A stretch of 64,000 nucleotides of DNA from Bradyrhizobium sp. 21 (GTDB lineage: Bacteria; Pseudomonadota; Alphaproteobacteria; Rhizobiales; Xanthobacteraceae), in contig NZ_JADPJG010000002.1 of the NCBI RefSeq assembly GCF_023073335.1, positions 62,001-126,000 on the forward strand, in the 5' to 3' direction. Position numbers and translations under genes: made by a program. This document shows positions 1 to 64,000 of the stretch, piece by piece. Every line of letters begins with the position of its first letter. Positions within the stretch are counted from its first letter, which is position 1. The notes under the pieces were generated by a model. The model was not told the origin of the DNA. It ran no database searches and saw nothing but the letters and a program-made list of their open reading frames with translations.

Positions 1-537
1 GCCGCGATGATGCCGCTGATGGCGAGCGCGGTGACGGCGCGATCGAGCCAGTGGGCGACGGTGCTCGTCGCCTTTTGCATCGTCGTGCCGCAGGCGATCG
101 TGGCGCTGCTTTCGCCGAGTGTCGGGCGCAAGGCGCAGGCGTGGGGCCGCCGGCCGCTGCTGCTGATCGGATTCACCGCACTGACAATTCGCGGTTTGCT
201 GTTCGCGATGGTCCGAGATCCCTATTTGCTGGTGCTCGTGCAGGTGTTCGACGGCTTTACCGCGGCGGTGTTCGCTGTGATGATCCCGCTGATCGTGGCC
301 GACGTCGCCTTCGGCAGCGGCCATTTCAACCTCGCGCAGGGCATCGTCGGCACCGCAATGGGCATCGGCGCGTCGCTGAGCACGGCGCTTGGCGGCTATG
401 TCAGCGATAAGTTCGGCAATGCGACGGCGTTCATCGGACTGTCCGGCGTGGCTGCAACCGGGCTCCTGCTCATTCTTTTCGTGATGCCGGAGACGCGGCG
501 CACGGGCATGACCGTTGCAAAGAAAATGGCCGGCTGA
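1..537 (+). CDS. MFS transporter, C-terminal part (cut by window start)
   Basis: The reading frame is open from the first base, so the N-terminal half lies outside the window. The visible 178 residues hold about five hydrophobic segments and the loop VGRKAQAWGRRPLL, a form of the G-x-x-x-D/K-R-x-G-R-[RK] motif repeated after TM2 and TM8 of major facilitator proteins. It ends in a short polar tail. It is an inner-membrane secondary transporter; the substrate cannot be told from this half. It converges with the second MFS gene, only 8 bases separating the stop codons. Confidence 0.8.
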   Translation, partial: AAMMPLMASAVTARSSQWATVLVAFCIVVPQAIVALLSPSVGRKAQAWGRRPLLLIGFTALTIRGLLFAMVRDPYLLVLVQVFDGFTAAVFAVMIPLIVADVAFGSGHFNLAQGIVGTAMGIGASLSTALGGYVSDKFGNATAFIGLSGVAATGLLLILFVMPETRRTGMTVAKKMAG

Positions 538-545
538 ACGAAGCG

Positions 546-1748
546 CTAGCGCTTTAGGTTGAGCGTCAGCAGGGCCGCGACCGCGAGGGCCAGGCCCACG
601 CCGGCCACGCAGGCATGCCAGCCATACGCGTCGAACAGCCGGCCGAGGACGGCCGTGCCGATGAGGCCGCCGCAGAAATAGCAGGCGAGATAGGTACCGC
701 TGGCGATGCCGCGATTCTCGGCCGCAGCCTGTCCAACGTATCCCGTCGCAGCGACTTGCGCGGAAAAGGTGCCGACGCCGACCAGAACCATCCCGGCGAG
801 CACCTCACCCAAATGGGGGGCCAGCATCAGCGGCAAGCCGATCCCGGCGATAGCGAGCGAGCCCCAGATCGTTGGACGCGTTCCGAGGCGCGATGCCACC
901 TTGCCGGCCAGCAACGTCGTGACCACCGACGGCAGGAAAACGAAGTAAACGAAGCCGAGGTCCATCATGCCCAGCGATAGCGGCGGCCGAACCAGAACGA
1001 AATTGACAAATGTGAAGGTGCCGATGAATGCGAACAGGATGCAGAAGCCGATGCCGTAGGCGGCACGCAGCCGTGGATCGCGCCAATGCGCGATGGTGGC
1101 GGCAAGCGCCGACGCTGTCGGCAGCATTGCACGCATGGGCTGGACGCGCTTGAGGGTGAAATAGACCAGCGCGGCGCCGGCCAGATTGAGGGCCGCGAAG
1201 AAATAGAAGTTCCACGCCAGGCCAAGGCCATCGGCGACCGCGGCCGAGACCAGCCGGCCGACGAGATTGCTGGCGACGTTTCCGGTGATGTAGGCGGCAA
1301 AGGCGCCGCCGGCGTCCATTGCACTGCATTGCTCGCCGAGATGCGCCAGTGTCAACGCGAAGGCCGATGCCATGCAGAGGCCCTGCGCGACCCGCAGGCC
1401 GGTGAAGACGGCAAGATTGGGCGCAGCCGCCAGCAGGCTCGTCGGAATCGCGAGAAGGGTCAGGCTGAGCAGGATACCGCTCCGCCTGTCGATGTGGGGG
1501 CTGAAAAAGCCGACAACGAGGCCTGCGACGGCCATGCCGAAGGTGCTGGCGTTGACGGCAAAGCTCATCGCCGCCGGCGTGACGCCGTAGTGGCGCGTCA
1601 GCGAGGGCAGGATCGCCTGTGTCGCGAACAGGTCGACGACGGTCAGGAAGGCTGTCACTCCGATGACGAGCGAACGGAGCGCCGCGCCACGCGAATGCTC
1701 ATTCATCGGCATTGCCGTCGGCTTGATGCGCGCGGACAGATCGGTCAT
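546..1748 (-). CDS. MFS transporter (12 TM, YnfM/arabinose-efflux type)
   Basis: A 400-residue major facilitator protein of normal length with twelve predicted hydrophobic segments. TM1 contains FLTVVDLFATQAILP, typical of the AraJ/YnfM efflux branch, and the loop after TM2 reads SPHIDRRSGI, the conserved MFS loop 2-3 motif in degenerate form. The start is supported by AGGAG eight bases upstream. Likely a drug or metabolite exporter in the inner membrane; the substrate is not deducible. It stands alone, with a short inverted repeat between it and the cupin gene upstream. Confidence 0.85.
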   Translation of the reverse strand: MTDLSARIKPTAMPMNEHSRGAALRSLVIGVTAFLTVVDLFATQAILPSLTRHYGVTPAAMSFAVNASTFGMAVAGLVVGFFSPHIDRRSGILLSLTLLAIPTSLLAAAPNLAVFTGLRVAQGLCMASAFALTLAHLGEQCSAMDAGGAFAAYITGNVASNLVGRLVSAAVADGLGLAWNFYFFAALNLAGAALVYFTLKRVQPMRAMLPTASALAATIAHWRDPRLRAAYGIGFCILFAFIGTFTFVNFVLVRPPLSLGMMDLGFVYFVFLPSVVTTLLAGKVASRLGTRPTIWGSLAIAGIGLPLMLAPHLGEVLAGMVLVGVGTFSAQVAATGYVGQAAAENRGIASGTYLACYFCGGLIGTAVLGRLFDAYGWHACVAGVGLALAVAALLTLNLKR

Positions 1749-1774
1749 GGCACGGCTCCTAACCCGGTTTCATT

Positions 1775-1814
1775 GTCATTCCGGGAGCGGATCCTCGAGC
1801 GGCCCCGGAATGAC
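1775..1814. repeat. Short palindromic intergenic element
   Basis: GTCATTCCGGG at the left and CCCGGAATGAC at the right form an 11-bp perfect inverted repeat around an 18-base centre. It sits between the MFS and cupin genes, both on the minus strand, with no T-tract. It looks like a short member of the genome-wide palindromic repeats typical of Bradyrhizobium. Confidence 0.6.
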
Positions 1815-1832
1815 GAGAGCATCAAGTGCTCG

Positions 1833-2315
1833 TTACATGTTGTGGTCGTGCGGGTCCCTGCGGACGTCGCCGACATAGAGAATGACGGTCTCCTTGCCGA
1901 GGTTCTTCCACCAGTGCGAGGTGCCGAACACTTCGGGGCGGATGTCGCCGGCCTTGTGCACGATCGGATCGACGCAGTTGGAGGCGTGTTCGACGATCTC
2001 GCCCTGCTGCACGAAGATCAGGGCAGGGCGGTCGTCATGGCTGTGCCAGGGCACGATGCCGCCGGGCTCGATGGTCAATTTGCGGAAGCGCAGCTCGCGG
2101 CCCTCGATGTGTGCCGGCTGCTTGCCAAGGTCGATGGCGCCGAGCGTGACGTCGGTGACGCCGACCGGCTTATAGTCGACCATCTGCTGCGCGTTCGGCT
2201 TGATCTTGTCAGCCGGGCATTCGCCGGCGGAGACTGACTGCGCCGAGACTGTCAGCGCGCTGAAAATGGCAAGGCCCGGCCAAATGAGGCGCGACAAAGC
2301 GTGGCTCGTAGACAT
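1833..2315 (-). CDS. Secreted cupin-domain protein
   Basis: A 160-residue protein. Residues 1-30 are an N-terminal signal peptide ending near SVSA-GECPAD, so it is exported. The rest is a single cupin barrel: PWHSHDDRPALIFVQQGEIVEH gives the two-histidine/glutamate metal motif of cupin motif 1, and a later HWWKNLGKETVILYVGDV segment resembles motif 2. The family binds a metal ion and may be an enzyme or a ligand-binding protein; no substrate can be assigned. A GGAGA element lies just upstream of the start. Two conserved cysteines (near GECPADK and ASNCVD) could form a disulfide in the periplasm. Confidence 0.8.
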   Translation of the reverse strand: MSTSHALSRLIWPGLAIFSALTVSAQSVSAGECPADKIKPNAQQMVDYKPVGVTDVTLGAIDLGKQPAHIEGRELRFRKLTIEPGGIVPWHSHDDRPALIFVQQGEIVEHASNCVDPIVHKAGDIRPEVFGTSHWWKNLGKETVILYVGDVRRDPHDHNM

Positions 2316-2576
2316 GGGGAGGTCTCCTGTGTTGACCGTGACCTCGCTGGTCGCCGGCTATGGCAGGAGCTTCGTCGAGACGGCGCCTATCTTGAAATGC
2401 CGGCTTGCTTTCGATGCGATAGCCCCGCGCTATGTTGATACGCGGCGGCTATCGAACCGATTGTGCATCGGCATTTCCGCTTCAGGGCCCTCCGGCGTCC
2501 GATGGCATCGCGGTCGCCCCTTGCGGGCGGCCGAGCCGGGAAACTAATATCCGCCCCAGGAATGCCGGAGCAGAAG

Positions 2577-3293
2577 ATGACGTCTCTCTCGCCAGCCGAC
2601 GCCGAACAGCTCAGGCTTGCCTTCCAGCGCTGCCGCGACATGGAAGGCACGCTGAACGAGCAACTCCGCGCCTATGCCGATGCCAGCCGCGAGGTCTTCC
2701 CGGCCTATGGCGAGGCCGTCGACCGCCTGGTGGCGCGATTGGGCGGGAACGGCGGCGGCGAGACCGCGCCGCGACCTGGGGACGCGATGCCGCCGTTCAT
2801 GCTGCCCGACGAGGGTGGGCGTCTCGTCACCCTGTCCTCTCTGCTGGAGAGCGGCCCGGTCGCCGTGATGTTCTTCCGCGGCCATTGGTGCCCCTATTGC
2901 CGGCTCAATGTCCGCGCCGTGGTCCAGGCGCTGGACCGCATCGAAGCCATGGGCGCGCAGATCGTTGCGATCATGCCGGAGACGCAGGAGTATACAAGAC
3001 AGCTCAAGGCGGATGCGGGGGCGCCCTTTCCGATCCTGACCGATCTCGACAATGGCTATGCGCTGTCACTCAATCTCGCGATCTGGCTCGGCGCTGACAT
3101 CCAGAGCCTGTTGTCCTACCAGGACATGACGAAATTCCACGGTAATGATGGCTGGATGCTGCCGATCCCGGCCGTGTTCGTCGTCGGGCGCGACGGTTTC
3201 GTGAAAGCCCGCTTCGTTGATCCGGACTTCCGCAAGCGCATGGACGTCGATGATCTGCTTGAGGCGCTGGAAGGCGCGAGCAGGGGGTCTTAA
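2577..3293 (+). CDS. Peroxiredoxin-like protein (AhpC/TSA fold)
   Basis: About 238 residues. After an N-terminal helical region of some 60 residues comes a thioredoxin-fold AhpC/TSA domain with the active-site segment MFFRGHWCPYCRLNVRAV, a CxxC pair within the peroxiredoxin motif. These bacterial AhpC/TSA-like proteins are cytosolic thiol oxidoreductases thought to reduce peroxides. The start at 2577 is preferred because GGAG lies seven bases upstream; ATG at 2562 is an alternative. The gene converges with a LysR gene that could be its regulator, but nothing in the sequence proves that. Confidence 0.85.
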   Translation: MTSLSPADAEQLRLAFQRCRDMEGTLNEQLRAYADASREVFPAYGEAVDRLVARLGGNGGGETAPRPGDAMPPFMLPDEGGRLVTLSSLLESGPVAVMFFRGHWCPYCRLNVRAVVQALDRIEAMGAQIVAIMPETQEYTRQLKADAGAPFPILTDLDNGYALSLNLAIWLGADIQSLLSYQDMTKFHGNDGWMLPIPAVFVVGRDGFVKARFVDPDFRKRMDVDDLLEALEGASRGS

Positions 3294-3311
3294 GAGGGTA
3301 AGCAGCAAGCG

Positions 3312-4199
3312 CTACCCCGCAATCTCCCGCCAATCCGCACCGCGCAGCATGCGCATCACGGCATTGGCTACCGCCGTGCGCTGCCGGCCGGCCACCCCGT
3401 AAAGGCTGACGGTGCGACGGGCGTCCAACCCGGCGACCGCGGCGCGCGTCAAGGTCTCCGGCACGGGCGAGGTGTGCGGCACCATGGCGACGCCGATGTC
3501 GGTCTCGACCAGTTCGATCAGGTCGTGCTCGTTCCAAACTTCGTGGCCATGGCCGACATCGATACCGTGCTCGCGCAGGCTCGCAGAGATACGGCCGGAA
3601 TGCTCGCAGAATGCCCGGCTCAGCAGCGGCTCCGCGCGCAAATCGTCCAATTCGATGCTGCTGCGGCCGGCCAGCCGGTGTTCCTCGCTGACGACGAGCT
3701 CGAAGCTCTCTGTGAACAGCGGCCAGACGTCGAGCCGATCCCAGGCCTCGTCGATCTCGGCAGCGATGCCGAGTTCGGCCTCGCCCTTCTTCAGGAATTC
3801 ACCGACCTCGCGGCTCGTCCCGCGCAGGAAGCGGAATTCGAGCCGGTTGAACTGCCGCCTGATCTGGTTGAGATGCGGAATGAGCAGCGACAGGTCGATC
3901 GAATGCGTCAGTGCGATACGGAGCGCTCCGATCTCCCCGCTTCGGAACGAGGACGCGAGCGAGCGTGCGCCGATGGCGGCGTCAAAACACTGCTTCAGCA
4001 GCGGATGCATACGCTGGCCAAGCTCGGTCAGTTGCGCCGCGGGCCGTTCGCGGCGAAACAGATCGCCGCCGAGCTCGGCCTCGAGCTGCTTGATCGCGCG
4101 GGTCAGCGAGGGCTGCGTGACGTTGCACTCCTCGGCGGCCCGCGTGAAATTCAAGAGCTGCGCCACCGCGAGGAAATAGCGGACCTGGTGCATTTCCAT
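3312..4199 (-). CDS. LysR-family transcriptional regulator
   Basis: A 295-residue protein beginning MEMHQVRYFLAVAQLLNFTR, the usual LysR opening. Residues 5-65 are the winged helix-turn-helix (AAEECNVTQPSLTRAIKQLE), followed by a LysR substrate-binding domain to the C-terminus. The start at 4199 is supported by GGGGAG upstream and by alignment with the family; a longer reading frame to 4319 has no such support. It is cytosolic, binding an unknown small ligand. It is divergent from the patatin gene and convergent with the peroxiredoxin gene, either of which could be a target. Confidence 0.88.
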   Translation of the reverse strand: MEMHQVRYFLAVAQLLNFTRAAEECNVTQPSLTRAIKQLEAELGGDLFRRERPAAQLTELGQRMHPLLKQCFDAAIGARSLASSFRSGEIGALRIALTHSIDLSLLIPHLNQIRRQFNRLEFRFLRGTSREVGEFLKKGEAELGIAAEIDEAWDRLDVWPLFTESFELVVSEEHRLAGRSSIELDDLRAEPLLSRAFCEHSGRISASLREHGIDVGHGHEVWNEHDLIELVETDIGVAMVPHTSPVPETLTRAAVAGLDARRTVSLYGVAGRQRTAVANAVMRMLRGADWREIAG

Positions 4200-4400
4200 G
4201 GATGGCTCCCCGGCAAGATCGACCGGAAATCTAGCCGATCGGGACGGGGAATGACATCCCGCCCGCGATAGCGCGCGGGCATGAATTCGAAAGCCAACCG
4301 GCATTCCAAAGGGTCCCACGATCTTCTAAAACGATAGCGCGTAACAAGACCGCCGCGTCCGACGAATATTCGACCGGGACGGGCTCACCAGGAGCGGACC

Positions 4401-5537
4401 ATGAGCGGCATGAAGGGCAAAGGTGCGGATATCCCAGGTCAGGTCGTGCTGGTGCTGCAAGGCGGTGGTGCGCTCGGCTCCTATCAGGCGGGTGTCTACC
4501 AGGCGCTGCACGAGGCAGGCATCGAGCCGGACTGGGTCATCGGCACCTCGATCGGCGCCATCAATGCGAGTCTGATCGCCGGCAACGCACCGGAGCACCG
4601 GCTCGCGCGCCTGAAGGAATTCTGGAAGCGGATGGAGCAGAAACCGGTCTGGACTTTGGGCGGCGCTTTTCCCGACTTCAGCGAGAGGCTCGCTTATTGG
4701 TCGACCGTTACCAATGGCATTCCCGGCTTCTTCCGGCCCAATCCGCTGGCGCATGCAGGCGATACCTTTCCGCTCGGCGCCGATCACGCCGGCTTCTATT
4801 CGACCAAGCCGCTCGAGACGACGCTGCGCGAGCTCGTCGATTTCGATCTGGCCAATCGCTGCGCGCCGCGCCTGACGGTCGGTGCGGCCCATGTCGGCAC
4901 CAGCGAAATGCGCTATTTCGACAGCCGCGACGGCGAACTGACGGTGAAGCATGTGATGGCCTCGGGCGCATTGCCGCCGGCCTTCCCGGCGATGCGCATC
5001 GACGGCGAGCTCTATTGGGACGGCGGTATCTTGTCGAACACGCCGACGGAAGCCGTTTTCGACGACTATCCACGCAGGGATTCGCTGATTTTCTCAGTGC
5101 ATCTGTGGAATCCCGCGGGTGCCGAGCCGACAACGATCGCGGAGGTTCTGAACCGCCACAAGGATGTGCAGTATTCCAGCCGGATCGCGAGCCAGATCGT
5201 GCGCCAGCAGCAGGCCCACCGCCTGCGTCACGTCATCAACCAGCTTGCCGCGCGACTGCCGGAGAGCGAACGCAGCGATCCCGCGGTGATGGAGTTGATG
5301 AGCTACGGCTGTGCGACCCGCATGCATGTGGTGCGGCTGCTGGCACCGCAGCTTGACCACGAGACCCACACCAAGGACATCGACTTCAGCCCGTCCGGCA
5401 TCATGCGGCGCTGGGATGCTGGCTATGCTCACACGAGGTCGGTGCTCGAGCGAAAGCCGTGGGTTGGCGAGTTCGATCCGCTCGCGGGCGTGGTGCTGCA
5501 CGAGCATACGGACGTGCTGCCGATTGCGGCGGAGTGA
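4401..5537 (+). CDS. Patatin-like phospholipase (with DUF3734 C-terminus)
   Basis: A 378-residue patatin-fold hydrolase. The oxyanion-hole motif GGGALG is at residues 21-26, the nucleophile elbow GTSIG at 48-52 (Ser50), and the catalytic aspartate in DGG at residue 207, so the Ser-Asp dyad is complete. The C-terminal third matches the extension common in alphaproteobacterial patatins (DUF3734). Such enzymes cleave acyl esters of phospholipids and in related bacteria are tied to membrane turnover or polyhydroxyalkanoate granules. No signal peptide is seen. GGAG lies seven bases before the start. The gene is divergent from the LysR gene. Confidence 0.9.
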   Translation: MSGMKGKGADIPGQVVLVLQGGGALGSYQAGVYQALHEAGIEPDWVIGTSIGAINASLIAGNAPEHRLARLKEFWKRMEQKPVWTLGGAFPDFSERLAYWSTVTNGIPGFFRPNPLAHAGDTFPLGADHAGFYSTKPLETTLRELVDFDLANRCAPRLTVGAAHVGTSEMRYFDSRDGELTVKHVMASGALPPAFPAMRIDGELYWDGGILSNTPTEAVFDDYPRRDSLIFSVHLWNPAGAEPTTIAEVLNRHKDVQYSSRIASQIVRQQQAHRLRHVINQLAARLPESERSDPAVMELMSYGCATRMHVVRLLAPQLDHETHTKDIDFSPSGIMRRWDAGYAHTRSVLERKPWVGEFDPLAGVVLHEHTDVLPIAAE

Positions 5538-5630
5538 GGGCCTTGGTCCGCTGTTGTTTTGCGCGGTGATAATTTTCACACTGGCGCGGTCTGGGCTATT
5601 GTCGCCGCGTCTTCGTCGCGAGGCTTGCAA

Positions 5631-6577
5631 TTGGTCGCTGAGAAAGATCTGGAGGTAACGCTCGATCAGGTCCGCGCCAATGCAGCGGGACCGGTGGCCG
5701 GCGTGTTCGGCCCTGACACGATCACCTGGCAGATCGACCGGGAGGCCGTCATCTTCCTCGGTGCCGGCCGCGCGCTGCTGCTGCAACTGGCGCATCCCTG
5801 GGTCGCGGCCGCCATCGCCGAGCACTCCAAGACGTTCGCCGATCCGATTGGCCGCTTCCATCGCACCTTCGACATCGTCTTTGCCATGGTATTCGGCTCG
5901 CTCGACCGGGCGCTATTGTCGTCGCGGCAACTTCACCGGGCCACAGCATGATTGTCGGCGCGATGCCCGAGACGGTCGGTCCGTTCGCGGCGGGCTCGCG
6001 CTACTGTGCCAACGACATCCCGTCGCTGCGCTGGGTTCACGCGACACTGGTCGAGTCCGCGCTGATGGCGCACGATTTGGTGCTGTCGCCGCTCTCGGCC
6101 GAGGAGCGCGAGCGCTACTGGACCGAGAGCCGGACTTTTGGTGCGTTGTTCGGGTTGGCGGCGGATGATTTGCCGGCGGACTGGGCGGGCTTCGCGGCCT
6201 ACACCAAAGCAATGGCGCAGTCGGACACGCTGACCGTCAGTCCGGCCGCGCGCGAGATTGCGAGACAGATTTTCAGCGGCGCGCGTCCGTGGTTGCGACC
6301 ACCGCGATGGTATCGTGCGCTCACGGCGAGCTTGTTGCCGGAGCCTTTGCGCGCGGGATTCGGGTTTGAGCGCGACGAGCGCGACACCAGATCCGCCTTC
6401 AATGCGCTGAAATGGATCAGGCGCGTCTATCCGAAATTGCCCGACCGGCTGCGCTATGTCGGTCCTTACCAGGAAGCGCAGGCGCGGCTGAATGGCAGGA
6501 CCGAGCCCGACTGGATGACCCGGTGCCTCAATAGGGCCTGGATCGGGCGGCCGCAGATGGACCAGCGCAAGAGTTGA
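5631..6577 (+). pseudogene. DUF2236 / MpaB-like oxygenase, split by a one-base frameshift
   Basis: Two consecutive frames together encode one DUF2236 (MpaB/rubber oxygenase-like) protein. The first part has GPDTITWQIDREAVIFLGAGRALLLQ and the HP of QLAHPWVAAA, then stops at 5949-5951. The second resumes in another frame with VGAMPETVGPFAAGSRYCAN and the RWVHATLVESALM heme-ligand region. Adding one G to the GGG at 5938-5940 joins the halves as LHRGHSMIVGAMPE, matching the family. It is either a recent pseudogene or a sequencing error in a G run. A TTG start at 5631 with GAGG upstream fits the N-terminus of the family; no ATG does. Confidence 0.8.
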
Positions 6578-6601
6578 GTCCCTCCGCCGCTGCCACAACC
6601 A

Positions 6602-6691
6602 CCGTCATTGCGAGGAGCGCTTGCGACGAAGCAATCCAGACTGCTTCCTCGGAAACGATTCTGGATTGCTTCGCTGCGCTCGCAATGACGG
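6602..6691. repeat. Palindromic intergenic repeat, family A (GTCATTGCGAG)
   Basis: A 90-base element starting CCGTCATTGCGAG and ending CTCGCAATGACGG, with a second inner pair GCAATCCAGA / TCTGGATTGC, so the whole element folds into a long hairpin. A second copy lies at 10683-10770. It fills the gap between the DUF2236 gene and glgA. Confidence 0.85.
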
Positions 6692-6699
6692 AATGGCGC

Positions 6700-8115
6700 T
6701 CACACCGACGCTAGCTTCCGGTACAGCGCGTTGTAGCTGCCGGCCGAGATGCTCCACGAGAACGACCGCCCCATCGCGCTGCGGCGCATGGTGTCGAGCT
6801 GGTCCTGCGCCATGAACGCCTCGAAGGCCCGGCGGACGCCGCCGAGGAAGGATTCGTGCGAGGGTTTTGAGAACAGGAAGCCGGTCTCGCCGTCGGTGAT
6901 GGTCTCGGCGAGGCCGCCGGTCTGGTGGCCGATCGGCAGCGAGCCGAAGCGCTGGGCGTACATCTGGCTGAGCCCGCAGGGCTCGAAGCGCGAGGGCATC
7001 AGGGTGAAATCACTGCCCGCGAAGATGCGCCTCGCCTGGGCATCGTTGAAGCCGATGGTGACGCCGATGGCGTCGGGGCGGCGACGATGCGCGTCGATCA
7101 GGGCCTGCTCGAGCGCTGGCTCGCCGGATCCGGTGACCACGATCTGCCCGCCGGCATCGACGATCTCGTCGGCCGCCGCCAGCACGAGGTCGATACCCTT
7201 CTGGTGCACCAGACGCGCGACGATGCCGAACATCGGGCCGCGCGACACCGCAAGCCCGAACTGCTTGCGCACATAGTCCGCATTGGCCTTCTTGCCGACC
7301 CAGTCGCCGGCGCCGAACTGCTGGGCTAGCTGCGCGCAGGAGCGCGGGTCCCAGCTCTCGTCGATGCCGTTGAGGATGCCGGTGAGCTCGGACGCGTCGG
7401 AGCGCAGGCGGAGCAGGCCTTCCATGCCGCAGCCGTACTCGGTGGTGGTGATCTCGCGCGCATAGGTGCCACTGACGGTGGTGAGGTGGGAGGCATAGAC
7501 CAGCCCCGCCTTGAGGAAGGAGAGCTGGTCGTAGAACTCGACCCCATCGATGTGGAATGAGCTTTCCGGTGCGCCGATCCGTCGCAACGACTCCCTTGGG
7601 AAAAGTCCCTGATAGGCGAGATTATGGATAGTCAGGATCGACGGCAGCTTGGCTCCGCGCCAGGCAAGGTAAGCCGGCACGAGCGAGGCCTGCCAGTCAT
7701 TGGCATGGACGAGGTCTGCTGCCCAATTCTTGTCCAGCTTGCCCATGGCAAGCTCAGCGGCCGCCGAGGCAAAGCGCGCGAAGCGGATGTCGTTGTCCGG
7801 CCAATCGCGCCCGGACTCGTCACCGTAGGGATTGCCGGGCCGGTCGTAGAGCTGCGAGCACAACAGCACATAAACCGGCAGGCCGTCCTTGGTCGCGGCC
7901 CGGCCGAGCGAGCAGGCGGGCATCTCCGCGAATGCCGGGCAGCGGCCGACGATCTGAATATGCGTGAGTTGCTTGATGATATCGCGATAACCGGGCAGCA
8001 TGATCCGGATATCGGCGAAGGGACGAAGGGCTCTCGGAAGGGCCGCAGAAACGGCACCAAGTCCGCCAACGCGGACAAAGTCGTCCATCTCAGTCGTGAC
8101 AAACAAGACCCTCAA
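6700..8115 (-). CDS. glgA: Glycogen synthase (ADP-glucose type, GT5)
   Basis: A 471-residue GT5 glycogen/starch synthase. The N-terminal Rossmann domain opens MRVLFVTTEM and contains VGGLGAVSAALPRAL; the acceptor region AADLVHANDWQASLVPAYL and the C-terminal motif SRFEPCGLSQMYAQ with TGGLAETI are complete. It elongates alpha-1,4-glucan from ADP-glucose in the cytosol. The usual lysine of the KxGGL nucleotide-sugar motif (Lys15 in E. coli) is Arg15 here, a conservative but unusual change. No other glycogen gene is adjacent. The upstream region to 8321 holds only a short GGAACT/AGTTCC hairpin. Confidence 0.92.
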   Translation of the reverse strand: MRVLFVTTEMDDFVRVGGLGAVSAALPRALRPFADIRIMLPGYRDIIKQLTHIQIVGRCPAFAEMPACSLGRAATKDGLPVYVLLCSQLYDRPGNPYGDESGRDWPDNDIRFARFASAAAELAMGKLDKNWAADLVHANDWQASLVPAYLAWRGAKLPSILTIHNLAYQGLFPRESLRRIGAPESSFHIDGVEFYDQLSFLKAGLVYASHLTTVSGTYAREITTTEYGCGMEGLLRLRSDASELTGILNGIDESWDPRSCAQLAQQFGAGDWVGKKANADYVRKQFGLAVSRGPMFGIVARLVHQKGIDLVLAAADEIVDAGGQIVVTGSGEPALEQALIDAHRRRPDAIGVTIGFNDAQARRIFAGSDFTLMPSRFEPCGLSQMYAQRFGSLPIGHQTGGLAETITDGETGFLFSKPSHESFLGGVRRAFEAFMAQDQLDTMRRSAMGRSFSWSISAGSYNALYRKLASV

Positions 8116-8321
8116 GAACAGTCGCCCCCTGCTCGAGCCCGTTTGCTGCTATGCAAGAACGGGTCCAGTTGCCCTGAAATTTCCAAGCCCGCCTACGAGA
8201 CGCGTCCGTTCGGTAAACACTTTCCTACGCAGCCGCCGCCCCTTAGGGTCGAAGTACCAACAACAGGGAACTTCGATAGTTCCTAAGTGACCCCAAGGAC
8301 TGGACAAGGACGCAAGCAGGC

Positions 8322-9518
8322 ATGCAGCTATCAGATAAGCATGAGGGGACGACGACAAAGGCCTTCGCCGGCCTCAGGGTCCTGGATTTTTCGACCACCA
8401 TCGCCGGTCCCCACTGCGCCCGGATGCTTGCCGACATGGGCGCCGAGGTCATCAAGATCGAGACCGACGGCGGCGAGACGATGCGGACCCGGCCGCCGCT
8501 GCGCAAGGGCTGCAGCACCGTGTTCGGCCAGCTCAATGTCGGCAAGAAAAGCGTCGTGCTCGACCTCAAATCCGAGGACGGCAAGGAGGCGGTGCGACGG
8601 CTGGTCGCGAGCGCCGACATCCTGGTCGAGAACTTCCGCCCCGGCGTGATGCGCCGGCTGCGGCTCGACTACGACAGTCTGCGTCCGGTCAATCCCCGGC
8701 TCATCTATTGCTCGATCTCGGGCTACGGCCAGAGCGGTCCGTCCGCGGAGCTGCCGGCCTATGCGCCCGTGATCCATGCCGCCTCCGGCTACGACATGGC
8801 GCATCTCGCCTACCAGCCCGGCCGCCACCGTCCCGACTATTGCGGCATCTACCATGCCGACGTCGTCACCGGCACTTACGGGTTTGGCGCGATTGCGTCC
8901 GCGCTGTATCAGCGCACGGCCACCGGGCTCGGCCAGCACATCGACGTCTCCATGCTGGAGTCGATGCTGAGCTTGACGGTGATCGAATTGCAGAGCTCGC
9001 AATTCGCGGTGAAGCCGCCGCCGCGTCCGATGTTCGGCCCGACCGAGACCGCCAACGGCTATGTCATGATCACGGTTGCGAGCGAGAAGACGTTTCAGGG
9101 GTTGATGGGGGTGATCGGCCGCCCCGAATGGATCACTGACGCACGCTTCTCGGCCTATGCCGCGCGCCGCGACAATTGGGCGGACCTGATGGACGGCGTC
9201 GAAGATTGGTCGCGGCAGCTCACGACCGACGCCTGCCTCGTTGCACTCGGCACAGCCGGCGTGCCGGCCTCGGCCTACCGCACCGTGACTGAGGCGCTGC
9301 GGGATCCTCAGATCGCGCACCGGCAGGCGCTCTCGTCCGTGGAGGACGAAGGCGGCGCGTTCCAGGTCCTCAATTTGCCGTTCCGGATGTCGGGCGCCGA
9401 CACCAGGCCGGGCCGGACGATGGCTGTGCTCGGCGAACACACGGGCGAACTGCGCAGGGAGATCGGCCTCACCGACGGAGCGCCAATTCCGTCAGGCAAA
9501 ACAGGCGTGCAGGGCTGA
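8322..9518 (+). CDS. CaiB/BaiF family III CoA-transferase
   Basis: A 398-residue family III CoA-transferase. FAGLRVLDFSTTIAGPHCARMLADMGAEVIKIE is the standard opening (quoted in parts: FAGLRVLDFS, GPHCARMLADMGAEVIKIE), KKSVVLDLKS follows, and the catalytic aspartate is in GIYHADVVTG (Asp180). The family moves CoA between carboxylic acids in the cytosol, often in carnitine, oxalate or aromatic acid catabolism; which acid is used here is unknown. The next genes, a zinc alcohol dehydrogenase and a decarboxylating-dehydrogenase homologue, run in the same direction. Confidence 0.9.
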   Translation: MQLSDKHEGTTTKAFAGLRVLDFSTTIAGPHCARMLADMGAEVIKIETDGGETMRTRPPLRKGCSTVFGQLNVGKKSVVLDLKSEDGKEAVRRLVASADILVENFRPGVMRRLRLDYDSLRPVNPRLIYCSISGYGQSGPSAELPAYAPVIHAASGYDMAHLAYQPGRHRPDYCGIYHADVVTGTYGFGAIASALYQRTATGLGQHIDVSMLESMLSLTVIELQSSQFAVKPPPRPMFGPTETANGYVMITVASEKTFQGLMGVIGRPEWITDARFSAYAARRDNWADLMDGVEDWSRQLTTDACLVALGTAGVPASAYRTVTEALRDPQIAHRQALSSVEDEGGAFQVLNLPFRMSGADTRPGRTMAVLGEHTGELRREIGLTDGAPIPSGKTGVQG

Positions 9519-9598
9519 CTAGACAGGTCCGAATTTGTCTCGTCCCCCGGCCCGTGGCATGGTGGCAGCGACAACAAGAAGCATGCGGGAGGACGCCG

Positions 9599-10666
9599 AT
9601 GAAGAGTTTCAAGGTCGCCGATTTCAAGGCGCCGCTGCAGGAGTTCGACGAGGCCACGCCGCAGCCGTCAGGCACGCAGGTGCTGATCAAGGTGAAGGCG
9701 GCCGGTGTCTGCCATAGCGATCTCCACATCTGGGAAGGCGGCTACGATCTCGGCCATGGCCGCAAGCCGCTGTCGCTGAAGGATCGCGGCATCAATTTGC
9801 CGCTGACGATGGGGCACGAGACCGTCGGCGAGATCCTTGCGTTCGGTCCCGACGTGAAGCCGACCGACCAGGGCGATCTCAAGCTCGGCGATGTCGGCCT
9901 GGTATACCCCTGGATCGGTTGCGGCAAATGCGCGACCTGTCTTGGTGGAGACGAGAACATGTGCCTGACGCCGCGCTCGCTGGGCGTCTATTGCGACGGC
10001 GGCTATTCCGACCACATGCTGGTGCCGCATCCGCGCTATCTGCTCAACCTGAAAGGACTCGATCCCGCGTCGGCCGCCCCCTATGCCTGCTCGGGCGTCA
10101 CCACCTATAGTGCGCTGAAGAAGGTCGAGCAGCATTTCGACACGCCGATCGTGATGTTCGGCGCCGGGGGGCTCGGCCTGATGGCGCTGTCGCTGTTGAA
10201 GGCCATGGGCGGCAAGGGCGCGATCATGGTCGACATCGACGCCAGGAAGCGCGAAGCCGCGGAAAAGGCCGGCGCGCTCGCGACCGTCGATCCCAAGGCG
10301 CCGGATGCGCTGGAGCAGCTCGCCAAGAAGGCGGGCGGGCCGATCCGCGCCGTCCTCGATCTCGTTGGCAACGCCGCGACGACGCAGCTCGGCTTCGACT
10401 GCCTGACCAAGGGCGGCAAGCTCGTCATCGTCGGCTTGTTCGGTGGCGGCGCGACCTGGGCGCTGCCGCTGATCCCGATCAAGGCGGTGACGATCCAGGG
10501 CAGCTATGTCGGCAATCTGTGCGAGACGCAGGAATTGCTCGATCTCGTGCGAACGAAGAACATCGCGCCGATCCCGGTGACGAAGGCGCCGCTCGCCAAG
10601 GCCAATGATGCGCTGGTGCAATTGCAGCAGGGCGCCGTGGTCGGGCGAACGGTACTGACGCCGTAG
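9599..10666 (+). CDS. Zinc-dependent alcohol dehydrogenase
   Basis: A 355-residue medium-chain dehydrogenase. Catalytic-zinc residues are Cys38 (GVCHSDLH) and His73-Glu74 (GHETVGE). Four structural-zinc cysteines lie at 108, 111, 114 and 122 in CGKCATCLGGDENMC. The cofactor fold is marked by FGAGGLGLMALSLLKAMG. It oxidises an alcohol with NAD(P)+ in the cytosol; the substrate is unknown. The start at 9599 is supported by GGGAGG upstream; an in-frame ATG at 9554 lacks this. It lies 80 bases after the CoA-transferase, possibly in the same transcript. Confidence 0.9.
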   Translation: MKSFKVADFKAPLQEFDEATPQPSGTQVLIKVKAAGVCHSDLHIWEGGYDLGHGRKPLSLKDRGINLPLTMGHETVGEILAFGPDVKPTDQGDLKLGDVGLVYPWIGCGKCATCLGGDENMCLTPRSLGVYCDGGYSDHMLVPHPRYLLNLKGLDPASAAPYACSGVTTYSALKKVEQHFDTPIVMFGAGGLGLMALSLLKAMGGKGAIMVDIDARKREAAEKAGALATVDPKAPDALEQLAKKAGGPIRAVLDLVGNAATTQLGFDCLTKGGKLVIVGLFGGGATWALPLIPIKAVTIQGSYVGNLCETQELLDLVRTKNIAPIPVTKAPLAKANDALVQLQQGAVVGRTVLTP

Positions 10667-10682
10667 TCGTTGCTCTATCCTT

Positions 10683-10770
10683 CGTCATTGCGAGCGAAGC
10701 GACGCAATCCAGACTGCCCCCGCGGATGCAGTTCTGGATTGCTTCGTCGCAAGAGCTCCTCGCAATGACG
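10683..10770. repeat. Palindromic intergenic repeat, family A, second copy
   Basis: Begins CGTCATTGCGAG and ends CTCGCAATGACG with inner GCAATCCAGA / TCTGGATTGC arms, so it is the same family as the copy at 6602-6691. The centres of the two copies differ, as expected of a mobile or gene-converted palindromic element. Confidence 0.85.
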
Positions 10771-10799
10771 AGCTTCTCTCTCCTTCATTCGGAAACCCC

Positions 10800-11879
10800 A
10801 TGTCCGCAAACAACGCCTTCCACATCGCCGTGCTCGCCGGTGACGGCATCGGTCCCGAAGTCATGGCGCCGGCCATAGAGGTCCTGCGCAAGATCGAGAC
10901 GAAATCCGGCTTGAGATTCCGCTTTTCCGAGTCACCGGCCGGCGCCAACAATTATCTGGCGACCGGCAAGTCGATGCCGGATTCCACCATCAAGCTCTGC
11001 GAGGAAGCGGACGCGATCCTGCTTGGCGCCTGCGGCCTGCCGTCGGTGCGCTACCCCGACAACACCGAGATCGCGCCGCAGATCGAGCTGCGCTTCATTT
11101 TCGATCTCTATGCCGGCGTGCGCCCGGCGCGGCTGATTCCGGGCGTGCCCAGCCCGATCGTCGGCGCCGACCAGCGCGGCATCGATCTCGTCGTGATCAG
11201 GGAATCCACCGAAGGCCTGTTCGCGTCGATGGGCAAGGGCGTCGTCACCCATGAAGACGCGCGCGAGACCCTGGTGATCACGCGCAGGACCTCCGAGCGA
11301 CTGTTCGAATTCTCGTTTCGCCTGGCCGAGCGGCGCAAGGCGCGCGGCAAGCCGGGGATGCTGACCTGCGTCGACAAGGCGAACGTGTTCAAGGCCTTTG
11401 CGTTCTTCCGCGGCATTTTTGACGAAATCGAGAAGCGCCATCCTGAGGTGAAGACCGACCGGCTCTATGTCGATGCCTGCTCGGCGATGCTCGTCAAGCG
11501 TCCCTGGGATTTCGACGTGATGGTGATGGAAAACATGTTCGGCGACATCGTCTCCGACATTACCGCGAGCCTGATCGGCGGTCTTGGCATGGCGCCATCG
11601 GCCGACATCGGCGACAAATACGCCGTGTTCCAGCCCTGCCACGGCACCGCCCCCGACATCATGGGGCAGGGCAAGGCCAATCCCACCGGCATGATCCTGT
11701 CGACCGCGCTGATGCTGGACTGGCTCGCCGACAAGCACGGCGTCGAGGGCGCGGCCGAAGCCGGCGAGCAAATCGAGCGTGCGGTGGACAAGGTCTATGC
11801 CGACGGCCTCAAGCCGATGGAGTTTGGCGGCAGCAACGGCACAGCCGACATCACGAAGGCGGTGCTCGCGGCGCTGTAG
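10800..11879 (+). CDS. Isocitrate/isopropylmalate dehydrogenase family protein
   Basis: A 359-residue beta-decarboxylating dehydrogenase. AVLAGDGIGPEVM is the family N-terminus; ESTEGLFASMGKG is the substrate-loop segment; CVDKANVFKA carries the catalytic lysine; YVDACSAMLVKRPWDFDVMV and NMFGDIVSDI supply the metal-binding aspartates; HGTAPDIMGQGKANPTGMI is the NAD motif. The family oxidises and decarboxylates 2-hydroxy acids such as isopropylmalate, isocitrate, tartrate or malate. It stands away from leucine genes, so it is probably a catabolic paralogue rather than LeuB. The substrate is an open question. Confidence 0.85.
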   Translation: MSANNAFHIAVLAGDGIGPEVMAPAIEVLRKIETKSGLRFRFSESPAGANNYLATGKSMPDSTIKLCEEADAILLGACGLPSVRYPDNTEIAPQIELRFIFDLYAGVRPARLIPGVPSPIVGADQRGIDLVVIRESTEGLFASMGKGVVTHEDARETLVITRRTSERLFEFSFRLAERRKARGKPGMLTCVDKANVFKAFAFFRGIFDEIEKRHPEVKTDRLYVDACSAMLVKRPWDFDVMVMENMFGDIVSDITASLIGGLGMAPSADIGDKYAVFQPCHGTAPDIMGQGKANPTGMILSTALMLDWLADKHGVEGAAEAGEQIERAVDKVYADGLKPMEFGGSNGTADITKAVLAAL

Positions 11880-12022
11880 GCTCGCCGATCTCGACGCGAT
11901 GGGCAAGCAACCGATATACCCATCAGCCTACATAGCGCCAGAACGCCTCCGCTCCAGACCTACGCGCCGCTTTCGAGGCTCCTACTCCGAGCGACTTAGC
12001 TGCCCTTTGATCGATGGCCAGT

Positions 12023-12340
12023 TCAAACGCAGCGGGTTGCCTTTACAGTCCACATTCGCTCCCGAATGACGCTGCAAATCTGGAACTTGAATTCGCTGAA
12101 AAACGCCTCGACCCCGCGCCGCTTTGCCTTGCCGTGCTCGGGATCAATCCGCCACTGATGAAGCGCTTCCTCGGTCTCGAACTCGACGATCGTCACTCGT
12201 TCCCCATCGTCCGCAACGAAACCCTTGTGCGAGATGTAACCAGGTATCGTTCGCGCGAGTTCGCTCATGCGTTTTGCCATTGGCCCATATTCATCCTGCA
12301 CGCCGGGATTCATTCGAGTGCGAAATACGGTGACGATCAT
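12023..12340 (-). CDS. Antibiotic-biosynthesis monooxygenase (ABM) domain protein
   Basis: A 105-residue single-domain protein with the ferredoxin-like ABM fold: MIVTVFRTRMNP opens the first strand, IPGYISHKGFVADDGERVTIVEFET the central strands, and ALHQWRIDPEHGKAKRRG the helix before the last strand. ABM proteins act as small cofactor-free monooxygenases or heme-degrading enzymes, or bind hydrophobic ligands; the role is undecided here. It follows the DUF1330 gene by 56 bases on the same strand, so the two are probably one operon divergent from a LysR gene. Confidence 0.75.
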   Translation of the reverse strand: MIVTVFRTRMNPGVQDEYGPMAKRMSELARTIPGYISHKGFVADDGERVTIVEFETEEALHQWRIDPEHGKAKRRGVEAFFSEFKFQICSVIRERMWTVKATRCV

Positions 12341-12396
12341 CAGACGAGCTCCTGTGTGGAACGAACTGTGTTGGTGCCTTTGCGGCGGCAGTCGCC

Positions 12397-12690
12397 TTAG
12401 TCGGCAGTGCCGTCAATGATGATGAAATCGGCGTCCGCATACTTTTGGCGAATCATCCGCGCGCTCTGATATTCGGCACTTGCGTAGCAGGCAGCAGCCG
12501 TCGAGCGATCCTTGAACTCGACCACGACGTTCCGCTCGCGGGCTTCTCCTTCCATTCTTTCGAACGCTCCGCCACGCACGATGAATTTTGCACCGAATTT
12601 CTTGAACGCCAGGTTAGCCGCAGCAAGGTACTCGGGGTAGTTTTGCTCATCGCGAACCGAGACGCGTACAATCCAATAAGCCTTCGGCAC
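12397..12690 (-). CDS. DUF1330 domain protein
   Basis: A 97-residue protein with the DUF1330 pattern: YWIVRVSVRDEQNYPEYLAA, then KFIVRGGAFERMEGE, then RNVVVEFKDRSTAAACYASAEYQSAR. This is a dimeric alpha/beta ferredoxin-like fold related to ABM proteins. The function is not known. As first gene of a probable two-gene operon with the ABM protein and directly divergent from a LysR regulator, it is likely induced by that regulator's ligand. Confidence 0.8.
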   Translation of the reverse strand: MPKAYWIVRVSVRDEQNYPEYLAAANLAFKKFGAKFIVRGGAFERMEGEARERNVVVEFKDRSTAAACYASAEYQSARMIRQKYADADFIIIDGTAD

Positions 12691-12768
12691 GTCATTCTCC
12701 GTTGTGTTTGCCGGATGGCGGAAGCCATCGTCCGTGCCGTGATCTTTACCTGAGGCGCGTAATCACTT

Positions 12769-12783
12769 ATAATGAATAATTAT
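12769..12783. promoter_or_regulatory. Candidate LysR binding site (T-N11-A dyad)
   Basis: ATAAT-N5-ATTAT, a perfect 5-bp dyad containing a T-N11-A core, lies in the AT-rich gap between the DUF1330 gene and the divergent LysR gene. Position and symmetry fit a LysR autoregulatory site. The assignment is inference. Confidence 0.4.
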
Positions 12784-12810
12784 GATCTAATTGATCACAC
12801 TGAGAGATAT

Positions 12811-13710
12811 ATGGACCTGTCGGATCTGCGGATATTCGTTGCTGTCGTGCGCGAAGGCGGCGTGACCCGCGCGGCCGAGCGGCTGCACCGCGTTCAGTCC
12901 AATGTCACAACCCGTATCCGGCAGTTGGAGGAGGATCTCGGTGTCGCCCTCTTTATTCGAGAGGGTAAGCGTCTTCATCTGGCGCCCCAGGGGCAAGTGC
13001 TGTTTGGCTACGCCAACCGCTTGCTCGCGCTTGCGGATGAAGCACGCGATGCCCTGCAAGACGCAAAGCCCCGCGGTACGTTCCGCCTCGGGGCGATGGA
13101 AAGCACGGCGGCTGTCAGGTTGCCGGGACTGCTCAGCGAATACCACCGGCGACATCCGGGGGTCGTTCTGGAGCTTCGCACCGGCAATCCGCAGGTTCTC
13201 GCGAGCGCCATTCTCGCCGGCGATCTCGACGCAGCGCTCGTTGCCGAACCCATCGCCGATGAGCCGTTTGAGAAGGCGCCCGCCTTCGCGGAGGAGTTGG
13301 TGATTATTGCGGCTGTCGATCATCCGCCGATCGTCAAGAGGGGCAGCAACCTACCAGGTACCATCATCGTCTTCGAACACGGATGCCCGCATCGCAAGCG
13401 GCTTGAAGACTGGTACGCAAGGCGAAACGAAATGCCGGAGCGCATGATCGAGCTGGCGTCGTATCACGCAATGCTGGGCTGCGTCGTTGCGGGCATGGGT
13501 GTTGCCCTGATCCCCAAAAGCGTTCTGACCACTTTTCCGGACAGAAGGCTGTTGAGCGTCCACCCGTTGGGACGAACGGAGAATCGGGCGTGGACTGTGC
13601 TCATCTGGCGCAGGGGAGCGGGCTCCGCAAACATTCAGGCCTTGAAGGAGATCTTGCAGAAGTCCCGGTTGGCGAGTCACAGGGCCGCGACGACAGCCAC
13701 GGCCCTATGA
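12811..13710 (+). CDS. LysR-family transcriptional regulator
   Basis: A 299-residue protein starting MDLSDLRIFVAVVREGG, the usual LysR opening, with the helix-turn-helix in VTRAAERLHRVQSNVTTRIRQLE and a substrate-binding domain after residue 90. The start at 12811 (GAGAG upstream) is preferred over an in-frame ATG at 12772, which falls inside the intergenic dyad and adds 13 residues not found in the family. It is divergent from the DUF1330/ABM pair, the classical arrangement for LysR control of a neighbouring operon. Confidence 0.88.
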   Translation: MDLSDLRIFVAVVREGGVTRAAERLHRVQSNVTTRIRQLEEDLGVALFIREGKRLHLAPQGQVLFGYANRLLALADEARDALQDAKPRGTFRLGAMESTAAVRLPGLLSEYHRRHPGVVLELRTGNPQVLASAILAGDLDAALVAEPIADEPFEKAPAFAEELVIIAAVDHPPIVKRGSNLPGTIIVFEHGCPHRKRLEDWYARRNEMPERMIELASYHAMLGCVVAGMGVALIPKSVLTTFPDRRLLSVHPLGRTENRAWTVLIWRRGAGSANIQALKEILQKSRLASHRAATTATAL

Positions 13711-13716
13711 GACTGG

Positions 13717-13824
13717 ACGGCGCTGCGTTTGCCAAATTCCTCGGAAGCGCCGTGTTATGGCGTGCCTTGTCGAACTGGCTGATGTCGGCGCCGACACGAG
13801 CGCCTTGCCACCGGCCCCTTGCAG
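13717..13824 (-). pseudogene. Enoyl-CoA hydratase relic (about 36 codons)
   Basis: Read on the minus strand, this stretch encodes GAGGKALVS, then in a second frame GADISQFDKARHNTA, then in a third ASEEFGKRSA. Together these match the segment GAGGKAFVSGADISQFEKTRHNAAASEEYGKRSA (given in parts) of the intact enoyl-CoA hydratase at 14252-15073, with about 80 percent base identity, a one-base and a two-base deletion. It is squeezed between the LysR stop codon and the stop of a small secreted-protein gene, with nothing of the rest of the gene. Confidence 0.8.
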
Positions 13825-13825
13825 T

Positions 13826-14107
13826 TCACCAGCGATGCCAGTGGCGGTGGCCCCAGCCCCACGGACGCGGGCCGTAGAAGCGTCGCGGACCGCCGTAATA
13901 GCCGTAGGCGCCATAATAGTTCGGACGCCAGAAGCAGCGACCCCAGGGGTTGCAGACCCAGCGCACCTGATCGACTTCGGCTGCCGGGCCGCTCGCGATA
14001 CGGTCGGCCTGCGGAATGCCGTTCGACATTGCCGCGAGTGCCTGTCCTGATGCGAGCGCGGCGGCGCCCAGGGCAGCCAGACCAAGAACAGCAAATTTAA
14101 GTTTCAT
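13826..14107 (-). CDS. Small secreted Tyr/Gly/Trp/His-rich protein
   Basis: A 93-residue protein. Residues 1-26 are a signal peptide (MKLKFAVLGLAALGAAALAS, cut after ALA). The mature part begins with a short polar segment with two cysteines (WVCNPWGRCFW) and ends in a low-complexity tail rich in Tyr, Gly, Pro, Arg, Trp and His (GAYGYYGGPRRFYG, GWGHRHWHRW). Such proteins are common in Bradyrhizobium and often annotated as hypothetical or sulfur-globule-like; no function is established. The tail could bind metal or surface polymers. The ATG at 14107 starts exactly at the signal peptide. Confidence 0.7.
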   Translation of the reverse strand: MKLKFAVLGLAALGAAALASGQALAAMSNGIPQADRIASGPAAEVDQVRWVCNPWGRCFWRPNYYGAYGYYGGPRRFYGPRPWGWGHRHWHRW

Positions 14108-14251
14108 CGCAATCTCCCTCATTTGATGGCGAGAGAACTTCCAGCAAATCAGCTGGTTGCTATGGTGTTGCAGGGGCGTGGGAATTTAATCTTCCTGAAT
14201 GCATGTTCACGTTGCCTGCCGTCGTTGCTTCGCGTCGTCGCAATAACGGAA

Positions 14252-15073
14252 TCACCGCCCCTGGAACAGCGGCTTGCGCTTCTCCATGAAGGCCTGCCGG
14301 CCTTCGCGAAAATCCGCCGAGTCCATGCAGGCGGTGCCGATGGCCTTGATCGCATCCATGTCGCGCCCGCTTTCGTCCTTCAGCACCTGCGCGATGGTGA
14401 GCTTGGCGGCCTTGATCGCGAGCGGAGCGTTTTGCGAGATCGTCTCGGCGATTGTCATGGTCTCGCCCCAGAGCTGGTCGACCGGGAAGACGCGCTCGAC
14501 CAGACCGATGCGCAGCGCCTCGGCGGAATCGATCCGCATGCCCGTGTACATCAGGAGCCGCGCCCAGGACGGGCCGACCAGTGACACCAGGTGCTTCAAG
14601 CCGTCATAGCCATAGGCGATGCCGAGTCTTGCCGCGGGAATGCCGAACTGGCTGCCTTGCGCGGCGAGGCGGATGTCGGCGAGCATCGCCACCTGCATGC
14701 CGCCGCCGAGACAGAAGCCGTCGATGCAGGCGATCGTCGGCTTGGGATAGGCGGCGAGCAGCGCCCGCTGCGCGGCGCTCCGCTTGCCGTATTCCTCCGA
14801 TGCCGCCGCGTTGTGGCGCGTCTTCTCGAACTGGCTGATGTCGGCGCCCGACACGAAGGCCTTGCCGCCGGCGCCGCGCAGGATCACGACGCGGACCGCA
14901 TCGTCGTCGCGCAAGGCCGTCAGCGCCTCGCCAAATCCTTCCCACATCTCCAGCGACATCGCGTTGCGCTTGTCGGGATTGTTGAAGGTGATCACGCCGA
15001 CGCCGTCGGCTGTGTGCTGGAGGATCTTGCCGTCGGCGTAGGAGGTTTCGGTCGTATCGGAAATTTCTGGCAT
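14252..15073 (-). CDS. Enoyl-CoA hydratase/isomerase family protein
   Basis: A 273-residue crotonase-fold protein. GVGVITFNNPDKRNAMSLEMW is the family N-terminus; GAGGKAFVSGADISQFE provides the first oxyanion-hole strand; CIDGFCLGGGMQVAMLADIRLA supplies the second oxyanion-hole glycines; the C-terminal FREGRQAFMEKRKPLFQG is the usual tail. It acts on an acyl-CoA in the cytosol. The glutamate pair of classical hydratases is not obvious, so hydration is not certain. The start MPEISDT at 15073 is preferred over an upstream in-frame ATG. Confidence 0.88.
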   Translation of the reverse strand: MPEISDTTETSYADGKILQHTADGVGVITFNNPDKRNAMSLEMWEGFGEALTALRDDDAVRVVILRGAGGKAFVSGADISQFEKTRHNAAASEEYGKRSAAQRALLAAYPKPTIACIDGFCLGGGMQVAMLADIRLAAQGSQFGIPAARLGIAYGYDGLKHLVSLVGPSWARLLMYTGMRIDSAEALRIGLVERVFPVDQLWGETMTIAETISQNAPLAIKAAKLTIAQVLKDESGRDMDAIKAIGTACMDSADFREGRQAFMEKRKPLFQGR

Positions 15074-15191
15074 CGCGCACCCGCTTTTCTGTGGCGGGCG
15101 CAATGTGCGGCGGACGCGGCGCCGGGGTCAACCGCGGCAAGGCGGAGGGCTCGCCACCCGCCTGTGCCGTGATTGCATGGCGCAGTCGCGC

Positions 15192-16541
15192 TTACTGCAT
15201 CATATGCGCGGTCAGCGGGTGGCTGCCGGCATTGCTGAAGAACGCCGCCTCTTCGGCGGTCGCCTCCAGCAGCTGCTCGTCCTGGTTATAGACGTCGTTG
15301 CGGAACTGGACCGTCTGGTCCTTGGTCATCCAGGCCGTGAGATAGATCCAGGCCACCGGCACTTTCTTGGCCATGGCAATCTCGAGATGCTGGCCGGTGG
15401 CGATGTCCGAGTCGATCGCGGCGCGGCTCCATTTCGGCTGGTCCTTCAAGAGCCAGGCGGCGAGATCGCGCACATTGTCGACGCGCGAGCAGCCGTGGGA
15501 ATCGAAGCGGTAGTCGTCGCTGAACAGATTGCGCTGGTTGGTATCGTGCATGTAGACGGAATATGGGTTCGGCATGTCGATCTTCACCGCGCCGAGCGCG
15601 TTGAACGTGCCGTTTTGTTGGCGCACGGTGAAATTCGGCGTGTGCGTGCCGGACCAGTCGACCGAGTGCGGATCGATCGGATTGTCGTGGGCGTCGAGGA
15701 CATCCATGTGCATGCGCGACAAATAGGTGGGATCCTTGCGCATATGCGCGGAGATCTCGGTCTTGGCGATCGAGGAGGGCACCGTCCAGGTCGGATTGAG
15801 GACCACGCTGCTGATCTGGGCGGTCAGCGTCGGCGAGGGCTTTTCGGTCTTGCCGACGATCACGCGATAGCGCCGCACCACGACGTCGTTCTCGACGGCC
15901 TCGGCGAAGGCGGCGGGGATGTTGACGACGACGTAACGCTGGCCGAAGCCGAAAGTCATGTTCTCGAGCCGCTGGAGCGAAGCCTCGAGCTGCCGTATGC
16001 GCTTCTGCACCGGCACGTTCATCGCCGCGATCGTGCGCGGCGTCAACGTTCCGGTCGGCGCGAGGCCGTGGCGGGCCTGGAAGCGTTTCACGGCGTCGGC
16101 GAGATCCTGGTCGAAGGCGCCGCTGGCCTTGTCGGTCGCGAGATCTCCGGAGACGATCAGCCGCTTGCGCAGCAAATCGTCGTTGGCGCCCTGAACGCCG
16201 ACCGCGAATTTGGCATCCGCCGGGATCGTCGGCCAGCCGCCGCGGACTGCGAGGTCGGAATAGCTTAGGGCAGCGTCCTTGATACGCTGGGCGGAACCTT
16301 CGTCATAGGTCGGCTCGTGCGTCAGCGCGAGCGCAGCGGCCGAGCGGCTGTCTGCCGTCGAAGCGGACGCCGGCATGGCTGTTTTCGGTGCGGCCGCGTG
16401 GGCTGGATTGGCGGTGGCAGGCACCGCGCCTGCCGCGGGCGCCGGCTTGGGCCCGGCCTGTCCGATGGTCTCGGTCTGTGCAAGCGCAGAGGCGCTCGCG
16501 AGCATGCCGACGGCAATGATCATCGCATGGCGTTTCGACAT
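15192..16541 (-). CDS. L,D-transpeptidase (YcbB/LdtD type) with peptidoglycan-binding domain
   Basis: About 449 residues. A signal peptide (residues 1-22) is followed by a Pro/Ala-rich linker, a peptidoglycan-binding domain (DLADAVKRFQARHGLAPTG) and a YkuD catalytic domain. The active site SHGCSRVDNVRDLAAWLL contains nucleophile Cys351 and the conserved His, Gly and Arg. It makes 3-3 cross-links in peptidoglycan or attaches proteins to it, in the periplasm. ATG at 16541 gives better ribosome-site spacing than the one nine bases upstream. Confidence 0.9.
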   Translation of the reverse strand: MSKRHAMIIAVGMLASASALAQTETIGQAGPKPAPAAGAVPATANPAHAAAPKTAMPASASTADSRSAAALALTHEPTYDEGSAQRIKDAALSYSDLAVRGGWPTIPADAKFAVGVQGANDDLLRKRLIVSGDLATDKASGAFDQDLADAVKRFQARHGLAPTGTLTPRTIAAMNVPVQKRIRQLEASLQRLENMTFGFGQRYVVVNIPAAFAEAVENDVVVRRYRVIVGKTEKPSPTLTAQISSVVLNPTWTVPSSIAKTEISAHMRKDPTYLSRMHMDVLDAHDNPIDPHSVDWSGTHTPNFTVRQQNGTFNALGAVKIDMPNPYSVYMHDTNQRNLFSDDYRFDSHGCSRVDNVRDLAAWLLKDQPKWSRAAIDSDIATGQHLEIAMAKKVPVAWIYLTAWMTKDQTVQFRNDVYNQDEQLLEATAEEAAFFSNAGSHPLTAHMMQ

Positions 16542-16733
16542 GTGTCCCATCTTCCCCTTCGGTCATCGTGCTGATTCGAGAAATCGGCGGGAGGCTAGCG
16601 CCTCCCGGTTGCGGCTCCCTTAAGTACGGCGCATCGTGAGCCCCTCGCGTCGGACGCGCGGTCTCTGGATTGGGTCGCGACAGGCTCGGAATGGGTTCGC
16701 GAAAATCGCGGGCCGCGGCGGCAAAAACGTCAA

Positions 16734-16758
16734 CAAAAAGGGGCGGTCATGCCGCCCC
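16734..16758 (-). terminator. Rho-independent terminator
   Basis: On the minus strand GGGGCGG-CATGA-CCGCCCC is followed by TTTTTG. It lies about 120 bases after the stop of the XRE regulator gene and so ends the LysR-XRE transcript. Confidence 0.75.
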
Positions 16759-16881
16759 GAGAAAGACCGCGCGCACGCGCGCGAGCCCGAATATGTCTCA
16801 TCCGGGTCTCGTCCAATCCGGCCGCGCCCCCGTGACGCGGCGGATTGAACATTGGCCGGAAAGGCGCGAACGCCGGTCGGC

Positions 16882-17286
16882 TCAGGCCTCGTTCGCTGCG
16901 ATCGATTCCATCAGCGAGACGAGCTGACGCTGCACCGTCTGGTCCTTGATCTTGCTGTAGGCGCGCAGCAGGCGGAGGCTGAAGGCCGAGTCAAGGAACA
17001 GCAGGCTCTCGACTTCGCGCGCCTTGTTGTCACCGTCATAGAAGAAAGTCACGGGCACGTCGAGGGAGGTGGCGATCTGCTGAAGCCGAGCCGCGCCGAC
17101 GCGATTGACGCCCTTCTCGTATTTCTGGACCTGCTGGAAGCTAACGCCGAGCTTATCGCCGAGCTCGGCCTGCGAGATCTTCATCTCGACGCGCCGCAGA
17201 CGGATTCGCTTGCCCAGCTCAATGTCCGGCTTGCCGGCACTGCGCTGCTTCATTCTTTTCGCCGCTGTCTTCATCTTTTTTCTCAT
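16882..17286 (-). CDS. XRE-family helix-turn-helix regulator
   Basis: A 134-residue protein. Residues 1-20 are lysine-rich; residues 22-80 form a Cro/C1-type helix-turn-helix (KRIRLRRVEMKISQAELGDK, then VSFQQVQKYEKGVNRV). The C-terminal 55 residues resemble those of the alphaproteobacterial SinR-like regulators. It is a cytosolic DNA-binding protein with unknown target. Its ATG overlaps the stop codon of the upstream LysR gene by four bases (ATGA), so its translation is probably coupled to that gene. Confidence 0.85.
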   Translation of the reverse strand: MRKKMKTAAKRMKQRSAGKPDIELGKRIRLRRVEMKISQAELGDKLGVSFQQVQKYEKGVNRVGAARLQQIATSLDVPVTFFYDGDNKAREVESLLFLDSAFSLRLLRAYSKIKDQTVQRQLVSLMESIAANEA

Positions 17287-18329
17287 CGGTCTTCGGTTGA
17301 AAACCCCCCGAAGAGGTGGGTCAGGGGTTCGCCCATATACTCGTCCTTGAATTCATGCGGGTGCACGAATTCTTCCTTAAACCACGGGAATCGCGCTGGA
17401 TTGAAAGCTTCGATCAGCCAGTCAATCATGTGCCGCACTCTCGGTATCCGGCCGCTACCGGGATGGTAGGACAACCAGATATCCAGCGGTCTGTTCAGCT
17501 CGACCTCCAGTGGAATCAGCTTCCCGCCAAGCGCAATGGCGTAGCTCGGGAATACGCCAATTCCGGCGCCATTCGCGACCGCCCAGTAGTTGGCGCTTGA
17601 GACGTTGGTCTTCATGACCAGCAGGTCACGTTCCGGAACGCCCGGGAAGAAGCTCTCAAAAGTTTCCTTGGCGGCGAGCTGGTCGGCGAATTGCAGCACC
17701 AGGCGGTGCTTGATCAATTCGTGGGCCGAGCGCGGCGTGCCGTATTTCTCGAGGTATTTCTCCGAAGCCCAGAACATCAGATGCATGCGCCCGAGCCGCA
17801 CCAGCTTGACGTCGAGCGCGGAGGGGCGCGACAGATGGATCGCGACATCGGCCTCGTGGCGGGAGACGTCGGCCGATCGCATCGCGCAATGCAGATCGAC
17901 CAGGATCTTCGGATAGGCCTGCTGGAATTCGACCAATCGCGGCGCGAGCCAGAACGTGCCCAGGCCCTCGGTCACGGCGACGCGAACCTCGCCGGACAGG
18001 GCACTGGCCGTCGAATCGCTGGCTCGCAACACGTCGAAGGCAGCCGCCTCCATACGCTCGACGGCGGAGACCACCAATGCGCCTTCGTCGGTCAGATGCG
18101 TGCCGTGGACGTCGCGGGTAAACAGGGTGGTGCCGGTCTGGCGTTCGAAATCGTCGATTCGGCGGCGGACGGCGTTGATCGACAGCGACAGGCGCTCGGC
18201 CGCCGAGCGGAAACTTCCGCGTCGGACGACTTCCAGGAAAATGCGCGCCGCATCCCAGTCCGAGAGGCCGCTGATGTTGATCTTTGGGCGTTCCTCCAGT
18301 GGAACGCCCCTTTCCGCCAAGGAGTGCAT
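17283..18329 (-). CDS. LysR-family transcriptional regulator
   Basis: A 348-residue LysR protein. After about 22 extra residues, LSDWDAARIFLEVVRRGSFR begins the helix-turn-helix domain (SAAERLSLSINAVRRRIDDFE), followed by a substrate-binding domain (GEVRVAVTEGLGTFWLAPRL). It ends with a longer acidic C-terminus than most members. It is the first gene of a two-gene transcript with the XRE regulator. The 480 bases upstream hold no convincing gene. The target is unknown. Confidence 0.85.
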   Translation of the reverse strand: MHSLAERGVPLEERPKINISGLSDWDAARIFLEVVRRGSFRSAAERLSLSINAVRRRIDDFERQTGTTLFTRDVHGTHLTDEGALVVSAVERMEAAAFDVLRASDSTASALSGEVRVAVTEGLGTFWLAPRLVEFQQAYPKILVDLHCAMRSADVSRHEADVAIHLSRPSALDVKLVRLGRMHLMFWASEKYLEKYGTPRSAHELIKHRLVLQFADQLAAKETFESFFPGVPERDLLVMKTNVSSANYWAVANGAGIGVFPSYAIALGGKLIPLEVELNRPLDIWLSYHPGSGRIPRVRHMIDWLIEAFNPARFPWFKEEFVHPHEFKDEYMGEPLTHLFGGFSTEDR

Positions 18330-18811
18330 ACAAGTCCCTTCGGGTCGCTAAACTGGCAGAATCTGGCGCAAACCACAACCACGGCGGGTTGGGGAACGAC
18401 GAGTTTTGAACGTCATCCTTACTGTGTCGCAGGTGGTATCCAAGTGCTGCCAAGGGCTGGGGATCAGGCAGACCATCGCCTGAATGAGGGGTGTGGCGTG
18501 AGTTCCGTTGCGAGCCGTGACGTGGCTGCGGGATTGTCGGGGATGTCGGCAATGACCGTCCTTGCGCGAGAGCCGGCGCCGCCCTCCGGGATGGATCAAT
18601 TGCAACACACCAGTCGTTCTACGACTGGGCGTCTCCACGAAAGCCGGCGGCGCAGCGACCCGATGTTCGCCGGAACCGCAGTTTCAACGCAGAAACACAC
18701 TGAAATCATATTCAGGGGCGCAATGACCTCGTGCTATCGTCGGTACTCCATGGGGGCCGCGGGGATCGTCGCAAACACATCTCACAGGCCGAATTAACGG
18801 AAAGAACGCCG
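18330..18811. other. Intergenic region with no supported gene
   Basis: A 482-base stretch between the LysR start and the small plus-strand gene. It should contain the promoters of both. It has an 82-codon frame from 18551 on the plus strand, but that has no ribosome site, no recognisable domain and poor codon structure. I see no repeat element, terminator or strong operator in it. Confidence 0.6.
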
Positions 18812-19078
18812 GTGTCGCATTCAGACGAACAGTTGCAGTCGGTGCTGGAAACGCTTGAAGAGTGCCGCAGGATCCTCAATGAGAGCAACGGCCAGGAGTC
18901 GGCCGAGCTGCTGTCCATTGTCATCCTCGACGTACGGATGAAACTCAAAGGAATTGACGGTGCCGATCTCAAGGCACTGTGCGACGAAATGCTGCGGAGC
19001 GCCGCAAGTGAACCGCCGCCCCCTTCCAAGCAGACGCAGGACCAGCCCCGGCGTCCGCTGCTCCGCGTGGTGAAGTAG
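18812..19078 (+). CDS. Small uncharacterised protein
   Basis: An 88-residue soluble protein starting at GTG with GGAAAG upstream: VSHSDEQLQSVLETLEECRR. The first 60 residues are predicted almost wholly helical with hydrophobic spacing (LLSIVILDVRMKLKGIDGADLKALCDEML), followed by a Pro/Gln-rich tail ending RRPLLRVVK. No domain was recognised. The earlier in-frame ATG at 18731 gives an N-terminus that does not look like protein. A palindrome of unknown role follows at 19121-19156. Confidence 0.6.
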   Translation: MSHSDEQLQSVLETLEECRRILNESNGQESAELLSIVILDVRMKLKGIDGADLKALCDEMLRSAASEPPPPSKQTQDQPRRPLLRVVK

Positions 19079-19120
19079 CCGCGCCGCCGAGTCTCGCTTT
19101 TTGGCGAGATTCGTGCGCGT

Positions 19121-19156
19121 CCCGATGCCGCATCTGTGATTGCAGACGGCATCGGG
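19121..19156. repeat. 10-bp perfect inverted repeat
   Basis: CCCGATGCCG and CGGCATCGGG flank 16 bases between the small hypothetical gene and ccdA. No T-tract follows, so it is not a classical terminator. It may be a weak terminator or a protein-binding dyad. Confidence 0.4.
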
Positions 19157-19284
19157 AGGAGCCCTGGTTTTGTGCGCCTCTGTTGCGCATTCTCAGCCAT
19201 CGGCTACACCAGAGCCGGTTTGGTTCCGGGCCGCGCGCAGTCCCCGTGCGCCGCGCCGGCGTCTGAGATGGCTATGACTGCATC

Positions 19285-20016
19285 ATGCAAAATGTTTCGA
19301 TCCCGGCGGCGCTGATTGCCGGCCTCGTCAGTTTCCTCTCCCCTTGCGTCCTGCCGCTGGTTCCGCCCTATCTGATCTATCTGACGGGCGCCACGATCGA
19401 GCACGTCGAGAGCGACGAGCCGGCCTCGGCCTCCAAGCGTGCGATCATGATGGCGGCGGTGCTGTTCGTGCTCGGCTTCTCCACGGTGTTCGTGGCGCTC
19501 GGGGCCAGCGCCTCGCTGATCGGCGGGCTGATCCGTGCCTGGTCGGCCGAGCTGTCGATCCTCGCCGGCATCGTCATCATCGTCATGGGCCTGCACTTCC
19601 TGGGGCTGACGCGCATCGGCCTGTTGATGCGCGAGGGTCGCCTGACGGCGCCCAAGCCCGTCGGCCTCTGGGGCGCCTATGTGATGGGGCTCGCCTTCGC
19701 CTTCGGCTGGACGCCCTGTATCGGCCCGATCCTCGCCGCGATCCTTTCGGTCGCCGCGGCCGAAGCGACGGTGACGAAGGGCGCCGGCCTGCTCGCGGTC
19801 TATTCCGCGGGCCTCGGCATTCCCTTCCTGATCGCGGCCCTGATGATCGAGCAGTTCTCAAAACTGTTCGCGCGCATGAAGGGGCACCTCGTCAATGTCG
19901 AGCGCGCCATGGGCGTCTTGATGGTGATCACCGGCATCGGCTTTCTCACCGGCGCGGTCTCGAATGTGAGCATCTGGCTGCTGGAGACATTTCCGGCGTT
20001 GCAGACGATCGGTTAG
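19285..20016 (+). CDS. ccdA: Cytochrome c biogenesis protein CcdA
   Basis: A 243-residue inner-membrane protein with six hydrophobic segments. The two redox-active cysteines lie in the family motifs LSPCVLPLVPPYLIYL (TM1) and GWTPCIGPILAAI (TM4), arranged as an inverted repeat. CcdA passes electrons from cytosolic thioredoxin to periplasmic thioredoxin-like proteins, keeping apocytochrome c heme-binding cysteines reduced. No partner thioredoxin is adjacent. The 3' end overlaps the convergent gene's stop codon by four bases. Confidence 0.92.
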   Translation: MQNVSIPAALIAGLVSFLSPCVLPLVPPYLIYLTGATIEHVESDEPASASKRAIMMAAVLFVLGFSTVFVALGASASLIGGLIRAWSAELSILAGIVIIVMGLHFLGLTRIGLLMREGRLTAPKPVGLWGAYVMGLAFAFGWTPCIGPILAAILSVAAAEATVTKGAGLLAVYSAGLGIPFLIAALMIEQFSKLFARMKGHLVNVERAMGVLMVITGIGFLTGAVSNVSIWLLETFPALQTIG

Positions 20017-21149
20017 GCGCTCACCGCGAACCGCGCCAACGCCCCGCGATCGATCTCGATTCCAAGTCCCGGCCCCTCGGGTACCCGCACGATACCGCTC
20101 TCATGCTCGATCGGCTCCTTCAAAATCGCCTGCCGCATCGGATGCTCCGTGCGGTCGAATTCGAGCATCGGCTCGATCGATGACAGCGAGGTCGGCGTGT
20201 GCGAGGGCAGCACCGCGAGGAGCTGGAGCGAGGCCGCGATCGCAATCCCGGTGCCCCAGACATGCGGATTGTAGCGGATGCCGAACGCCTCGCTCATGTC
20301 GGCGATCTTCTTGCACTCGGTCAGGCCGCCGGCCGCGCAGGTGTCGGGTTGGGCGATGTCGAGCGCATGCGCGGCGAACAGGTCGCGAAAACCGAAGCGC
20401 GTGAATTCGCACTCGCCGCCGGCAATCGGAATGGTGAGTGCGGATTTCACCGCGCGATAGCCCGCGACGTCCTCGGGCGGCACTGGCTCCTCGAACCATC
20501 CGATGTCATGGCGCTCGATCATGCGGCCGAGCCGGATCGCGGCGACCGCGTCATAGGCGTGGTTCGCGTCGACCATCAGCGTGACGTCGGGGCCGATCGC
20601 CTCGCGGACCTCGCGGGTGACCGCGGCATCCTCCGCGACCCCAAAGCCGACTTTCAGCTTCACGGCGCGAAATCCCTCGGCGGCATAGCCGGCCGCTTCT
20701 TCCGGCAAATATTTGAGCGGATCGCCTGATTTGCGCCGGTACAGGCCCGTCGCATAGGCCTGCACCTCCTTGCGCGCCGCGCCGCCGAGAAGCTGGTGCG
20801 CGGGCACGCCAAAATGCTTGCCCTTGATGTCCCATAACGCAATGTCGATGCCGCTCAGCCCCTGGATCACGACGCCCTTCTGGCCGTGATCGCGCCAGCG
20901 TGCGTAGATCGTCTGCCACAGTACGTCGGTGCGTAGCGGATCCTCGCCGATCAGCCACGGCGCGATAGTTTGCACCACTGCGGCCGTCATCCGCGCCGGG
21001 CCGTAGCATTCACCCCAGCCGACAAGTTCGTTATCGGTCTCGATCTCGACCAGCATCGCGGTGCGCGTGTCGTACCAGGCCCGTGAATAGGCGAAGGGCT
21101 GCGAGAGTTTTGCTTCGAGAATGTGCGTGCGCACATTGGTGATCTTCAT
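20013..21149 (-). CDS. Mandelate racemase/muconate lactonizing enzyme family protein
   Basis: A 378-residue enolase-superfamily enzyme. The N-terminal capping domain is followed by the barrel with KLK (AVKLKVGFG), metal ligands in VDANHAYD, FEEPVPPED and GGECEF, and a late His in NPHVWGTGIA. This pattern fits the MR/MLE group acting on sugar acids or cycloisomerising acids. A sugar-acid dehydratase is a reasonable guess, but the substrate cannot be fixed from sequence. GGGAGA precedes the start. It is tail-to-tail with ccdA, and 16 bases separate its start from the histidine kinase gene upstream. Confidence 0.87.
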   Translation of the reverse strand: MKITNVRTHILEAKLSQPFAYSRAWYDTRTAMLVEIETDNELVGWGECYGPARMTAAVVQTIAPWLIGEDPLRTDVLWQTIYARWRDHGQKGVVIQGLSGIDIALWDIKGKHFGVPAHQLLGGAARKEVQAYATGLYRRKSGDPLKYLPEEAAGYAAEGFRAVKLKVGFGVAEDAAVTREVREAIGPDVTLMVDANHAYDAVAAIRLGRMIERHDIGWFEEPVPPEDVAGYRAVKSALTIPIAGGECEFTRFGFRDLFAAHALDIAQPDTCAAGGLTECKKIADMSEAFGIRYNPHVWGTGIAIAASLQLLAVLPSHTPTSLSSIEPMLEFDRTEHPMRQAILKEPIEHESGIVRVPEGPGLGIEIDRGALARFAVSA

Positions 21150-21165
21150 CGCCGCTGTCTCCCGC

Positions 21166-22767
21166 TCACCGTGCCTCGTCGAGCGCGCAAGTCACCGTGC
21201 AGACGACACCGCGCGGCAGGAAGTCGACCGTTGCCTCGCCGCCAAGCTGGTCGCGCGCGCTGCGCTCGATCAGGCGCGAGCCGAAACCGCGTTGAACTGG
21301 CGCCGTCACCGCCGGTCCGCCGTTCTCCGTCCAGATCAGGCGCAGCCGCGGCTTCGACGTGTCGGTGACGACCTCCCACTCCAGCGTTACCCGGCCGGTC
21401 TCGTTGGACAGCGCGCCGTATTTCGCGGCGTTGGTCGCGATCTCGTGCACGATCATCGACAGCACCACGGCGAGCCGTGGCGACAGCGGCACGGCGGGAC
21501 CGGCCATGCGGATACGCTCGGGATTATTCAGCAGGAACGGCTGAAGCGCGCGAGCGATCACGTCCCTGAGTTCCGAGCCCGCCCATTTTTCCTGACTCAG
21601 CAAATTATGCGCTTCGGCGAGCGCGCCGAGCCGGCCTTCGAATTTAATCCGCTCGTCGCGGCTGGCGCTGCGGAAGGTCTGCACCGCGATCGCCTGCATC
21701 AAGGCCAGCGTGTTCTTGACGCGATGGTTGAGCTCGTCGATCAGGAGATCGTGCAGCATCTCGCCGCGTGCGATCGTGGTCGCCATCCGCACCGCGAAGG
21801 TCAGGCCGGTCAGCAGCAGGATGCCGCCGATCAGGCTGGTGATGGCGATGTTGCGCCAGAGCGGCGCGATCAGCGAGCTCTCGGCAACGCCGGTGGCGAC
21901 GGTCCAGCGCGTCAGGTGCGAACGGGTATAGGCGGAGGCCAGGGCGACACCGTCGAGCGATACGGTCGGGATCGACGCTTCGTCGCTGCGGAACAGCTCG
22001 GCGTAAAGCGAGGGCGAAGCGCGCTTGCCGAATGTTTCACTGAGGTTCGGCACGCGCGCGAACACGGTTCCCTTGGCGTCCAGAAGGGACACCGTCCACT
22101 GCGGGTCAGGCCGCTGCTTCTCGACCAGCTCTTGAAAAATGCTGATCGGCGGGCTGAAGCAGAGGTCATAGACGACCTCGCCATCCCGGAATATCGGGAC
22201 CTCGACAGTGAGAATCTGGCGCTGATTGATCGCGCCGGTGAACAGGTCGGAATATTGCGGCGACCTCGTCGCAAATACCTTTTCGATGATCTCGATATGA
22301 CCGCGCGGCTGCAGGCTCGCGGTGTTCTCCGTGGCGGAAGAAAACAACAGCCGACCGCTGCGATCGGAGACCAGCACGAGGCCGCCCTTGCCGTACTGGT
22401 CGACGAAACCGAGCGCGATGCGGCGGAAGTTCTCGAAGTCGTCGTCGCGCAGCGAATTCGTCAGCGCGAGGACCTGCAAGCCGCCGGTCATCCGCTGCAC
22501 CTCGGAATCCAGCACCAGGCGCATGCTGCGCACGTTCTCCAGCACCCGGCGGGTCGCGTCGTTTCGGTCCTGCTTGTAATTGTAGATGGCGATGCCGACC
22601 GCGAAGACGATCAGCGGCAACATCGTCCCCGTGACCAGAAGAGCGAGCCGGACCGGTAGGGTGAGCTTTGACAAACGCGGGCGTCCCGGTTCCAGCGCAG
22701 CGGCGCCGAAATTGATTTCGGGGGAGACCATACGGGCGAGATTTGCGCTGCGCCATGATTTTCGCAT
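21166..22767 (-). CDS. HWE-family sensor histidine kinase
   Basis: A 533-residue membrane sensor. TM1 lies at about residues 36-60 and TM2 at about 310-335, bracketing a 250-residue periplasmic Cache-like sensor domain. The cytosolic part has the HWE/HisKA_2 phosphoacceptor box ELNHRVKNTLALMQAIAVQT (His348), MIVHEIATNAAKYGALS as N box, and the W-x-E in RLIWTENGG. Such kinases often feed the alphaproteobacterial general stress response or light/redox responses. No response regulator is adjacent. The next gene downstream (enolase-superfamily enzyme) begins 16 bases after its stop, so they may share a transcript. Confidence 0.88.
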   Translation of the reverse strand: MRKSWRSANLARMVSPEINFGAAALEPGRPRLSKLTLPVRLALLVTGTMLPLIVFAVGIAIYNYKQDRNDATRRVLENVRSMRLVLDSEVQRMTGGLQVLALTNSLRDDDFENFRRIALGFVDQYGKGGLVLVSDRSGRLLFSSATENTASLQPRGHIEIIEKVFATRSPQYSDLFTGAINQRQILTVEVPIFRDGEVVYDLCFSPPISIFQELVEKQRPDPQWTVSLLDAKGTVFARVPNLSETFGKRASPSLYAELFRSDEASIPTVSLDGVALASAYTRSHLTRWTVATGVAESSLIAPLWRNIAITSLIGGILLLTGLTFAVRMATTIARGEMLHDLLIDELNHRVKNTLALMQAIAVQTFRSASRDERIKFEGRLGALAEAHNLLSQEKWAGSELRDVIARALQPFLLNNPERIRMAGPAVPLSPRLAVVLSMIVHEIATNAAKYGALSNETGRVTLEWEVVTDTSKPRLRLIWTENGGPAVTAPVQRGFGSRLIERSARDQLGGEATVDFLPRGVVCTVTCALDEAR

Positions 22768-22819
22768 CGCGCGCGCCGTCCAGAGACAGATGTTGCAGCG
22801 CAGCCGTGACGCCTGCGCG

Positions 22820-22912
22820 TCAGCTCATGCTGATGGCGGTCAGCAGCAGGCACATGGCGTAGACGGCCGCCAGGCTGAGCCCAGCGATCTTGGCTTCTCG
22901 ATGCGATGTCAT
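22820..22912 (-). CDS. 30-residue hydrophobic peptide
   Basis: An ORF of 30 codons, MTSHREAKIAGLSLAAVYAM followed by CLLLTAISMS. A short basic N-terminus is followed by about 20 hydrophobic residues, i.e. a single membrane segment. GGAG lies eight bases before the ATG, a well-placed ribosome site. It sits between the DUF1236 gene and the histidine kinase, all on the minus strand. No family was recognised. Confidence rests on the ribosome site and the clean transmembrane profile. Confidence 0.55.
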   Translation of the reverse strand: MTSHREAKIAGLSLAAVYAMCLLLTAISMS

Positions 22913-22967
22913 GGGGTGAACTCCGGGAGGGCAGCCGCCTCCAAGGCGACCGCCCGCGCGACTTTGA

Positions 22968-23312
22968 TCAGTCGATTTCCTGAACGACGGTGCGCGAGCC
23001 GGGATCCACCAGCATCACGCGATCGCCGGAATAGACATAGCGATATTTGGTGAGCGAGGGACCCCAATCGGTCGGAACCGCCTCGAGCTCCACGTCGCTT
23101 GGCACCGTCGCGCCGACGATGATTTTTTCCTTCGTCGTAACCGGGCGAACGCGGCGCTCGGTGACGTAGGATTGGATCCTGGTTCGGTATTGCGGTTCGA
23201 TCTGAACCGCCGCCGCGTGACCGGTTCCGGTGGTGGTGACCACGGTGGATTGCGCGAAAGCGCCGGTCGAAATCAGGATGGCCGCGGCGGATAGCAGGAA
23301 CAGCTTCTTCAT
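22968..23312 (-). CDS. Secreted DUF1236 protein
   Basis: A 114-residue protein. Residues 1-20 (MKKLFLLSAAAILISTGAFA) are a signal peptide. The mature part contains QYRTRIQSYVTERRVRPVTT and the end ...YRYVYSGDRVMLVDPGSRTVVQEID, the DUF1236 pattern found in many rhizobial periplasmic proteins. Function unknown. GAGGAG lies before the start at 23312; the much longer open frame upstream is an artefact of the reverse strand of the divergent small gene. An EcfG-type promoter lies upstream, suggesting general-stress control. Confidence 0.82.
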   Translation of the reverse strand: MKKLFLLSAAAILISTGAFAQSTVVTTTGTGHAAAVQIEPQYRTRIQSYVTERRVRPVTTKEKIIVGATVPSDVELEAVPTDWGPSLTKYRYVYSGDRVMLVDPGSRTVVQEID

Positions 23313-23343
23313 ATCGTTCTCCTCACAGAATAAGCGCTGCACC

Positions 23344-23369
23344 AACATCCCCACCGCAGGCGCTGTTCC
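23344..23369 (-). promoter_or_regulatory. EcfG-type (general stress) promoter for the DUF1236 gene
   Basis: On the minus strand GGAAC (23369-23365), 17 bases, then TGTT (23347-23344). The alphaproteobacterial EcfG consensus is GGAAC-N16/17-CGTT, so one base differs. It lies about 32 bases before the start codon of the DUF1236 gene. Assignment follows known EcfG promoters and is not tested. Confidence 0.55.
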
Positions 23370-23378
23370 CCGAAGTTG

Positions 23379-23404
23379 GGAACAAATTGCTACTTTTTCC
23401 CGTT
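23379..23404 (+). promoter_or_regulatory. EcfG-type (general stress) promoter for the small-protein operon
   Basis: GGAAC (23379-23383), 17 bases, then CGTT (23401-23404), a perfect match to the EcfG consensus. It lies 46 bases before the ATG at 23451. It is nearly back-to-back with the minus-strand promoter, so both transcripts would rise together under stress. Confidence 0.7.
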
Positions 23405-23450
23405 TACGAATCGACCGGACTGAATGCCCGGCAACAGGAGGAGGAAGACC

Positions 23451-23684
23451 ATGAAGATGAAGCTTGCGACTGCGGCGTTGATGATTACTGCATTTTCCCT
23501 GCCGGCGTTCGCGGCCGACGAGTTCTATGTCGTGCAGGACGTCAAGACCAAGAAGTGCACGATCGTCGACAAGAAGCCGATGGACACGTCGATGACCGTC
23601 GTCAGCCCGTCGGGCACGGTCTACAAGTCGCGCACCGAGGCTGAAAGCGGCATGAAGACCGTCAAGGTCTGCACGTCCAACTGA
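23451..23684 (+). CDS. Small secreted protein
   Basis: A 77-residue protein. Residues 1-22 (MKMKLATAALMITAFSLPAF) are a signal peptide cut before ADEFYV. The mature 55 residues contain two cysteines (KKCTIVDKK and KVCTSN) that could form a disulfide, and the pattern YVVQDVKTKKCTIVD seen in many rhizobial small periplasmic proteins. Function unknown. AGGAGG precedes the ATG at 23451. It is the first gene of a two-gene unit with a 26-residue peptide and lies under the perfect EcfG-type promoter. Confidence 0.75.
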   Translation: MKMKLATAALMITAFSLPAFAADEFYVVQDVKTKKCTIVDKKPMDTSMTVVSPSGTVYKSRTEAESGMKTVKVCTSN

Positions 23685-23697
23685 GGAGGATGACACA

Positions 23698-23778
23698 ATG
23701 CCCGTTCTGATTTTGTGGGCTGTGCCGGCCGTGCTGGTGATCGGCGGCGGCATCTATCTGATCGGCCATATGCACTAG
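23698..23778 (+). CDS. 26-residue membrane peptide
   Basis: MPVLILWAVPAVLVIGGGIY followed by LIGHMH: a single hydrophobic segment of about 20 residues ending in a His-Met-His tail. GAGGAGG overlaps the stop codon region of the preceding gene and lies 8-9 bases before the ATG. The 13-base spacing indicates co-transcription with the upstream secreted protein. No known family was recognised. Confidence 0.6.
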   Translation: MPVLILWAVPAVLVIGGGIYLIGHMH

Positions 23779-24061
23779 GCCTGTCTTGAAACGCGTGCGG
23801 GCCCGTGCGTGCAGCGCACAGGTCCGCACGTCCTCCGTCTCCTGCGAGGGCCGCCCCTGCGGCCTGCCGCGCGCCAGCAGGAATGCGAGTTGCAGTGCAA
23901 CAGGACCTGCAGGGCTGGTCCTGCGACGAAGAGTACCTCCAGCGCACGCGAAATGACTTCCGTCCCGCCGACGTTTTTCATACGCTTCCCTCTCGCAAGC
24001 CGCATAACGGCTGCGCTCACGGCCCGGCTACAGGGCCGGAGCATCAAAGGGAGGGGAGACG

Positions 24062-25060
24062 ATGAGGCGACGGTCATTTCTCGCTGGGATCGGTGCGACC
24101 ACCGCGGCGGCTGCGATTGGCATGCCCTCGATCCTCCGGGCGCAGGCGCCGATCACGCTGAATGGCGCGGTCCAGTTCAACGACGAGCACGCTTTCAACC
24201 GGGCATTGCTCCGGTTCGAAGAGCTGGTGAAGAAGTATTACGGCAAGCCCGTCAACTTCACGCTGCACAGGAACTCCTCGCTCGGCCTCGAAAAACAGTA
24301 TTTCGAGTACATGTCGCAGGGCAAAGCCGTCGATTACGGCATCGTCTCGCCGGCTCACATGTCGACCTTTGCCAAGGCGGCCCCATTCATCGACGCGCCT
24401 TTCGTCTTCAAGGGCATCGAGCATATGAACAAGGTCGTTGAAGCCAATATCCTGGCGCCGATCGCCGACGAAGTCGCGGCCAAGGCCGAAGTCGTTCTGA
24501 TCGGCTATTCCGGCGGCGGCATCCGCAACATTTTCGCCAACAAGCCGCTCAAGAATCTCGCCGATCTCAAGGGCCTCAAGGTTCGCGTGCAGGGCGCCCC
24601 GATCTGGTCGAAGACCTTTGCGGCCGTCGGCATGAGCCCGACGGTGATCGCCTATAACGAAATCTACAACGCGATCCAGAACGGCGTGATATCGGCCGGC
24701 GAGAACGAGGCGGCCGGCGTCGAGGCGATGAAGTTCTACGAAGTGGCCCCGCATCTCAACCTGACCCAGCACGCCGTGTCGATCCGGCCGATCTGCTTCT
24801 CGGTGAAGACGCTGAAGACGTTGCCCAAGGAGTTGCAGGACGCGATCATGAAGGCCGGCAAGGAAGCCGGCGATTACGGCCGGCAACTGGAGTCGAGCGA
24901 GGAGGTCATCAAGCTCGACACGCTGGAAAAGGCCGGCAAGCTCAAGCGCGTTCCGTTCGAGGAACGTGACGCCATGAAGAAGCTCGCCGATCCCGTGATG
25001 GCGACCTACGCCAAGGAAATCGGCGCCGAGGGCATCTTCGAGAAGATCAACGTCGCCTGA
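24062..25060 (+). CDS. dctP: TRAP transporter substrate-binding protein (DctP family)
   Basis: A 332-residue periplasmic binding protein. The N-terminus MRRRSFLAGIGATTAAAAIG has a twin-arginine-type motif and a signal ending near LRAQA. The mature part has the DctP-family segments YFEYMSQGKAVDYGIVSPAH and LADLKGLKVRVQGAPIWSKT, which carries the conserved Arg that binds the substrate carboxylate. It delivers an organic acid to the DctQM permease encoded just downstream. The exact ligand is unknown. GGAG precedes the start. Confidence 0.88.
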   Translation: MRRRSFLAGIGATTAAAAIGMPSILRAQAPITLNGAVQFNDEHAFNRALLRFEELVKKYYGKPVNFTLHRNSSLGLEKQYFEYMSQGKAVDYGIVSPAHMSTFAKAAPFIDAPFVFKGIEHMNKVVEANILAPIADEVAAKAEVVLIGYSGGGIRNIFANKPLKNLADLKGLKVRVQGAPIWSKTFAAVGMSPTVIAYNEIYNAIQNGVISAGENEAAGVEAMKFYEVAPHLNLTQHAVSIRPICFSVKTLKTLPKELQDAIMKAGKEAGDYGRQLESSEEVIKLDTLEKAGKLKRVPFEERDAMKKLADPVMATYAKEIGAEGIFEKINVA

Positions 25061-25089
25061 GAATGGTCGCTGTCCACGCGACAGGAAGT

Positions 25090-25115
25090 CGGGGCAAGCC
25101 GGACGGCTTGCCCCG
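25090..25115 (+). promoter_or_regulatory. Intercistronic hairpin between dctP and dctQ
   Basis: CGGGGCAAGCC and GGCTTGCCCCG form an 11-bp perfect stem with a four-base loop in the 84-base gap between the binding-protein gene and the permease genes. There is no strong T-tract. Such a hairpin may protect the dctP mRNA end or stop part of transcription, giving more binding protein than permease. Confidence 0.55.
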
Positions 25116-25144
25116 TTCCGTGATCGTGATCCCCCGGAGTCGTA

Positions 25145-25660
25145 ATGACCGAAATATCGATGCCACCGAACCCGTCGCTATGGCGCCGAGCAACGGCGGC
25201 CTATGCAAAACTGCTGGAAATCCTGCTCGCCGCCTCTGTCGGCCTTCTGGTCATTCCCGTCACGTTGCAGATCATCTCGCGCTACACGCCCTTGATTCCG
25301 TCCTACATCTGGACCGAGGAAATGGCACGGTTCATGTTCATCTGGACGATCATGATCGGTGCCATGGTCGGCATCAGAGAGTCGCAGCATTTTGAAGTCG
25401 ACGTCTGGCCTGACCTGTCACGCCGAAGCGAAGCCTTGGTGCGGATTCTCGCGCGGCTCGGCGTGCTGGCGCTGGCGCTGGTGTTCGTATCCGCTGGCAT
25501 CGAGTTCACCCGCTTTGCCTGGAACAGAACGTCGGAGCTGGCCGATCTGCCGCTTTGGCTGATCCACGTCGCCTGGCCGGTTGCCGGCGTGACCTGGATC
25601 GTGTTCGCCGGTGAACAGATTATCGACGAGATACGGATTCTGGTTGGGGCAAATCAATGA
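25145..25660 (+). CDS. dctQ: TRAP transporter small permease (DctQ)
   Basis: A 171-residue membrane protein with four hydrophobic segments. PSYIWTEEMARFMFIWTIMI is the DctQ signature, followed by ESQHFEVDVWPDL. DctQ couples the binding protein to the large DctM subunit, in the inner membrane. GGAG lies before the start. The stop overlaps the start of dctM by four bases, so the two are translationally coupled. Confidence 0.9.
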   Translation: MTEISMPPNPSLWRRATAAYAKLLEILLAASVGLLVIPVTLQIISRYTPLIPSYIWTEEMARFMFIWTIMIGAMVGIRESQHFEVDVWPDLSRRSEALVRILARLGVLALALVFVSAGIEFTRFAWNRTSELADLPLWLIHVAWPVAGVTWIVFAGEQIIDEIRILVGANQ

Positions 25661-26976
25661 GCGGCAATATTCTTTCTGCCGGACAGGCTGCGATGGTCCT
25701 GTTCGGGACTTTCGTTGGCCTGCTCATCATACGCGTGCCGGTCGCCTTCGCGCTTGGCCTTGCCTGCGTGCCGATCCTGCTGATCGAGCCGCATCTGTCG
25801 CTGATGGCGCTCGCGCAGGAAACCTTCAATGCCTACAATTCGTTCATCCTGCTGGCGGTGCCGTTCTTCCTGCTCACCGCCAATTTGATGAGCATCGGCG
25901 GCATCACCGACCGGCTGGTGGCGCTGTCGCGCTCGATGGTCGGGCACTGGCCAGGGTCGCTGGCGCAGATCAACGTCGTGCTGTCGGTGTTCTTTGCCGG
26001 CATCTCCGGCTCCTCCACCGCGGACGCGGCGAGCCAGTCCAAGATCTTCATCGATGCCCAGACCAAGGAGGGCTACGACCTCTCGTTCTCCATCGCGATC
26101 ACCGCGGTTTCGGCCGTGCTCGCCGTCATCATCCCGCCCTCGATCCTGATGATCGTGTGGGGTGGACTGATCTCGACCTCGATCGCCGCGATGTATCTCG
26201 CGGGCATCGTGCCGGGATTGCTGATCGCCGGAGCGCAGATGGCGACAGTGCATATCTATGCCGTGCGACGAGGTTACCCGACCTATCCGAAGGACACCTG
26301 GAGGGAGATGTGCTGCGCCATCTGGCGCTCGATACCGGCGCTGATGACGCCCTTCATCATTGTCGGCGGCATCCTGCTGGGGTGGTTCACCGCGACCGAA
26401 TCCGCCTGCGTCGCGGTGCTTTATTCCGTAGCGCTATCGACATTCTTTTACCGTGAAACCGGCGCGCGCGAACTCTACAAGGCTTTGCTCGACACCGGCC
26501 GTCTCGCGGGCGTCGCGCTGTTCTGCGTGGGCACCGCCAGCGCGTTCGGCTGGCTGCTGGCTTATTACAGGATCCCGCAGGAGCTGCTGGCCAACGTCTC
26601 GACCTGGGGCATGGGCGCGATCGGGGCCGGCTTCTTCATCGCGTTCTGCTTTCTGGTGGTGGGCTGCTTCCTCGACGCCATTCCGGCGATCATCATCGTC
26701 GGCACCGTTCTCGAACCGCTGGCGAAATCGGTGGACCTTCATCCGGTGCAGTTTGCGATCATCTCGATCGTCTCGCTCGCCTTCGGATTGGTGACGCCGC
26801 CTTATGGCTTGTGCTTGATGATCGCCTGTTCGATCGCAGGGGTGCGGCTGCGCTATGCGCTGAAGGACACGGTGATCATGCTGATCCCCATGCTGCTCGT
26901 GCTGGCGGCGCTCATCATTTGGCCCAGCGTTTCCCTGTTCCTGCCGCGCCTGATCGTGCCGGAGATGCTGAAATGA
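25657..26976 (+). CDS. dctM: TRAP transporter large permease (DctM)
   Basis: A 439-residue membrane protein with 11-12 hydrophobic segments. SGSSTADAASQSKIFIDAQT and IPPSILMIVWGGLISTSIAA are the DctM signature regions; LVTPPYGLCLMIACSIAGV is the C-terminal repeat of the same motif. It uses a sodium or proton gradient to import the ligand captured by DctP. Normal length for the family. A hairpin terminator follows at 26986. Confidence 0.92.
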   Translation: MSGNILSAGQAAMVLFGTFVGLLIIRVPVAFALGLACVPILLIEPHLSLMALAQETFNAYNSFILLAVPFFLLTANLMSIGGITDRLVALSRSMVGHWPGSLAQINVVLSVFFAGISGSSTADAASQSKIFIDAQTKEGYDLSFSIAITAVSAVLAVIIPPSILMIVWGGLISTSIAAMYLAGIVPGLLIAGAQMATVHIYAVRRGYPTYPKDTWREMCCAIWRSIPALMTPFIIVGGILLGWFTATESACVAVLYSVALSTFFYRETGARELYKALLDTGRLAGVALFCVGTASAFGWLLAYYRIPQELLANVSTWGMGAIGAGFFIAFCFLVVGCFLDAIPAIIIVGTVLEPLAKSVDLHPVQFAIISIVSLAFGLVTPPYGLCLMIACSIAGVRLRYALKDTVIMLIPMLLVLAALIIWPSVSLFLPRLIVPEMLK

Positions 26977-26985
26977 GCGAAGCTT

Positions 26986-27025
26986 GATCCCGCGGCTCTG
27001 ATGCCGCGGGATCGGTGCATTTTTC
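26986..27025 (+). terminator. Terminator after the TRAP operon
   Basis: GATCCCGCGGC and GCCGCGGGATC form an 11-bp perfect stem with a six-base loop; TTTTT follows six bases after the stem. It lies ten bases after dctM and in front of the convergent serine hydrolase gene. Confidence 0.65.
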
Positions 27026-28300
27026 TCAGAGATTGCTCTCGGTGATCGCGGCGTAAACCATGCTGCGCAGCTCGCGCCGGATCGGGTAGGCGCTCGACGG
27101 CAGCACCTGCGTCATGAAGATGGTGATCAGCTCCTCGGCCGGGTCGATCCAGAACGAGGTGGTGGCCGCGCCGCCCCAATTGTATTCACCGGGGCTGCCG
27201 GCGACCAGCGTCTCGGCCGGGCGCATGGTCACTGCGAAGCCGAGGCCGAAGCCGATGCCGTTGTAGGCGGCTTCCGCAAACAGCGAGCGGGACACTTCCG
27301 GCAGCGCGCGTCCACCCGGAATGTGGTTGGCCGTCATCAGCGCCAGGGTCTTCGGGCCGATCAGCCTGACGCCGCCGAGCTCGCCGCCATTGAGCAGCGC
27401 ACGGCAGAACGTGAGATAGTCGGCAACGGTCGAGCACAAGCCGCCGCCGCCCGAGATGAAGGAGGGCGGGACGAGGAACGAGCTCGTCGCCGGATCGTCC
27501 TGGAGGGTCAGGCCCTCGCGCCGCTGGCCGGCATGGAAGGTCATGCCGCCGCCCGGATCGGCAGAGTAACAGGCGGCGAACCGGTGGGCCTTGGACGCCG
27601 GCACATGGAAATCAGTGTCGGTCATGCCGAGCGGATCGAGGATGCGTGTTTTAAGGAACTGCTCGAACGACATGCCGGAGATCTTGCCGACGAGGTAGCC
27701 GAGCACGTCGGTCGAAACCGAGTAGTTCCAGGCCTCGCCCGGCGAGAACTCCAGCGGAATTTTCGCGAGGCTCTCGATCATGGTCTGGAGCGTGCCTGAC
27801 TTCTCGACCTCGCCGATCTTTTCAGCGCGGTAGGCGGCATCGACGTTCGAGCGCTGCTGGAAGCCGTAAGTCAGGCCGGAGGTGTGGCGCAGGAGGTCGA
27901 CGATCAGCATCGGCCGCGACGGCGGACGGGTCAGGAAGGATGGCGCGGTGCCGGCGACGAACACGCCGAGATCCTTCCATGCCGGAATGTATTTGGCGAC
28001 AGGCTCGTCGATCGCGACGAGGCCTTGCTCGACCAGCATCATGAAGGCGACGCTGGTGAGCGGCTTGGTCATGGAGTAGATGCGGTAGATGGTGTCGTCC
28101 TTGACCGGCAGCTTGCGCTCGACGTCGGCAAAGCCCTGAACGGAGCTGTGGGCGATCTTGCCGCGGCGATAGACCATGAGGTGCGTGCCCGGGAAGCGGC
28201 GGGCATCGATGTACCGGCCCTTCAGATGCGCATCGATACGGTCGAGTGCGGCCTTGGATATGCCGACGGATTCGGGTGAGGCGGGGGTAGGGGCGAGCAT
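27026..28300 (-). CDS. Serine hydrolase of the beta-lactamase class C family
   Basis: A 424-residue protein with the serine beta-lactamase/esterase fold. The S-x-x-K motif is SMTK (Ser76, Lys79). The Y-x-N motif is replaced by YSV in NYSVSTDVLGYL, as in the EstB-type esterases. GEYNWGGAATTSFWIDP corresponds to the third motif. No signal peptide is visible, so it is probably a cytosolic esterase rather than a beta-lactamase. Substrate unknown. It is convergent with the TRAP operon and divergent from the dioxygenase gene. Confidence 0.88.
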   Translation of the reverse strand: MLAPTPASPESVGISKAALDRIDAHLKGRYIDARRFPGTHLMVYRRGKIAHSSVQGFADVERKLPVKDDTIYRIYSMTKPLTSVAFMMLVEQGLVAIDEPVAKYIPAWKDLGVFVAGTAPSFLTRPPSRPMLIVDLLRHTSGLTYGFQQRSNVDAAYRAEKIGEVEKSGTLQTMIESLAKIPLEFSPGEAWNYSVSTDVLGYLVGKISGMSFEQFLKTRILDPLGMTDTDFHVPASKAHRFAACYSADPGGGMTFHAGQRREGLTLQDDPATSSFLVPPSFISGGGGLCSTVADYLTFCRALLNGGELGGVRLIGPKTLALMTANHIPGGRALPEVSRSLFAEAAYNGIGFGLGFAVTMRPAETLVAGSPGEYNWGGAATTSFWIDPAEELITIFMTQVLPSSAYPIRRELRSMVYAAITESNL

Positions 28301-28474
28301 TGGTTCCTCCGGGCAGTTTCTCGGAAGGTTGATAGCCGAAATGGTGGCCTCATTCCAAGCCGGTCCGGCTTAACGCGACCCGGCCGACTGGTGTAGGCTC
28401 CCACCTTGGAACGCCTCCAAGGAGCCCCAAGGCCCCTTCATGGGGCCAACGAGAAAATCGCAGGCAAACGCACC

Positions 28475-29392
28475 ATGACCCAGTTCAACGAGACCGAACT
28501 CACCGAGGCCGTCGTCGGCAGCTTCGACAGAACGCCGAACCCGCGCGCGAAATTCCTGCTCCAGGAATTGGTGAAGTCGCTGCACGATTACGTGAGCAAG
28601 ACCGGTCTCACCTTCGAGGAATGGGACTACGCCATCGATTTCCTGACCCGCACCGGCCAGAAATGCACGGACACCCGGCAGGAATTCATCCTCCTGTCCG
28701 ACGTGCTCGGCGTCTCCATGCTGGTCGACGCGGTCAATCACCGTGAGCGCGAGGGCGCCACCCAGACCACCGTGCTCGGGCCGTTCTATGTCGGCGAGCA
28801 CAAGGTGACGGCGCACGGCACTGACATCTCTCCGAACAATCAAACCGGCGAGCGGATGTTCGTGCAGAGCCGCGTCACCGACCTCGCGGGCAAGCCGCTT
28901 GCAAACGTCCCCGTCGACGTCTGGCATGCCGATGACGATGGCTTCTACGATTCACAGAAGCCGAACTATGACGAGGTCGGCGCCTCGGCACGGGCGCGCT
29001 TCATCACCGATGCCGACGGCCGCTTCTTCTTCCGCACTATTTTGCCGTGCAGCTATCCGATCCCGACAGACGGACCGGTCGGCGAGATGATCATGCAGAC
29101 CCACCGTCATCCGATGCGGCCGGCGCATGTGCACTTCCTGGTCAATGCCAAGGGCTACGAGCCGCTGATCACCCACGTCTTCATGGATGGCGACAAATAT
29201 CTCGATTCCGACGTGGTGTTCGGGGTCAAGGACGAGCTCGTCGCCAAGGTCGAGGCGCGCAACGATCCGGCGATGCCTGATGGCAGCAGGGCGAACGGCC
29301 GGTGGCATTTGATGAGTTACGAATTCCACCTCAAGCGGGGCGGCGGCATGGCGCCGAAACCGCTGGGGGTGAAGAGCGAGGAGCCGGCGTGA
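28475..29392 (+). CDS. Intradiol ring-cleavage dioxygenase (catechol/hydroxyquinol 1,2-dioxygenase type)
   Basis: A 305-residue enzyme. An N-terminal dioxygenase domain (residues 1-100) precedes the catalytic beta-sandwich. Non-heme iron ligands are expected at the tyrosine in GFYDSQKPNY, Tyr194 in SYPIPTDGP, and the two histidines in HRHPMRPAHVHF. GPFYVGEH and the end SDVVFGVKDEL are typical of the hydroxyquinol/catechol branch. It cleaves an aromatic diol between the hydroxyls, giving a muconate or maleylacetate precursor. No other aromatic-pathway gene is adjacent except the unassigned neighbours. Confidence 0.87.
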   Translation: MTQFNETELTEAVVGSFDRTPNPRAKFLLQELVKSLHDYVSKTGLTFEEWDYAIDFLTRTGQKCTDTRQEFILLSDVLGVSMLVDAVNHREREGATQTTVLGPFYVGEHKVTAHGTDISPNNQTGERMFVQSRVTDLAGKPLANVPVDVWHADDDGFYDSQKPNYDEVGASARARFITDADGRFFFRTILPCSYPIPTDGPVGEMIMQTHRHPMRPAHVHFLVNAKGYEPLITHVFMDGDKYLDSDVVFGVKDELVAKVEARNDPAMPDGSRANGRWHLMSYEFHLKRGGGMAPKPLGVKSEEPA

Positions 29393-29416
29393 GGCTCGGT
29401 ATCTCGGGATGTATGG

Positions 29417-30307
29417 TCATCCCGCGATGTAGGCCGCGAGCTCGTCGGGCGTTCCCTTCGGGAAGGCTTCCTTCAGATAATCGAGAAAGGCGGACACGCG
29501 CGCACTCAGCAATCGCCGCGATGGGTAGAGCGTCCATAGTGCGATGTCGGATCCGACATCGCCCCAGCGGACCAGCGTGCCGGCGGCCAGATCGTGACTG
29601 ACGAGCGACAGAGGCAGCCGTGCAGCGCCGACGCCGGCTCGAACCGCGTCGCGAACCATCATGAGCGATGATAGACGAAGCACCGGATCGACGGCGATAC
29701 GCGACGTGCCGCTTGGTCGCCTGATGTCCCACGCCGCAGCCTCGTCGCCCGTTCCGCGCACGATAGCCGGCACGGTGAGGTCGTTCTTCGGCCGTTTCAG
29801 CGTGGGGCTGGCTACGACCACCAACCGGTCACGCAAAAAGATGCGTCCGACCAGGCTTTCATCCGGGTCGGGATTGACCCGGATCACGAGGTCAAAACCT
29901 TCCTCGATCATGTCGACATGCCGATCATCCGTCGTGACCTCGAGCCGGACTTGGGGATGCCTGAGCGCGAAGCCGGCCGCGAGCCGGCCCATCGCAGTTT
30001 GCGAAAAGAGCATTGGAGCGCTGATCCGTAACCTGCCTTTTGGCTTGTCGCCGCCCGAGGCGATTGCTGCCGCCGTCTCGTCCAGCTCGGTAAGAAGCGC
30101 TCCCGTCCGCTCGTAGAGCGTTCGTCCTTCCTGGGTGAGCTTGAGCGTGCGTCCGCCGCGCTCGAAGAGACGCAAATCGAGGCTGCTTTCAAGCTCGGAC
30201 ACGCGCCGGGACAAGGTCGCTTTTGGACGTCCCGCTGCGCGGGCGGCCTTTCCGAACCCTCCGTGACGGGCGACGAGATTGAAGTCGGCGAGGGCAAGCA
30301 AATCCAT
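29417..30307 (-). CDS. LysR-family transcriptional regulator
   Basis: A 296-residue LysR protein: MDLLALADFNLVARHGGFGK opens the helix-turn-helix (AARAAGRPKATLSRRVSELE), then a substrate-binding domain begins near GRLRISAPMLFSQTAMG. The start at 30307 has GGTGGA upstream; a GTG four codons earlier does not. It is divergent from the NmrA-like gene, the usual arrangement for LysR control, so that gene and its follower are likely targets. Confidence 0.87.
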   Translation of the reverse strand: MDLLALADFNLVARHGGFGKAARAAGRPKATLSRRVSELESSLDLRLFERGGRTLKLTQEGRTLYERTGALLTELDETAAAIASGGDKPKGRLRISAPMLFSQTAMGRLAAGFALRHPQVRLEVTTDDRHVDMIEEGFDLVIRVNPDPDESLVGRIFLRDRLVVVASPTLKRPKNDLTVPAIVRGTGDEAAAWDIRRPSGTSRIAVDPVLRLSSLMMVRDAVRAGVGAARLPLSLVSHDLAAGTLVRWGDVGSDIALWTLYPSRRLLSARVSAFLDYLKEAFPKGTPDELAAYIAG

Positions 30308-30410
30308 CTGTTCCACCAATGAGACGGTATGTCCAAATATAGCGTCTATCGGCTCGCATGTGGATCACTAATTTCCGAGGTGTCTTCTGACCCCAACCCG
30401 GAGTGATCCC

Positions 30411-31280
30411 ATGACCATCCTCGTTACCGGCGCAACCGGCGCCGTTGGCCGCCAAGTTGTCGAACAGCTCGTCAAGCGCGGCGCCGATGTCCGCGCGCTC
30501 GCACGCGATCCCGCGAAGGCAAACCTTCCGGCAGGCGTCACCGTCGTGCAGGGCGACCTGCTCGATGTCGATTCGCTGCGCGGCGCGTTCGCGGGCGTCT
30601 CCACCCTGTTCCTGCTCAACGCCGTCGTTCCCGATGAATTCACCCAGGCGCTGATCGCGCTCAATTTGGCTCGCGAGGCGGGCGTCGAGCGGATCGTTTA
30701 CCTCTCGGTGATCCATAGCGATCGCTACGTGAACGTGCCGCACTTTGCGGGCAAGTTCGGCGTCGAGCGGATGATCGAGCAGATGGGCTTCAACGCCACC
30801 ATCCTGCGCCCGGCTTACTTCATGAACAACGATCTCACGATCAAGGACGTGGTGACCGGATACGGCATCTACCCGATGCCGATCGGCAGCAAGGGGCTGG
30901 CCATGATCGACGCGCGCGACATCGGTGAGATCGCGGCAATCGAGCTCATTCGCCGCGAGCGGGCCGCAGCGCCGCTTCCGCTTGCACGGATCAATCTCGT
31001 CGGTCCCGATACGCTGACCGGTGCGACAGCCGCAGCCGTCTGGTCCGAGGTGCTGGGTCGCACGATCGCCTATCCCGGCGACGACACTGCCGGCTTCGAG
31101 AAGAACCTCAGGCAGTTCATGCCGAGCTGGATGGCTTTCGACATGCGGCTGATGAGCGAGCGTTTCCTCACCGAAGGAATGGTCCCCGAGGCCGGCGATG
31201 TCGAGCGCCTGACCGCGCTGCTCGGCCGTCCCCTGCGCTCCTATCGCGACTTGGTCTCCGAGATCACGACCGCTGCCTGA
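30411..31280 (+). CDS. NmrA-like NAD(P)H-binding protein
   Basis: A 289-residue atypical short-chain dehydrogenase fold. MTILVTGATGAVGRQVVEQL is the glycine-rich dinucleotide motif; LVKRGADVRALARDPAKANL gives the second strand with Arg for NADP preference. The catalytic tyrosine-lysine pair of classical enzymes is not evident, as in NmrA-type redox sensors and azoreductase-like family members. GGAG precedes the start. A second NAD(P)H-binding gene follows 40 bases later, so the two probably form an operon divergent from LysR. Confidence 0.85.
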   Translation: MTILVTGATGAVGRQVVEQLVKRGADVRALARDPAKANLPAGVTVVQGDLLDVDSLRGAFAGVSTLFLLNAVVPDEFTQALIALNLAREAGVERIVYLSVIHSDRYVNVPHFAGKFGVERMIEQMGFNATILRPAYFMNNDLTIKDVVTGYGIYPMPIGSKGLAMIDARDIGEIAAIELIRRERAAAPLPLARINLVGPDTLTGATAAAVWSEVLGRTIAYPGDDTAGFEKNLRQFMPSWMAFDMRLMSERFLTEGMVPEAGDVERLTALLGRPLRSYRDLVSEITTAA

Positions 31281-31320
31281 CGGCAGCGGCATCACCGGGC
31301 CACCAACAAGGAATTCCATC

Positions 31321-31980
31321 ATGACCTATTCGACTGCCACCACTGCCCCGCCGAACATCCTGGTCCTTGGGGCGACCGGCCCCACCGGCCGCCTGATCGT
31401 CAGCCAGGCCGTGGCGCGAGGGTACGACGTCACGGTGCTTGTGCGTTCAGCCGGGAAGGCGAGCAACCTGAAGGGGGCGAAGCTCGTCATCGGTGACGCT
31501 CGCGACGAGACCGCCTTGCGGCAGGCGCTCAAAGGCCGCGACGCCGTCGTCAGCGCGCTCGGCACACCGGCGAGCCCCTTCCGCGAGGTGACGCTGCTCT
31601 CGGCGGCATCACGCGCGCTTGTGAGCGCGATGAAAGCCGAGCAGGTCTCGCGTCTGGTTTGCATCACCGGGATGGGAGCTGGTGACAGTGCCGGGCACGG
31701 CGGCTTTCTTTTCGACAAGCTGATCTTCCCGCTGCTCCTGCGCAAAGTATATGCCGACAAGAACCGGCAGGAGGCTGTCGTCAGAGACAGCGGGCTCGAT
31801 TGGGTTCTCGTTCGCCCTTCGGTGCTGAACGACAAGCCCGGCCGCGGCGCCGTCAAAGCGCTCACCGATCTCGCGGGCTTCCATGGCGGAACCATATCGC
31901 GGAAAGACGTGGCGAGATTCGTCCTGGACCAGGTGCGCGCGGATACGTGGCTGCATCGTTCTCCACTGATCACGTGGTGA
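31321..31980 (+). CDS. NAD(P)H-binding protein (atypical SDR, YwnB/BLVRB type)
   Basis: A 219-residue protein with ILVLGATGPTGRLIVSQAVA as the dinucleotide motif, DAVVSALGTPASPFREVTLL, and RLVCITGMGAGDSAGHGG in the region of the atypical SDR fold related to biliverdin-IX beta reductase and YwnB. It is a cytosolic oxidoreductase or NADPH sensor without a known substrate. AAGGA precedes the start. It is second in the unit begun by the NmrA-like gene. Confidence 0.84.
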   Translation: MTYSTATTAPPNILVLGATGPTGRLIVSQAVARGYDVTVLVRSAGKASNLKGAKLVIGDARDETALRQALKGRDAVVSALGTPASPFREVTLLSAASRALVSAMKAEQVSRLVCITGMGAGDSAGHGGFLFDKLIFPLLLRKVYADKNRQEAVVRDSGLDWVLVRPSVLNDKPGRGAVKALTDLAGFHGGTISRKDVARFVLDQVRADTWLHRSPLITW

Positions 31981-32011
31981 CCTCCGCGCCTTTGCGAGGC
32001 TTCACTCTCGA

Positions 32012-33742
32012 TCAGCGCGCGTGCAGCAGCGCCAGCAGCACGACGACCGCGCAGGCGAGCGCCGCCGAGGTCAGCTTCCAGAACATCAGCGGGCTGCGCT
32101 CCAGGAGCGGCGTGATCCGCGTGTCGAGATAGGCCGGGTTGGGCGTGCGAAGTTCGTAGACGAACTCGGACAGATCCTCGTGCCGCTTGTAGGGATCCGG
32201 ATGGAGCGCGCGCCTGAGTGCGCCATCGACCCACACAGGCACGTTGTGGTCGCCGTCGGCCGGGCGATATTTGAGCCTCCGCACGTCGGCCTTTTGCCGG
32301 ATCCTGGCGATTTGGCTGCCGTAGGGAAGCTTTCCGGTGAGCATCTGGTAGCAAATCACGGCGAGCGAAAACATATCGGAGCGCGGCGAGCCGCCTTGCC
32401 CGAGAAAATACTCCGGCGCCGTATACTGGACCGTTCCCAGGATGTCGCCGGTCTCGTCCTGCGGCGCGGCCTCGGTCACGCCGGCCACCCTGACCGATCC
32501 GAAGTCGATGATTTTCGCCGTGCCGGTCTTGTCGATCAGGATGTTGTCGGGCCTCAGATCCTGATGCAGCATCTCCATGCGGTGGAAAGCGCGCAGGCCC
32601 GCGGCGATCTGCTCGACCAGTCCGCGGACGGTTTCGAGATCGGGGCGCGGATTGTCGGTCATCCACTGCGTCAGGGTCTGCCCTTCGATGAACTCGGTCG
32701 CAACGTAGAGGTAGCTGCGCCGTCTCGACTGTGACAGCGGCTTCAGCACGTGCGGGCTGTCGATCCGGCGCGCGATCCATTCCTCCATCAGGAAGCGCTT
32801 GCGATAGGCGGCATCGTCGCGCAGGTCGATCGACGGCAGCTTGAGCGCGACCGGCGCGTCGGTCTCCGCATCGACGGCAAGGTAGATATGACTGCGGCTG
32901 CTGCCGTGGATCTCCCGGACGATCCTGTAGCCGTCGAACATCGCTCGCGGCTCCGGCAGCGCCGGAAGCGGCAGTTCGGAGGTCCGGTTGAAGATGCCGG
33001 CGGGGTCCCGCTGCGGCACCGCATCGATGCGGAGGATCTGGACGGTGATGTTGTCGTCGCTGCCGCGCCGGTATGCTTCCTCGACGATCGCCTTCGCCGC
33101 TCCGTCGAGCTCGCCTGCATGTTCGCCGAGCGCGCTGGTGACGAAACGGGGATCGACGAATTCGTAGGCGCCGTCGGTTGCCAGGATGAAGGTATCGCCA
33201 GCCTCGATCTCGAACGCCTGGTAGTCGATCTCGAGCTGCGGATTGATGCCGAGCGCGCGGCCGAGATAGGTCTGCTCCGACGAGACGATGATCCGGTGGT
33301 CGTCGGTCAGCTGCTCGAGCGCCTTGCCGGCGACGCGATAGACGCGGCAGTCACCGACATGGAAGATGTGCGCGGTGGTCGCCTTGATGACCATCGCGGT
33401 CAGGGTGCAGACGTAGCCCTTGTCGCGGTCATAGGCGAATTGGCTCTTCCGCGTCTGCGCGTGCAGCCAGGAATTGGTGGCTTCCAGCACACGGCGGGCG
33501 GACGTCTTCACCGTCCAGGTTTCCGACGTGCAGTAATAGTCCATCAGGAAGCTCTTGACCGCCGACTCGCTGGCGATCTGGCTCACCGTACTGCTCGAGA
33601 TGCCGTCGGCCAGCACGGCGGCCATCCCCTTCAGGCTCAACAGCGGCTCCGCCGGAATGAGGACGCCGTGAAAATCCTGATTGACCGGCTTGCGCCCCTT
33701 GTCGGAGTGCTGCCCGATCGAAATTTGCAGCCCGCCGCTCAT
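32012..33742 (-). CDS. Fused PP2C phosphatase / Ser-Thr protein kinase
   Basis: About 576 residues. Residues 1-235 are a PP2C phosphatase: DKGRKPVNQDFHG, AVLADGISSS, HVGDCRVYRV, LATDGAYEF and RGSDDNITV supply the metal-binding aspartates. Residues 265-525 are a kinase: ALKLPSIDL (lysine), LHQDLRPDNILID (catalytic loop, HQD), IDFGSVRV (DFG). A single membrane segment (KLTSAALACAVVVLLALL) anchors the C-terminus, leaving both domains cytosolic. Proteins of this build recur next to nitrate assimilation genes in other proteobacteria. A control role in nitrate use is inferred. ATG at 33742 or 33754 is possible. Confidence 0.9.
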   Translation of the reverse strand: MSGGLQISIGQHSDKGRKPVNQDFHGVLIPAEPLLSLKGMAAVLADGISSSTVSQIASESAVKSFLMDYYCTSETWTVKTSARRVLEATNSWLHAQTRKSQFAYDRDKGYVCTLTAMVIKATTAHIFHVGDCRVYRVAGKALEQLTDDHRIIVSSEQTYLGRALGINPQLEIDYQAFEIEAGDTFILATDGAYEFVDPRFVTSALGEHAGELDGAAKAIVEEAYRRGSDDNITVQILRIDAVPQRDPAGIFNRTSELPLPALPEPRAMFDGYRIVREIHGSSRSHIYLAVDAETDAPVALKLPSIDLRDDAAYRKRFLMEEWIARRIDSPHVLKPLSQSRRRSYLYVATEFIEGQTLTQWMTDNPRPDLETVRGLVEQIAAGLRAFHRMEMLHQDLRPDNILIDKTGTAKIIDFGSVRVAGVTEAAPQDETGDILGTVQYTAPEYFLGQGGSPRSDMFSLAVICYQMLTGKLPYGSQIARIRQKADVRRLKYRPADGDHNVPVWVDGALRRALHPDPYKRHEDLSEFVYELRTPNPAYLDTRITPLLERSPLMFWKLTSAALACAVVVLLALLHAR

Positions 33743-33760
33743 CCTCGCCACCAATACAAA

Positions 33761-33790
33761 GGGAGCCTCACCTTAACAGGCGAGGCTCCC
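33761..33790 (-). terminator. Hairpin terminator after the nitrite transporter gene
   Basis: GGGAGCCTC and GAGGCTCCC form a 9-bp stem; read on the minus strand the stem is followed by TTTGTATT. It lies between the formate/nitrite transporter gene and the phosphatase/kinase gene, so the two are probably only partly co-transcribed. Confidence 0.6.
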
Positions 33791-33808
33791 TTGTTGAGCA
33801 TGAATTGA

Positions 33809-34645
33809 TCAGGCCGCGGCGCGGCTTTTCGCAACCGGCTCGCGCTTCGGCTTCGTGAGCACATGCGTGGCATAGAGGGTCAAGCCGGTGAAGGCGAGGC
33901 CGCCGACGAGGTTGCCGAGCACGGTCGGAATCTCGTTCCAGATCAAATAATCCATGATCGAGAATTTCGCATGCAGCATCAGACCCGACGGAAACAGGAA
34001 CATGTTCACGACGGAATGCTCGAACACCATGTAGAAGAACACCAGGATCGGCATCCACATCGCGATGACCTTGCCGGGAACGGACGTGGAGATCATGGCG
34101 CCGACGACGCCCGTGGAGACCATCCAGTTGCAGAGCATGCCGCGGATGAACAGCGTCGCCATGCCGGCTGCGCCGTGCGCAGCGTAGCCGAGCGTGCGGC
34201 CCTCACCGATATTTCCGATGGCCGTGCCCACCTTGTCCGGATCCTGCGTGAAGCCGAATGTCGTGACGAAGGCCATCATGAAGGCGACTGTGAGCGCGCC
34301 CGCGAAGTTGCCGACGAAGACCAGGCCCCAGTTGCGCAGAACGCCGCCGAGCGTGACGCCCGGACGTTTGTCGATCAGGGCCAGCGGCGCTAGCACGAAC
34401 ACGCCGGTCAGGAGGTCGAAGCCCAGGAGATAGAGCATGGAGAATCCGACCGGAAACAGCAGCGCGCCGATGATCGGCTGGCCGGTATTCACGTTGATCG
34501 TGACGGCGAACCAGGCCGCGAGTGCCAGGATCGCGCCGGCCATGTACGCGCGGATGATGGTATCCCGGGTGGACATGAAGATCTTGGATTCACCCGCGTC
34601 GACCATTTTGGTGACGAATTCCGAAGGCGCGAGATACGACATCAT
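33809..34645 (-). CDS. Formate/nitrite transporter family protein
   Basis: A 278-residue membrane protein with six hydrophobic segments. The family motif regions are visible as NTGQPIIGALLFPVGFSMLY, GNFAGALTVAFMMAFVTT, RGMLCNWMVSTGVVGAMIS and EHSVVNMFLFPSGLM (the central His-Ser-Val-Asn). FocA/NirC proteins form pentameric anion channels for formate or nitrite. In this island nitrite is the likely substrate, either import or relief of accumulation. The 240-base leader and a sigma-54 promoter are described separately. Confidence 0.9.
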   Translation of the reverse strand: MMSYLAPSEFVTKMVDAGESKIFMSTRDTIIRAYMAGAILALAAWFAVTINVNTGQPIIGALLFPVGFSMLYLLGFDLLTGVFVLAPLALIDKRPGVTLGGVLRNWGLVFVGNFAGALTVAFMMAFVTTFGFTQDPDKVGTAIGNIGEGRTLGYAAHGAAGMATLFIRGMLCNWMVSTGVVGAMISTSVPGKVIAMWMPILVFFYMVFEHSVVNMFLFPSGLMLHAKFSIMDYLIWNEIPTVLGNLVGGLAFTGLTLYATHVLTKPKREPVAKSRAAA

Positions 34646-34778
34646 GTTTCCTTTTGCTCGTGTGAAAAGATAGCGCGGCGGTTTCGGACGGTGCCGTTGT
34701 CAGGACACTGCCTCGCGCGTACCGGCGAACCGGGAACGTACGGGCCAAAGGAATTCGAAATCTCGCATGGGATCGCGT

Positions 34779-34791
34779 AACGACGACTGCG
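34779..34791 (-). promoter_or_regulatory. Leader segment complementary to the 5' hairpin
   Basis: On the minus strand this reads CGCAGTCGTCGTT, the exact complement of AACGACGACTGCG at 34877-34865 in the same leader. Pairing would use the hexaloop and 3' arm of the 5' hairpin, so the two folds exclude each other. Confidence 0.5.
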
Positions 34792-34866
34792 CCCAATGGG
34801 CTCAGCGAAGCAAAATTGCTCTCCCCGAGTTTCGGCCTTTGCGGGCCTCAACATTTCGGTGAACCG

Positions 34867-34882
34867 CAGTCGTCGTTGACTG
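34867..34882 (-). promoter_or_regulatory. 5' leader hairpin with AACGAC hexaloop (nitrite transporter RNA)
   Basis: Minus strand CAGTC-AACGAC-GACTG: a 5-bp perfect stem with a six-base loop having A1 and G4, the features known to be read by ANTAR-domain RNA-binding proteins such as NasT, NasR and EutV. It begins about six bases after the predicted transcription start. Confidence 0.6.
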
Positions 34883-34897
34883 AGTGATGACTTCAAA

Positions 34898-34913
34898 AGC
34901 AATCCACGTGCCA
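34898..34913 (-). promoter_or_regulatory. Sigma-54 promoter of the nitrite transporter gene
   Basis: Minus strand TGGCACGTGGATTGCT matches the -24/-12 consensus TGGCACG-N4-TTGCW at every defined base. Start of RNA is expected near 34888, giving a leader of about 240 bases. RpoN promoters need an enhancer-binding protein, here most likely NtrC. Confidence 0.8.
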
Positions 34914-35039
34914 CAGAATAGGAAGTGGCATCTCAGCCGCCCAACGGGCGATTGAGGCCGCATTTGTGGGTCTTCCGGGGCTGAGCGGCGCTTTGAGCGG
35001 TCAGCCGCTCGATGCAATGGGAATGGCCTTGCCTAATTA

Positions 35040-35054
35040 TTGTGCGACGCACAA
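35040..35054. promoter_or_regulatory. Shared upstream palindrome (candidate NtrC site)
   Basis: TTGTGC-GAC-GCACAA, a perfect 6-bp dyad. It lies 119 bases before the nrtA sigma-54 element and 127 bases from the divergent one. The near-identical TTGTGC-GCC-GCACAA lies 118 bases before the narK element. Distance and symmetry fit an enhancer site for NtrC; the identity of the protein is inferred. Confidence 0.6.
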
Positions 35055-35158
35055 AGACTGGGCGGCTCGCCAGATTTGAGAGCGTCTTTGGCTTCCGCAC
35101 CAAATTCGGTTCCGGTGCAATCCCTTGTTTTCGTGATGTATTATGGAAATTGGCGATC

Positions 35159-35174
35159 TGGCACGGTTCTTGTT
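35159..35174 (+). promoter_or_regulatory. Sigma-54 promoter of nrtABC
   Basis: TGGCACGGTTCTTGTT matches TGGCACG-N4-TTGCW except for T in place of C at the -12 element. RNA start is predicted near 35184. Confidence 0.75.
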
Positions 35175-35185
35175 TGGCAAGGGCT

Positions 35186-35203
35186 GACGCCATCGATGCC
35201 GTC
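35186..35203 (+). promoter_or_regulatory. 5' leader hairpin with ATCGAT hexaloop (nrtABC RNA)
   Basis: GACGCC-ATCGAT-GCCGTC: six-base arms with one internal C-C mismatch and a hexaloop with A1 and G4. It starts 27 bases after the first base of the sigma-54 element, exactly as the narK hairpin does, and the following TCCCTC context is also shared. Candidate NasT (ANTAR) target. Confidence 0.6.
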
Positions 35204-35253
35204 CCTCGAAGATCTCCATCCGAATTGTGCCTTCCGCCATCCGGGATCTCCGG

Positions 35254-35275
35254 AGACGCGCCGCCGTGCGCGTCT
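35254..35275 (+). promoter_or_regulatory. Strong second hairpin in the nrtABC leader
   Basis: AGACGCGC-CGCCGT-GCGCGTCT, an 8-bp perfect stem with a six-base loop, followed by TGTGG rather than a T-run. It could be the element whose effect an antiterminator relieves, but it is not a canonical terminator. Confidence 0.4.
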
Positions 35276-35328
35276 TGTGGCCGGCATGCGCGGATGGCTG
35301 CTCCGGTCACAAAGGATCATCACATTCA

Positions 35329-36783
35329 ATGACGAAAACAACTGATCAGTCCTCGCGCGGCGGCCGACACTCCGATGGAGCTGGCGCGAATGCGCCTGCG
35401 CCCTTCGACCGCCGCACGTTCCTCGCTGCAGGTACCGCCGCTGCGGCGTTTGCGATCGTTCCTGGTCGAGTCCGCGCCGCCGCACTCAAGCCCGAGAAGG
35501 AAGAGCTGAAGTTCGGCTTCATCAAGCTCACGGACATGGCGCCACTCGCAGTCGCAAAGGAGAACGGGTACTTCGAGGACGAAGGTTTGTTCGTCACGCT
35601 GGAGGCGCAGGCGAACTGGAAGGTTCTGCTCGATCGCGTCATCGGCGGCGAACTCGACGGCGCGCACATGCTTGCCGGCCAGCCGCTCGCCGCGACGATC
35701 GGCTTCGGCACCAAGGCGCACATCATCACGCCGTTCTCAATGGACTTGAACGGCAATGCGATCACGGTGTCGAACGAAATCTTCGCAATGATGAAGCCGA
35801 ATATTCCGAAGGATGCGAGCGGCAAGCTCATTCATCCGATCAAGGCCGATACATTGCGGCCGGCGATCGACAAGATGAAGGCGGACGGCAAGTCCTTCAA
35901 GATGGGCATGGTCTTCCCGGTCTCGACCCACAACTACGAGCTGCGCTACTGGCTTGCGTCGGGGGGCATCAATCCCGGCTACTATTCATCCGGCGACGTG
36001 ACCGGAACGGTCGCGGCCGAAGCACTGCTGTCGGTGACGCCGCCGCCGCAGATGCCGGCGACGCTCGAAGCCGGCACCATCAACGGCTACTGTGTCGGCG
36101 AGCCCTGGAACCAGGCCGCCGTGTTCAAGGGCATCGGTGTGCCCGTGATCACCGACTATGAGATATGGAAGAACAATCCGGAGAAGGTGTTCGGCATCAC
36201 GGCGGCTTTCGCCGAGAAGAATCCGAATACGGTGCTTGCCTTGACCAAGGCGCTGATCCGCGCCGCGATATGGCTGGACGAGAACGCCAACGCCAACCGG
36301 ACGAAGGCGGTCGAGCTATTGTCGAAGCCCGAATATGTCGGGGCTGACAAGGCGGTCATCGCCAACTCGATGACCGGCACTTTCGAGTACGAGAAGGGCG
36401 ACAAGCGCTCCATTCCCGACTTCAATGTGTTCTTCCGCTACTTCGCAACCTATCCCTACTATTCCGACGCCGTCTGGTATCTGACCCAGATGCGCCGCTG
36501 GGGGCAGATCGAGGAGGCCAGGGACGATGCCTGGTACGCGGCAACGGCCAAGAGCGTGTACCGCCCTGACATCTATCTTTCCGCGGCAAAGCTCCTGGTC
36601 GCCGACGGCAAGGCGAAGAAGGAGGATTTCCCCTGGGAGACGGACGGCTACCGCGCGCCGACCTCCGAATTCATCGACGGGGTCACCTACGACGGTCGCA
36701 AGCCGAACGCCTACATCGACAGCCTGAAGATCGGTCTCAAGAGCAAGCAGAAGATCGATGGCGCCAAGGTCATCGACGGCTGA
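35329..36783 (+). CDS. nrtA: Nitrate ABC transporter substrate-binding protein
   Basis: A 484-residue NrtA/CmpA-family protein. The N-terminus has a twin-arginine-type signal, [20 protein letters not shown], after a polar stretch of 26 residues. The mature part has [20 protein letters not shown] and [20 protein letters not shown], typical of the family, and the later Trp-rich region [20 protein letters not shown]. It binds nitrate (possibly nitrite or cyanate) outside the membrane. The ATG at 35329 follows a 145-base leader with a sigma-54 promoter. First gene of nrtABC. Confidence 0.88.
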
Positions 36784-36863
36784 CGCGGAACGAGCCCGGC
36801 CGCCGTCAGGCCGGCCCGGCCTCCTCACTCTAAGCCGGGCGATGAACGCCAAGGAACAAGGCT

Positions 36864-37952
36864 ATGGCAGTGGTTACCGACTACATCGACCTCAGCGCGG
36901 AGGACCGCAAGCGCGCCCGCCGGGAGCGAGTGTTCGCACGCATCAACGGAACGGCGATCTATCTTAACATCCTCGGACTGGGATGGCTCGCGCCGCTGGC
37001 CCGCATCGCGGCCGGTGACAGCGTCAAGCCCCAGTTGAAGGAACTGCGTCAGGGATTGCTGGTGCCGCTGATCGGCATCGGCGTCTTCCTGTTGGCATGG
37101 ACCTGGGCTGCGCCGCGGGTCAAGACGTCGCTCGGCGCGATCCCGGGTCCCGCCGCGGTCTGGACCCAGGCCGGAAACCTCTACGCCGACCACCTCGCCG
37201 AGCGCGCCAAGCGGGCGGCCTTCTACGAGCGTCAGGATGCGCGCAATGCCAAGTTGACAGCCGACGGTCATCCCGAGGATGTGCGGCATCGCGGCTATGC
37301 CGGCAAGCCCACGTATTTCGACCAGATCCTGACCAGCCTCGTGACGGTGGCACTCGGCTTCGTCGTGGCGACGCTCGTCGCGGTGCCGCTCGGTATCCTC
37401 TGCGGCCTCTCCAGGACCATGAACGGTGCTCTCAACCCGCTGATCCAGATATTCAAGCCGGTGTCGCCGCTGGCGTGGCTGCCGATCGTGACCATGGTGG
37501 TATCGGCGCTTTATGTGAATCCGTCGGAGTTGCTGCCGAAGTCGCTGGTCATCTCCGCCATCACGGTGACGCTGTGCTCGCTATGGCCGACGCTGATCAA
37601 CACGGCTCTCGGGGTGGCCTCGATCGACAAGGACCTCCTCAATGTCGGGCGCGTGCTGCAGCTTCCGACATGGCGCACCGTCACCAAGCTGGTTCTGCCG
37701 AGCTCGCTGCCGCTGATCTTCACCGGGTTGAGGCTGTCCCTCGGTGTCGGCTGGATGGTGCTGATCGCAGCCGAGATGCTGGCGCAGAATCCGGGCCTTG
37801 GAAAATTCGTCTGGGATGAATTTCAGAACGGCTCGTCGCAGTCGCTGGCACGGATCATCGTGGCCGTGCTGACCATCGGCATCATCGGCTTCCTGCTTGA
37901 TCGCGTGATGTACGCGCTCCAGTCCGCCTTCACCTTTTCCAGCCAGCGTTGA
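36864..37952 (+). CDS. nrtB: Nitrate ABC transporter permease
   Basis: A 362-residue inner-membrane permease. After an N-terminal cytosolic stretch there is one membrane segment, a polar region (residues 90-150), then the BPD_transp_1 domain with five segments; the EAA-like cytosolic loop is IDKDLLNVGRVLQLPTWRTV. It is longer at the N-terminus than most NrtB proteins. AAGGA precedes the start. The stop is ten bases before the ATPase gene, so the three nrt genes form one operon. Confidence 0.88.
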   Translation: MAVVTDYIDLSAEDRKRARRERVFARINGTAIYLNILGLGWLAPLARIAAGDSVKPQLKELRQGLLVPLIGIGVFLLAWTWAAPRVKTSLGAIPGPAAVWTQAGNLYADHLAERAKRAAFYERQDARNAKLTADGHPEDVRHRGYAGKPTYFDQILTSLVTVALGFVVATLVAVPLGILCGLSRTMNGALNPLIQIFKPVSPLAWLPIVTMVVSALYVNPSELLPKSLVISAITVTLCSLWPTLINTALGVASIDKDLLNVGRVLQLPTWRTVTKLVLPSSLPLIFTGLRLSLGVGWMVLIAAEMLAQNPGLGKFVWDEFQNGSSQSLARIIVAVLTIGIIGFLLDRVMYALQSAFTFSSQR

Positions 37953-37961
37953 GGAGCCCTG

Positions 37962-39677
37962 ATGTCGTTCCTGTCGCTGAAGGGACTTTGCAAGAGCTAC
38001 GGTACCGGCGCCCAGCGCACGAGCGTGCTGTCGAACGTCGATCTGGAGGTCAACGAGGGCGAGTTCATCGCCATCGTGGGTTTCTCGGGCAGCGGAAAGA
38101 CGACGCTGATCTCGGCGATCGCCGGGCTGGTGCAGCCGGATGCCGGCGAGATCACGCTCAAGGGCAAACCGGTGACGGGGCCCGGACCGGACCGTGGCAT
38201 CGTGTTCCAGTCCTACTCCCTGATGCCGTGGCTCACCGTGCGCGGCAATGTTGCACTTGCCGTCGATCAGGTGTTTGCCCGCGAAAGCAAAGCCCAGCGC
38301 ACCGCGCGCGTCGAGCGCTACATCGACATGGTCGGATTGTCGCATGCGGCAACCCGCCTGCCGGCCGAGCTGTCCGGCGGCATGCGCCAGCGCGTCGCCG
38401 TTGCCCGCGCGCTTGCCACGAGTCCGGAGATCCTGCTGCTTGACGAGCCGCTGTCGGCGCTCGACGCGCTGACGCGCGCCAAACTGCAGGACGAGATCGT
38501 CGACATCTGGTCGCGCGACAAGCGCACGGTGGTGATGGTTACCAACGACGTCGACGAGGCGATTCTGCTCGCTGATCGCATCATTCCGTTGTTGCCAGGC
38601 CCGAACGCCACGCTGGGCCAGCAGTTCACGGTGGACCTCCCGCGGCCGCGCGACCGATCCTCGATTAACGAGGATACGCATTTCAAGCGGTTGCGGCAGG
38701 CCGTCACCGGCTATCTCATGGACGTCGTGAACGAGCGCTCGGCCCACGCGGACGCGACGGTCCGCACGCTGCCCAACGTTGTGTCCATCACGCAGATGGA
38801 GAAACCGCCGCCAGCCTACCAGAAGGCTGCCACCGCGGTGACCTTCAACACCGATCGTTATCTCGAATTCTCCCAGCTCTCGAAGGTCTACCCGACGCCG
38901 ACGGGTCCGCTGACCATCGTGGAGAACTTCGATCTCAAGGTCCGCAAAGGCGAGTTCATCTCGGTGATCGGTCATTCCGGCTGCGGCAAGTCGACGGTGC
39001 TGTCGATGACCGCAGGTCTCAACGAGGTCTCGCTCGGGGGCATCATTCTTGACGGCCGGGAGGTGACGACGGCCGGTCCCGACCGTGCGGTCGTATTCCA
39101 GGCGCCATCGCTGTTTCCCTGGCTCACGGCACGCGAGAACGTCGCGCTCGGTGTCGACCGTGTCTATCCGCACGCCACGCGGCGGCAGCGCGACCAGATC
39201 GTCGACTATTATCTCGAGCGGGTCGGACTCGCGGACTCATTCGACAAGCCGGCCGCGGCGATGTCGAACGGCATGCGCCAGCGCGTCGGCATCGCGCGCG
39301 CCTTTGCGCTGTCGCCAAAACTGTTGCTGCTGGACGAGCCGTTCGGCATGCTCGACAGCCTCACCCGCTGGGATCTCCAGGAGGTGCTGATGGAAGTTTG
39401 GAAGCGCACGCAGGTGACGGCGATGTGCGTGACCCATGATGTTGACGAGGCGATCCTGCTTGCGGATCGGGTGGTGATGATGACCAATGGGCCCAACGCC
39501 CGGATCGGTCACATCATGGAGGTCGACATTCCGCGACCGCGCACGCGGAAGGCTCTGCTCGAGCATCCCAATTACTACCGATATCGTCGCGAGTTGCTCG
39601 ACTTTCTCGAAGCCTACGAGCATGGAGCCGCACCCAAGGCGCCGGCGACGCCCGCGGCCAATCCGGAAGCCGCGTGA
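37962..39677 (+). CDS. nrtC: Nitrate ABC transporter ATPase, two fused nucleotide-binding domains
   Basis: A 571-residue protein containing two complete ABC ATPase domains (about residues 4-255 and 285-545). Domain 1: Walker [10 protein letters not shown], signature [15 protein letters not shown], Walker [13 protein letters not shown]. Domain 2: Walker [10 protein letters not shown], signature [15 protein letters not shown], Walker [13 protein letters not shown]. The second signature departs from LSGG. The protein would supply both ATP sites for the transporter. In cyanobacteria NrtC and NrtD are separate and NrtC carries an NrtA-like domain; here the two ATPases are joined and that domain is absent. 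Confidence 0.9.
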
Positions 39678-39722
39678 GCGCAATCGCATGCGCGCTTAAA
39701 TCCTTTGCATCAAGCTCAATCC

Positions 39723-39737
39723 TTGTGCGCCGCACAA
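39723..39737. promoter_or_regulatory. Upstream palindrome (candidate NtrC site)
   Basis: TTGTGC-GCC-GCACAA, one base different from the palindrome before nrtA and at the same distance (118 against 119 bases) from the sigma-54 element. Confidence 0.6.
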
Positions 39738-39840
39738 GGATTGAGCGAATCGCAAAATTTGCATGCGAAAATGGTCTGCGAAAATTTCGGGCCGATTCAA
39801 CAAGCCTCTGAATTCCCTGTATTTCTAGATCGCGCGCAAC

Positions 39841-39856
39841 TGGCACGGAAATTGAA
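39841..39856 (+). promoter_or_regulatory. Sigma-54 promoter of narK-bjgb-flp-nasC
   Basis: TGGCACGGAAATTGAA matches TGGCACG-N4-TTGCW except for A in place of C at the -12 element. RNA start is predicted near 39866. Confidence 0.75.
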
Positions 39857-39867
39857 ACACCAGTTGC

Positions 39868-39885
39868 GACGCCAACGACGACGTC
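39868..39885 (+). promoter_or_regulatory. 5' leader hairpin with AACGAC hexaloop (narK RNA)
   Basis: GACGCC-AACGAC-GACGTC: six-base arms with one C-A mismatch, hexaloop with A1 and G4. The loop is identical to that in the nitrite-transporter leader. The hairpin starts 27 bases after the first promoter base, as at nrtA. Candidate NasT target. Confidence 0.62.
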
Positions 39886-39924
39886 CCTCAACATCATCAA
39901 TCAGCATCGTGAACTCGCCACCGG

Positions 39925-39966
39925 GGCTTGGCCTCGGCGCGCGCCTCCTTGCCTGGAGGCTGAGCC
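39925..39966 (+). promoter_or_regulatory. Long hairpin in the narK leader
   Basis: GGCTTGGCCTC pairs with GAGGCTGAGCC (two G-U pairs) around a GC-rich centre that can itself fold as GCCTCC-TTGCCT-GGAGGC. Directly after it, CTGC-AACGAC-GCAG offers a second hexaloop with A1 and G4. No T-run follows. Confidence 0.45.
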
Positions 39967-40003
39967 TGCAACGACGCAGCGGTGAGCAAAGAAGGGATTA
40001 GCA

Positions 40004-41395
40004 ATGACGACGGATCCGACTCCGAAATCAACTTGGATTTCTGACTGGCGCCCCGAAGACGAGGCGTTCTGGAATGCAGGCGGTAAAGTGATCGCCCGGC
40101 GCAATCTGATCTGGTCGATCGTGGCCGAACATATCGGCTTCTCGGTGTGGCTGATCTGGAGCATCGTTGCGACCAAGCTGCCGCAGGCGGGCTTCCACTA
40201 CTCCACCGACGAGCTGTTCCAGCTCGTGGCGGTGCCGGGGCTGATTGGCGCATTGATGCGCTTTCCCTACACCTTCGCGGTCACGACCTTCGGCGGTCGC
40301 AACTGGACCATCTTCAGTGCGGCGATCCTGTTCATTCCGACGCTGTCGCTCGCCTATTTTGTCGGCCAGCCCGACACACCGTTCTGGCTGATGCTGCTGA
40401 TCGCCTCGACCGCAGGTCTCGGCGGCGGCAATTTCGCCTCCAGCATGACCAACATCTCGTTCTTCTTCCCCGACAGGATGAAGGGATGGGCGCTGGGGCT
40501 GAACGCGGCCGGCGGCAATATCGGCGTCTCCAGCGTGCAGCTGCTGACCCCGATCCTGATGACGCTCGCGGTCATCAATCTGTTCCAGGCAAACCCCGTC
40601 GGCGGCGTGTATCTGCAAAACGCCGGCCTGATGTGGGTGCTGCCGATCGCAATCGCGGTGTTCGGCGCGGTGTTCTTCATGAACAACCTCACCACGGCCA
40701 AGTCGTCGATCAAGAACCAGCTTGCCATCGTCAAGCGCAAGCACACCTGGATCATGGCGTATCTCTATATCGGCACGTTCGGATCCTTCATCGGTTACTC
40801 GGCTGCGTTTCCGCTGCTGATCAAGACGCAGTTTCCGCAGGTTACGATTGCGATCGCGTTCCTCGGACCGCTGGTCGGCTCGCTGTCGCGGCCGCTTGGC
40901 GGCTTGCTTGCCGACAAGATCGGCGGCTCCATCCTCACCTTCTGGAACTTCATGGCGATGGCGGCAGCTACGGTCGGCGTGCTCTACTTCGTCGGGCACA
41001 AGGATTTCATCGGCTTCCTCGTGATGTTCCTGATCCTGTTCGTGACCACAGGCATCGGCAACGGCTCGACCTACCGCATGATCCCCTCGATCTTCCGCGA
41101 GCAGAACCTGTTCAAGGTCCGCGGCAAGGGCGATGCGGCGCGCGCGGCTGCCCTGAAGACGGCGAGCATCGAGAGCGGTGCGGCGGTCGGCTTCATCGGC
41201 GCGGTCGGCGCCGTCGGCGGCTATCTGATCCCGAGCGGTTTTGGCAAGTCCATCGCCATGACCGGCGGGCCGTCGCTCGCGCTCGCGATCTATCTCGGCT
41301 TCTACGCGTCCTGCCTCGCTTTGACCTGGTGGTTCTACCTGCGTCGCAGCCCGCAGGGTGAAGGCGCGTCAAGCCTCGCCGGAGCGCGGGTGTAG
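40004..41395 (+). CDS. narK: Nitrate/nitrite MFS transporter NarK
   Basis: A 463-residue major facilitator protein with twelve segments. The nitrate signature regions are seen as RFPYTFAVTTFGGRNWTIFS (with the substrate Arg in TM2), GLGGGNFASSMTNISFFFPD (TM5 glycine-rich) and TTGIGNGSTYRMIPSIFREQ (TM11 glycine-rich). It imports nitrate, or exchanges it for nitrite. In Bradyrhizobium the orthologue has been described as part of an assimilation and nitric oxide detoxification operon, with nitrite export by NarK. First gene of narK-bjgb-flp-nasC; two repeat hairpins lie between it and bjgb. Confidence 0.92.
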   Translation: MTTDPTPKSTWISDWRPEDEAFWNAGGKVIARRNLIWSIVAEHIGFSVWLIWSIVATKLPQAGFHYSTDELFQLVAVPGLIGALMRFPYTFAVTTFGGRNWTIFSAAILFIPTLSLAYFVGQPDTPFWLMLLIASTAGLGGGNFASSMTNISFFFPDRMKGWALGLNAAGGNIGVSSVQLLTPILMTLAVINLFQANPVGGVYLQNAGLMWVLPIAIAVFGAVFFMNNLTTAKSSIKNQLAIVKRKHTWIMAYLYIGTFGSFIGYSAAFPLLIKTQFPQVTIAIAFLGPLVGSLSRPLGGLLADKIGGSILTFWNFMAMAAATVGVLYFVGHKDFIGFLVMFLILFVTTGIGNGSTYRMIPSIFREQNLFKVRGKGDAARAAALKTASIESGAAVGFIGAVGAVGGYLIPSGFGKSIAMTGGPSLALAIYLGFYASCLALTWWFYLRRSPQGEGASSLAGARV

Positions 41396-41443
41396 AGCAT
41401 GATCCGGAAAAGTGTGCAGCGGTTTTCCGGCAAGATCATGCTC
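41395..41443. repeat. Palindromic repeat GAGCATGATC type
   Basis: GAGCATGATC and GATCATGCTC flank inner CCGGAAAA / TTTTCCGG arms; this 49-base element is a common rhizobial palindromic repeat. It starts within the narK stop codon. Confidence 0.8.
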
Positions 41444-41469
41444 AAAAAATAGAGAGTGGTACGAATCTC

Positions 41470-41495
41470 GCTTCTCCCCGTACGCGGGGAGAAGC
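41470..41495 (+). repeat. Perfect 11-bp hairpin inside the nas operon
   Basis: GCTTCTCCCCG-TACG-CGGGGAGAAGC, a perfect stem with a tetraloop, between narK and bjgb. No T-run follows. It may protect or process the mRNA, giving different amounts of NarK and of the downstream enzymes. Confidence 0.6.
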
Positions 41496-41573
41496 ATTGC
41501 CCGACAGTTTGACCCATGAACCTGGTTCGCAACGGCGCGCACCAAGGCAAACCGAAACAGGCAGGAGACCATC

Positions 41574-42002
41574 ATGACGCCCGAACAGATCACCCTCGTC
41601 CAGCAGAGCTTTTCCAAGGTCGCGCCGATTTCCGAAGCGGCCGCGGTGCTGTTCTACGATCGCTTGTTCGAGGTCGCACCGTCCGTGCGCGCGATGTTTC
41701 CCGAGGACATGACCGAGCAGCGCAAGAAGCTGATGGGCATGCTCGCCGCCGTCGTCGGCGGCCTGTCGAATCTGGACTCGATTCTTCCCGCCGCCTCGGC
41801 GCTTGCGAAGCGGCACGTCGGCTATGGCGCCAAGGCCGAGCACTACCCCGTGGTCGGCGCGACCTTGCTGTGGACCCTAGAGAAGGGTCTTGGCGAGGCC
41901 TGGACACCCGAACTCGCCACGGCCTGGACCGACGCCTATGGCGTGCTGTCCGGCTACATGATTTCCGAGGCCTACGGCGCACAGTCGCAGGCCGCCGAAT
42001 AG
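41574..42002 (+). CDS. bjgb: Single-domain haemoglobin
   Basis: A 142-residue globin domain without a flavohaemoglobin reductase part. MTPEQITLVQQSFSKVAPIS begins helix A; LFYDRLFEVAP includes the distal B10 tyrosine (Tyr29 region); the proximal heme ligand is His81 in AKRHVGYGAKAEHYPVVGATL. In Bradyrhizobium the product (Bjgb) has been linked to removal of nitric oxide formed during nitrate assimilation, using the neighbouring flavoprotein as reductase. AGGAG precedes the start and the stop overlaps the ribosome site of flp. Confidence 0.9.
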   Translation: MTPEQITLVQQSFSKVAPISEAAAVLFYDRLFEVAPSVRAMFPEDMTEQRKKLMGMLAAVVGGLSNLDSILPAASALAKRHVGYGAKAEHYPVVGATLLWTLEKGLGEAWTPELATAWTDAYGVLSGYMISEAYGAQSQAAE

Positions 42003-42012
42003 GAGACGCCTT

Positions 42013-43230
42013 GTGAGTGAACCGCTGGTCATCGTCGGTAACGGTATGGCGGCCGCGCGGCTTGTCGATGAGCTCGCCAAGTTCGCGCTGGGCCGCTACG
42101 CTGTTGCCGTTATCGGCGATGAGCCGCGGCTCGCTTACAACCGCGTGCTGCTCTCGTCCGTGCTTGCCGGCGAGACCGGCTCGCACGAAATCGAGCTCAG
42201 GCCCGCCGATTGGTGGCGCCATCGCGGCGTTACGGTGCGCTACGGCTATCGCGTCACCGAGGTCGATGTCGGCCGCCGCGAGCTCAAGATCGAGGGCGAA
42301 GAGAGCATGGAATATTCCAAGCTCGTGCTCGCCACCGGCTCGACGCCGCTGCGGCTCAACGTGCCGGGCGCCGATCTCGCCGGCGTGCACACCTTCCGCG
42401 ACACCCGCGACGTCGACCTGCTGCTGACGCTGGCAGCGGCGAAGAAACGCGTCGTCGTGGTCGGCGGTGGCTTGCTCGGGCTTGAAGCGGCCTACGGGCT
42501 GGCCAAGGCCGGCGCGCCGGTGACGTTGCTGCATCTGATGGACCGGCTGATGGAGCGCCAGCTCGATCTGCCGGCCGCCGACCTGCTCAAGACGCTGGTC
42601 GAGCGCAAGGGCATCCGCATCCTGCTCAACGCGAGCACCAAATGCATCCATGGCGAGGACCATGTCGAAGCCGTCGAGCTTGCCGACGGCACTCGCATCG
42701 AGGCCGACGCCGTGATCTTCGCCGCCGGCATCAGGCCCAACATCGCGCTGGCCAGGGACGCCGGCATCGCGGTCAACCGCGGCATCGTCGTCAACGACGA
42801 GATGCAGACGGCCTCGCCCGACATCTACGCGCTCGGCGAATGCGCCGAGCATCGCGGCACCTGCTATGGCCTGGTCGAGCCGGCCTACGAGCAGGCGCGG
42901 GTGCTGGCGCGGCATCTCGCCGGCCGGCCCGCCTCCTACCAGGGCAGCGTGGTCTCGACCAATCTGAAGGTCTCGGGTGTGAGCGTGTTTTCAGCCGGCG
43001 ACTTCATGGGCGGGGAGGGCAGCGAGAGCCTCGTGCTCGCCGACCGCAGGCGCGGCACCTACAAGAAGCTCGTCATTGCCGACGGCCGGCTCACCGGCGC
43101 CGTGCTGATCGGCGATACCGTCGATGCGCTCTGGTATCTCGAGCTGATCCGCAATCGCGAGAAAGTCGCGGCGATCCGCACCGACATGATGTTCGGCCGC
43201 GCGCTCGCGCGTCCTTCCAAGGCAGCTTGA
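42013..43230 (+). CDS. flp: FAD-dependent NAD(P)H oxidoreductase of the nitrate operon
   Basis: A 405-residue pyridine-nucleotide-disulfide-type reductase without the redox disulfide. LVIVGNGMAAARLVDEL binds FAD, RVVVVGGGLLGLEAAYGLAK binds NAD(P)H, and PDIYALGECAEHRG is the second FAD motif. It is similar to the N-terminal part of NirB/NasB and to rubredoxin reductases. It is thought to supply electrons to the nitrate reductase and the haemoglobin. It starts at GTG with AGGAG overlapping the bjgb stop codon, and lies 14 bases before nasC. Confidence 0.9.
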   Translation: MSEPLVIVGNGMAAARLVDELAKFALGRYAVAVIGDEPRLAYNRVLLSSVLAGETGSHEIELRPADWWRHRGVTVRYGYRVTEVDVGRRELKIEGEESMEYSKLVLATGSTPLRLNVPGADLAGVHTFRDTRDVDLLLTLAAAKKRVVVVGGGLLGLEAAYGLAKAGAPVTLLHLMDRLMERQLDLPAADLLKTLVERKGIRILLNASTKCIHGEDHVEAVELADGTRIEADAVIFAAGIRPNIALARDAGIAVNRGIVVNDEMQTASPDIYALGECAEHRGTCYGLVEPAYEQARVLARHLAGRPASYQGSVVSTNLKVSGVSVFSAGDFMGGEGSESLVLADRRRGTYKKLVIADGRLTGAVLIGDTVDALWYLELIRNREKVAAIRTDMMFGRALARPSKAA

Positions 43231-43244
43231 CGGGGCGGCTCGAG

Positions 43245-45950
43245 ATGACGGTGATCGATCCAACGCTGCGCGCCACCAAGACGACCTGCCCCTATTGCGG
43301 CGTCGGCTGCGGCGTGCTGGCAACGCCCGACGGCAAGGGTGCTGCTGCAATCGCGGGCGATCCCGATCATCCCGCCAATTTCGGCCGGCTGTGCTCGAAG
43401 GGCTCGGCGCTCGGCGAGACCGTCGGGCTGGAAAGCCGGCTGCTCTATCCGATGATCCGCTGCAAAGGCGTGCTCGAACGCGTCGCCTGGAGCGATGCGC
43501 TCGACCACGTCGCCCACCGCATGCAGCACATCGTCGCGCGCGACGGCGCCGACGCGGTTGCATTCTATCTCTCCGGCCAGCTCCTGACCGAGGACTATTA
43601 CGTCGCCAACAAGCTGATGAAGGGATTCGTCGGCACGGCCAATGTCGACACCAATTCGCGGTTGTGCATGTCGTCCTCGGTCGCCGGCCATCGCCGCGCC
43701 TTCGGTGCCGACACCGTGCCCGGCTGCTACGAGGATCTCGACCAGGCCGATTTGCTCGTCTTCGTCGGCTCGAACGCGGCCTGGTGCCATCCGGTGCTGT
43801 TCCAGCGCATGATCAAGAACCGGCAGGAGCGCGGCGCGCGGATGATCGTGATCGATCCGCGCCGCACCGATACGGCGGGCGACGTCGATCTGTTCCTGGG
43901 CCTCAAGCCCGGCACCGACACCGCGTTGTTCTCCGGTCTGTTCGTCCATCTCGCCGACAATGGTGCACTGGACCGGGACTACATCGCGCGCAACACGTCG
44001 GGATTCGACGATGCGCTGGCGCGTGCGCGCAGCATCGCCGGCAGCGCGACCGCGACCGCGCTTGCCACCGGCCTCACCGAGCAGGACGTCGCAAGCTTCT
44101 TCAAGATGTTCCGCGACACGCCGCGTGTCGTCACGCTGTATTCGCAGGGCGTCAACCAGTCGGCGCAGGGCACCGACAAGGTCAACGCGATCCTCAACTG
44201 TCACCTCGCCACGGGGCGTATCGGCAAGCTTGGCGCTTCGCCGTTTTCGCTCACGGGCCAGCCCAATGCGATGGGCGGCCGCGAGGTCGGCGGCCTCGCC
44301 AACCAGCTCGCCGCGCATATGAATTTCACGCCGCCCGACATCGACCGCGTGCGGCGGTTCTGGAAGGCGCCGCGCATCGCCACCCATGAGGGGCTGAAGG
44401 CGGTACAGCTGTTCGAGGCGATCAACCGCGGCGAGGTCAAGGCGCTGTGGGTGATGGGCACCAACCCGGTGGTGTCGCTGCCCGACGCCGACTTCGTGCG
44501 CGAGGCGCTGAAGAAGCTCGAACTATTCGTGGTCTCCGAGAACGTGCTCTCCAACGACACGGTCGAGGCGGGCCCGCATGTGCTTTTGCCCGCGCTTGCC
44601 TGGGGCGAGAAGTCGGGCACCGTCACCAATTCCGAGCGCCGGATCTCGCGCCAGCGCGCGTTCCTGCCGGCGCCGGGCGAAGCGCGGCCGGATTGGTGGG
44701 TCGTGAGCGAGACCGCCAAGCGCCTCGGCTTCGGCGACAGTTTTGACTACAAATCGGCCGCGGATATCTTCCGCGAGCATGCCGCGCTCTCGGCCTTCGA
44801 GAACAATGGCAGCCGTGATTTCGACATCGGCGCGCTCACCGGGCTGTCCGACGAAGCCTTCGATGCGTTGAAGCCCGTGCTTTGGCCCGCGCGCGAGGGC
44901 GAGGCGCCCGGCGAACGGTTCTTTGCCGAGGGCGGCTTCTTCACCAATGACGGCAAGGGCCGTTTCATTGCGCCGGAAATGCCGGCGTTGCGCGGCGAGA
45001 CCGGCCCGTCGCGGCCGCTACGGCTCAACACCGGGCGCATCCGCGACCAGTGGCACACCATGACGCGCACGGGCCTGAGCCAGCGGCTGGGCGCACATCT
45101 GCCGGAGCCCTTCGTCGAGATCCATCCCGACGACGCTAACAAATACAACATCGCTCACGGTGGCTTTGCTCGCATCACCACCGACCACGGCCAGTGCATC
45201 CTGAAGGTGGCCGTCAGCGAGCGGCAGCAGCGCGGCACGCTGTTCGCGCCGATCCACTGGAGCGCGATGAACGCCTCGCACGGCCGCGTCGGCGCGCTGG
45301 TCGCTCCCTTCACCGATCCGTTCTCGGGGCAGCCGGAGTCGAAGGCGACGCCGGCCGCGATCGCGCCGTATGAATACGTCTTCCGCGGCTTCGCGCTGTC
45401 GCGCAAGCAGCTCGATCTGCCGTCCAACCTGCTGTGGACCCGCGTCACGGTCGCCGGCGGCTTCGGCTATCTCTTCGCCGACAATGCGGATCTTTCGCGC
45501 TGGCCGGCCTGGCTCGATGGCGTCGCGGGCGAGGATGTCGCCGACTACCGCGACTTCGGCGGCGGGGTCTATCGTGCGGCGTCTTTCGCGGGCGACCGCA
45601 TCGAGACCTGCCTGTTCGTCGGCCCCGCGCATGATGCTGGCGACTGGGAGGTGGTGAAGAGCCTGTTCGTCGCCGATCACGTCACCGATGAGCAGCGCCG
45701 CATGCTGCTCTCCGGCAAATCCAGCGAAGGCGCCGCCGCGACCGGCCCCATCGTCTGCGCCTGCTTCGGCGTCGGCCGCGGCACCATCTGCGAGACCATC
45801 GCCGCCGGTGCGCGCACGGCGGCCGAGATCGGCGTAAAGCTCAAGGCCGGCACCAATTGCGGTTCCTGCATCCCCGAACTGAAGCGCCTGATCGCGACGA
45901 CGGAAGTGGCGCCTGCGAACCAGGTCAAGCTCGCGGGCGCGGCGGGGTAG
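43245..45950 (+). CDS. nasC: Assimilatory nitrate reductase catalytic subunit with C-terminal [2Fe-2S] BFD domain
   Basis: A 901-residue molybdenum enzyme. The N-terminal [4Fe-4S] cysteines are Cys15, 18, 22 and 50; the molybdenum ligand is Cys141 in NSRLCMSS. The molybdopterin domains run to about residue 690 (TGRIRDQWHTMTRTG begins the cofactor-binding domain). A BFD-like [2Fe-2S] domain follows at the C-terminus with Cys838, 840, 872 and 875 (VCACFGVGRG, NCGSC). It reduces nitrate to nitrite in the cytosol. The BFD domain presumably takes electrons from Flp. An upstream in-frame extension overlapping flp is an artefact. Confidence 0.93.
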   Translation: MTVIDPTLRATKTTCPYCGVGCGVLATPDGKGAAAIAGDPDHPANFGRLCSKGSALGETVGLESRLLYPMIRCKGVLERVAWSDALDHVAHRMQHIVARDGADAVAFYLSGQLLTEDYYVANKLMKGFVGTANVDTNSRLCMSSSVAGHRRAFGADTVPGCYEDLDQADLLVFVGSNAAWCHPVLFQRMIKNRQERGARMIVIDPRRTDTAGDVDLFLGLKPGTDTALFSGLFVHLADNGALDRDYIARNTSGFDDALARARSIAGSATATALATGLTEQDVASFFKMFRDTPRVVTLYSQGVNQSAQGTDKVNAILNCHLATGRIGKLGASPFSLTGQPNAMGGREVGGLANQLAAHMNFTPPDIDRVRRFWKAPRIATHEGLKAVQLFEAINRGEVKALWVMGTNPVVSLPDADFVREALKKLELFVVSENVLSNDTVEAGPHVLLPALAWGEKSGTVTNSERRISRQRAFLPAPGEARPDWWVVSETAKRLGFGDSFDYKSAADIFREHAALSAFENNGSRDFDIGALTGLSDEAFDALKPVLWPAREGEAPGERFFAEGGFFTNDGKGRFIAPEMPALRGETGPSRPLRLNTGRIRDQWHTMTRTGLSQRLGAHLPEPFVEIHPDDANKYNIAHGGFARITTDHGQCILKVAVSERQQRGTLFAPIHWSAMNASHGRVGALVAPFTDPFSGQPESKATPAAIAPYEYVFRGFALSRKQLDLPSNLLWTRVTVAGGFGYLFADNADLSRWPAWLDGVAGEDVADYRDFGGGVYRAASFAGDRIETCLFVGPAHDAGDWEVVKSLFVADHVTDEQRRMLLSGKSSEGAAATGPIVCACFGVGRGTICETIAAGARTAAEIGVKLKAGTNCGSCIPELKRLIATTEVAPANQVKLAGAAG

Positions 45951-45972
45951 AAACCCTCCCTCTTCTCCTCTT

Positions 45973-46059
45973 GTAGCCCGGATGCAGCGAAACGAAATCC
46001 GGGACCTCGCTGCCGCCTCGCGAGAAACCCCGATTGCGCTTCGCTGCATCCGGGCTACG
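45973..46059. repeat. Palindromic repeat, family B (GTAGCCCGGATG)
   Basis: GTAGCCCGGATGCAGCG at the left and CGCTGCATCCGGGCTAC at the right make an 87-base element, with inner partial pairing. It immediately follows nasC and may act as its transcript end. It is a repeat type common in Bradyrhizobium and related genera. Confidence 0.85.
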
Positions 46060-46102
46060 AGGTCCTTCGGTGTTGATGCAGCCAAGCGCGATATCTCCTT
46101 AT

Positions 46103-46226
46103 CGTCGTCCTGGCGAAAGCCAGGACCCATTAGCCCGGGTTAGTGTTGTTAAAGCACGGTGTGGCCACCATCTACCGCGGCAACATCTGCTTGTGGTAAT
46201 GGGTCCTGGCTTTCGCCAGGACGACG
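46103..46226. repeat. Repeat with a 30-bp perfect inverted repeat, family C
   Basis: The arms 46103-46132 and 46197-46226 (CGTCGTCCTGGCGAAAGCCA at the start of the left arm) are perfect complements over 30 bases and enclose 64 bases with no gene. The inner part of each arm is itself self-complementary (TCCTGGCGAAAGCCAGGA). The right arm ends ten bases before the ribosome site of the aldo/keto reductase gene. Confidence 0.85.
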
Positions 46227-46245
46227 TCTGGAGATCGGAGCAGAC

Positions 46246-47085
46246 ATGAAGACCAAACCCTTCGGCAAAACCAGCACCAACGTTTCCGTCATCGGGCAGG
46301 GCACCTGGTATCTCGACCACGGCGACCGCAAACGCGCGATCGCGGCGCTTCAGCGCGGGCTCGATCTCGGCATGACCCACATCGACACCGCCGAGATGTA
46401 TGGCGATGCCGAGCTCGTCATTGCCGATGCGATCGCGGGCCGTCGCGACGAGGTGTTTCTGGTCTCAAAGGTGCTGCCGAGCAACGCTTCGCGGCGAGGA
46501 ACCATCACCGCCTGCGAGCGCTCGCTGAAGCGGCTGAAGACCGATCGGCTCGACTGCTACCTGCTGCATTGGCGCGGCTCGTATCCGCTGGAGGACACCG
46601 TCGCCGCGTTCGAGGATCTAGTGAAGGCCGGCAAGATCAAATCCTGGGGCGTCTCCAGTTTCGATGCCGACGATCTCGATGAAATTCTCGACGTTGCCGG
46701 CGAAGACCGCATCGCCTGCAATCAGGTGCTCTATCATCTCAAGGAGCGTGCGATCGAGCATGCGGTGGTTCCGTGGTGCGAACGGCATGGCGTCTCTGTG
46801 GTCGCCTATTCGCCGTTCGGCCACGACGATTTCCCGACGAGCAACAGCAAGGGCGGCGCCGTGCTTGCGCGCATCGCAGAAGCACGGCTCGTGACGCCGC
46901 GTCAGGTCGCGCTGAGTTTCCTCACCCGTGCGACTACGGTGTTTGCGATCCCGAAGGCTTCGTCGGCGGAACATGCCGGCGAAAATGCGGCCGCTGGCGA
47001 TCTTGAGCTGACGAGAGAAGAGATTGCCGCGCTCGACGCGGCGTTTCCGCGAGGTCCGAAGCCGCACGGCCTGCCCATGCTGTAG
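46246..47085 (+). CDS. Aldo/keto reductase
   Basis: A 279-residue AKR barrel. The catalytic tetrad is visible: Asp and Tyr in HIDTAEMYGDAE, Lys in FLVSKVLPSN, His in CYLLHWRGSYP. The C-terminal AIPKASSAEHAGENAAAGDL binds NADPH. It reduces carbonyls in the cytosol; the substrate is unknown. The ATG at 46246 has GGAG upstream; the longer frame runs into the repeat element. Confidence 0.9.
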   Translation: MKTKPFGKTSTNVSVIGQGTWYLDHGDRKRAIAALQRGLDLGMTHIDTAEMYGDAELVIADAIAGRRDEVFLVSKVLPSNASRRGTITACERSLKRLKTDRLDCYLLHWRGSYPLEDTVAAFEDLVKAGKIKSWGVSSFDADDLDEILDVAGEDRIACNQVLYHLKERAIEHAVVPWCERHGVSVVAYSPFGHDDFPTSNSKGGAVLARIAEARLVTPRQVALSFLTRATTVFAIPKASSAEHAGENAAAGDLELTREEIAALDAAFPRGPKPHGLPML

Positions 47086-47162
47086 CGCACAAAAGCCTAT
47101 TATTAATGGAGTCTTGACGCGCGCGGACGTGAGCGCATATCGGCATCCTGTTTTCGGAAGTT

Positions 47163-48212
47163 GTGAAAGCGGCGCAATTGTCGTTTTTTACGACCGTTCC
47201 CGATTCGCATTTCCCAGGTTTAGCCGTGACCCCGCCGCCCGCCGTAGCCGCAAGGCTCGACAGTATTCCCATGCCCGTGCCGGAGAAGAAGCAGGAGGCC
47301 CGCCGCGCGCCTGCGCGCGTCGATCATCCCTTCAAAGGCATCGCGCTGATCCTGCTGTCGACCGTGTTCCTCGGCTGTTCCGACGTCACCGCGAAATATT
47401 TGTCGACGAGTCTGCCCTCGATCGAGATTACCTGGATCCGCTTTCTCACCTTCGCCCTGATCATGGTGCCGGCGATGCTGCCGGGCTCGCCGCTCTATGC
47501 GATGCGCACCAAACGGCTCGGCACGCACGTGATGCGCGGCGCGGCGCTGCTTGGCTCCTCGCTGTTCTTCATCACCGGACTTGGCTTCCTGCCGATTGCG
47601 GAGGCTTCGGCGACCGGCTTCGTCGCACCGCTGTTCGTCACCGCGCTGTCGATCGTCTTCCTCGGCGAGAAGGTCGGCTTGCGCCGCTGGTTCGCCACCG
47701 CGCTCGGGCTCGTCGGCGTGCTGATCATCCTGCGCCCCGGCACCAACGCGTTTCATGCGGCCGCGTTCTTCCCGGTCGTCTCGGCGGCGTGCTGGGCCGG
47801 CACGCTGATCCTGACGCGCATGATGAGCGGCCGCGAGGCGGTCATCACGACCATGGCCTATTCATCGCTCACGGGCCTCGTGATCCTCACCGCGATCGTC
47901 CCGTTCGTCTGGGTCACGCCGTCCTGGAGCGCGATTGCGCTCGGCATCTTCATCGGCGTCGCCTCCACCGCGGGGCAATGGATCGTCGTGCTGGCCTATC
48001 GCTATGGCGATGCCTCGGTGCTGGCGCCGTTCTCCTACACGCAATTGCTGTGGGTCAGCATTTTGGGCTTCTTCATCTTCGGCGAATTGCCCGACGTCTG
48101 GACCATCACCGGCGCGGCCTTCATCGTCGCCAGCGGTCTCTACATCGCCCATCGCGAGCGCGTGCGCCGCACCCAGCTCCTGGTGCTCGAAGAACGTTCG
48201 CCGAACGCCTGA
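47163..48212 (+). CDS. DMT-family transporter (two EamA domains)
   Basis: Up to 349 residues with ten hydrophobic segments in two EamA repeats (GIALILLSTVFLGCSDVTAK starts the first, AAFFPVVSAACWAGTLILTR the second). Such proteins export metabolites or amino acids; no substrate is evident. The GTG at 47163 gives a polar 50-residue N-terminus; an ATG at 47271 would trim 36 residues and is equally possible, since neither has a clear ribosome site. Confidence 0.87.
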   Translation: MKAAQLSFFTTVPDSHFPGLAVTPPPAVAARLDSIPMPVPEKKQEARRAPARVDHPFKGIALILLSTVFLGCSDVTAKYLSTSLPSIEITWIRFLTFALIMVPAMLPGSPLYAMRTKRLGTHVMRGAALLGSSLFFITGLGFLPIAEASATGFVAPLFVTALSIVFLGEKVGLRRWFATALGLVGVLIILRPGTNAFHAAAFFPVVSAACWAGTLILTRMMSGREAVITTMAYSSLTGLVILTAIVPFVWVTPSWSAIALGIFIGVASTAGQWIVVLAYRYGDASVLAPFSYTQLLWVSILGFFIFGELPDVWTITGAAFIVASGLYIAHRERVRRTQLLVLEERSPNA

Positions 48213-48272
48213 CGCAATATCCCGAACCCGGCTTCGTGCTATCAACGGCCCCGACGAAGCGGGAGGAGCCGG

Positions 48273-49352
48273 ATGCGCGCTGCGATTTTCAGGAACGGAG
48301 AGATTGTCGTCGACCGGATGGCTGAGCCGAAGCCGGGCTCCGGCCAGGTGCTGGTCAAGACGCTTGCCTGCGGCATCTGCGGCTCCGATCTGCATGCGCG
48401 CCAACACGCTCACCGCATGGTGGAGATGGCGCGGAAGACCGGGCGCAAGCCGATGGATCTCACCCGCGACGTCGTGTTCGGCCATGAATTCTGCTGCGAG
48501 GTCGTCGACTACGGTCCCGGCACCGCGCGCAAGTTCAAGCCGGGCACGCGCGTATGCTCGCTGCCGGCCCTGGTGACGCCTGAGGGTATCGAGGGCATCG
48601 GCTATTCCAACGACAATATTGGCGGCTATGCCGAGGCGATGCTGCTGAGCGAAGCTTTGCTGCTCGAGGTGCCCAATGGTCTCGCGCCGGAGCATGCCGC
48701 GCTCACCGAGCCGCTCGCGGTCGGTGTTCACGCCGTGGCCAAGGCCAATATTCGCGGCGGCGAGGTGCCGCTGGTGATCGGCTGCGGCCCGGTCGGGCTC
48801 GCGGTGATCGCCGCGCTCAGGATCAGGGGCCTGCACCCGATCGTCGCCGCCGACTATTCACCGGCGCGGCGCGCGCTTGCCGCCAGGCTCGGCGCCGACA
48901 TCGTCGTCGATCCCAAGGTGTCGCAGCCCTATGCGACCTGGGCCGAGCACGCGCAGATGTCGGACGCGGAGAAAGCGGCGCGGCCGCCGCTCCAGGCCAT
49001 GCTCCCGGCACTGAAGCCCGCGATCATCTTCGAATGCGTCGGCGTGCCCGGCCTGTTGCAGCAGGTGTTCGAGGGTGCGCCGCGCGATGCGAGGATCGTC
49101 GTGGTCGGCGTCTGCATGGAGAGCGACAGAAGCGAACCCATGCTCGGCATCATGAAGGAGCTCAACGTTCAATATGTGCTCGGCTACACACCGGACGAAT
49201 TCGCGGCATCGCTGCGCCTGATCGCGGAAGGGCAGGTGGATGCCGCGTCCATGGTGACGGCGGAAGTCGGTATCGACGGCGTCGCAAAAGCCTTCGCCGA
49301 TCTCGCCAGCCCTGAAGCCCACACCAAGATCATCGTGCAGCCGTGGCGGTGA
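48273..49352 (+). CDS. Zinc-binding dehydrogenase (MDR family)
   Basis: A 359-residue medium-chain dehydrogenase. LACGICGSDLHARQHAHRM has the catalytic Cys, GHEFCCEVVDYG the His-Glu pair, and VIGCGPVGLAVIAALRIRG the NAD(P) fold. The four cysteines of the structural zinc lobe are missing, as in some family branches. The sequence FECVGVPGLLQQVFEGAPRD is typical of the alphaproteobacterial group annotated as zinc-binding dehydrogenase. Substrate unknown. A strong GGGAGGAG lies before the start. Confidence 0.88.
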   Translation: MRAAIFRNGEIVVDRMAEPKPGSGQVLVKTLACGICGSDLHARQHAHRMVEMARKTGRKPMDLTRDVVFGHEFCCEVVDYGPGTARKFKPGTRVCSLPALVTPEGIEGIGYSNDNIGGYAEAMLLSEALLLEVPNGLAPEHAALTEPLAVGVHAVAKANIRGGEVPLVIGCGPVGLAVIAALRIRGLHPIVAADYSPARRALAARLGADIVVDPKVSQPYATWAEHAQMSDAEKAARPPLQAMLPALKPAIIFECVGVPGLLQQVFEGAPRDARIVVVGVCMESDRSEPMLGIMKELNVQYVLGYTPDEFAASLRLIAEGQVDAASMVTAEVGIDGVAKAFADLASPEAHTKIIVQPWR

Positions 49353-49358
49353 CGGCTG

Positions 49359-49440
49359 GTAGGGTGGGTTAGCCGCGGGCGTAACCCACCTCTTATGCGG
49401 CAATAAAAGCGGTGGGTTACGCTTCGCTAACCCACCCTAC
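49359..49440. repeat. Palindromic repeat, family D (GTAGGGTGGGTTA)
   Basis: GTAGGGTGGGTTA and TAACCCACCCTAC are perfect 13-bp arms, and GTAACCCACC / GGTGGGTTAC inside form a second pair. A second, less regular copy lies at 55208-55298. It separates the convergent dehydrogenase and ppk2 genes. Confidence 0.85.
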
Positions 49441-49451
49441 GAGGCCTCTGG

Positions 49452-50366
49452 TCAATACTTCGACGGCACGTACATCTCCGGCGGAATCGGGCCGCGGTGA
49501 TAATCGGGATTGCGGACGCGCGGCGGCAGCACCACCGGCGCGCGGGCAACCTCCTGGTACGGCATCTGGCTCAGGAGGTGCGAGATGCAGTTGAGACGCG
49601 CGCGCTTCTTGTCCACGGCATCGACGATCCACCACGGCGAGTCCGGCAGGTGCGTATGCTCCAGCATCGTCTCCTTGGCCTTGGTGTACGCCTCCCAGCG
49701 GCTGCGCGCCTCGACGTCCATCGGGCTCAGCTTCCACTGCTTCAGCGGATCGCGGATGCGCATGGTGAAGCGGAACTGCTGCGTGTCGTCGGTGATCGAG
49801 AACCAGTACTTGATCAGGATGGTGCCCGAGCGGATCAGCATCCGCTCGAATTCCGGCACCGACTGGAAGAATTCCTGGTACTGCTCGTCGGTGCAGAAGC
49901 CCATCACGCGCTCGACGCCGGCGCGGTTGTACCAGCTGCGGTCGAACAGCACGATCTCGCCGCCCGCGGGCAGATGCGACACGTAACGCTGAAAGTACCA
50001 TTGCGTGCGCTCGCGCTCGCTCGGCGCCGGCAGGGCCGCGACACGGCAGATGCGGGGATTGAGGCGCTGGGTGATGCGCTTGATCACGCCGCCCTTGCCT
50101 GCGGAATCGCGGCCTTCGAACAGCACGACGACCTTCTTCTTCTCGCTCTGCACCCAGTCCTGGAGCTTGACAAGCTCGCCCTGGAGCCGGAGCAATTCCC
50201 TGAAATAGAGCCTGCGATCCACCGTCGGAGTGAGCGTGCCGGTCTCGTCCAGAAGCTCATCGAGACGGGCGTCGTCGAGCTCCATCTCCAGCTCCTCGTC
50301 GAGATCATCGGCCATCTCCCGGAGGATGCGCTCGCGCTTGGCGGTTTGGGAGGTGCGGTCGGTCAT
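49452..50366 (-). CDS. ppk2: Polyphosphate kinase 2
   Basis: A 304-residue PPK2 enzyme. Walker A is FEGRDSAGKGGVIKR, Walker B/lid start is LFDRSWYNRAGVERVMGFC, and WWIVDAVDKKRARLN is the conserved C-terminal motif. An acidic coiled helix of about 60 residues (DDLDEELEMELDDARLDELL) precedes the core. PPK2 uses polyphosphate to phosphorylate nucleotides or the reverse. One-domain length suggests class I (nucleoside diphosphates). The start at 50366 is the family position; 21 extra codons upstream are not supported. Confidence 0.9.
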   Translation of the reverse strand: MTDRTSQTAKRERILREMADDLDEELEMELDDARLDELLDETGTLTPTVDRRLYFRELLRLQGELVKLQDWVQSEKKKVVVLFEGRDSAGKGGVIKRITQRLNPRICRVAALPAPSERERTQWYFQRYVSHLPAGGEIVLFDRSWYNRAGVERVMGFCTDEQYQEFFQSVPEFERMLIRSGTILIKYWFSITDDTQQFRFTMRIRDPLKQWKLSPMDVEARSRWEAYTKAKETMLEHTHLPDSPWWIVDAVDKKRARLNCISHLLSQMPYQEVARAPVVLPPRVRNPDYHRGPIPPEMYVPSKY

Positions 50367-50454
50367 GGGCTCTTCTCTCGGCTTGGATACGCGTGATCCA
50401 CGACCATCAGCGGGGTTTGTTGCACGCATGTGACAGCGGTGGCTCGATAGGCTG

Positions 50455-50916
50455 TCACACCGGCAGCGCGATCGAATATTTCACCTGGCTGAGCGCAAAG
50501 CTCGACTCGATCGAGGCGATGCCGTCGAGCCGGGTCAGCTTGGTCTTGAGGAAAGTCTCGTAGGAGGCGAGATCGGCGGCGACCACGCGAAGCAGATAGT
50601 CGCGGTTGCCGGTCATCAGATAACACTCCAGCACCTCGTCCCATTTCGAGATCGCGCGGGCAAAGCGGTTGAGATCCTCCTCCTTCTGCCGCGCCAGCTT
50701 GATAGAGATGAAGACGCTGACATGCAGCCCCAGCGCCTTCTGGTCCACGGTCGCGATGTAGCGCGAGATCACGCCGCGCTCTTCCAATAGCTTGACGCGG
50801 CGGTGGCAGGGCGAGACCGAGAGCCCGACCTTGTCGGCGAGCTCCTGCATGGTCAGCCGGCTGTCGTTCTGGAGCAACGCGAGGATTTTTCGGTCGATGG
50901 TGTCGAGCGCGGTCAT
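50455..50916 (-). CDS. Lrp/AsnC-family regulator
   Basis: A 153-residue regulator. Residues 5-50 are the helix-turn-helix (LDTIDRKILALLQNDSRLTM, VSPCHRRVKLLEE), followed by the RAM ligand-binding domain (VFISIKLARQKEEDLNRFAR, LECYLMTGNRDYLLRVVAAD). It forms octamers and responds to an amino acid. It is divergent from the 2-oxoacid dehydrogenase gene, the same arrangement as mdeR/mdeB of Pseudomonas putida, so it is a likely regulator of that gene. Confidence 0.9.
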   Translation of the reverse strand: MTALDTIDRKILALLQNDSRLTMQELADKVGLSVSPCHRRVKLLEERGVISRYIATVDQKALGLHVSVFISIKLARQKEEDLNRFARAISKWDEVLECYLMTGNRDYLLRVVAADLASYETFLKTKLTRLDGIASIESSFALSQVKYSIALPV

Positions 50917-50946
50917 TGGGATGATACCTGTAGTTTTGGCGTATTT

Positions 50947-50965
50947 ATTGGAATGATATCCCAAT
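50947..50965. promoter_or_regulatory. Candidate Lrp-type operator
   Basis: ATTGG-N9-CCAAT, an inverted repeat in the AT-rich gap between the regulator and the E1 gene; ATTGGGATGATA at 50915-50926 resembles one half of it. Position fits a site for the divergent Lrp-type regulator. Confidence 0.45.
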
Positions 50966-51051
50966 ATCTGCGGGTATGACGCGAAAAATTGAGAAATCTG
51001 GTGCCTCCCGCAGGCGTATCATCGCGTGACCTGTTTTCCGGGAGCATTGCC

Positions 51052-53415
51052 ATGCCCGTTGATTCCGCTCGTCTCGAAACCCTGTCCGCGCTGGCCCGCA
51101 AGGCCTTGTGGCTGTCGTCCTGGACCATTCATCACGCCAACCACATCCGCTCCAATTCGGACGGCCTGAAGGTCGGCGGCCACCAGGCCTCGTCGGCCTC
51201 GCTCGCCACCATCATGTCGGCGCTGTATTTCCATGTGCTGAAACCTGAGGATCGCGTCGCGGTGAAGCCGCATGCGAGCCCGGTGTTCCACGCCATCCAA
51301 TATCTGTTCGGCCGGCAAACCCGCGAGAAGCTGGAGAATTTCCGCGGGTTCAAGGGCGCGCAGTCCTATCCCTCGCGCACCAAGGACGTCGACGACGTCG
51401 ATTTCTCGACCGGCTCGGTCGGCCTCGGCGTCGCGCAGACGCTGTTCGCCTCGCTGGTGCAGGACTACGTCAAGGCGCATGGCTGGATGAAGGATCGCCG
51501 CGAAGGGCGGATGATCGCGCTGGTCGGCGATGCCGAGATGGATGAGGGCAACATCTTCGAGGCGCTCGCGGAGGGCTGGAAGCACGGCCTCCGCAACACC
51601 TGGTGGGTGGTCGACTACAACCGCCAGTCGCTCGACGCTGTCGTGCGTGAAGGTCTCTGGGAGAAGTTCGAGACCATGTTCCGCAATTTCGGCTGGGACG
51701 TGGTGATCGTGAAATACGGCCGCCTGATGCGCGAGGCCTTTGCCGAGTCCGGCGGCGAGGCGCTGAAGCGCTGGATCGACAATTGCCCGAACGCGCTCTA
51801 CGCCGCGCTGTGCTTCCAGGGCGGCGCTGCGTTCCGCAAATATCTGCATGACGAGATCGGAGATCAGGGGCCCATCACGAAACTGATCGACAAGCGCAGC
51901 GACGACGAGCTGCTGGCTCTGATGTCGAATCTCGGCGGCCACGACATGGCGAGCGTGCTGGAGGCGTTCGAGTCCATCGACCACGATCGCCCGGTCTGCT
52001 TCATCGCCTACACCATCAAGGGCGTCGGCCTGCCGTTCCAGGGCCACAAGGACAACCATGCCGGCCTGATGACGGTCGCGCAGATGGAGAAATATCGCGA
52101 GAGCCAGAATATCCGTCCCGGCCACGAATGGGACAGATACGAGGGCCTCGCGCAAGGCGCCGCCGAGCTCGACGCCTTCCTCGCGCGCGTGCCGTTCAAC
52201 CAGGATGGCCGCCGGCTGACCGCCCCCGTCGTCGAGGTGCCGGCGCAGCTTGCGTTCAAGCCGGCGACGCAGATGTCGACGCAGCAGGGTTTCGGGTTGG
52301 TGCTGAACGAGATCGCGCGGGGCGACAGCGAATTGGCCAGGCGCATCGTGACGACGTCGCCAGACGTCACCGTCTCGACCAATCTCGGCCCGTGGGTCAA
52401 CCGGCGCGGCCTGTTCGCGCGCGGCGAGAAAGCGGACTTATTCCGCAGCGAGAAAATTCCGTCCACATTCAATTGGGACTTCTCGCCCAAGGGTCAACAT
52501 CTCGAGCTCGGCATCGCCGAGATGAATTTATTCATCATGCTCTCGGCACTCGGTCTGTCGCACCAGATCAATGGCGAGCGGCTGTTGCCGGTCGGCACGC
52601 TCTACGATCCTTTCATCGAGCGCGGCCTCGATGCGCTGAACTATGCCTGCTACCAGGATGCGCGCTTCATGGTGGCGGCGACGCCGTCAGGTATCACGCT
52701 TGCGCCCGAAGGCGGCGCGCACCAGTCGATCGCGACGCCGCTGATCGGCATGGCGCAGGATGGCCTCGCCTCGTTCGAGCCCGCCTTCGTCGACGAGCTC
52801 GCCGTGATCATGGGTTGGGGATTCAACCACATGCAGCGGGATCCGGGCGAGGGCGGTTCCGTCTATCTGCGCCTGTCGACGCGCAGCATCGAGCAGGCGC
52901 AGCGCATCATGTCGCCGGAACTGCAGCAGGGCATCACCGAGGGCGCTTACTGGCTGCGCAAGCCGGGCCCCAATGCCGAACTCGTGATTGCCTATACCGG
53001 CGCCGTCGCGCCGGAAGCGATCGAAGCCACCGGCTTCATTGGTGAGAGTCGTCGCGACATCGGCCTGCTCGCGATCACCTCGGCGGATCGCCTGCATGCG
53101 GGCTGGACCGCCGCACGGACATTGCGCCGTGATCGGAGAGGCGTGCAGCACCTCAGCCACATTGAAAAACTGCTGGCGCCGTTGCCGCGCGACTGCGGCA
53201 TCGTGACCGTGATCGACGGCCATCCGGCCGCGCTCGGCTGGCTCGGCAGTGTCCGCGGCCATCGCGTCGAGGCGCTCGGCGTCGAGCAGTTCGGCCAGAC
53301 CGGCACGATCGCTGATCTCTACCGTCACCACGGCATCGACGCCAACGCCATCATCGATGCGGCCGAAAGCCTCACCACTGGAGCGCCGGTGCTGCATCGG
53401 AAGATGGCGGTGTAG
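51052..53415 (+). CDS. Homodimeric 2-oxoacid dehydrogenase E1 / transketolase-like enzyme (MdeB/AceE type)
   Basis: A 787-residue thiamine-diphosphate enzyme. The ThDP/metal motif starts at Gly159 (VGDAEMDEGNIFEALAEGWK) and ends with the conserved Asn in VVDYNRQS. The central part carries the transketolase pyrimidine domain (GQHLELGIAEMNLFIMLSAL) with the catalytic Glu, and a C-terminal domain follows. It resembles AceE and the 2-oxobutanoate dehydrogenase E1 MdeB. It decarboxylates a 2-oxoacid in the cytosol; the E2 partner is not in the window. GGAG lies seven bases before the start. Confidence 0.88.
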   Translation: MPVDSARLETLSALARKALWLSSWTIHHANHIRSNSDGLKVGGHQASSASLATIMSALYFHVLKPEDRVAVKPHASPVFHAIQYLFGRQTREKLENFRGFKGAQSYPSRTKDVDDVDFSTGSVGLGVAQTLFASLVQDYVKAHGWMKDRREGRMIALVGDAEMDEGNIFEALAEGWKHGLRNTWWVVDYNRQSLDAVVREGLWEKFETMFRNFGWDVVIVKYGRLMREAFAESGGEALKRWIDNCPNALYAALCFQGGAAFRKYLHDEIGDQGPITKLIDKRSDDELLALMSNLGGHDMASVLEAFESIDHDRPVCFIAYTIKGVGLPFQGHKDNHAGLMTVAQMEKYRESQNIRPGHEWDRYEGLAQGAAELDAFLARVPFNQDGRRLTAPVVEVPAQLAFKPATQMSTQQGFGLVLNEIARGDSELARRIVTTSPDVTVSTNLGPWVNRRGLFARGEKADLFRSEKIPSTFNWDFSPKGQHLELGIAEMNLFIMLSALGLSHQINGERLLPVGTLYDPFIERGLDALNYACYQDARFMVAATPSGITLAPEGGAHQSIATPLIGMAQDGLASFEPAFVDELAVIMGWGFNHMQRDPGEGGSVYLRLSTRSIEQAQRIMSPELQQGITEGAYWLRKPGPNAELVIAYTGAVAPEAIEATGFIGESRRDIGLLAITSADRLHAGWTAARTLRRDRRGVQHLSHIEKLLAPLPRDCGIVTVIDGHPAALGWLGSVRGHRVEALGVEQFGQTGTIADLYRHHGIDANAIIDAAESLTTGAPVLHRKMAV

Positions 53416-53432
53416 TGGACGTAACCGGGTCG

Positions 53433-53562
53433 CGTGGGCCCCGGCTCTGCAGCGCACCGCTGAAGTAGCGCTGCGCTGCGTCCGGATGATCCGGCTCGGT
53501 GCAATCTCGTGTCCCGGACGCGGCGCGGCATGAAATGACGCGACGCTGAGCCGGGACCCACG
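53433..53562. repeat. Palindromic repeat, family E (CGTGGG...CCCACG)
   Basis: CGTGGGCCCCGGCTC and GAGCCGGGACCCACG are 15-base arms with one mismatch; the inner parts AGCGCTGCGCTGCGTCCGG and CGGACGCGGCGC also pair. A large element filling the gap before the aldehyde dehydrogenase gene. Its type is common in Bradyrhizobium. Confidence 0.8.
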
Positions 53563-53705
53563 GCGCTTGCCCCGGTTCAAACCAAGTCCCATATTCCGCC
53601 CGTCCGCCGCAACGCTGGCCCCGCATATGGCGGGTTCAATTGCCGGCGCTTTCGTGCAAGGATGCCTGCCGAAACGCCCCCTCCAAGCCCAAGAAGAGGT
53701 TCACA

Positions 53706-55136
53706 ATGGTCAATCGCTTGCAATTCTACATCGACGGCGCCTGGGTCGATCCCGCCGTCAAGAAGTCCACCGCTGTCGTCAATCCGGCGACGGAAGAGGC
53801 GATGTACGAGGTTGCGCTGGGCTCCAAGGCTGACGTCGACAAGGCCGTTGCCGCCGCCAAGCGCGCGTTCGTGACGTTCTCCCAGACCAGCCGTGACGAG
53901 CGCGTGGCGCTGCTTACGAAAGTGATCGAGATCTACAAGGGCCGCCTCAAGGAGATCGGCGCCGCCGTCTCCGACGAGATGGGCGCGCCGCTGCCGATGG
54001 CCGAAAAGCTCCAGGCCGGCGCCGGCCTCGGCCATCTCATGACCACGCTCGACGTGCTCAAGAACTACCATTTCGAGGAACCGGTCGGCACCGCCATGGT
54101 GCTGCGCGAGCCGGTCGGCGTGGTCGGCATGATCACGCCCTGGAACTGGCCGCTCAACCAGATCGCCTGCAAGGTCGCGCCCGCGCTCGCTGCCGGCTGC
54201 ACCATGATCCTGAAGCCGTCGGAGTTCACCCCGACCTCGGCGCTGATCTTCGCGGAAATCCTCCATGAAGCCGGCGTGCCGAAGGGCGTGTTCAACCTCG
54301 TCAACGGTCTTGGTCCCGAGGTCGGCGCCGCCATGAGCGAGCACCCCGACATCGACATGATCTCGTTCACCGGCTCGACCCGCGCCGGCATCGACGTGGC
54401 CAAGCGCGCGGCTCCGACCGTGAAGCGCGTCAGCCAGGAGCTCGGCGGCAAGTCGCCGAACGTCATCCTCGAAGGCGCCGATTTGCAGAAGGCGGTGACC
54501 GGCGGCGTGATGCACATGTTCAACAACTCCGGCCAGTCCTGCAATGCGCCCTCGCGCATGATCGTGCCGCTGTCGAAGATGAAGGACGTCGCCGCGATCG
54601 CCAAGGCCGTCGCCGACAAGACCAAGGCGGGCGATCCCCGCGCCGAAGGCACCACCATTGGTCCGGTCGTCAACCGCGGCCAGTGGGACAAGATCCAGGG
54701 CCTGATCAAGAAGGGCATCGACGAGGGCGCAACGCTCGTCGCCGGCGGCCCGGGCCTGCCCGAAGGCGTCAACAAGGGCTTCTACGTTCGTCCGACCATC
54801 TTCGCCGACGTCACCCCTGACATGACGATCGCCCGCGAAGAGATCTTCGGACCGGTGCTGACCATCATCGGTGCCAAGGACGAAGCCGAGGCCGTGCACA
54901 TCGCCAACGACACGCCCTACGGGCTTGCCGGCTATGTCTCGGGTGCCTCGGTCGAGGACGCCAAGCGCGTCGGCCGCCAAATCCGTGCCGGCAACGTCAA
55001 TCTCCAGGGCGTGCCCAACGATCGCAGCGCGCCGTTCGGCGGCTACAAGCAGTCGGGCAACGGCCGCGAGTGGGGCAAGTACGGCCTCGAGGACTTCCTC
55101 GAAGTGAAGGCCGTCGCCGGCTTCAACGCGGCATAA
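53706..55136 (+). CDS. Aldehyde dehydrogenase
   Basis: A 476-residue NAD(P)+-dependent aldehyde dehydrogenase. ITPWNWPLNQIACKVAPALA is the cofactor region, FTGSTRAGI the Rossmann turn, Glu245 in QELGGKSPNVI the general base, and Cys279 in NNSGQSCNAPSRM the nucleophile. EEIFGPVLTI and PFGGYKQSGNGREWG are the C-terminal signatures. It oxidises an aldehyde to an acid in the cytosol. GAGG precedes the start at 53706. A strong terminator follows. Substrate unknown. Confidence 0.92.
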   Translation: MVNRLQFYIDGAWVDPAVKKSTAVVNPATEEAMYEVALGSKADVDKAVAAAKRAFVTFSQTSRDERVALLTKVIEIYKGRLKEIGAAVSDEMGAPLPMAEKLQAGAGLGHLMTTLDVLKNYHFEEPVGTAMVLREPVGVVGMITPWNWPLNQIACKVAPALAAGCTMILKPSEFTPTSALIFAEILHEAGVPKGVFNLVNGLGPEVGAAMSEHPDIDMISFTGSTRAGIDVAKRAAPTVKRVSQELGGKSPNVILEGADLQKAVTGGVMHMFNNSGQSCNAPSRMIVPLSKMKDVAAIAKAVADKTKAGDPRAEGTTIGPVVNRGQWDKIQGLIKKGIDEGATLVAGGPGLPEGVNKGFYVRPTIFADVTPDMTIAREEIFGPVLTIIGAKDEAEAVHIANDTPYGLAGYVSGASVEDAKRVGRQIRAGNVNLQGVPNDRSAPFGGYKQSGNGREWGKYGLEDFLEVKAVAGFNAA

Positions 55137-55159
55137 GTTTTAGCGCCTGAACGAACATG

Positions 55160-55197
55160 ACGCCGGAGTGGGAAACCGCTCCGGCGTTTTTTGTTTT
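55160..55197 (+). terminator. Rho-independent terminator
   Basis: CGCCGGAGTG and CGCTCCGGCG make a 10-bp stem with one G-T pair and a six-base loop, followed by TTTTTTGTTTTT. It ends the aldehyde dehydrogenase transcript and is the clearest intrinsic terminator in the window. Confidence 0.92.
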
Positions 55198-55207
55198 TGC
55201 TGACTTT

Positions 55208-55298
55208 CGTAGGGTGGATTAGCGAAGCGTAATCCACCACTTCTCTCTCCGGCGAAGCGGGCATTGGTGGGTTACGCCTTCGGCTAACCCACCCTACG
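55208..55298. repeat. Palindromic repeat, family D, second copy
   Basis: CGTAGGGTGGATTAGCG at the left and CTAACCCACCCTACG at the right, with GTAATCCACCA / TGGTGGGTTAC inside. It is the same family as 49359-49440 and lies between the terminator and the lactonase gene. Confidence 0.85.
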
Positions 55299-55318
55299 AG
55301 ATCGTCACAGCGAAAGCG

Positions 55319-56296
55319 CTATCCCCCAACCGCGCCCTGCGTATTCACATACAGCGCATAGATCGACTGGCTCGCCGCCATGAACAGGCGGTTGCGTTGG
55401 ACGCCGCCGAAGCAGAGATTGGCGCAGCGTTCCGGCAGCGCGATGCGGCCGATCATGACGCCGTCGGGCGCGAACACCACGACGCCGTCGAGCTCGGGGT
55501 CGCCCATGCCCCAGCCGCACCAGAGATTGCCGTCGATGTCGCAGCGCATGCCGTCGGGCGTGCCAGGACCTGCATCGATGAAGACGCGCTTGTTGGAGAT
55601 CGTGGCGCCGTCGGCCGAAACGTCATAGGCGAGGATTTTTCGGTTTGGCACCCCGCGGGATTCCACGACATAGAGGATTTTCTCGTCCGGCGAAAAGCAC
55701 AGGCCGTTCGGCCCGAGCACGCCTTCGGCGACGATGGTGGCCTTGCCGGTCGCGGGATCGAGCCGGTAGACATTCGGCTCGATCTCGGGCTCGGCCTTGT
55801 AGCCCTCGTAATTGCCGAGCAGGCCGAAGGTGGGATCGGTGAACCAGACCGCGCCGTCGGATTTGACGACGACGTCGTTGGGCGAGTTCAGCCGCTTGCC
55901 GCCAAACGAATCCATCAGCACCGTGATGGTGCCGTCATATTCGGTGCGGGTCACGCGTCGGCCGCCATGCTCGCAGGTGACGAGCCGGCCCTGACGGTCG
56001 CGCGTGTTGCCATTGGCGAAGTTCGAGGGCTTTCGGAACACGCTGACAGCGCCGGTCTCCTCCTCCCACTTGATAATGCGCTGGTTGGGGATGTCACTGC
56101 ACAGGAGATAGCGCCCGTCACCGAACCACACCGGACCCTCCGCCCAGCGCAGCCCGGTCGCCAGCCGCTCCACGGCGGACAATTTCAACCAGTATTTTTC
56201 GAAGCGGGGATCGAGGGCGTGAATGGCCGGATCAGGATAGTAGCTCGCCGGCCGCCAGCCCGACCGCTCCTGGGTGTGAGACGATGCCTCATTCAT
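55319..56296 (-). CDS. SMP-30/gluconolactonase family protein
   Basis: A 325-residue six-bladed propeller of the SMP-30/gluconolaconase/LRE family. LRWAEGPVWFGDGRYLLCSD holds the metal-binding Glu; LNSPNDVVVKSDGAVWFTDP holds the conserved Asn; PDGMRCDIDGNLWCGWG holds the catalytic Asp. It hydrolyses a sugar lactone. It is divergent from a uronate-dehydrogenase-like gene, whose product is an aldarolactone, so the two steps probably belong together. The start at 56296 lies 90 bases from the divergent start. Confidence 0.87.
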   Translation of the reverse strand: MNEASSHTQERSGWRPASYYPDPAIHALDPRFEKYWLKLSAVERLATGLRWAEGPVWFGDGRYLLCSDIPNQRIIKWEEETGAVSVFRKPSNFANGNTRDRQGRLVTCEHGGRRVTRTEYDGTITVLMDSFGGKRLNSPNDVVVKSDGAVWFTDPTFGLLGNYEGYKAEPEIEPNVYRLDPATGKATIVAEGVLGPNGLCFSPDEKILYVVESRGVPNRKILAYDVSADGATISNKRVFIDAGPGTPDGMRCDIDGNLWCGWGMGDPELDGVVVFAPDGVMIGRIALPERCANLCFGGVQRNRLFMAASQSIYALYVNTQGAVGG

Positions 56297-56385
56297 GTCG
56301 GTTCTCTCGTTTCGTTCCCTCTGGACAATCCTGCTATCATTAGAGACACGTGACGGCAAATTGGTCACCAACGGCGAGGGAAGAC

Positions 56386-57210
56386 ATGCCGCGTATTTTG
56401 ATGACGGGAGCTTCGGGCGGGATCGGAACGCGCTTGCGCAAACTGCTGCCGCCGATTTATCCGGACCTGCTGCTCTCTGACATCCGCCCGCCCAAGGATC
56501 TCGGGGCGGACGAGCAGTTCAAGGCGGCGGATCTGGCCGACCTCGCGCAGTGTGAGGCGCTCTGCGAGGGCGTCGATGGCATCATCCATTTCGGCGGGTA
56601 CTCCGTCGAGGGCCCCTGGGACGATATTCTCCAGGCCAACATCATCGGCGGCTACAATCTGTTCGAGGCGGCGTACCGCAAGGGCGTCAAGCGCGTGGTG
56701 TTCGCCTCGTCCAATCACGTGGTCGGCTTCTACCCGCGCCACCACAAGATCGGCACCGACGTCACCGTGCGCCCCGACGGCCGCTACGGCGTCAGCAAGG
56801 TGTTCGGCGAAGCCGTGGGCGCGCTCTATGCCGACAAGCACGGGCTGAAGGTGACCTGCATCCGCATCGGCAATTGCGACGAGCGGCCGCTCGACCATCG
56901 CCGCATCTCGATGTGGCTGAAGCCGGAAGACCTGGTGCAGCTCTGCCAGATCGGGCTCGAGCATCCCGACATTCATTTCGAGGTGTTCTACGGCGTGTCC
57001 CTGAATGAGCGCGCCTGGTGGGACAATCACCGCGCCTACGAGTTCGGCTACCGCCCCACGGGTCGCTCCGAGGATCACGTGACGCACGCGATGGCCGAGC
57101 AGGCCAAGCTCAAGCCCGATCCGATTGCAGAGCACTATCAGGGCGGCTCGTTCGCCAGCCTGGAGTTCGATGGCGATGCAAGTCGCATCATCGACTGGAC
57201 CAAGCGGTAG
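56386..57210 (+). CDS. udh: NAD-dependent uronate-dehydrogenase-like SDR
   Basis: A 274-residue extended short-chain dehydrogenase. MTGASGGIGTRLRKLL is the NAD motif; IIHFGGYSVEGPWDDILQAN, VVFASSNHVVGFY and RPDGRYGVSKVFGEA (Tyr-x-x-x-Lys) are the uronate-dehydrogenase signatures; IRIGNCDERPLDHRRISMWL and WWDNHRAYEFGYRPTGRSED complete it. Udh oxidises glucuronate or galacturonate to the aldaro-lactone. GAGGGAAG precedes the start. A degraded copy of its last 45 codons is found at 62165-62300. Confidence 0.85.
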   Translation: MPRILMTGASGGIGTRLRKLLPPIYPDLLLSDIRPPKDLGADEQFKAADLADLAQCEALCEGVDGIIHFGGYSVEGPWDDILQANIIGGYNLFEAAYRKGVKRVVFASSNHVVGFYPRHHKIGTDVTVRPDGRYGVSKVFGEAVGALYADKHGLKVTCIRIGNCDERPLDHRRISMWLKPEDLVQLCQIGLEHPDIHFEVFYGVSLNERAWWDNHRAYEFGYRPTGRSEDHVTHAMAEQAKLKPDPIAEHYQGGSFASLEFDGDASRIIDWTKR

Positions 57211-57296
57211 CTGTTGTCGGGATAGATCGAGCTGCGCCCCCGCACGCAGGCGGACTCCCTCGCCCCGTTCTTACGGGAGAGGGGAAAACCGCTGCC

Positions 57297-58562
57297 TTAA
57301 ACCACGCGCTTGCCAGCTTTTGCCGCGATGGGCCTCTGCACGAAATACATCAGGACCAGGGACATTACCGCCGTCGTCACGACGACGTATCCAAGCCGGT
57401 CGAAATGCCGGAGCGTGCCGTCGGCATCCTGTGCGATGAGGGCTGCGGCGAGCACGGAGCCGAGCCCGCCGGAGAGTTGTTGCAAGGAGGCGCCGACCGC
57501 ACTGAAGGAGCCGCGTTGCGACGGCTCCGGGATTGACGAAATCAACGCCTGCGACGGGATCATGCGTGAGAAGATGCCGACGAACATCAGGACGTTGACC
57601 AGGATCGCAACCGTCAAACTCACCTGACCGAGATGCGTGTAGATCAGCACCATGACGATGGACATGGCGCTGCCGAAGGCAAAAACGGGGTATTTGCCGA
57701 AAGCATCGCTCGCGCGTCCGACCAAGGGGCCGATGACGATGCTGAACAGGCCGGAGACGAGATAGATCGTCGGTAGGTGAACGATATCGATGCCGAGGTT
57801 GTGCACCGTGTAGGCGCTGCCGAACGGCATCAGCATGTAGCCGCCGGTCGCCAGCAGCGTCGTCACCGCGAATGCCATCCAATAGCGTGGCTGTGCCACC
57901 GTTGCGATGAGGTGCCGGAACGGGTTTCTATCCTGCTTCAGCAGCAGATGGCCGTTCACCGGTTTCATCAGGAACAGCACGGCGACCATCCCGATGACCG
58001 ACAGGCCGACCAACGCGCCGAACGCGACGTGCCAGCTCCAATGGTTGGAGAGAAAAAGACCGGCCGGGATACCCAGCACCTGGCTTGCGGCGAAGGCGGT
58101 CTGCACGAAGCCCATGACGCGACCGCGCAATTGCAGCGCAAAGAGATCGGTCACGATGGCGAGCACGACGGAGCCGATCACGCCGCCGAACAAGCCGGTC
58201 ACGATCCGCCCGAGCAGCAGCACATGATAGTTGGGCGCCATCGCGCAAAGCGCCGTTCCCAGGGTAAAGCCGACATAGAAAAACAACAGCAGCCATTTGC
58301 GATCGAACTGGTCGGCGAAGCCGGCCGCCAGGATTCCGGAAATGCCCGCGCTGAATGCGTAGGCCGAAACCGCCACCCCGAACTGGGCGGCTGAAATATC
58401 GAGCGCCGGCATGATGATGGCGCCGAGCGGCGACATGATCATGAAGTCGATGATGATGGTGAACTGGACCATCGCCAGCAGCGCAACGAGAATTGACTGG
58501 TAGCGCGAAAAGCCGCGGGACAGCGGCTCAGCAATCGGCTCAGTCAGGGTTTGTTCGGTCAT
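57297..58562 (-). CDS. MFS transporter
   Basis: A 421-residue major facilitator protein with twelve hydrophobic segments; the loop 2-3 motif is GFADQFDRKWLLLFFYVGF, and the family turn LFLSNHWSWHVAFGAL follows TM5. The type (IDFMIMSPLGAIIMPALDIS) matches drug or sugar efflux permeases of the AraJ group. Substrate unknown. It converges with the udh gene. The 210 bases upstream show no further element. Confidence 0.87.
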   Translation of the reverse strand: MTEQTLTEPIAEPLSRGFSRYQSILVALLAMVQFTIIIDFMIMSPLGAIIMPALDISAAQFGVAVSAYAFSAGISGILAAGFADQFDRKWLLLFFYVGFTLGTALCAMAPNYHVLLLGRIVTGLFGGVIGSVVLAIVTDLFALQLRGRVMGFVQTAFAASQVLGIPAGLFLSNHWSWHVAFGALVGLSVIGMVAVLFLMKPVNGHLLLKQDRNPFRHLIATVAQPRYWMAFAVTTLLATGGYMLMPFGSAYTVHNLGIDIVHLPTIYLVSGLFSIVIGPLVGRASDAFGKYPVFAFGSAMSIVMVLIYTHLGQVSLTVAILVNVLMFVGIFSRMIPSQALISSIPEPSQRGSFSAVGASLQQLSGGLGSVLAAALIAQDADGTLRHFDRLGYVVVTTAVMSLVLMYFVQRPIAAKAGKRVV

Positions 58563-58773
58563 GGCATTTCATTCGGGAGGGAAGAGGGGTGTGGACGTCG
58601 GATGCGCCGTCGGACGCCGGTCCCTATTTAGTTTCGGCTCCACCAAATTTCGACGGCTTGACAAAACGGTTTTAATGCCTGCCGCCGACCCGGCAAGTTG
58701 GATCGGCTCGGTATGGACGATGGCAAGAGCCGCCAGCCGGGCGCTTTTTCGGTCGCAGGCCCCCGAAAACGTC

Positions 58774-60765
58774 TCAAGCGGCGGCGGTGGTGGACTTTTC
58801 CTGCGTAGAGGCCGCGATGGACTGCTGCGCCGCGGCCGCAGCTTCTGTGCAAAGCTTTACAGTCTGCCCCAGGCTCGCTGCTGCCAGATCGGCCTTGGCG
58901 TTGTCCCGCAACACTTCCAGCGCGTCTGGATCGATGTCTTTGACCCAGCAGCCCAGGATAATGGTTGCCTTCGGGAGCTTGCGCCGAAGGCGCCGAACCG
59001 AGTAGCGCATATGCGCGGGTCCACTCGAATCGAGATAGACCAGGACGACGATTACGACGCCGGTGGCCTCGAGCCGGAAAACGTTCGTGCTTGAGAGCGA
59101 GTCGGCGCCTTCGACCCTTGCCGCGAGACCATGTGCGGTCGAAAGCTGGGCAAACATGATCGCAGCCGCTTCGTCGATGAGACTGCGTCCAGCCAGGCAG
59201 AGGACTGGATACTCGCCGAGCCAATCGGAGGGCAGGTCTTCCTTGCTGATAACGGGCAGGTATTCGTCGGCGGCATTTTCGGCGACGCTTTCCAATGCAG
59301 ACGAGGCTTCTGCATCGGTGGTCAATTGAAGTCTCGCCGACGGCCTGTCGTCTTGATCGGCAACGTCGCTCGAGAATTCTCTGACTGCATCCCGAATTTT
59401 CGTGAGACGCTCAGGGTCCAGGGCTCCGCGCGCGGCATCAATCTGCGCCAGTTGCAAACCCTTCAAGGCGACCTCGTCATAATACGAGGCCAGAGAACGT
59501 TCCTTCAGGAACTGCTCGGCCTTTTCGGCCGCTTCTGCCGGGTCGCCCGCAAGCATGCGCTGGTAGAAGATTTCGGGCGGAGAAAGGGCCGGGCGGTCCC
59601 CGAACATGACGTCAAGGAACTCCAGGCGTTCGACATGGCGCCCGAGTACGACAAGGCATACCGTCAAAGGCGTGGCGAGGACGAGGCCAATCGGTCCCCA
59701 AAGTGCGGTCCAGAACGTGGCCGCCGCAACCACGGCAACGGGAGAAAGCCCGGTGCTATGACCATAGACCATCGGCTCGATGACGTGGCCCACGATCGGC
59801 TCGACGGTGAGAAAGAGCGCGAGCGTCCATAACAGCATGGTCCAGCCAGGATCGACCGCGACGGCTAGCGCAAGCGGGAATGCGGCCGCGATGACCGCGC
59901 CGATATAGGGCACGAAACGAAGGACCGTCGCCAGAATGCCCCACACGATCGCGCTCGGCGTGCCGATGACCCACAGGCCTAACCCGATCACGACGCCGAA
60001 TGCGCTGTTCAAGATAAGCTGGGTCAGGAAAAGCCGGCTAAGGCGTCTCGCCGCGTCGTCCAGCGCCGCGGTGGTTCGCTGCAAGTCGTAGGAGCCGGCC
60101 AGACGAATGAGCCGATTACGGAGATCTTCACGTTGCAGCAGAATGAAGATCACGAAGATGATGATGATGCCGGTTGTTGCGAGGGGGTGAACAAGCGGAG
60201 AGATCAAGGTCCGCAGGTTCTCCAGAGCACCGGGATCGGGCAGGCGTACTTCGACCGGAACAGGGACCGGCGATCCCGAGGTGCTCGGACCGACCATCGA
60301 GTTTGGTCCGCGCGCGGATCCAGACTCTTTCGGCCGATCGATCTCTTTGCTGAGATCTTTCAACATATCGGAGGCACGTTCAAGCGTGCCTCTACCGGCT
60401 CTTGTATCTCGAAAAGCCTGTATTTTTTCGCTGATCGTCGATTGATATCGTGGGAGATCTCCTGCGAGCTGCGTCAATTGCGTCGCGAGTAGGCTCCCCA
60501 TTGCAAAAATGAATGCGAACGCAAGCAGAGCCACACTCACGACTGCTAATCCGCGCGGCACGTGGATGCGCTGCAGTATGAGGACCGCCGGCGCCAAGAC
60601 GAAGCTGAGAAGAATCGCCAATGCGACGGGCACGAAGATTTCACGGCCAAAGTAGAGCATCGCGACAATGATGACAGCCAGGATGGCGGTGGCCACTGTG
60701 CTGAGCAACGCCACAAGCTCGTCGGTCGTGCGCGCTTTGAACGGTTGTCTGGATACAGGCGTCAT
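58774..60765 (-). CDS. AI-2E family (PerM) membrane protein with long C-terminal extension
   Basis: About 663 residues, almost twice the family length. Residues 20-365 are the AI-2E/PerM domain with eight hydrophobic segments (ALAILLSFVLAPAVLILQRI, GILATVLRFVPYIGAVIAAA, EPMVYGHSTGLSPVAVVAAA are typical). The C-terminal 290 residues are soluble: first a helical part, then a Rossmann-like half (VLCLAGRSLIDEAAAIMFAQ, VVIVVLVYLDSSGPAHMRYS) resembling a B12-binding-type fold, and an Ala-rich end. Members export small molecules or act in Na+/H+ exchange. The extension suggests a sensor or regulatory role. No function is proven. Confidence 0.85.
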   Translation of the reverse strand: MTPVSRQPFKARTTDELVALLSTVATAILAVIIVAMLYFGREIFVPVALAILLSFVLAPAVLILQRIHVPRGLAVVSVALLAFAFIFAMGSLLATQLTQLAGDLPRYQSTISEKIQAFRDTRAGRGTLERASDMLKDLSKEIDRPKESGSARGPNSMVGPSTSGSPVPVPVEVRLPDPGALENLRTLISPLVHPLATTGIIIIFVIFILLQREDLRNRLIRLAGSYDLQRTTAALDDAARRLSRLFLTQLILNSAFGVVIGLGLWVIGTPSAIVWGILATVLRFVPYIGAVIAAAFPLALAVAVDPGWTMLLWTLALFLTVEPIVGHVIEPMVYGHSTGLSPVAVVAAATFWTALWGPIGLVLATPLTVCLVVLGRHVERLEFLDVMFGDRPALSPPEIFYQRMLAGDPAEAAEKAEQFLKERSLASYYDEVALKGLQLAQIDAARGALDPERLTKIRDAVREFSSDVADQDDRPSARLQLTTDAEASSALESVAENAADEYLPVISKEDLPSDWLGEYPVLCLAGRSLIDEAAAIMFAQLSTAHGLAARVEGADSLSSTNVFRLEATGVVIVVLVYLDSSGPAHMRYSVRRLRRKLPKATIILGCWVKDIDPDALEVLRDNAKADLAAASLGQTVKLCTEAAAAAQQSIAASTQEKSTTAAA

Positions 60766-60876
60766 CTGCTCGCCCAGCCGGTTGTCGCGAATGATTTTAT
60801 ATAGCGCGCTCGGGCACGGCATCGCGTTGGAAGAACATGAGACGCGCCCCTGTGCCGTTTAGCCGTCAGCAACGAA

Positions 60877-60898
60877 AGGCCGCCCCGAAGGGCGGCCC
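60877..60898 (-). terminator. Hairpin terminator after the DUF1236 gene
   Basis: Minus strand GGGCCGCCC-TTCG-GGGCGGCCT is a 9-bp stem with a stable UUCG loop, followed by TTCGTT. Weak T-tract but strong stem, eight bases after the stop of the small secreted-protein gene. Confidence 0.65.
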
Positions 60899-60905
60899 AT
60901 GGTTG

Positions 60906-61322
60906 TTATTCGACAATCTCGACGATCCGGCGTGTTCTTGGTTCGACGAGTACTGTGCGACCATTCACCACCGTGTAACGATACTCGCGGGCGCCATACT
61001 CGGGCGGCACCTCGTAGTAGCTAACCCCCTCTTCGGGAAGCACAGCTCCAACTCTTACATCTTCGCGATATTGGTACGACGGGCGCCTCTGCTCGACGAC
61101 GTAGGAGTGAAAGTGAGGACGCTGGTCGACACCAAGGACCCCTGCTACGCCGCCAACGACGCCGCCGACCACTCCACCGACAACTGCTCCGACCGGGCCT
61201 GCTGCTCGCTCACCATCCCGCGCACCCCGCTCGACGCCTCCCGGGACACCCTGGGCTTGGGCCGCTAAGGGAAGTAGGACCGCGACAGCAATAGCGGCGG
61301 CTCCGACAAAACGGCCAATCAT
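60906..61322 (-). CDS. Secreted DUF1236 protein with glycine zipper
   Basis: A 138-residue protein. Residues 1-23 are a signal peptide (AAIAVAVLLPLAAQA). A glycine-zipper stretch follows (GPVGAVVGGVVGGVVGGVAG), which can insert in or associate with membranes. The C-terminus has the DUF1236 pattern (AREYRYTVVNGRTVLVEPRT). It shares the last 50 residues' pattern with the DUF1236 protein at 22968-23312. Function unknown. Confidence 0.78.
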   Translation of the reverse strand: MIGRFVGAAAIAVAVLLPLAAQAQGVPGGVERGARDGERAAGPVGAVVGGVVGGVVGGVAGVLGVDQRPHFHSYVVEQRRPSYQYREDVRVGAVLPEEGVSYYEVPPEYGAREYRYTVVNGRTVLVEPRTRRIVEIVE

Positions 61323-61744
61323 GATAGCTCCTAAGGTGTGGGATTAGTGAGTAGACAAATACCAAGGGAGCAATAGGTTCCTTCAGATTTCGGAAATGCT
61401 GCGGAATCCGTTCACGATACCGGTTGGTGACCGCCGGTAGCCTTTTGGGGCGAACAGGGTCCCACGGTTGATAACGAAAGATCAGCCAGGCTGTCGCGAT
61501 CTCGCAAAGCGAGACGCTCCAGGACCCATCGACATTCATCGCATCCAGATCGTGTTCTGGTTCTGCATGATTTCGACGGCTTGAAAAACAATCTTGATAC
61601 CGCTCTCGACGCCGTAGGCCGACCGTCGCTGCCCATTGATTTAGATCAACGCGGCTCAGGACGTCGTCTGGCTCTAGATTTGTGCGATCGTAATTCAGCA
61701 GCTGCCTTGACCGCGGTTCAACGGCGCCGGCGAGAGCCACGACA
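61323..61744. other. Intergenic region with a FixK-type box
   Basis: This 422-base stretch carries no supported gene. It holds the TTGAT-N4-ATCAA palindrome at 61636-61649 and otherwise no repeat element. Confidence 0.6.
61636..61649 (+). promoter_or_regulatory. FNR/FixK-type palindrome
   Basis: TTGATTTAGATCAA is a perfect TTGAT-N4-ATCAA dyad, the FNR/FixK consensus. If it sits at -41.5 the RNA would start near 61684, about 60 bases before the ATG at 61745. Confidence 0.65.
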
Positions 61745-62158
61745 ATGAAGATCAAACTGCCAGCCGTTGCGATGCTCGCGATGATCGTGTCAGGACCGGC
61801 GCGAGCCGCGACACTCAGCGACGCCGAAACAACCTTCCTCGACCAGCTCGTCACCGCATCCGCAGTGCTCGAACAGCGATGCGACGGGTACGAGGTCGAC
61901 GGTGCCGGCAGCGTTCAACTCGGCGCCCGGCTTCTCGGCAGCCCTGATGCGGCGATGGCGATGATCGACGCCTTTTCCGCGGCGATAAAGGTCCGCGATG
62001 GTGAGAGCTATGATCCCGGCAAATTCCGCAGCGAGGTGTCCGAGGCGGCCAGCAAGACGTTCAGGCGAGTCCGGGCGCATTTGATCGACGAGCCGAAAGG
62101 AGCGTGTGCCGACTATGGCGATACCAGCGTGGAGCGCGGCCTGCTGAGACGGTACTGA
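61745..62158 (+). CDS. Small secreted protein, possibly microoxically induced
   Basis: A 137-residue protein. Residues 1-21 (MKIKLPAVAMLAMIVSGPAR) are a signal peptide cut near ARAAT. The mature part is mostly helical with two cysteines (LEQRCDGYEV and KGACADYG) that could pair. No domain was recognised. GAGAG precedes the ATG. The FixK-type box upstream suggests control by low oxygen. A relic of a uronate dehydrogenase gene follows directly after its stop. Confidence 0.65.
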   Translation: MKIKLPAVAMLAMIVSGPARAATLSDAETTFLDQLVTASAVLEQRCDGYEVDGAGSVQLGARLLGSPDAAMAMIDAFSAAIKVRDGESYDPGKFRSEVSEAASKTFRRVRAHLIDEPKGACADYGDTSVERGLLRRY

Positions 62159-62164
62159 ATATTC

Positions 62165-62300
62165 GAGGACGACGTGCAGCCCGCCATGGCCAAGCAGGCC
62201 GGGCTGGAGCCGGATCTGATCGGTGACTATTTCCAGGCGATACGCTCTGCAGCAACGAGTTCGATGGTGACACAAGTCGGATCACTGGAATAAGTGGTAG
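62165..62300 (+). pseudogene. Uronate dehydrogenase relic (last 45 codons)
   Basis: Translated, the stretch begins EDDVQPAMAKQAGLEPDLIG and continues in another frame with EFDGDTSRI, then ends SGR-stop. The intact udh gene reads EDHVTHAMAEQAKLKPDPIA, EFDGDASRIIDW and ends TKR-stop at the same spacing. At least one frameshift breaks it and no start or N-terminal part remains. It lies between the small secreted-protein gene and the GntR regulator. Confidence 0.82.
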
Positions 62301-62388
62301 GGTTCGTAATCATGCGATACCGCTCCTCTGCTGACCCAGGCACGAAAAAGCCAATTTCTAAGAAGTCCGTCAGAAAGAGGAACGTGTC

Positions 62389-63063
62389 CTATTCGCCCGC
62401 AATCCGCGCCAGATAATCCTTCTTGCTGAATTGCATGTGATCCACGCAAAGCTGCGCCAGGGCCCAGCTGTCGCGGCCCTTCAGAAGCTCGATCATCAAC
62501 TCGTGCTGGCGCCGCGACTGCGCCAGCCCGTCGCGGTCGGCGAGGTTCTTCGCACGCATCGGCAGCGTCAGGTTCATGTAGTCCTGGAGCGAGCGCACCA
62601 GATACGGGTTTCCGCAGGCCGCAAACAGCGTGACATGGAAGGCGTCGTTGGCCTCGTGGATGCCGCGCAAATCCTGCACATCCGCCTTCGCGCAATATTG
62701 CCGTTGCAGCACGGTCAGCTCGTCAGTCAGGCTGTGTGGCGCGGGCAGGGGGATCATCAGCGCGGCCTGCCGCGTCAGCATCTCCCGGACCTCGTAGATC
62801 TGCCGGACCTCGTCAGCCGAGTAGAACCGCACGGTGGCGCCGACGTTCTTCTCGCGGCGGACGATGCCGCGGCGCTCGGCATCGACCAGCGCCTGGCGCA
62901 CGAAGTGCCTGGAGGTGCCATAGGCCGACATCAGCGCGTCTTCGGTGAGGCGCGCCCCCGGGGGCAGGCGCCCGAAGATGATGTCCTCTTCCAGTCGCGC
63001 GACAACGTCGTCCGGATCGTCGCGCCGGACCGGCAGTGCCTCAGCGGTGCGAATGTCGGACAT
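62389..63063 (-). CDS. GntR/FadR-type regulator with FCD domain
   Basis: A 224-residue regulator. Residues 15-80 are the GntR winged helix (LEEDIIFGRLPPGARLTEDA, SRHFVRQALVDAERRGIVRR). The rest is an FCD ligand-binding domain (YEVREMLTRQAALMIP, FHVTLFAACGNPYLV, RRQHELMIELLKGRDSW) with the metal-binding histidines. Such proteins bind organic or sugar acids. It is divergent from the IlvD/Edd dehydratase gene and likely regulates it. The start at 63063 has AGAGGG upstream. Confidence 0.9.
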   Translation of the reverse strand: MSDIRTAEALPVRRDDPDDVVARLEEDIIFGRLPPGARLTEDALMSAYGTSRHFVRQALVDAERRGIVRREKNVGATVRFYSADEVRQIYEVREMLTRQAALMIPLPAPHSLTDELTVLQRQYCAKADVQDLRGIHEANDAFHVTLFAACGNPYLVRSLQDYMNLTLPMRAKNLADRDGLAQSRRQHELMIELLKGRDSWALAQLCVDHMQFSKKDYLARIAGE

Positions 63064-63114
63064 GCCCTCTGCCTCCCGGCGCCTGGGTGCATCCTGTGGA
63101 GCAGGGAAGTTGGC

Positions 63115-63190
63115 GATTGTCAATAATTTGATCGTTTGACAGCGCGGTAGTCCAGATTTGTCAACGTAGCCACCTATCTTATTGACAATC
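63115..63190. promoter_or_regulatory. Array of TGTCAA/TTGACA half-sites (candidate GntR operator)
   Basis: GATTGTCAATAA at 63115-63126 and TTATTGACAATC at 63179-63190 are perfect 12-bp inverted copies. Between them lie TTGACA (63137-63142) and TGTCAA (63159-63164), again as a mirror pair. The array sits centrally between the divergent GntR and dehydratase genes and probably contains their promoters. Confidence 0.6.
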
Positions 63191-63235
63191 GGGGGGTAGG
63201 CTGTACGACAATAGCCGGGTGAATGGAGTGGCATG

Positions 63236-64000
63236 ATGACGAGTGGCTTGCGCAAAGGGCTGACGAGCTATGGCGATGCCGGCTTCTCGCTGTTCCTGCG
63301 CAAGGCATTCATCAAGGCCATGGGCTATTCCGACGATGCGCTGGAGCGCCCGATCGTCGGCATCACCAACACTTATAGCGATTACAATCCCTGCCACGGC
63401 AACGTCCCGCAGATCATCGAGGCCGCCAAGCGCGGCGTGATGCTGTCGGGCGCGATGCCGTTCGTGTTCCCCACCATCTCGATCGCCGAAAGCTTTGCGC
63501 ATCCGACCTCGATGTATCTGCGCAATCTCATGGCGATGGACACAGAAGAGATGATCCGGGCCCAGCCGATGGATTCGGTGATCGTGATCGGCGGCTGCGA
63601 CAAGACCTTGCCTGCGCAGGTGATGGCCGCGATCAGCGCCGATTTGCCGACCGTCGTCATTCCGGTCGGGCCTATGGTGGTCGGCCATCACAAGGGCGAG
63701 GTGCTTGGTGCCTGCACCGATTGCCGGCGGCTGTGGGGAAAGTATCGCGCCGGCGAGATCGACGACGTCGAGATCGAGGCGGTGAACGGCCGCCTTGCGC
63801 CCTCCGTCGGCACCTGCATGGTGATGGGCACGGCGTCGACCATGGCCTGCATGATCGAGGCCATGGGCCTGTCGCTGCCGATGAGCGCGACGATCCCGGC
63901 GCCGCATGCCGAACGCTTTCGCCTCGCCGAAGCCAGCGGCAGGGTTGCCGCCGAGATGGCCAAGACCAAGGGGCCGAAGCCGAGCGAGTTGCTGACGCCG
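63236..64000 (+). CDS. IlvD/Edd family dehydratase, N-terminal part (cut by window end)
   Basis: The first 255 codons of an IlvD/Edd dehydratase; the frame stays open to the last base. ITNTYSDYNPCHGNVPQIIE, VIGGCDKTLPAQVMAAISAD, ACTDCRRLWGKYRAGEI and GTCMVMGTASTMACMIEAMG hold the cysteines of the iron-sulfur cluster. The family dehydrates dihydroxy acids or sugar acids. The divergent FCD regulator favours a sugar-acid (aldonate) dehydratase over the isoleucine-valine enzyme. ATG at 63236 has GGAG seven bases upstream; 63233 is also ATG. Confidence 0.9.
   Translation, partial: MTSGLRKGLTSYGDAGFSLFLRKAFIKAMGYSDDALERPIVGITNTYSDYNPCHGNVPQIIEAAKRGVMLSGAMPFVFPTISIAESFAHPTSMYLRNLMAMDTEEMIRAQPMDSVIVIGGCDKTLPAQVMAAISADLPTVVIPVGPMVVGHHKGEVLGACTDCRRLWGKYRAGEIDDVEIEAVNGRLAPSVGTCMVMGTASTMACMIEAMGLSLPMSATIPAPHAERFRLAEASGRVAAEMAKTKGPKPSELLTP

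Follow-up and report, generated by a model that had tools for sequence, protein, structure and literature searches.

The window, a stretch of 64,000 nucleotides from Bradyrhizobium sp. 21, carries on its minus strand a gene of the formate/nitrite transporter (FNT) family (PF01226; 33809-34645). The divergent neighbour of this gene and its leader is nrtA, and a fusion of a PP2C phosphatase with a Ser/Thr protein kinase is encoded directly 3' of it on the same strand (32012-33754, minus strand). The first-pass annotation had called the gene a nitrite transporter; the family assignment holds, while nitrite as the substrate is left undecided by NCBIfam, where the protein reaches 111.5 bits with FocA and 42.2 bits with NirC, each under its own cut-off. 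The protein is 96-97% identical to several Bradyrhizobium FNT proteins. Upstream of the gene stands the element TGGCAC-N5-TTGC (34899-34913, minus strand), which we take to be a sigma-54 type promoter motif, with a predicted transcription start at about 34887. It is followed by a hairpin, P1 (CAGTC-AACGAC-GACTG; 34867-34882, minus strand; -5.4 kcal/mol on its own), whose hexaloop AACGAC (34877-34872) lies near the 5' end of the leader and has both the A1 and the G4 of the NasT/ANTAR type. Among 148 FNT upstream regions that had been selected for having both elements, the -24/-12 element lies 12-19 nt ahead of the P1 core in 145, and this spacing puts P1 at the extreme 5' end of the predicted RNA.

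The loop and 3' arm of P1, AACGACGACTGCG (34877-34865, minus strand), and a downstream segment of the same leader, CGCAGTCGTCGTT (34791-34779, minus strand), are exact reverse complements over 13 bases, just as the first-pass annotation had described, and can form a long pairing of which the P1 segment is the 5' strand. When the loop and 3' arm were compared with the downstream leader the best complementarity scored 34, a value that 3 of 20,000 shuffles preserving dinucleotide composition reached (p = 0.0002). Repeated on the nrtA and narK leaders with 2,000 shuffles each, the test gave p = 0.57 and p = 0.68, in agreement with the earlier statement that those leaders have no comparable pairing. 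The hairpin in the nrtA leader (GACGCC-ATCGAT-GCCGTC; 35186-35203, plus strand) has a self-complementary hexaloop, ATCGAT. The narK leader has an imperfect first hairpin, GACGCC-AACGAC-GACGTC (39868-39885, plus strand), and a cleaner one of the NasT type, CTGC-AACGAC-GCAG (39966-39979, plus strand), shortly before the narK start.

The antisense feature is larger than the 13 bases first reported, which were correct as far as they went: nearly the whole NasT-type hairpin is reverse-copied about 80 bases later. This downstream copy, anti-P1, consists of CGCAGTCGTCGTT and a further AC (34777-34791, minus strand). In the predicted fold of the window leader the pairing extends to the 5' arm of P1, G34880-U34879 with A34778-C34777, and the TTAC tail of anti-P1 makes an extra pair with A1 of the loop, leaving the two 5'-arm pairs beside a bulge. 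In predicted folds of relatives (L105, L083 and L013, for example) the 5' arm is also paired and one loop A is bulged; a typical relative has the hairpin GTC-AACGAN-GAC (12 nt) and a downstream reverse copy GTC-NTCGT-GAC (11 nt, one base short). The segment 34886-34766 has a predicted energy of -49.5 kcal/mol, which none of 200 shuffles equals (z -4.19), and it folds into a multibranch domain closed by the stem of P1 and anti-P1; the stability of the full-length window leader is unremarkable (z -1.17). The fold has three further minus-strand hairpins: P2 (GGCC-CGCAAA-GGCC; 34834-34847), P3 (34802-34828), which lies within the closed domain, and P4 (GCCC-ATT-GGGC; 34791-34801), immediately 5' of the antisense copy. 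The P2 hexaloop CGCAAA lacks A1 and G4, and the window leader has no second A1/G4 hexaloop hairpin. The claim that the long pairing destroys the hairpin is borne out by these predictions: the two folds are mutually exclusive, and the free RNA is predicted to have the long pairing as its ground state.

The comparison with relatives began from 210 FNT upstream regions (80 + 30 + 100, the last 100 drawn from 120 listed places without a locus). A pattern of promoter and P1, with the P1 core GTCAAYGANGAC or a near variant, kept 148 regions, of which 143 were unique leaders: 141 from Bradyrhizobium and two, L031 and L032, from MAGs labelled with other genera. The 62 regions left out comprise 43 outside Bradyrhizobium and 19 inside, and the promoter pattern was too strict, several of those 19 matching P1-N60-90-anti-P1 (G015, G045, G047, G061, G070, G112, G114 and G119 among them). 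In the two MAGs, labelled Pseudolabrys and Rhodopseudomonas, two GGTC-hexaloop-GACC hairpins stand in tandem upstream of the FNT gene, some 19 nt from each other. Four groups, A (68 leaders), T (19), W (23) and D (33), were set by the sequence of the P1 flank and the promoter and not by phylogeny. Anchoring always yields a best place for anti-P1, so a copy was counted only when it scored 15 or more of 20 against the consensus. By that count 116 of 143 leaders have a recognisable anti-P1, at a distance of 77-95 nt from P1: 66 of 68 in A, all 19 in T, 20 of 23 in W and 11 of 33 in D. The P1-N60-90-anti-P1 core pattern is found once in the window's genome, at this leader, and in 176 of 265 Bradyrhizobium genomes, against 13 for the reversed control; among the matches listed, many places are FNT leaders and others resemble coding repeats by eye.

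The copy is not only present but conserved. An alignment of 43 representatives of groups A, T and W (A1; 44 were chosen and L032 was dropped) covers those three groups in the covariation scores, stem-pairing percentages and column identities given here; group D was omitted, its anti-P1 not being reliably anchored. Mean column identity in this alignment is 0.884 in anti-P1 against 0.715 in the region between it and P1, and the best 14-column window outside P1 (0.919) begins two columns inside anti-P1 and ends two beyond it. The 13-pair long stem has standard pairs in 91.7% of 557 cells, and a partner slid along the leader gives 17-50%. The middle pair, at loop position 6, is non-standard in 92 of all 143 leaders; among the 116 that have a recognisable copy the number is 77. 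Thus two mutually exclusive helices are both conserved in A, T and W, where the P1 stem is invariant, and group D mostly fails to show this.

The predicted energetics divide the leaders along the same line. The closed state has a probability above 0.5 in 58 of 68 leaders in A, 16 of 19 in T and 20 of 23 in W (94 of 110 together; 19 of 21 in W when L031 and L032 are set aside), and in 8 of 33 in D. The P1 hairpin state is favoured in 4 of 68, 3 of 19 and 3 of 23 leaders of A, T and W, respectively, and in 24 of 33 of D. Forcing P1 to form costs a mean of 3.3-4.4 kcal/mol in A, T and W, and some leaders (L083, L105) take other structures in full-length MFE folds. The duplex of P1 and anti-P1 is stronger than those at other windows of the same leaders, for example -20.7 against -10.6 kcal/mol in T and -14.6 against -11.2 kcal/mol in D. 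RNAalifold returns P1 only from the mixed alignment A1, and the long stem from T alone and from W alone. A second loop with A1 and G4 (such as ACCGAA or AGTGCT) occurs in many T and D leaders, and group A mostly has G4 only, by eye. Certain group D leaders, such as L024 and L193, have GCAATCGTTGC in place of anti-P1, which makes a better mini hairpin; their P1 stem is longer and the predicted balance of folds is reversed.

These distributions bear on the two-state switch proposed in the first-pass annotation, which had been staked on homologous leaders keeping the complementary segment along with the hairpin. In A, T and W they do so in 105 of 110 cases, at 77-95 nt; in group D, by contrast, the hairpin is kept, usually as the favoured fold, and the segment is mostly lost; and in outgroup leaders the NasT-type hairpin is kept with an antisense segment that is not significant. 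The switch interpretation is therefore partly supported.

Covariation adds little. It is low in power because P1 barely varies, and changes on both sides are seen in 1 of the 13 pairs. With a tree null (FastTree and a self-made parsimony-based simulation) the percentage paired in the long stem was as high in 16 of 500 simulations and the covariation score in 363 of 500; the corresponding shuffles of the covariation tool gave 12 of 500 and 21 of 500. When partners were swapped between leaders, a leader's own partner came out ahead only in W, where 29 of 2000 permutations did as well, and in the pooled representatives, where 19 of 5000 did; within A, T and D it had no advantage (1899, 1429 and 420 of 2000 did as well). 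Once sequence conservation is accounted for, the long stem covaries weakly, and the case rests on conservation and energetics, not on covariation.

On this evidence we consider it slightly better than an even bet that the FNT leader is a two-state RNA under the control of NasT, with the P1 site buried by pairing to anti-P1. The transcript would begin a few bases ahead of P1, and anti-P1 would emerge once RNA polymerase has made about 110 nt. Without NasT, P1 would open and pair with anti-P1 over some 12 pairs, closing the domain of small hairpins and burying the NasT site, which would be the off state. In the presence of nitrate or nitrite, NasT released from NasS would hold the P1 hairpin, the domain could not close and the gene would be expressed. 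As the output we favour, over translation control, an attenuation of transcription that would need no intrinsic terminator and might depend on Rho. We infer the binding of NasT, the direction of its effect and the output step in this leader; the model gives predictions that can be checked with few base changes.

Leaders outside the four groups suggest how such an arrangement might have arisen. The FNT leaders of Polaromonas and Methylobacillus (L053, L054, L055, L059) precede a homologous gene and share the P1 hexaloop hairpin, but they differ in having a second hexaloop hairpin (GGAT-AACGAC-GTCC in L055 and L059) next to or inside a strong hairpin that is followed by a long T run, the T runs being identified by eye. 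Another leader, from a MAG (L043), combines P1 with a strong hairpin that a T run follows, again by eye. In all five P1 is folded in the MFE structure and the antisense copy is not significant (p 0.07-0.74). The Azospirillum leaders L049, L056 and L057 have P1, no significant copy and no terminator in a simple scan. A reverse copy was not established beyond groups A, T, W and D, as judged on 13 leaders that include L031 and L032; the lowest values were p = 0.068 (L055) and p = 0.074 (L059). The combination of P1, second hexaloop hairpin and hairpin with a T run has the appearance, at the level of sequence, of a classical ANTAR leader, and a parsimonious story would have Bradyrhizobium lose the terminator and gain the reverse copy. 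We hold it as a tentative proposal, somewhat short of an even chance, that Bradyrhizobium rebuilt an ANTAR leader in this manner, the P2/terminator pair of the outgroups being replaced by the reverse copy, with P1 as the switching strand, burial as the off state and no intrinsic terminator.

The leader might instead be an ordinary NasT/ANTAR leader of P1 and P2, in which anti-P1 has no regulatory role and owes its conservation to something else, a function as a DNA site for example. We regard this as unlikely, though it is the alternative that fares best. P1 is conserved, and the P2 helix is supported in the 43 representatives, where none of 500 of the tool's shuffles reaches its covariation score; support is weaker with the tree null (42 of 500 for the score, 4 of 500 for the percentage paired). 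The weak covariation of the long stem points the same way, as does the conservation in group A, which passes beyond the complement into GCGATTCCC. However, an ordinary leader of this kind would have an intrinsic terminator as the competitor of P2, and none was found in the window between 34600 and 35340, nor by a simple scan in 134 of the 143 leaders; the terminator-like sites in the other nine are a lower bound, as the scan misses interrupted stems (L053 and L059, for example). Moreover, the conserved segment is complementary to P1 in a single register across A, T and W.

Alternatively, anti-P1 could act as a mini hairpin of its own, GTC-NTCGT-GAC, through a kissing contact between its loop and the P1 hexaloop (TCGT to ACGA) or through recognition by a protein, and the long duplex would then be a by-product of shared stem letters. 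The stem letters of anti-P1 are indeed the same as those of P1, the loops are complementary, the mini stem of three pairs is present in 92% of cells in the 43 representatives, and by eye GCAATCGTTGC, found in L024 and similar leaders of group D, could fold into a mini hairpin. Yet the mini stem is broken in the window, L097, L099 and L104, where GTC faces TAC or CAC and the long pairing is intact; it does not rise above the tree null (68 of 500 for pairing, 421 of 500 for covariation), and in A, T and W the long duplex is the one preferred by the energy model. We judge a mini hairpin doubtful as the functional element.

The read-out of the two-state RNA could also lie in translation, if the 3' part of the leader masked the ribosome-binding site and the switch relayed to it. 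The MFE fold of the window leader does pair UUCCUUU with the Shine-Dalgarno sequence AAAGGAA, and with P1 forced the mean accessibility of the ribosome site goes up slightly, from 0.30 to 0.38 in A, 0.54 to 0.62 in T and 0.35 to 0.42 in W. But a mean rise of 0.07-0.08 is small and the window itself moves from 0.005 to 0.009, so that masking, with little change between the states, was set aside as the read-out and translation control seems improbable. A leader peptide was also considered and rejected: an open frame ends over the FNT start in many leaders, but the opposite strand is open at almost the same rate (103/143 against 121/143), and few gap runs in group A (101 of 1222) have a length divisible by three. 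As for Rho, the excess of C over G after anti-P1 gives no usable evidence of a site; in the window leader its maximum is 0.10 against a 95th percentile of 0.15 for the 64 kb, and the means of the leaders' maxima (A 0.18, T 0.11, W 0.12, D 0.14) are window maxima that are not comparable with that percentile.

Least probable of all, and only barely credible, is that the complementarity in the window arose by chance and is common to relatives through descent alone: a nearly invariant P1 leaves little covariation to be measured and most single leaders of group A do not reach significance (p <= 0.05 in 1 of 68, compared with 18 of 19 in T, 13 of 23 in W and 5 of 33 in D), but against this stand the shuffle result for the window and the excess of identity in the anti-P1 columns over those between.

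Burial of P1 under the control of NasT calls for a regulator, and the window's genome contains just one ANTAR match, a protein with a receiver and an ANTAR domain encoded beside an NMT1_2 protein; as expected, these would be NasT and NasS, respectively. An ANTAR match is found in 259 of 265 Bradyrhizobium genomes. According to the available portions of the published accounts, NasT in B. japonicum is required for narK-lacZ expression during assimilation and for nitrate induction of nirA-lacZ (PMC4724949), and in B. diazoefficiens lacking NasT, in cells that had ammonium, nap, nos and nirA are down and narK is up under denitrifying conditions (PMC6759348). NasT also controls nitrous oxide reductase in Bradyrhizobium (PMC6759348). 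The accessible text of these two papers, the first being PMC4724949 and the second the RNA-seq study PMC6759348, does not mention the FNT gene or its leader. Its absence from the RNA-seq study counts against the two-state model, as does the rise there of narK, which carries a predicted NasT hairpin.

The leader resembles several known systems and departs from each. The narK RNA of Rfam (RF03032) has a consensus of GGCAC-UUGC followed by a hexaloop hairpin, and the window aligns with it at 34912-34845 over model positions 1-72 of 72; it differs in that the window scores 21 bits against a gathering threshold of 43.2 and in that the 72-position model ends ahead of anti-P1. There is no gathering-level match in the window, and the 16 sub-threshold places of RF03032 in the window's genome carry little weight, since 13 of 14 control genomes match at the same E-value. 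RF03032 itself looks like a sigma-54 promoter with an ANTAR hexaloop hairpin, and its 3' end, CGAC-AAAGAC-GUCG, could be an unannotated second hexaloop hairpin. Leaders under NasS-NasT in Bradyrhizobium and Paracoccus (nosR, nirA, narK, nasA) share the same kind of regulator and a NasT-type leader hairpin, but in the parts of the reports at hand they work through a terminator structure that NasT prevents (PMC6759348, PMC10620151) or through hairpins HI and HII (PMC5424462). A reverse copy of the NasT hairpin is not described in the consulted sections of those three papers, and a literature search on ANTAR and NasT leaders returned no title or abstract opening that describes one.

The two-hairpin antiterminators of the ANTAR family (EutV/eut, NasR/nasF) are alike in having a short leader hairpin with an A1/G4 hexaloop, a second hairpin and a nitrogen gene downstream, as the available excerpts present them (PMC3369931, PMC8934654). 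The same excerpts indicate that hexaloop positions A1 and G4 are important for EutV and that a single hexaloop has been proposed as the minimal ANTAR site (PMC3369931, PMC8934654), which would fit the missing A1 and G4 in P2 of the window. In eutP, however, P2 is embedded in an intrinsic terminator and P1 stays folded, to go by the accessible part of PMC8934654, whereas here no terminator was found and P1 can be buried by its reverse copy. Known accounts, as far as the portions available go, have ANTAR regulators keep a hairpin that competes with a terminator. If our reading is true, ANTAR proteins would have a second mode of action, in which the recognition hairpin is hidden under a reverse copy of itself and there is no terminator, and reverse copies of hexaloop hairpins may be worth hunting for in other nitrogen-gene leaders that seem to be without a terminator.
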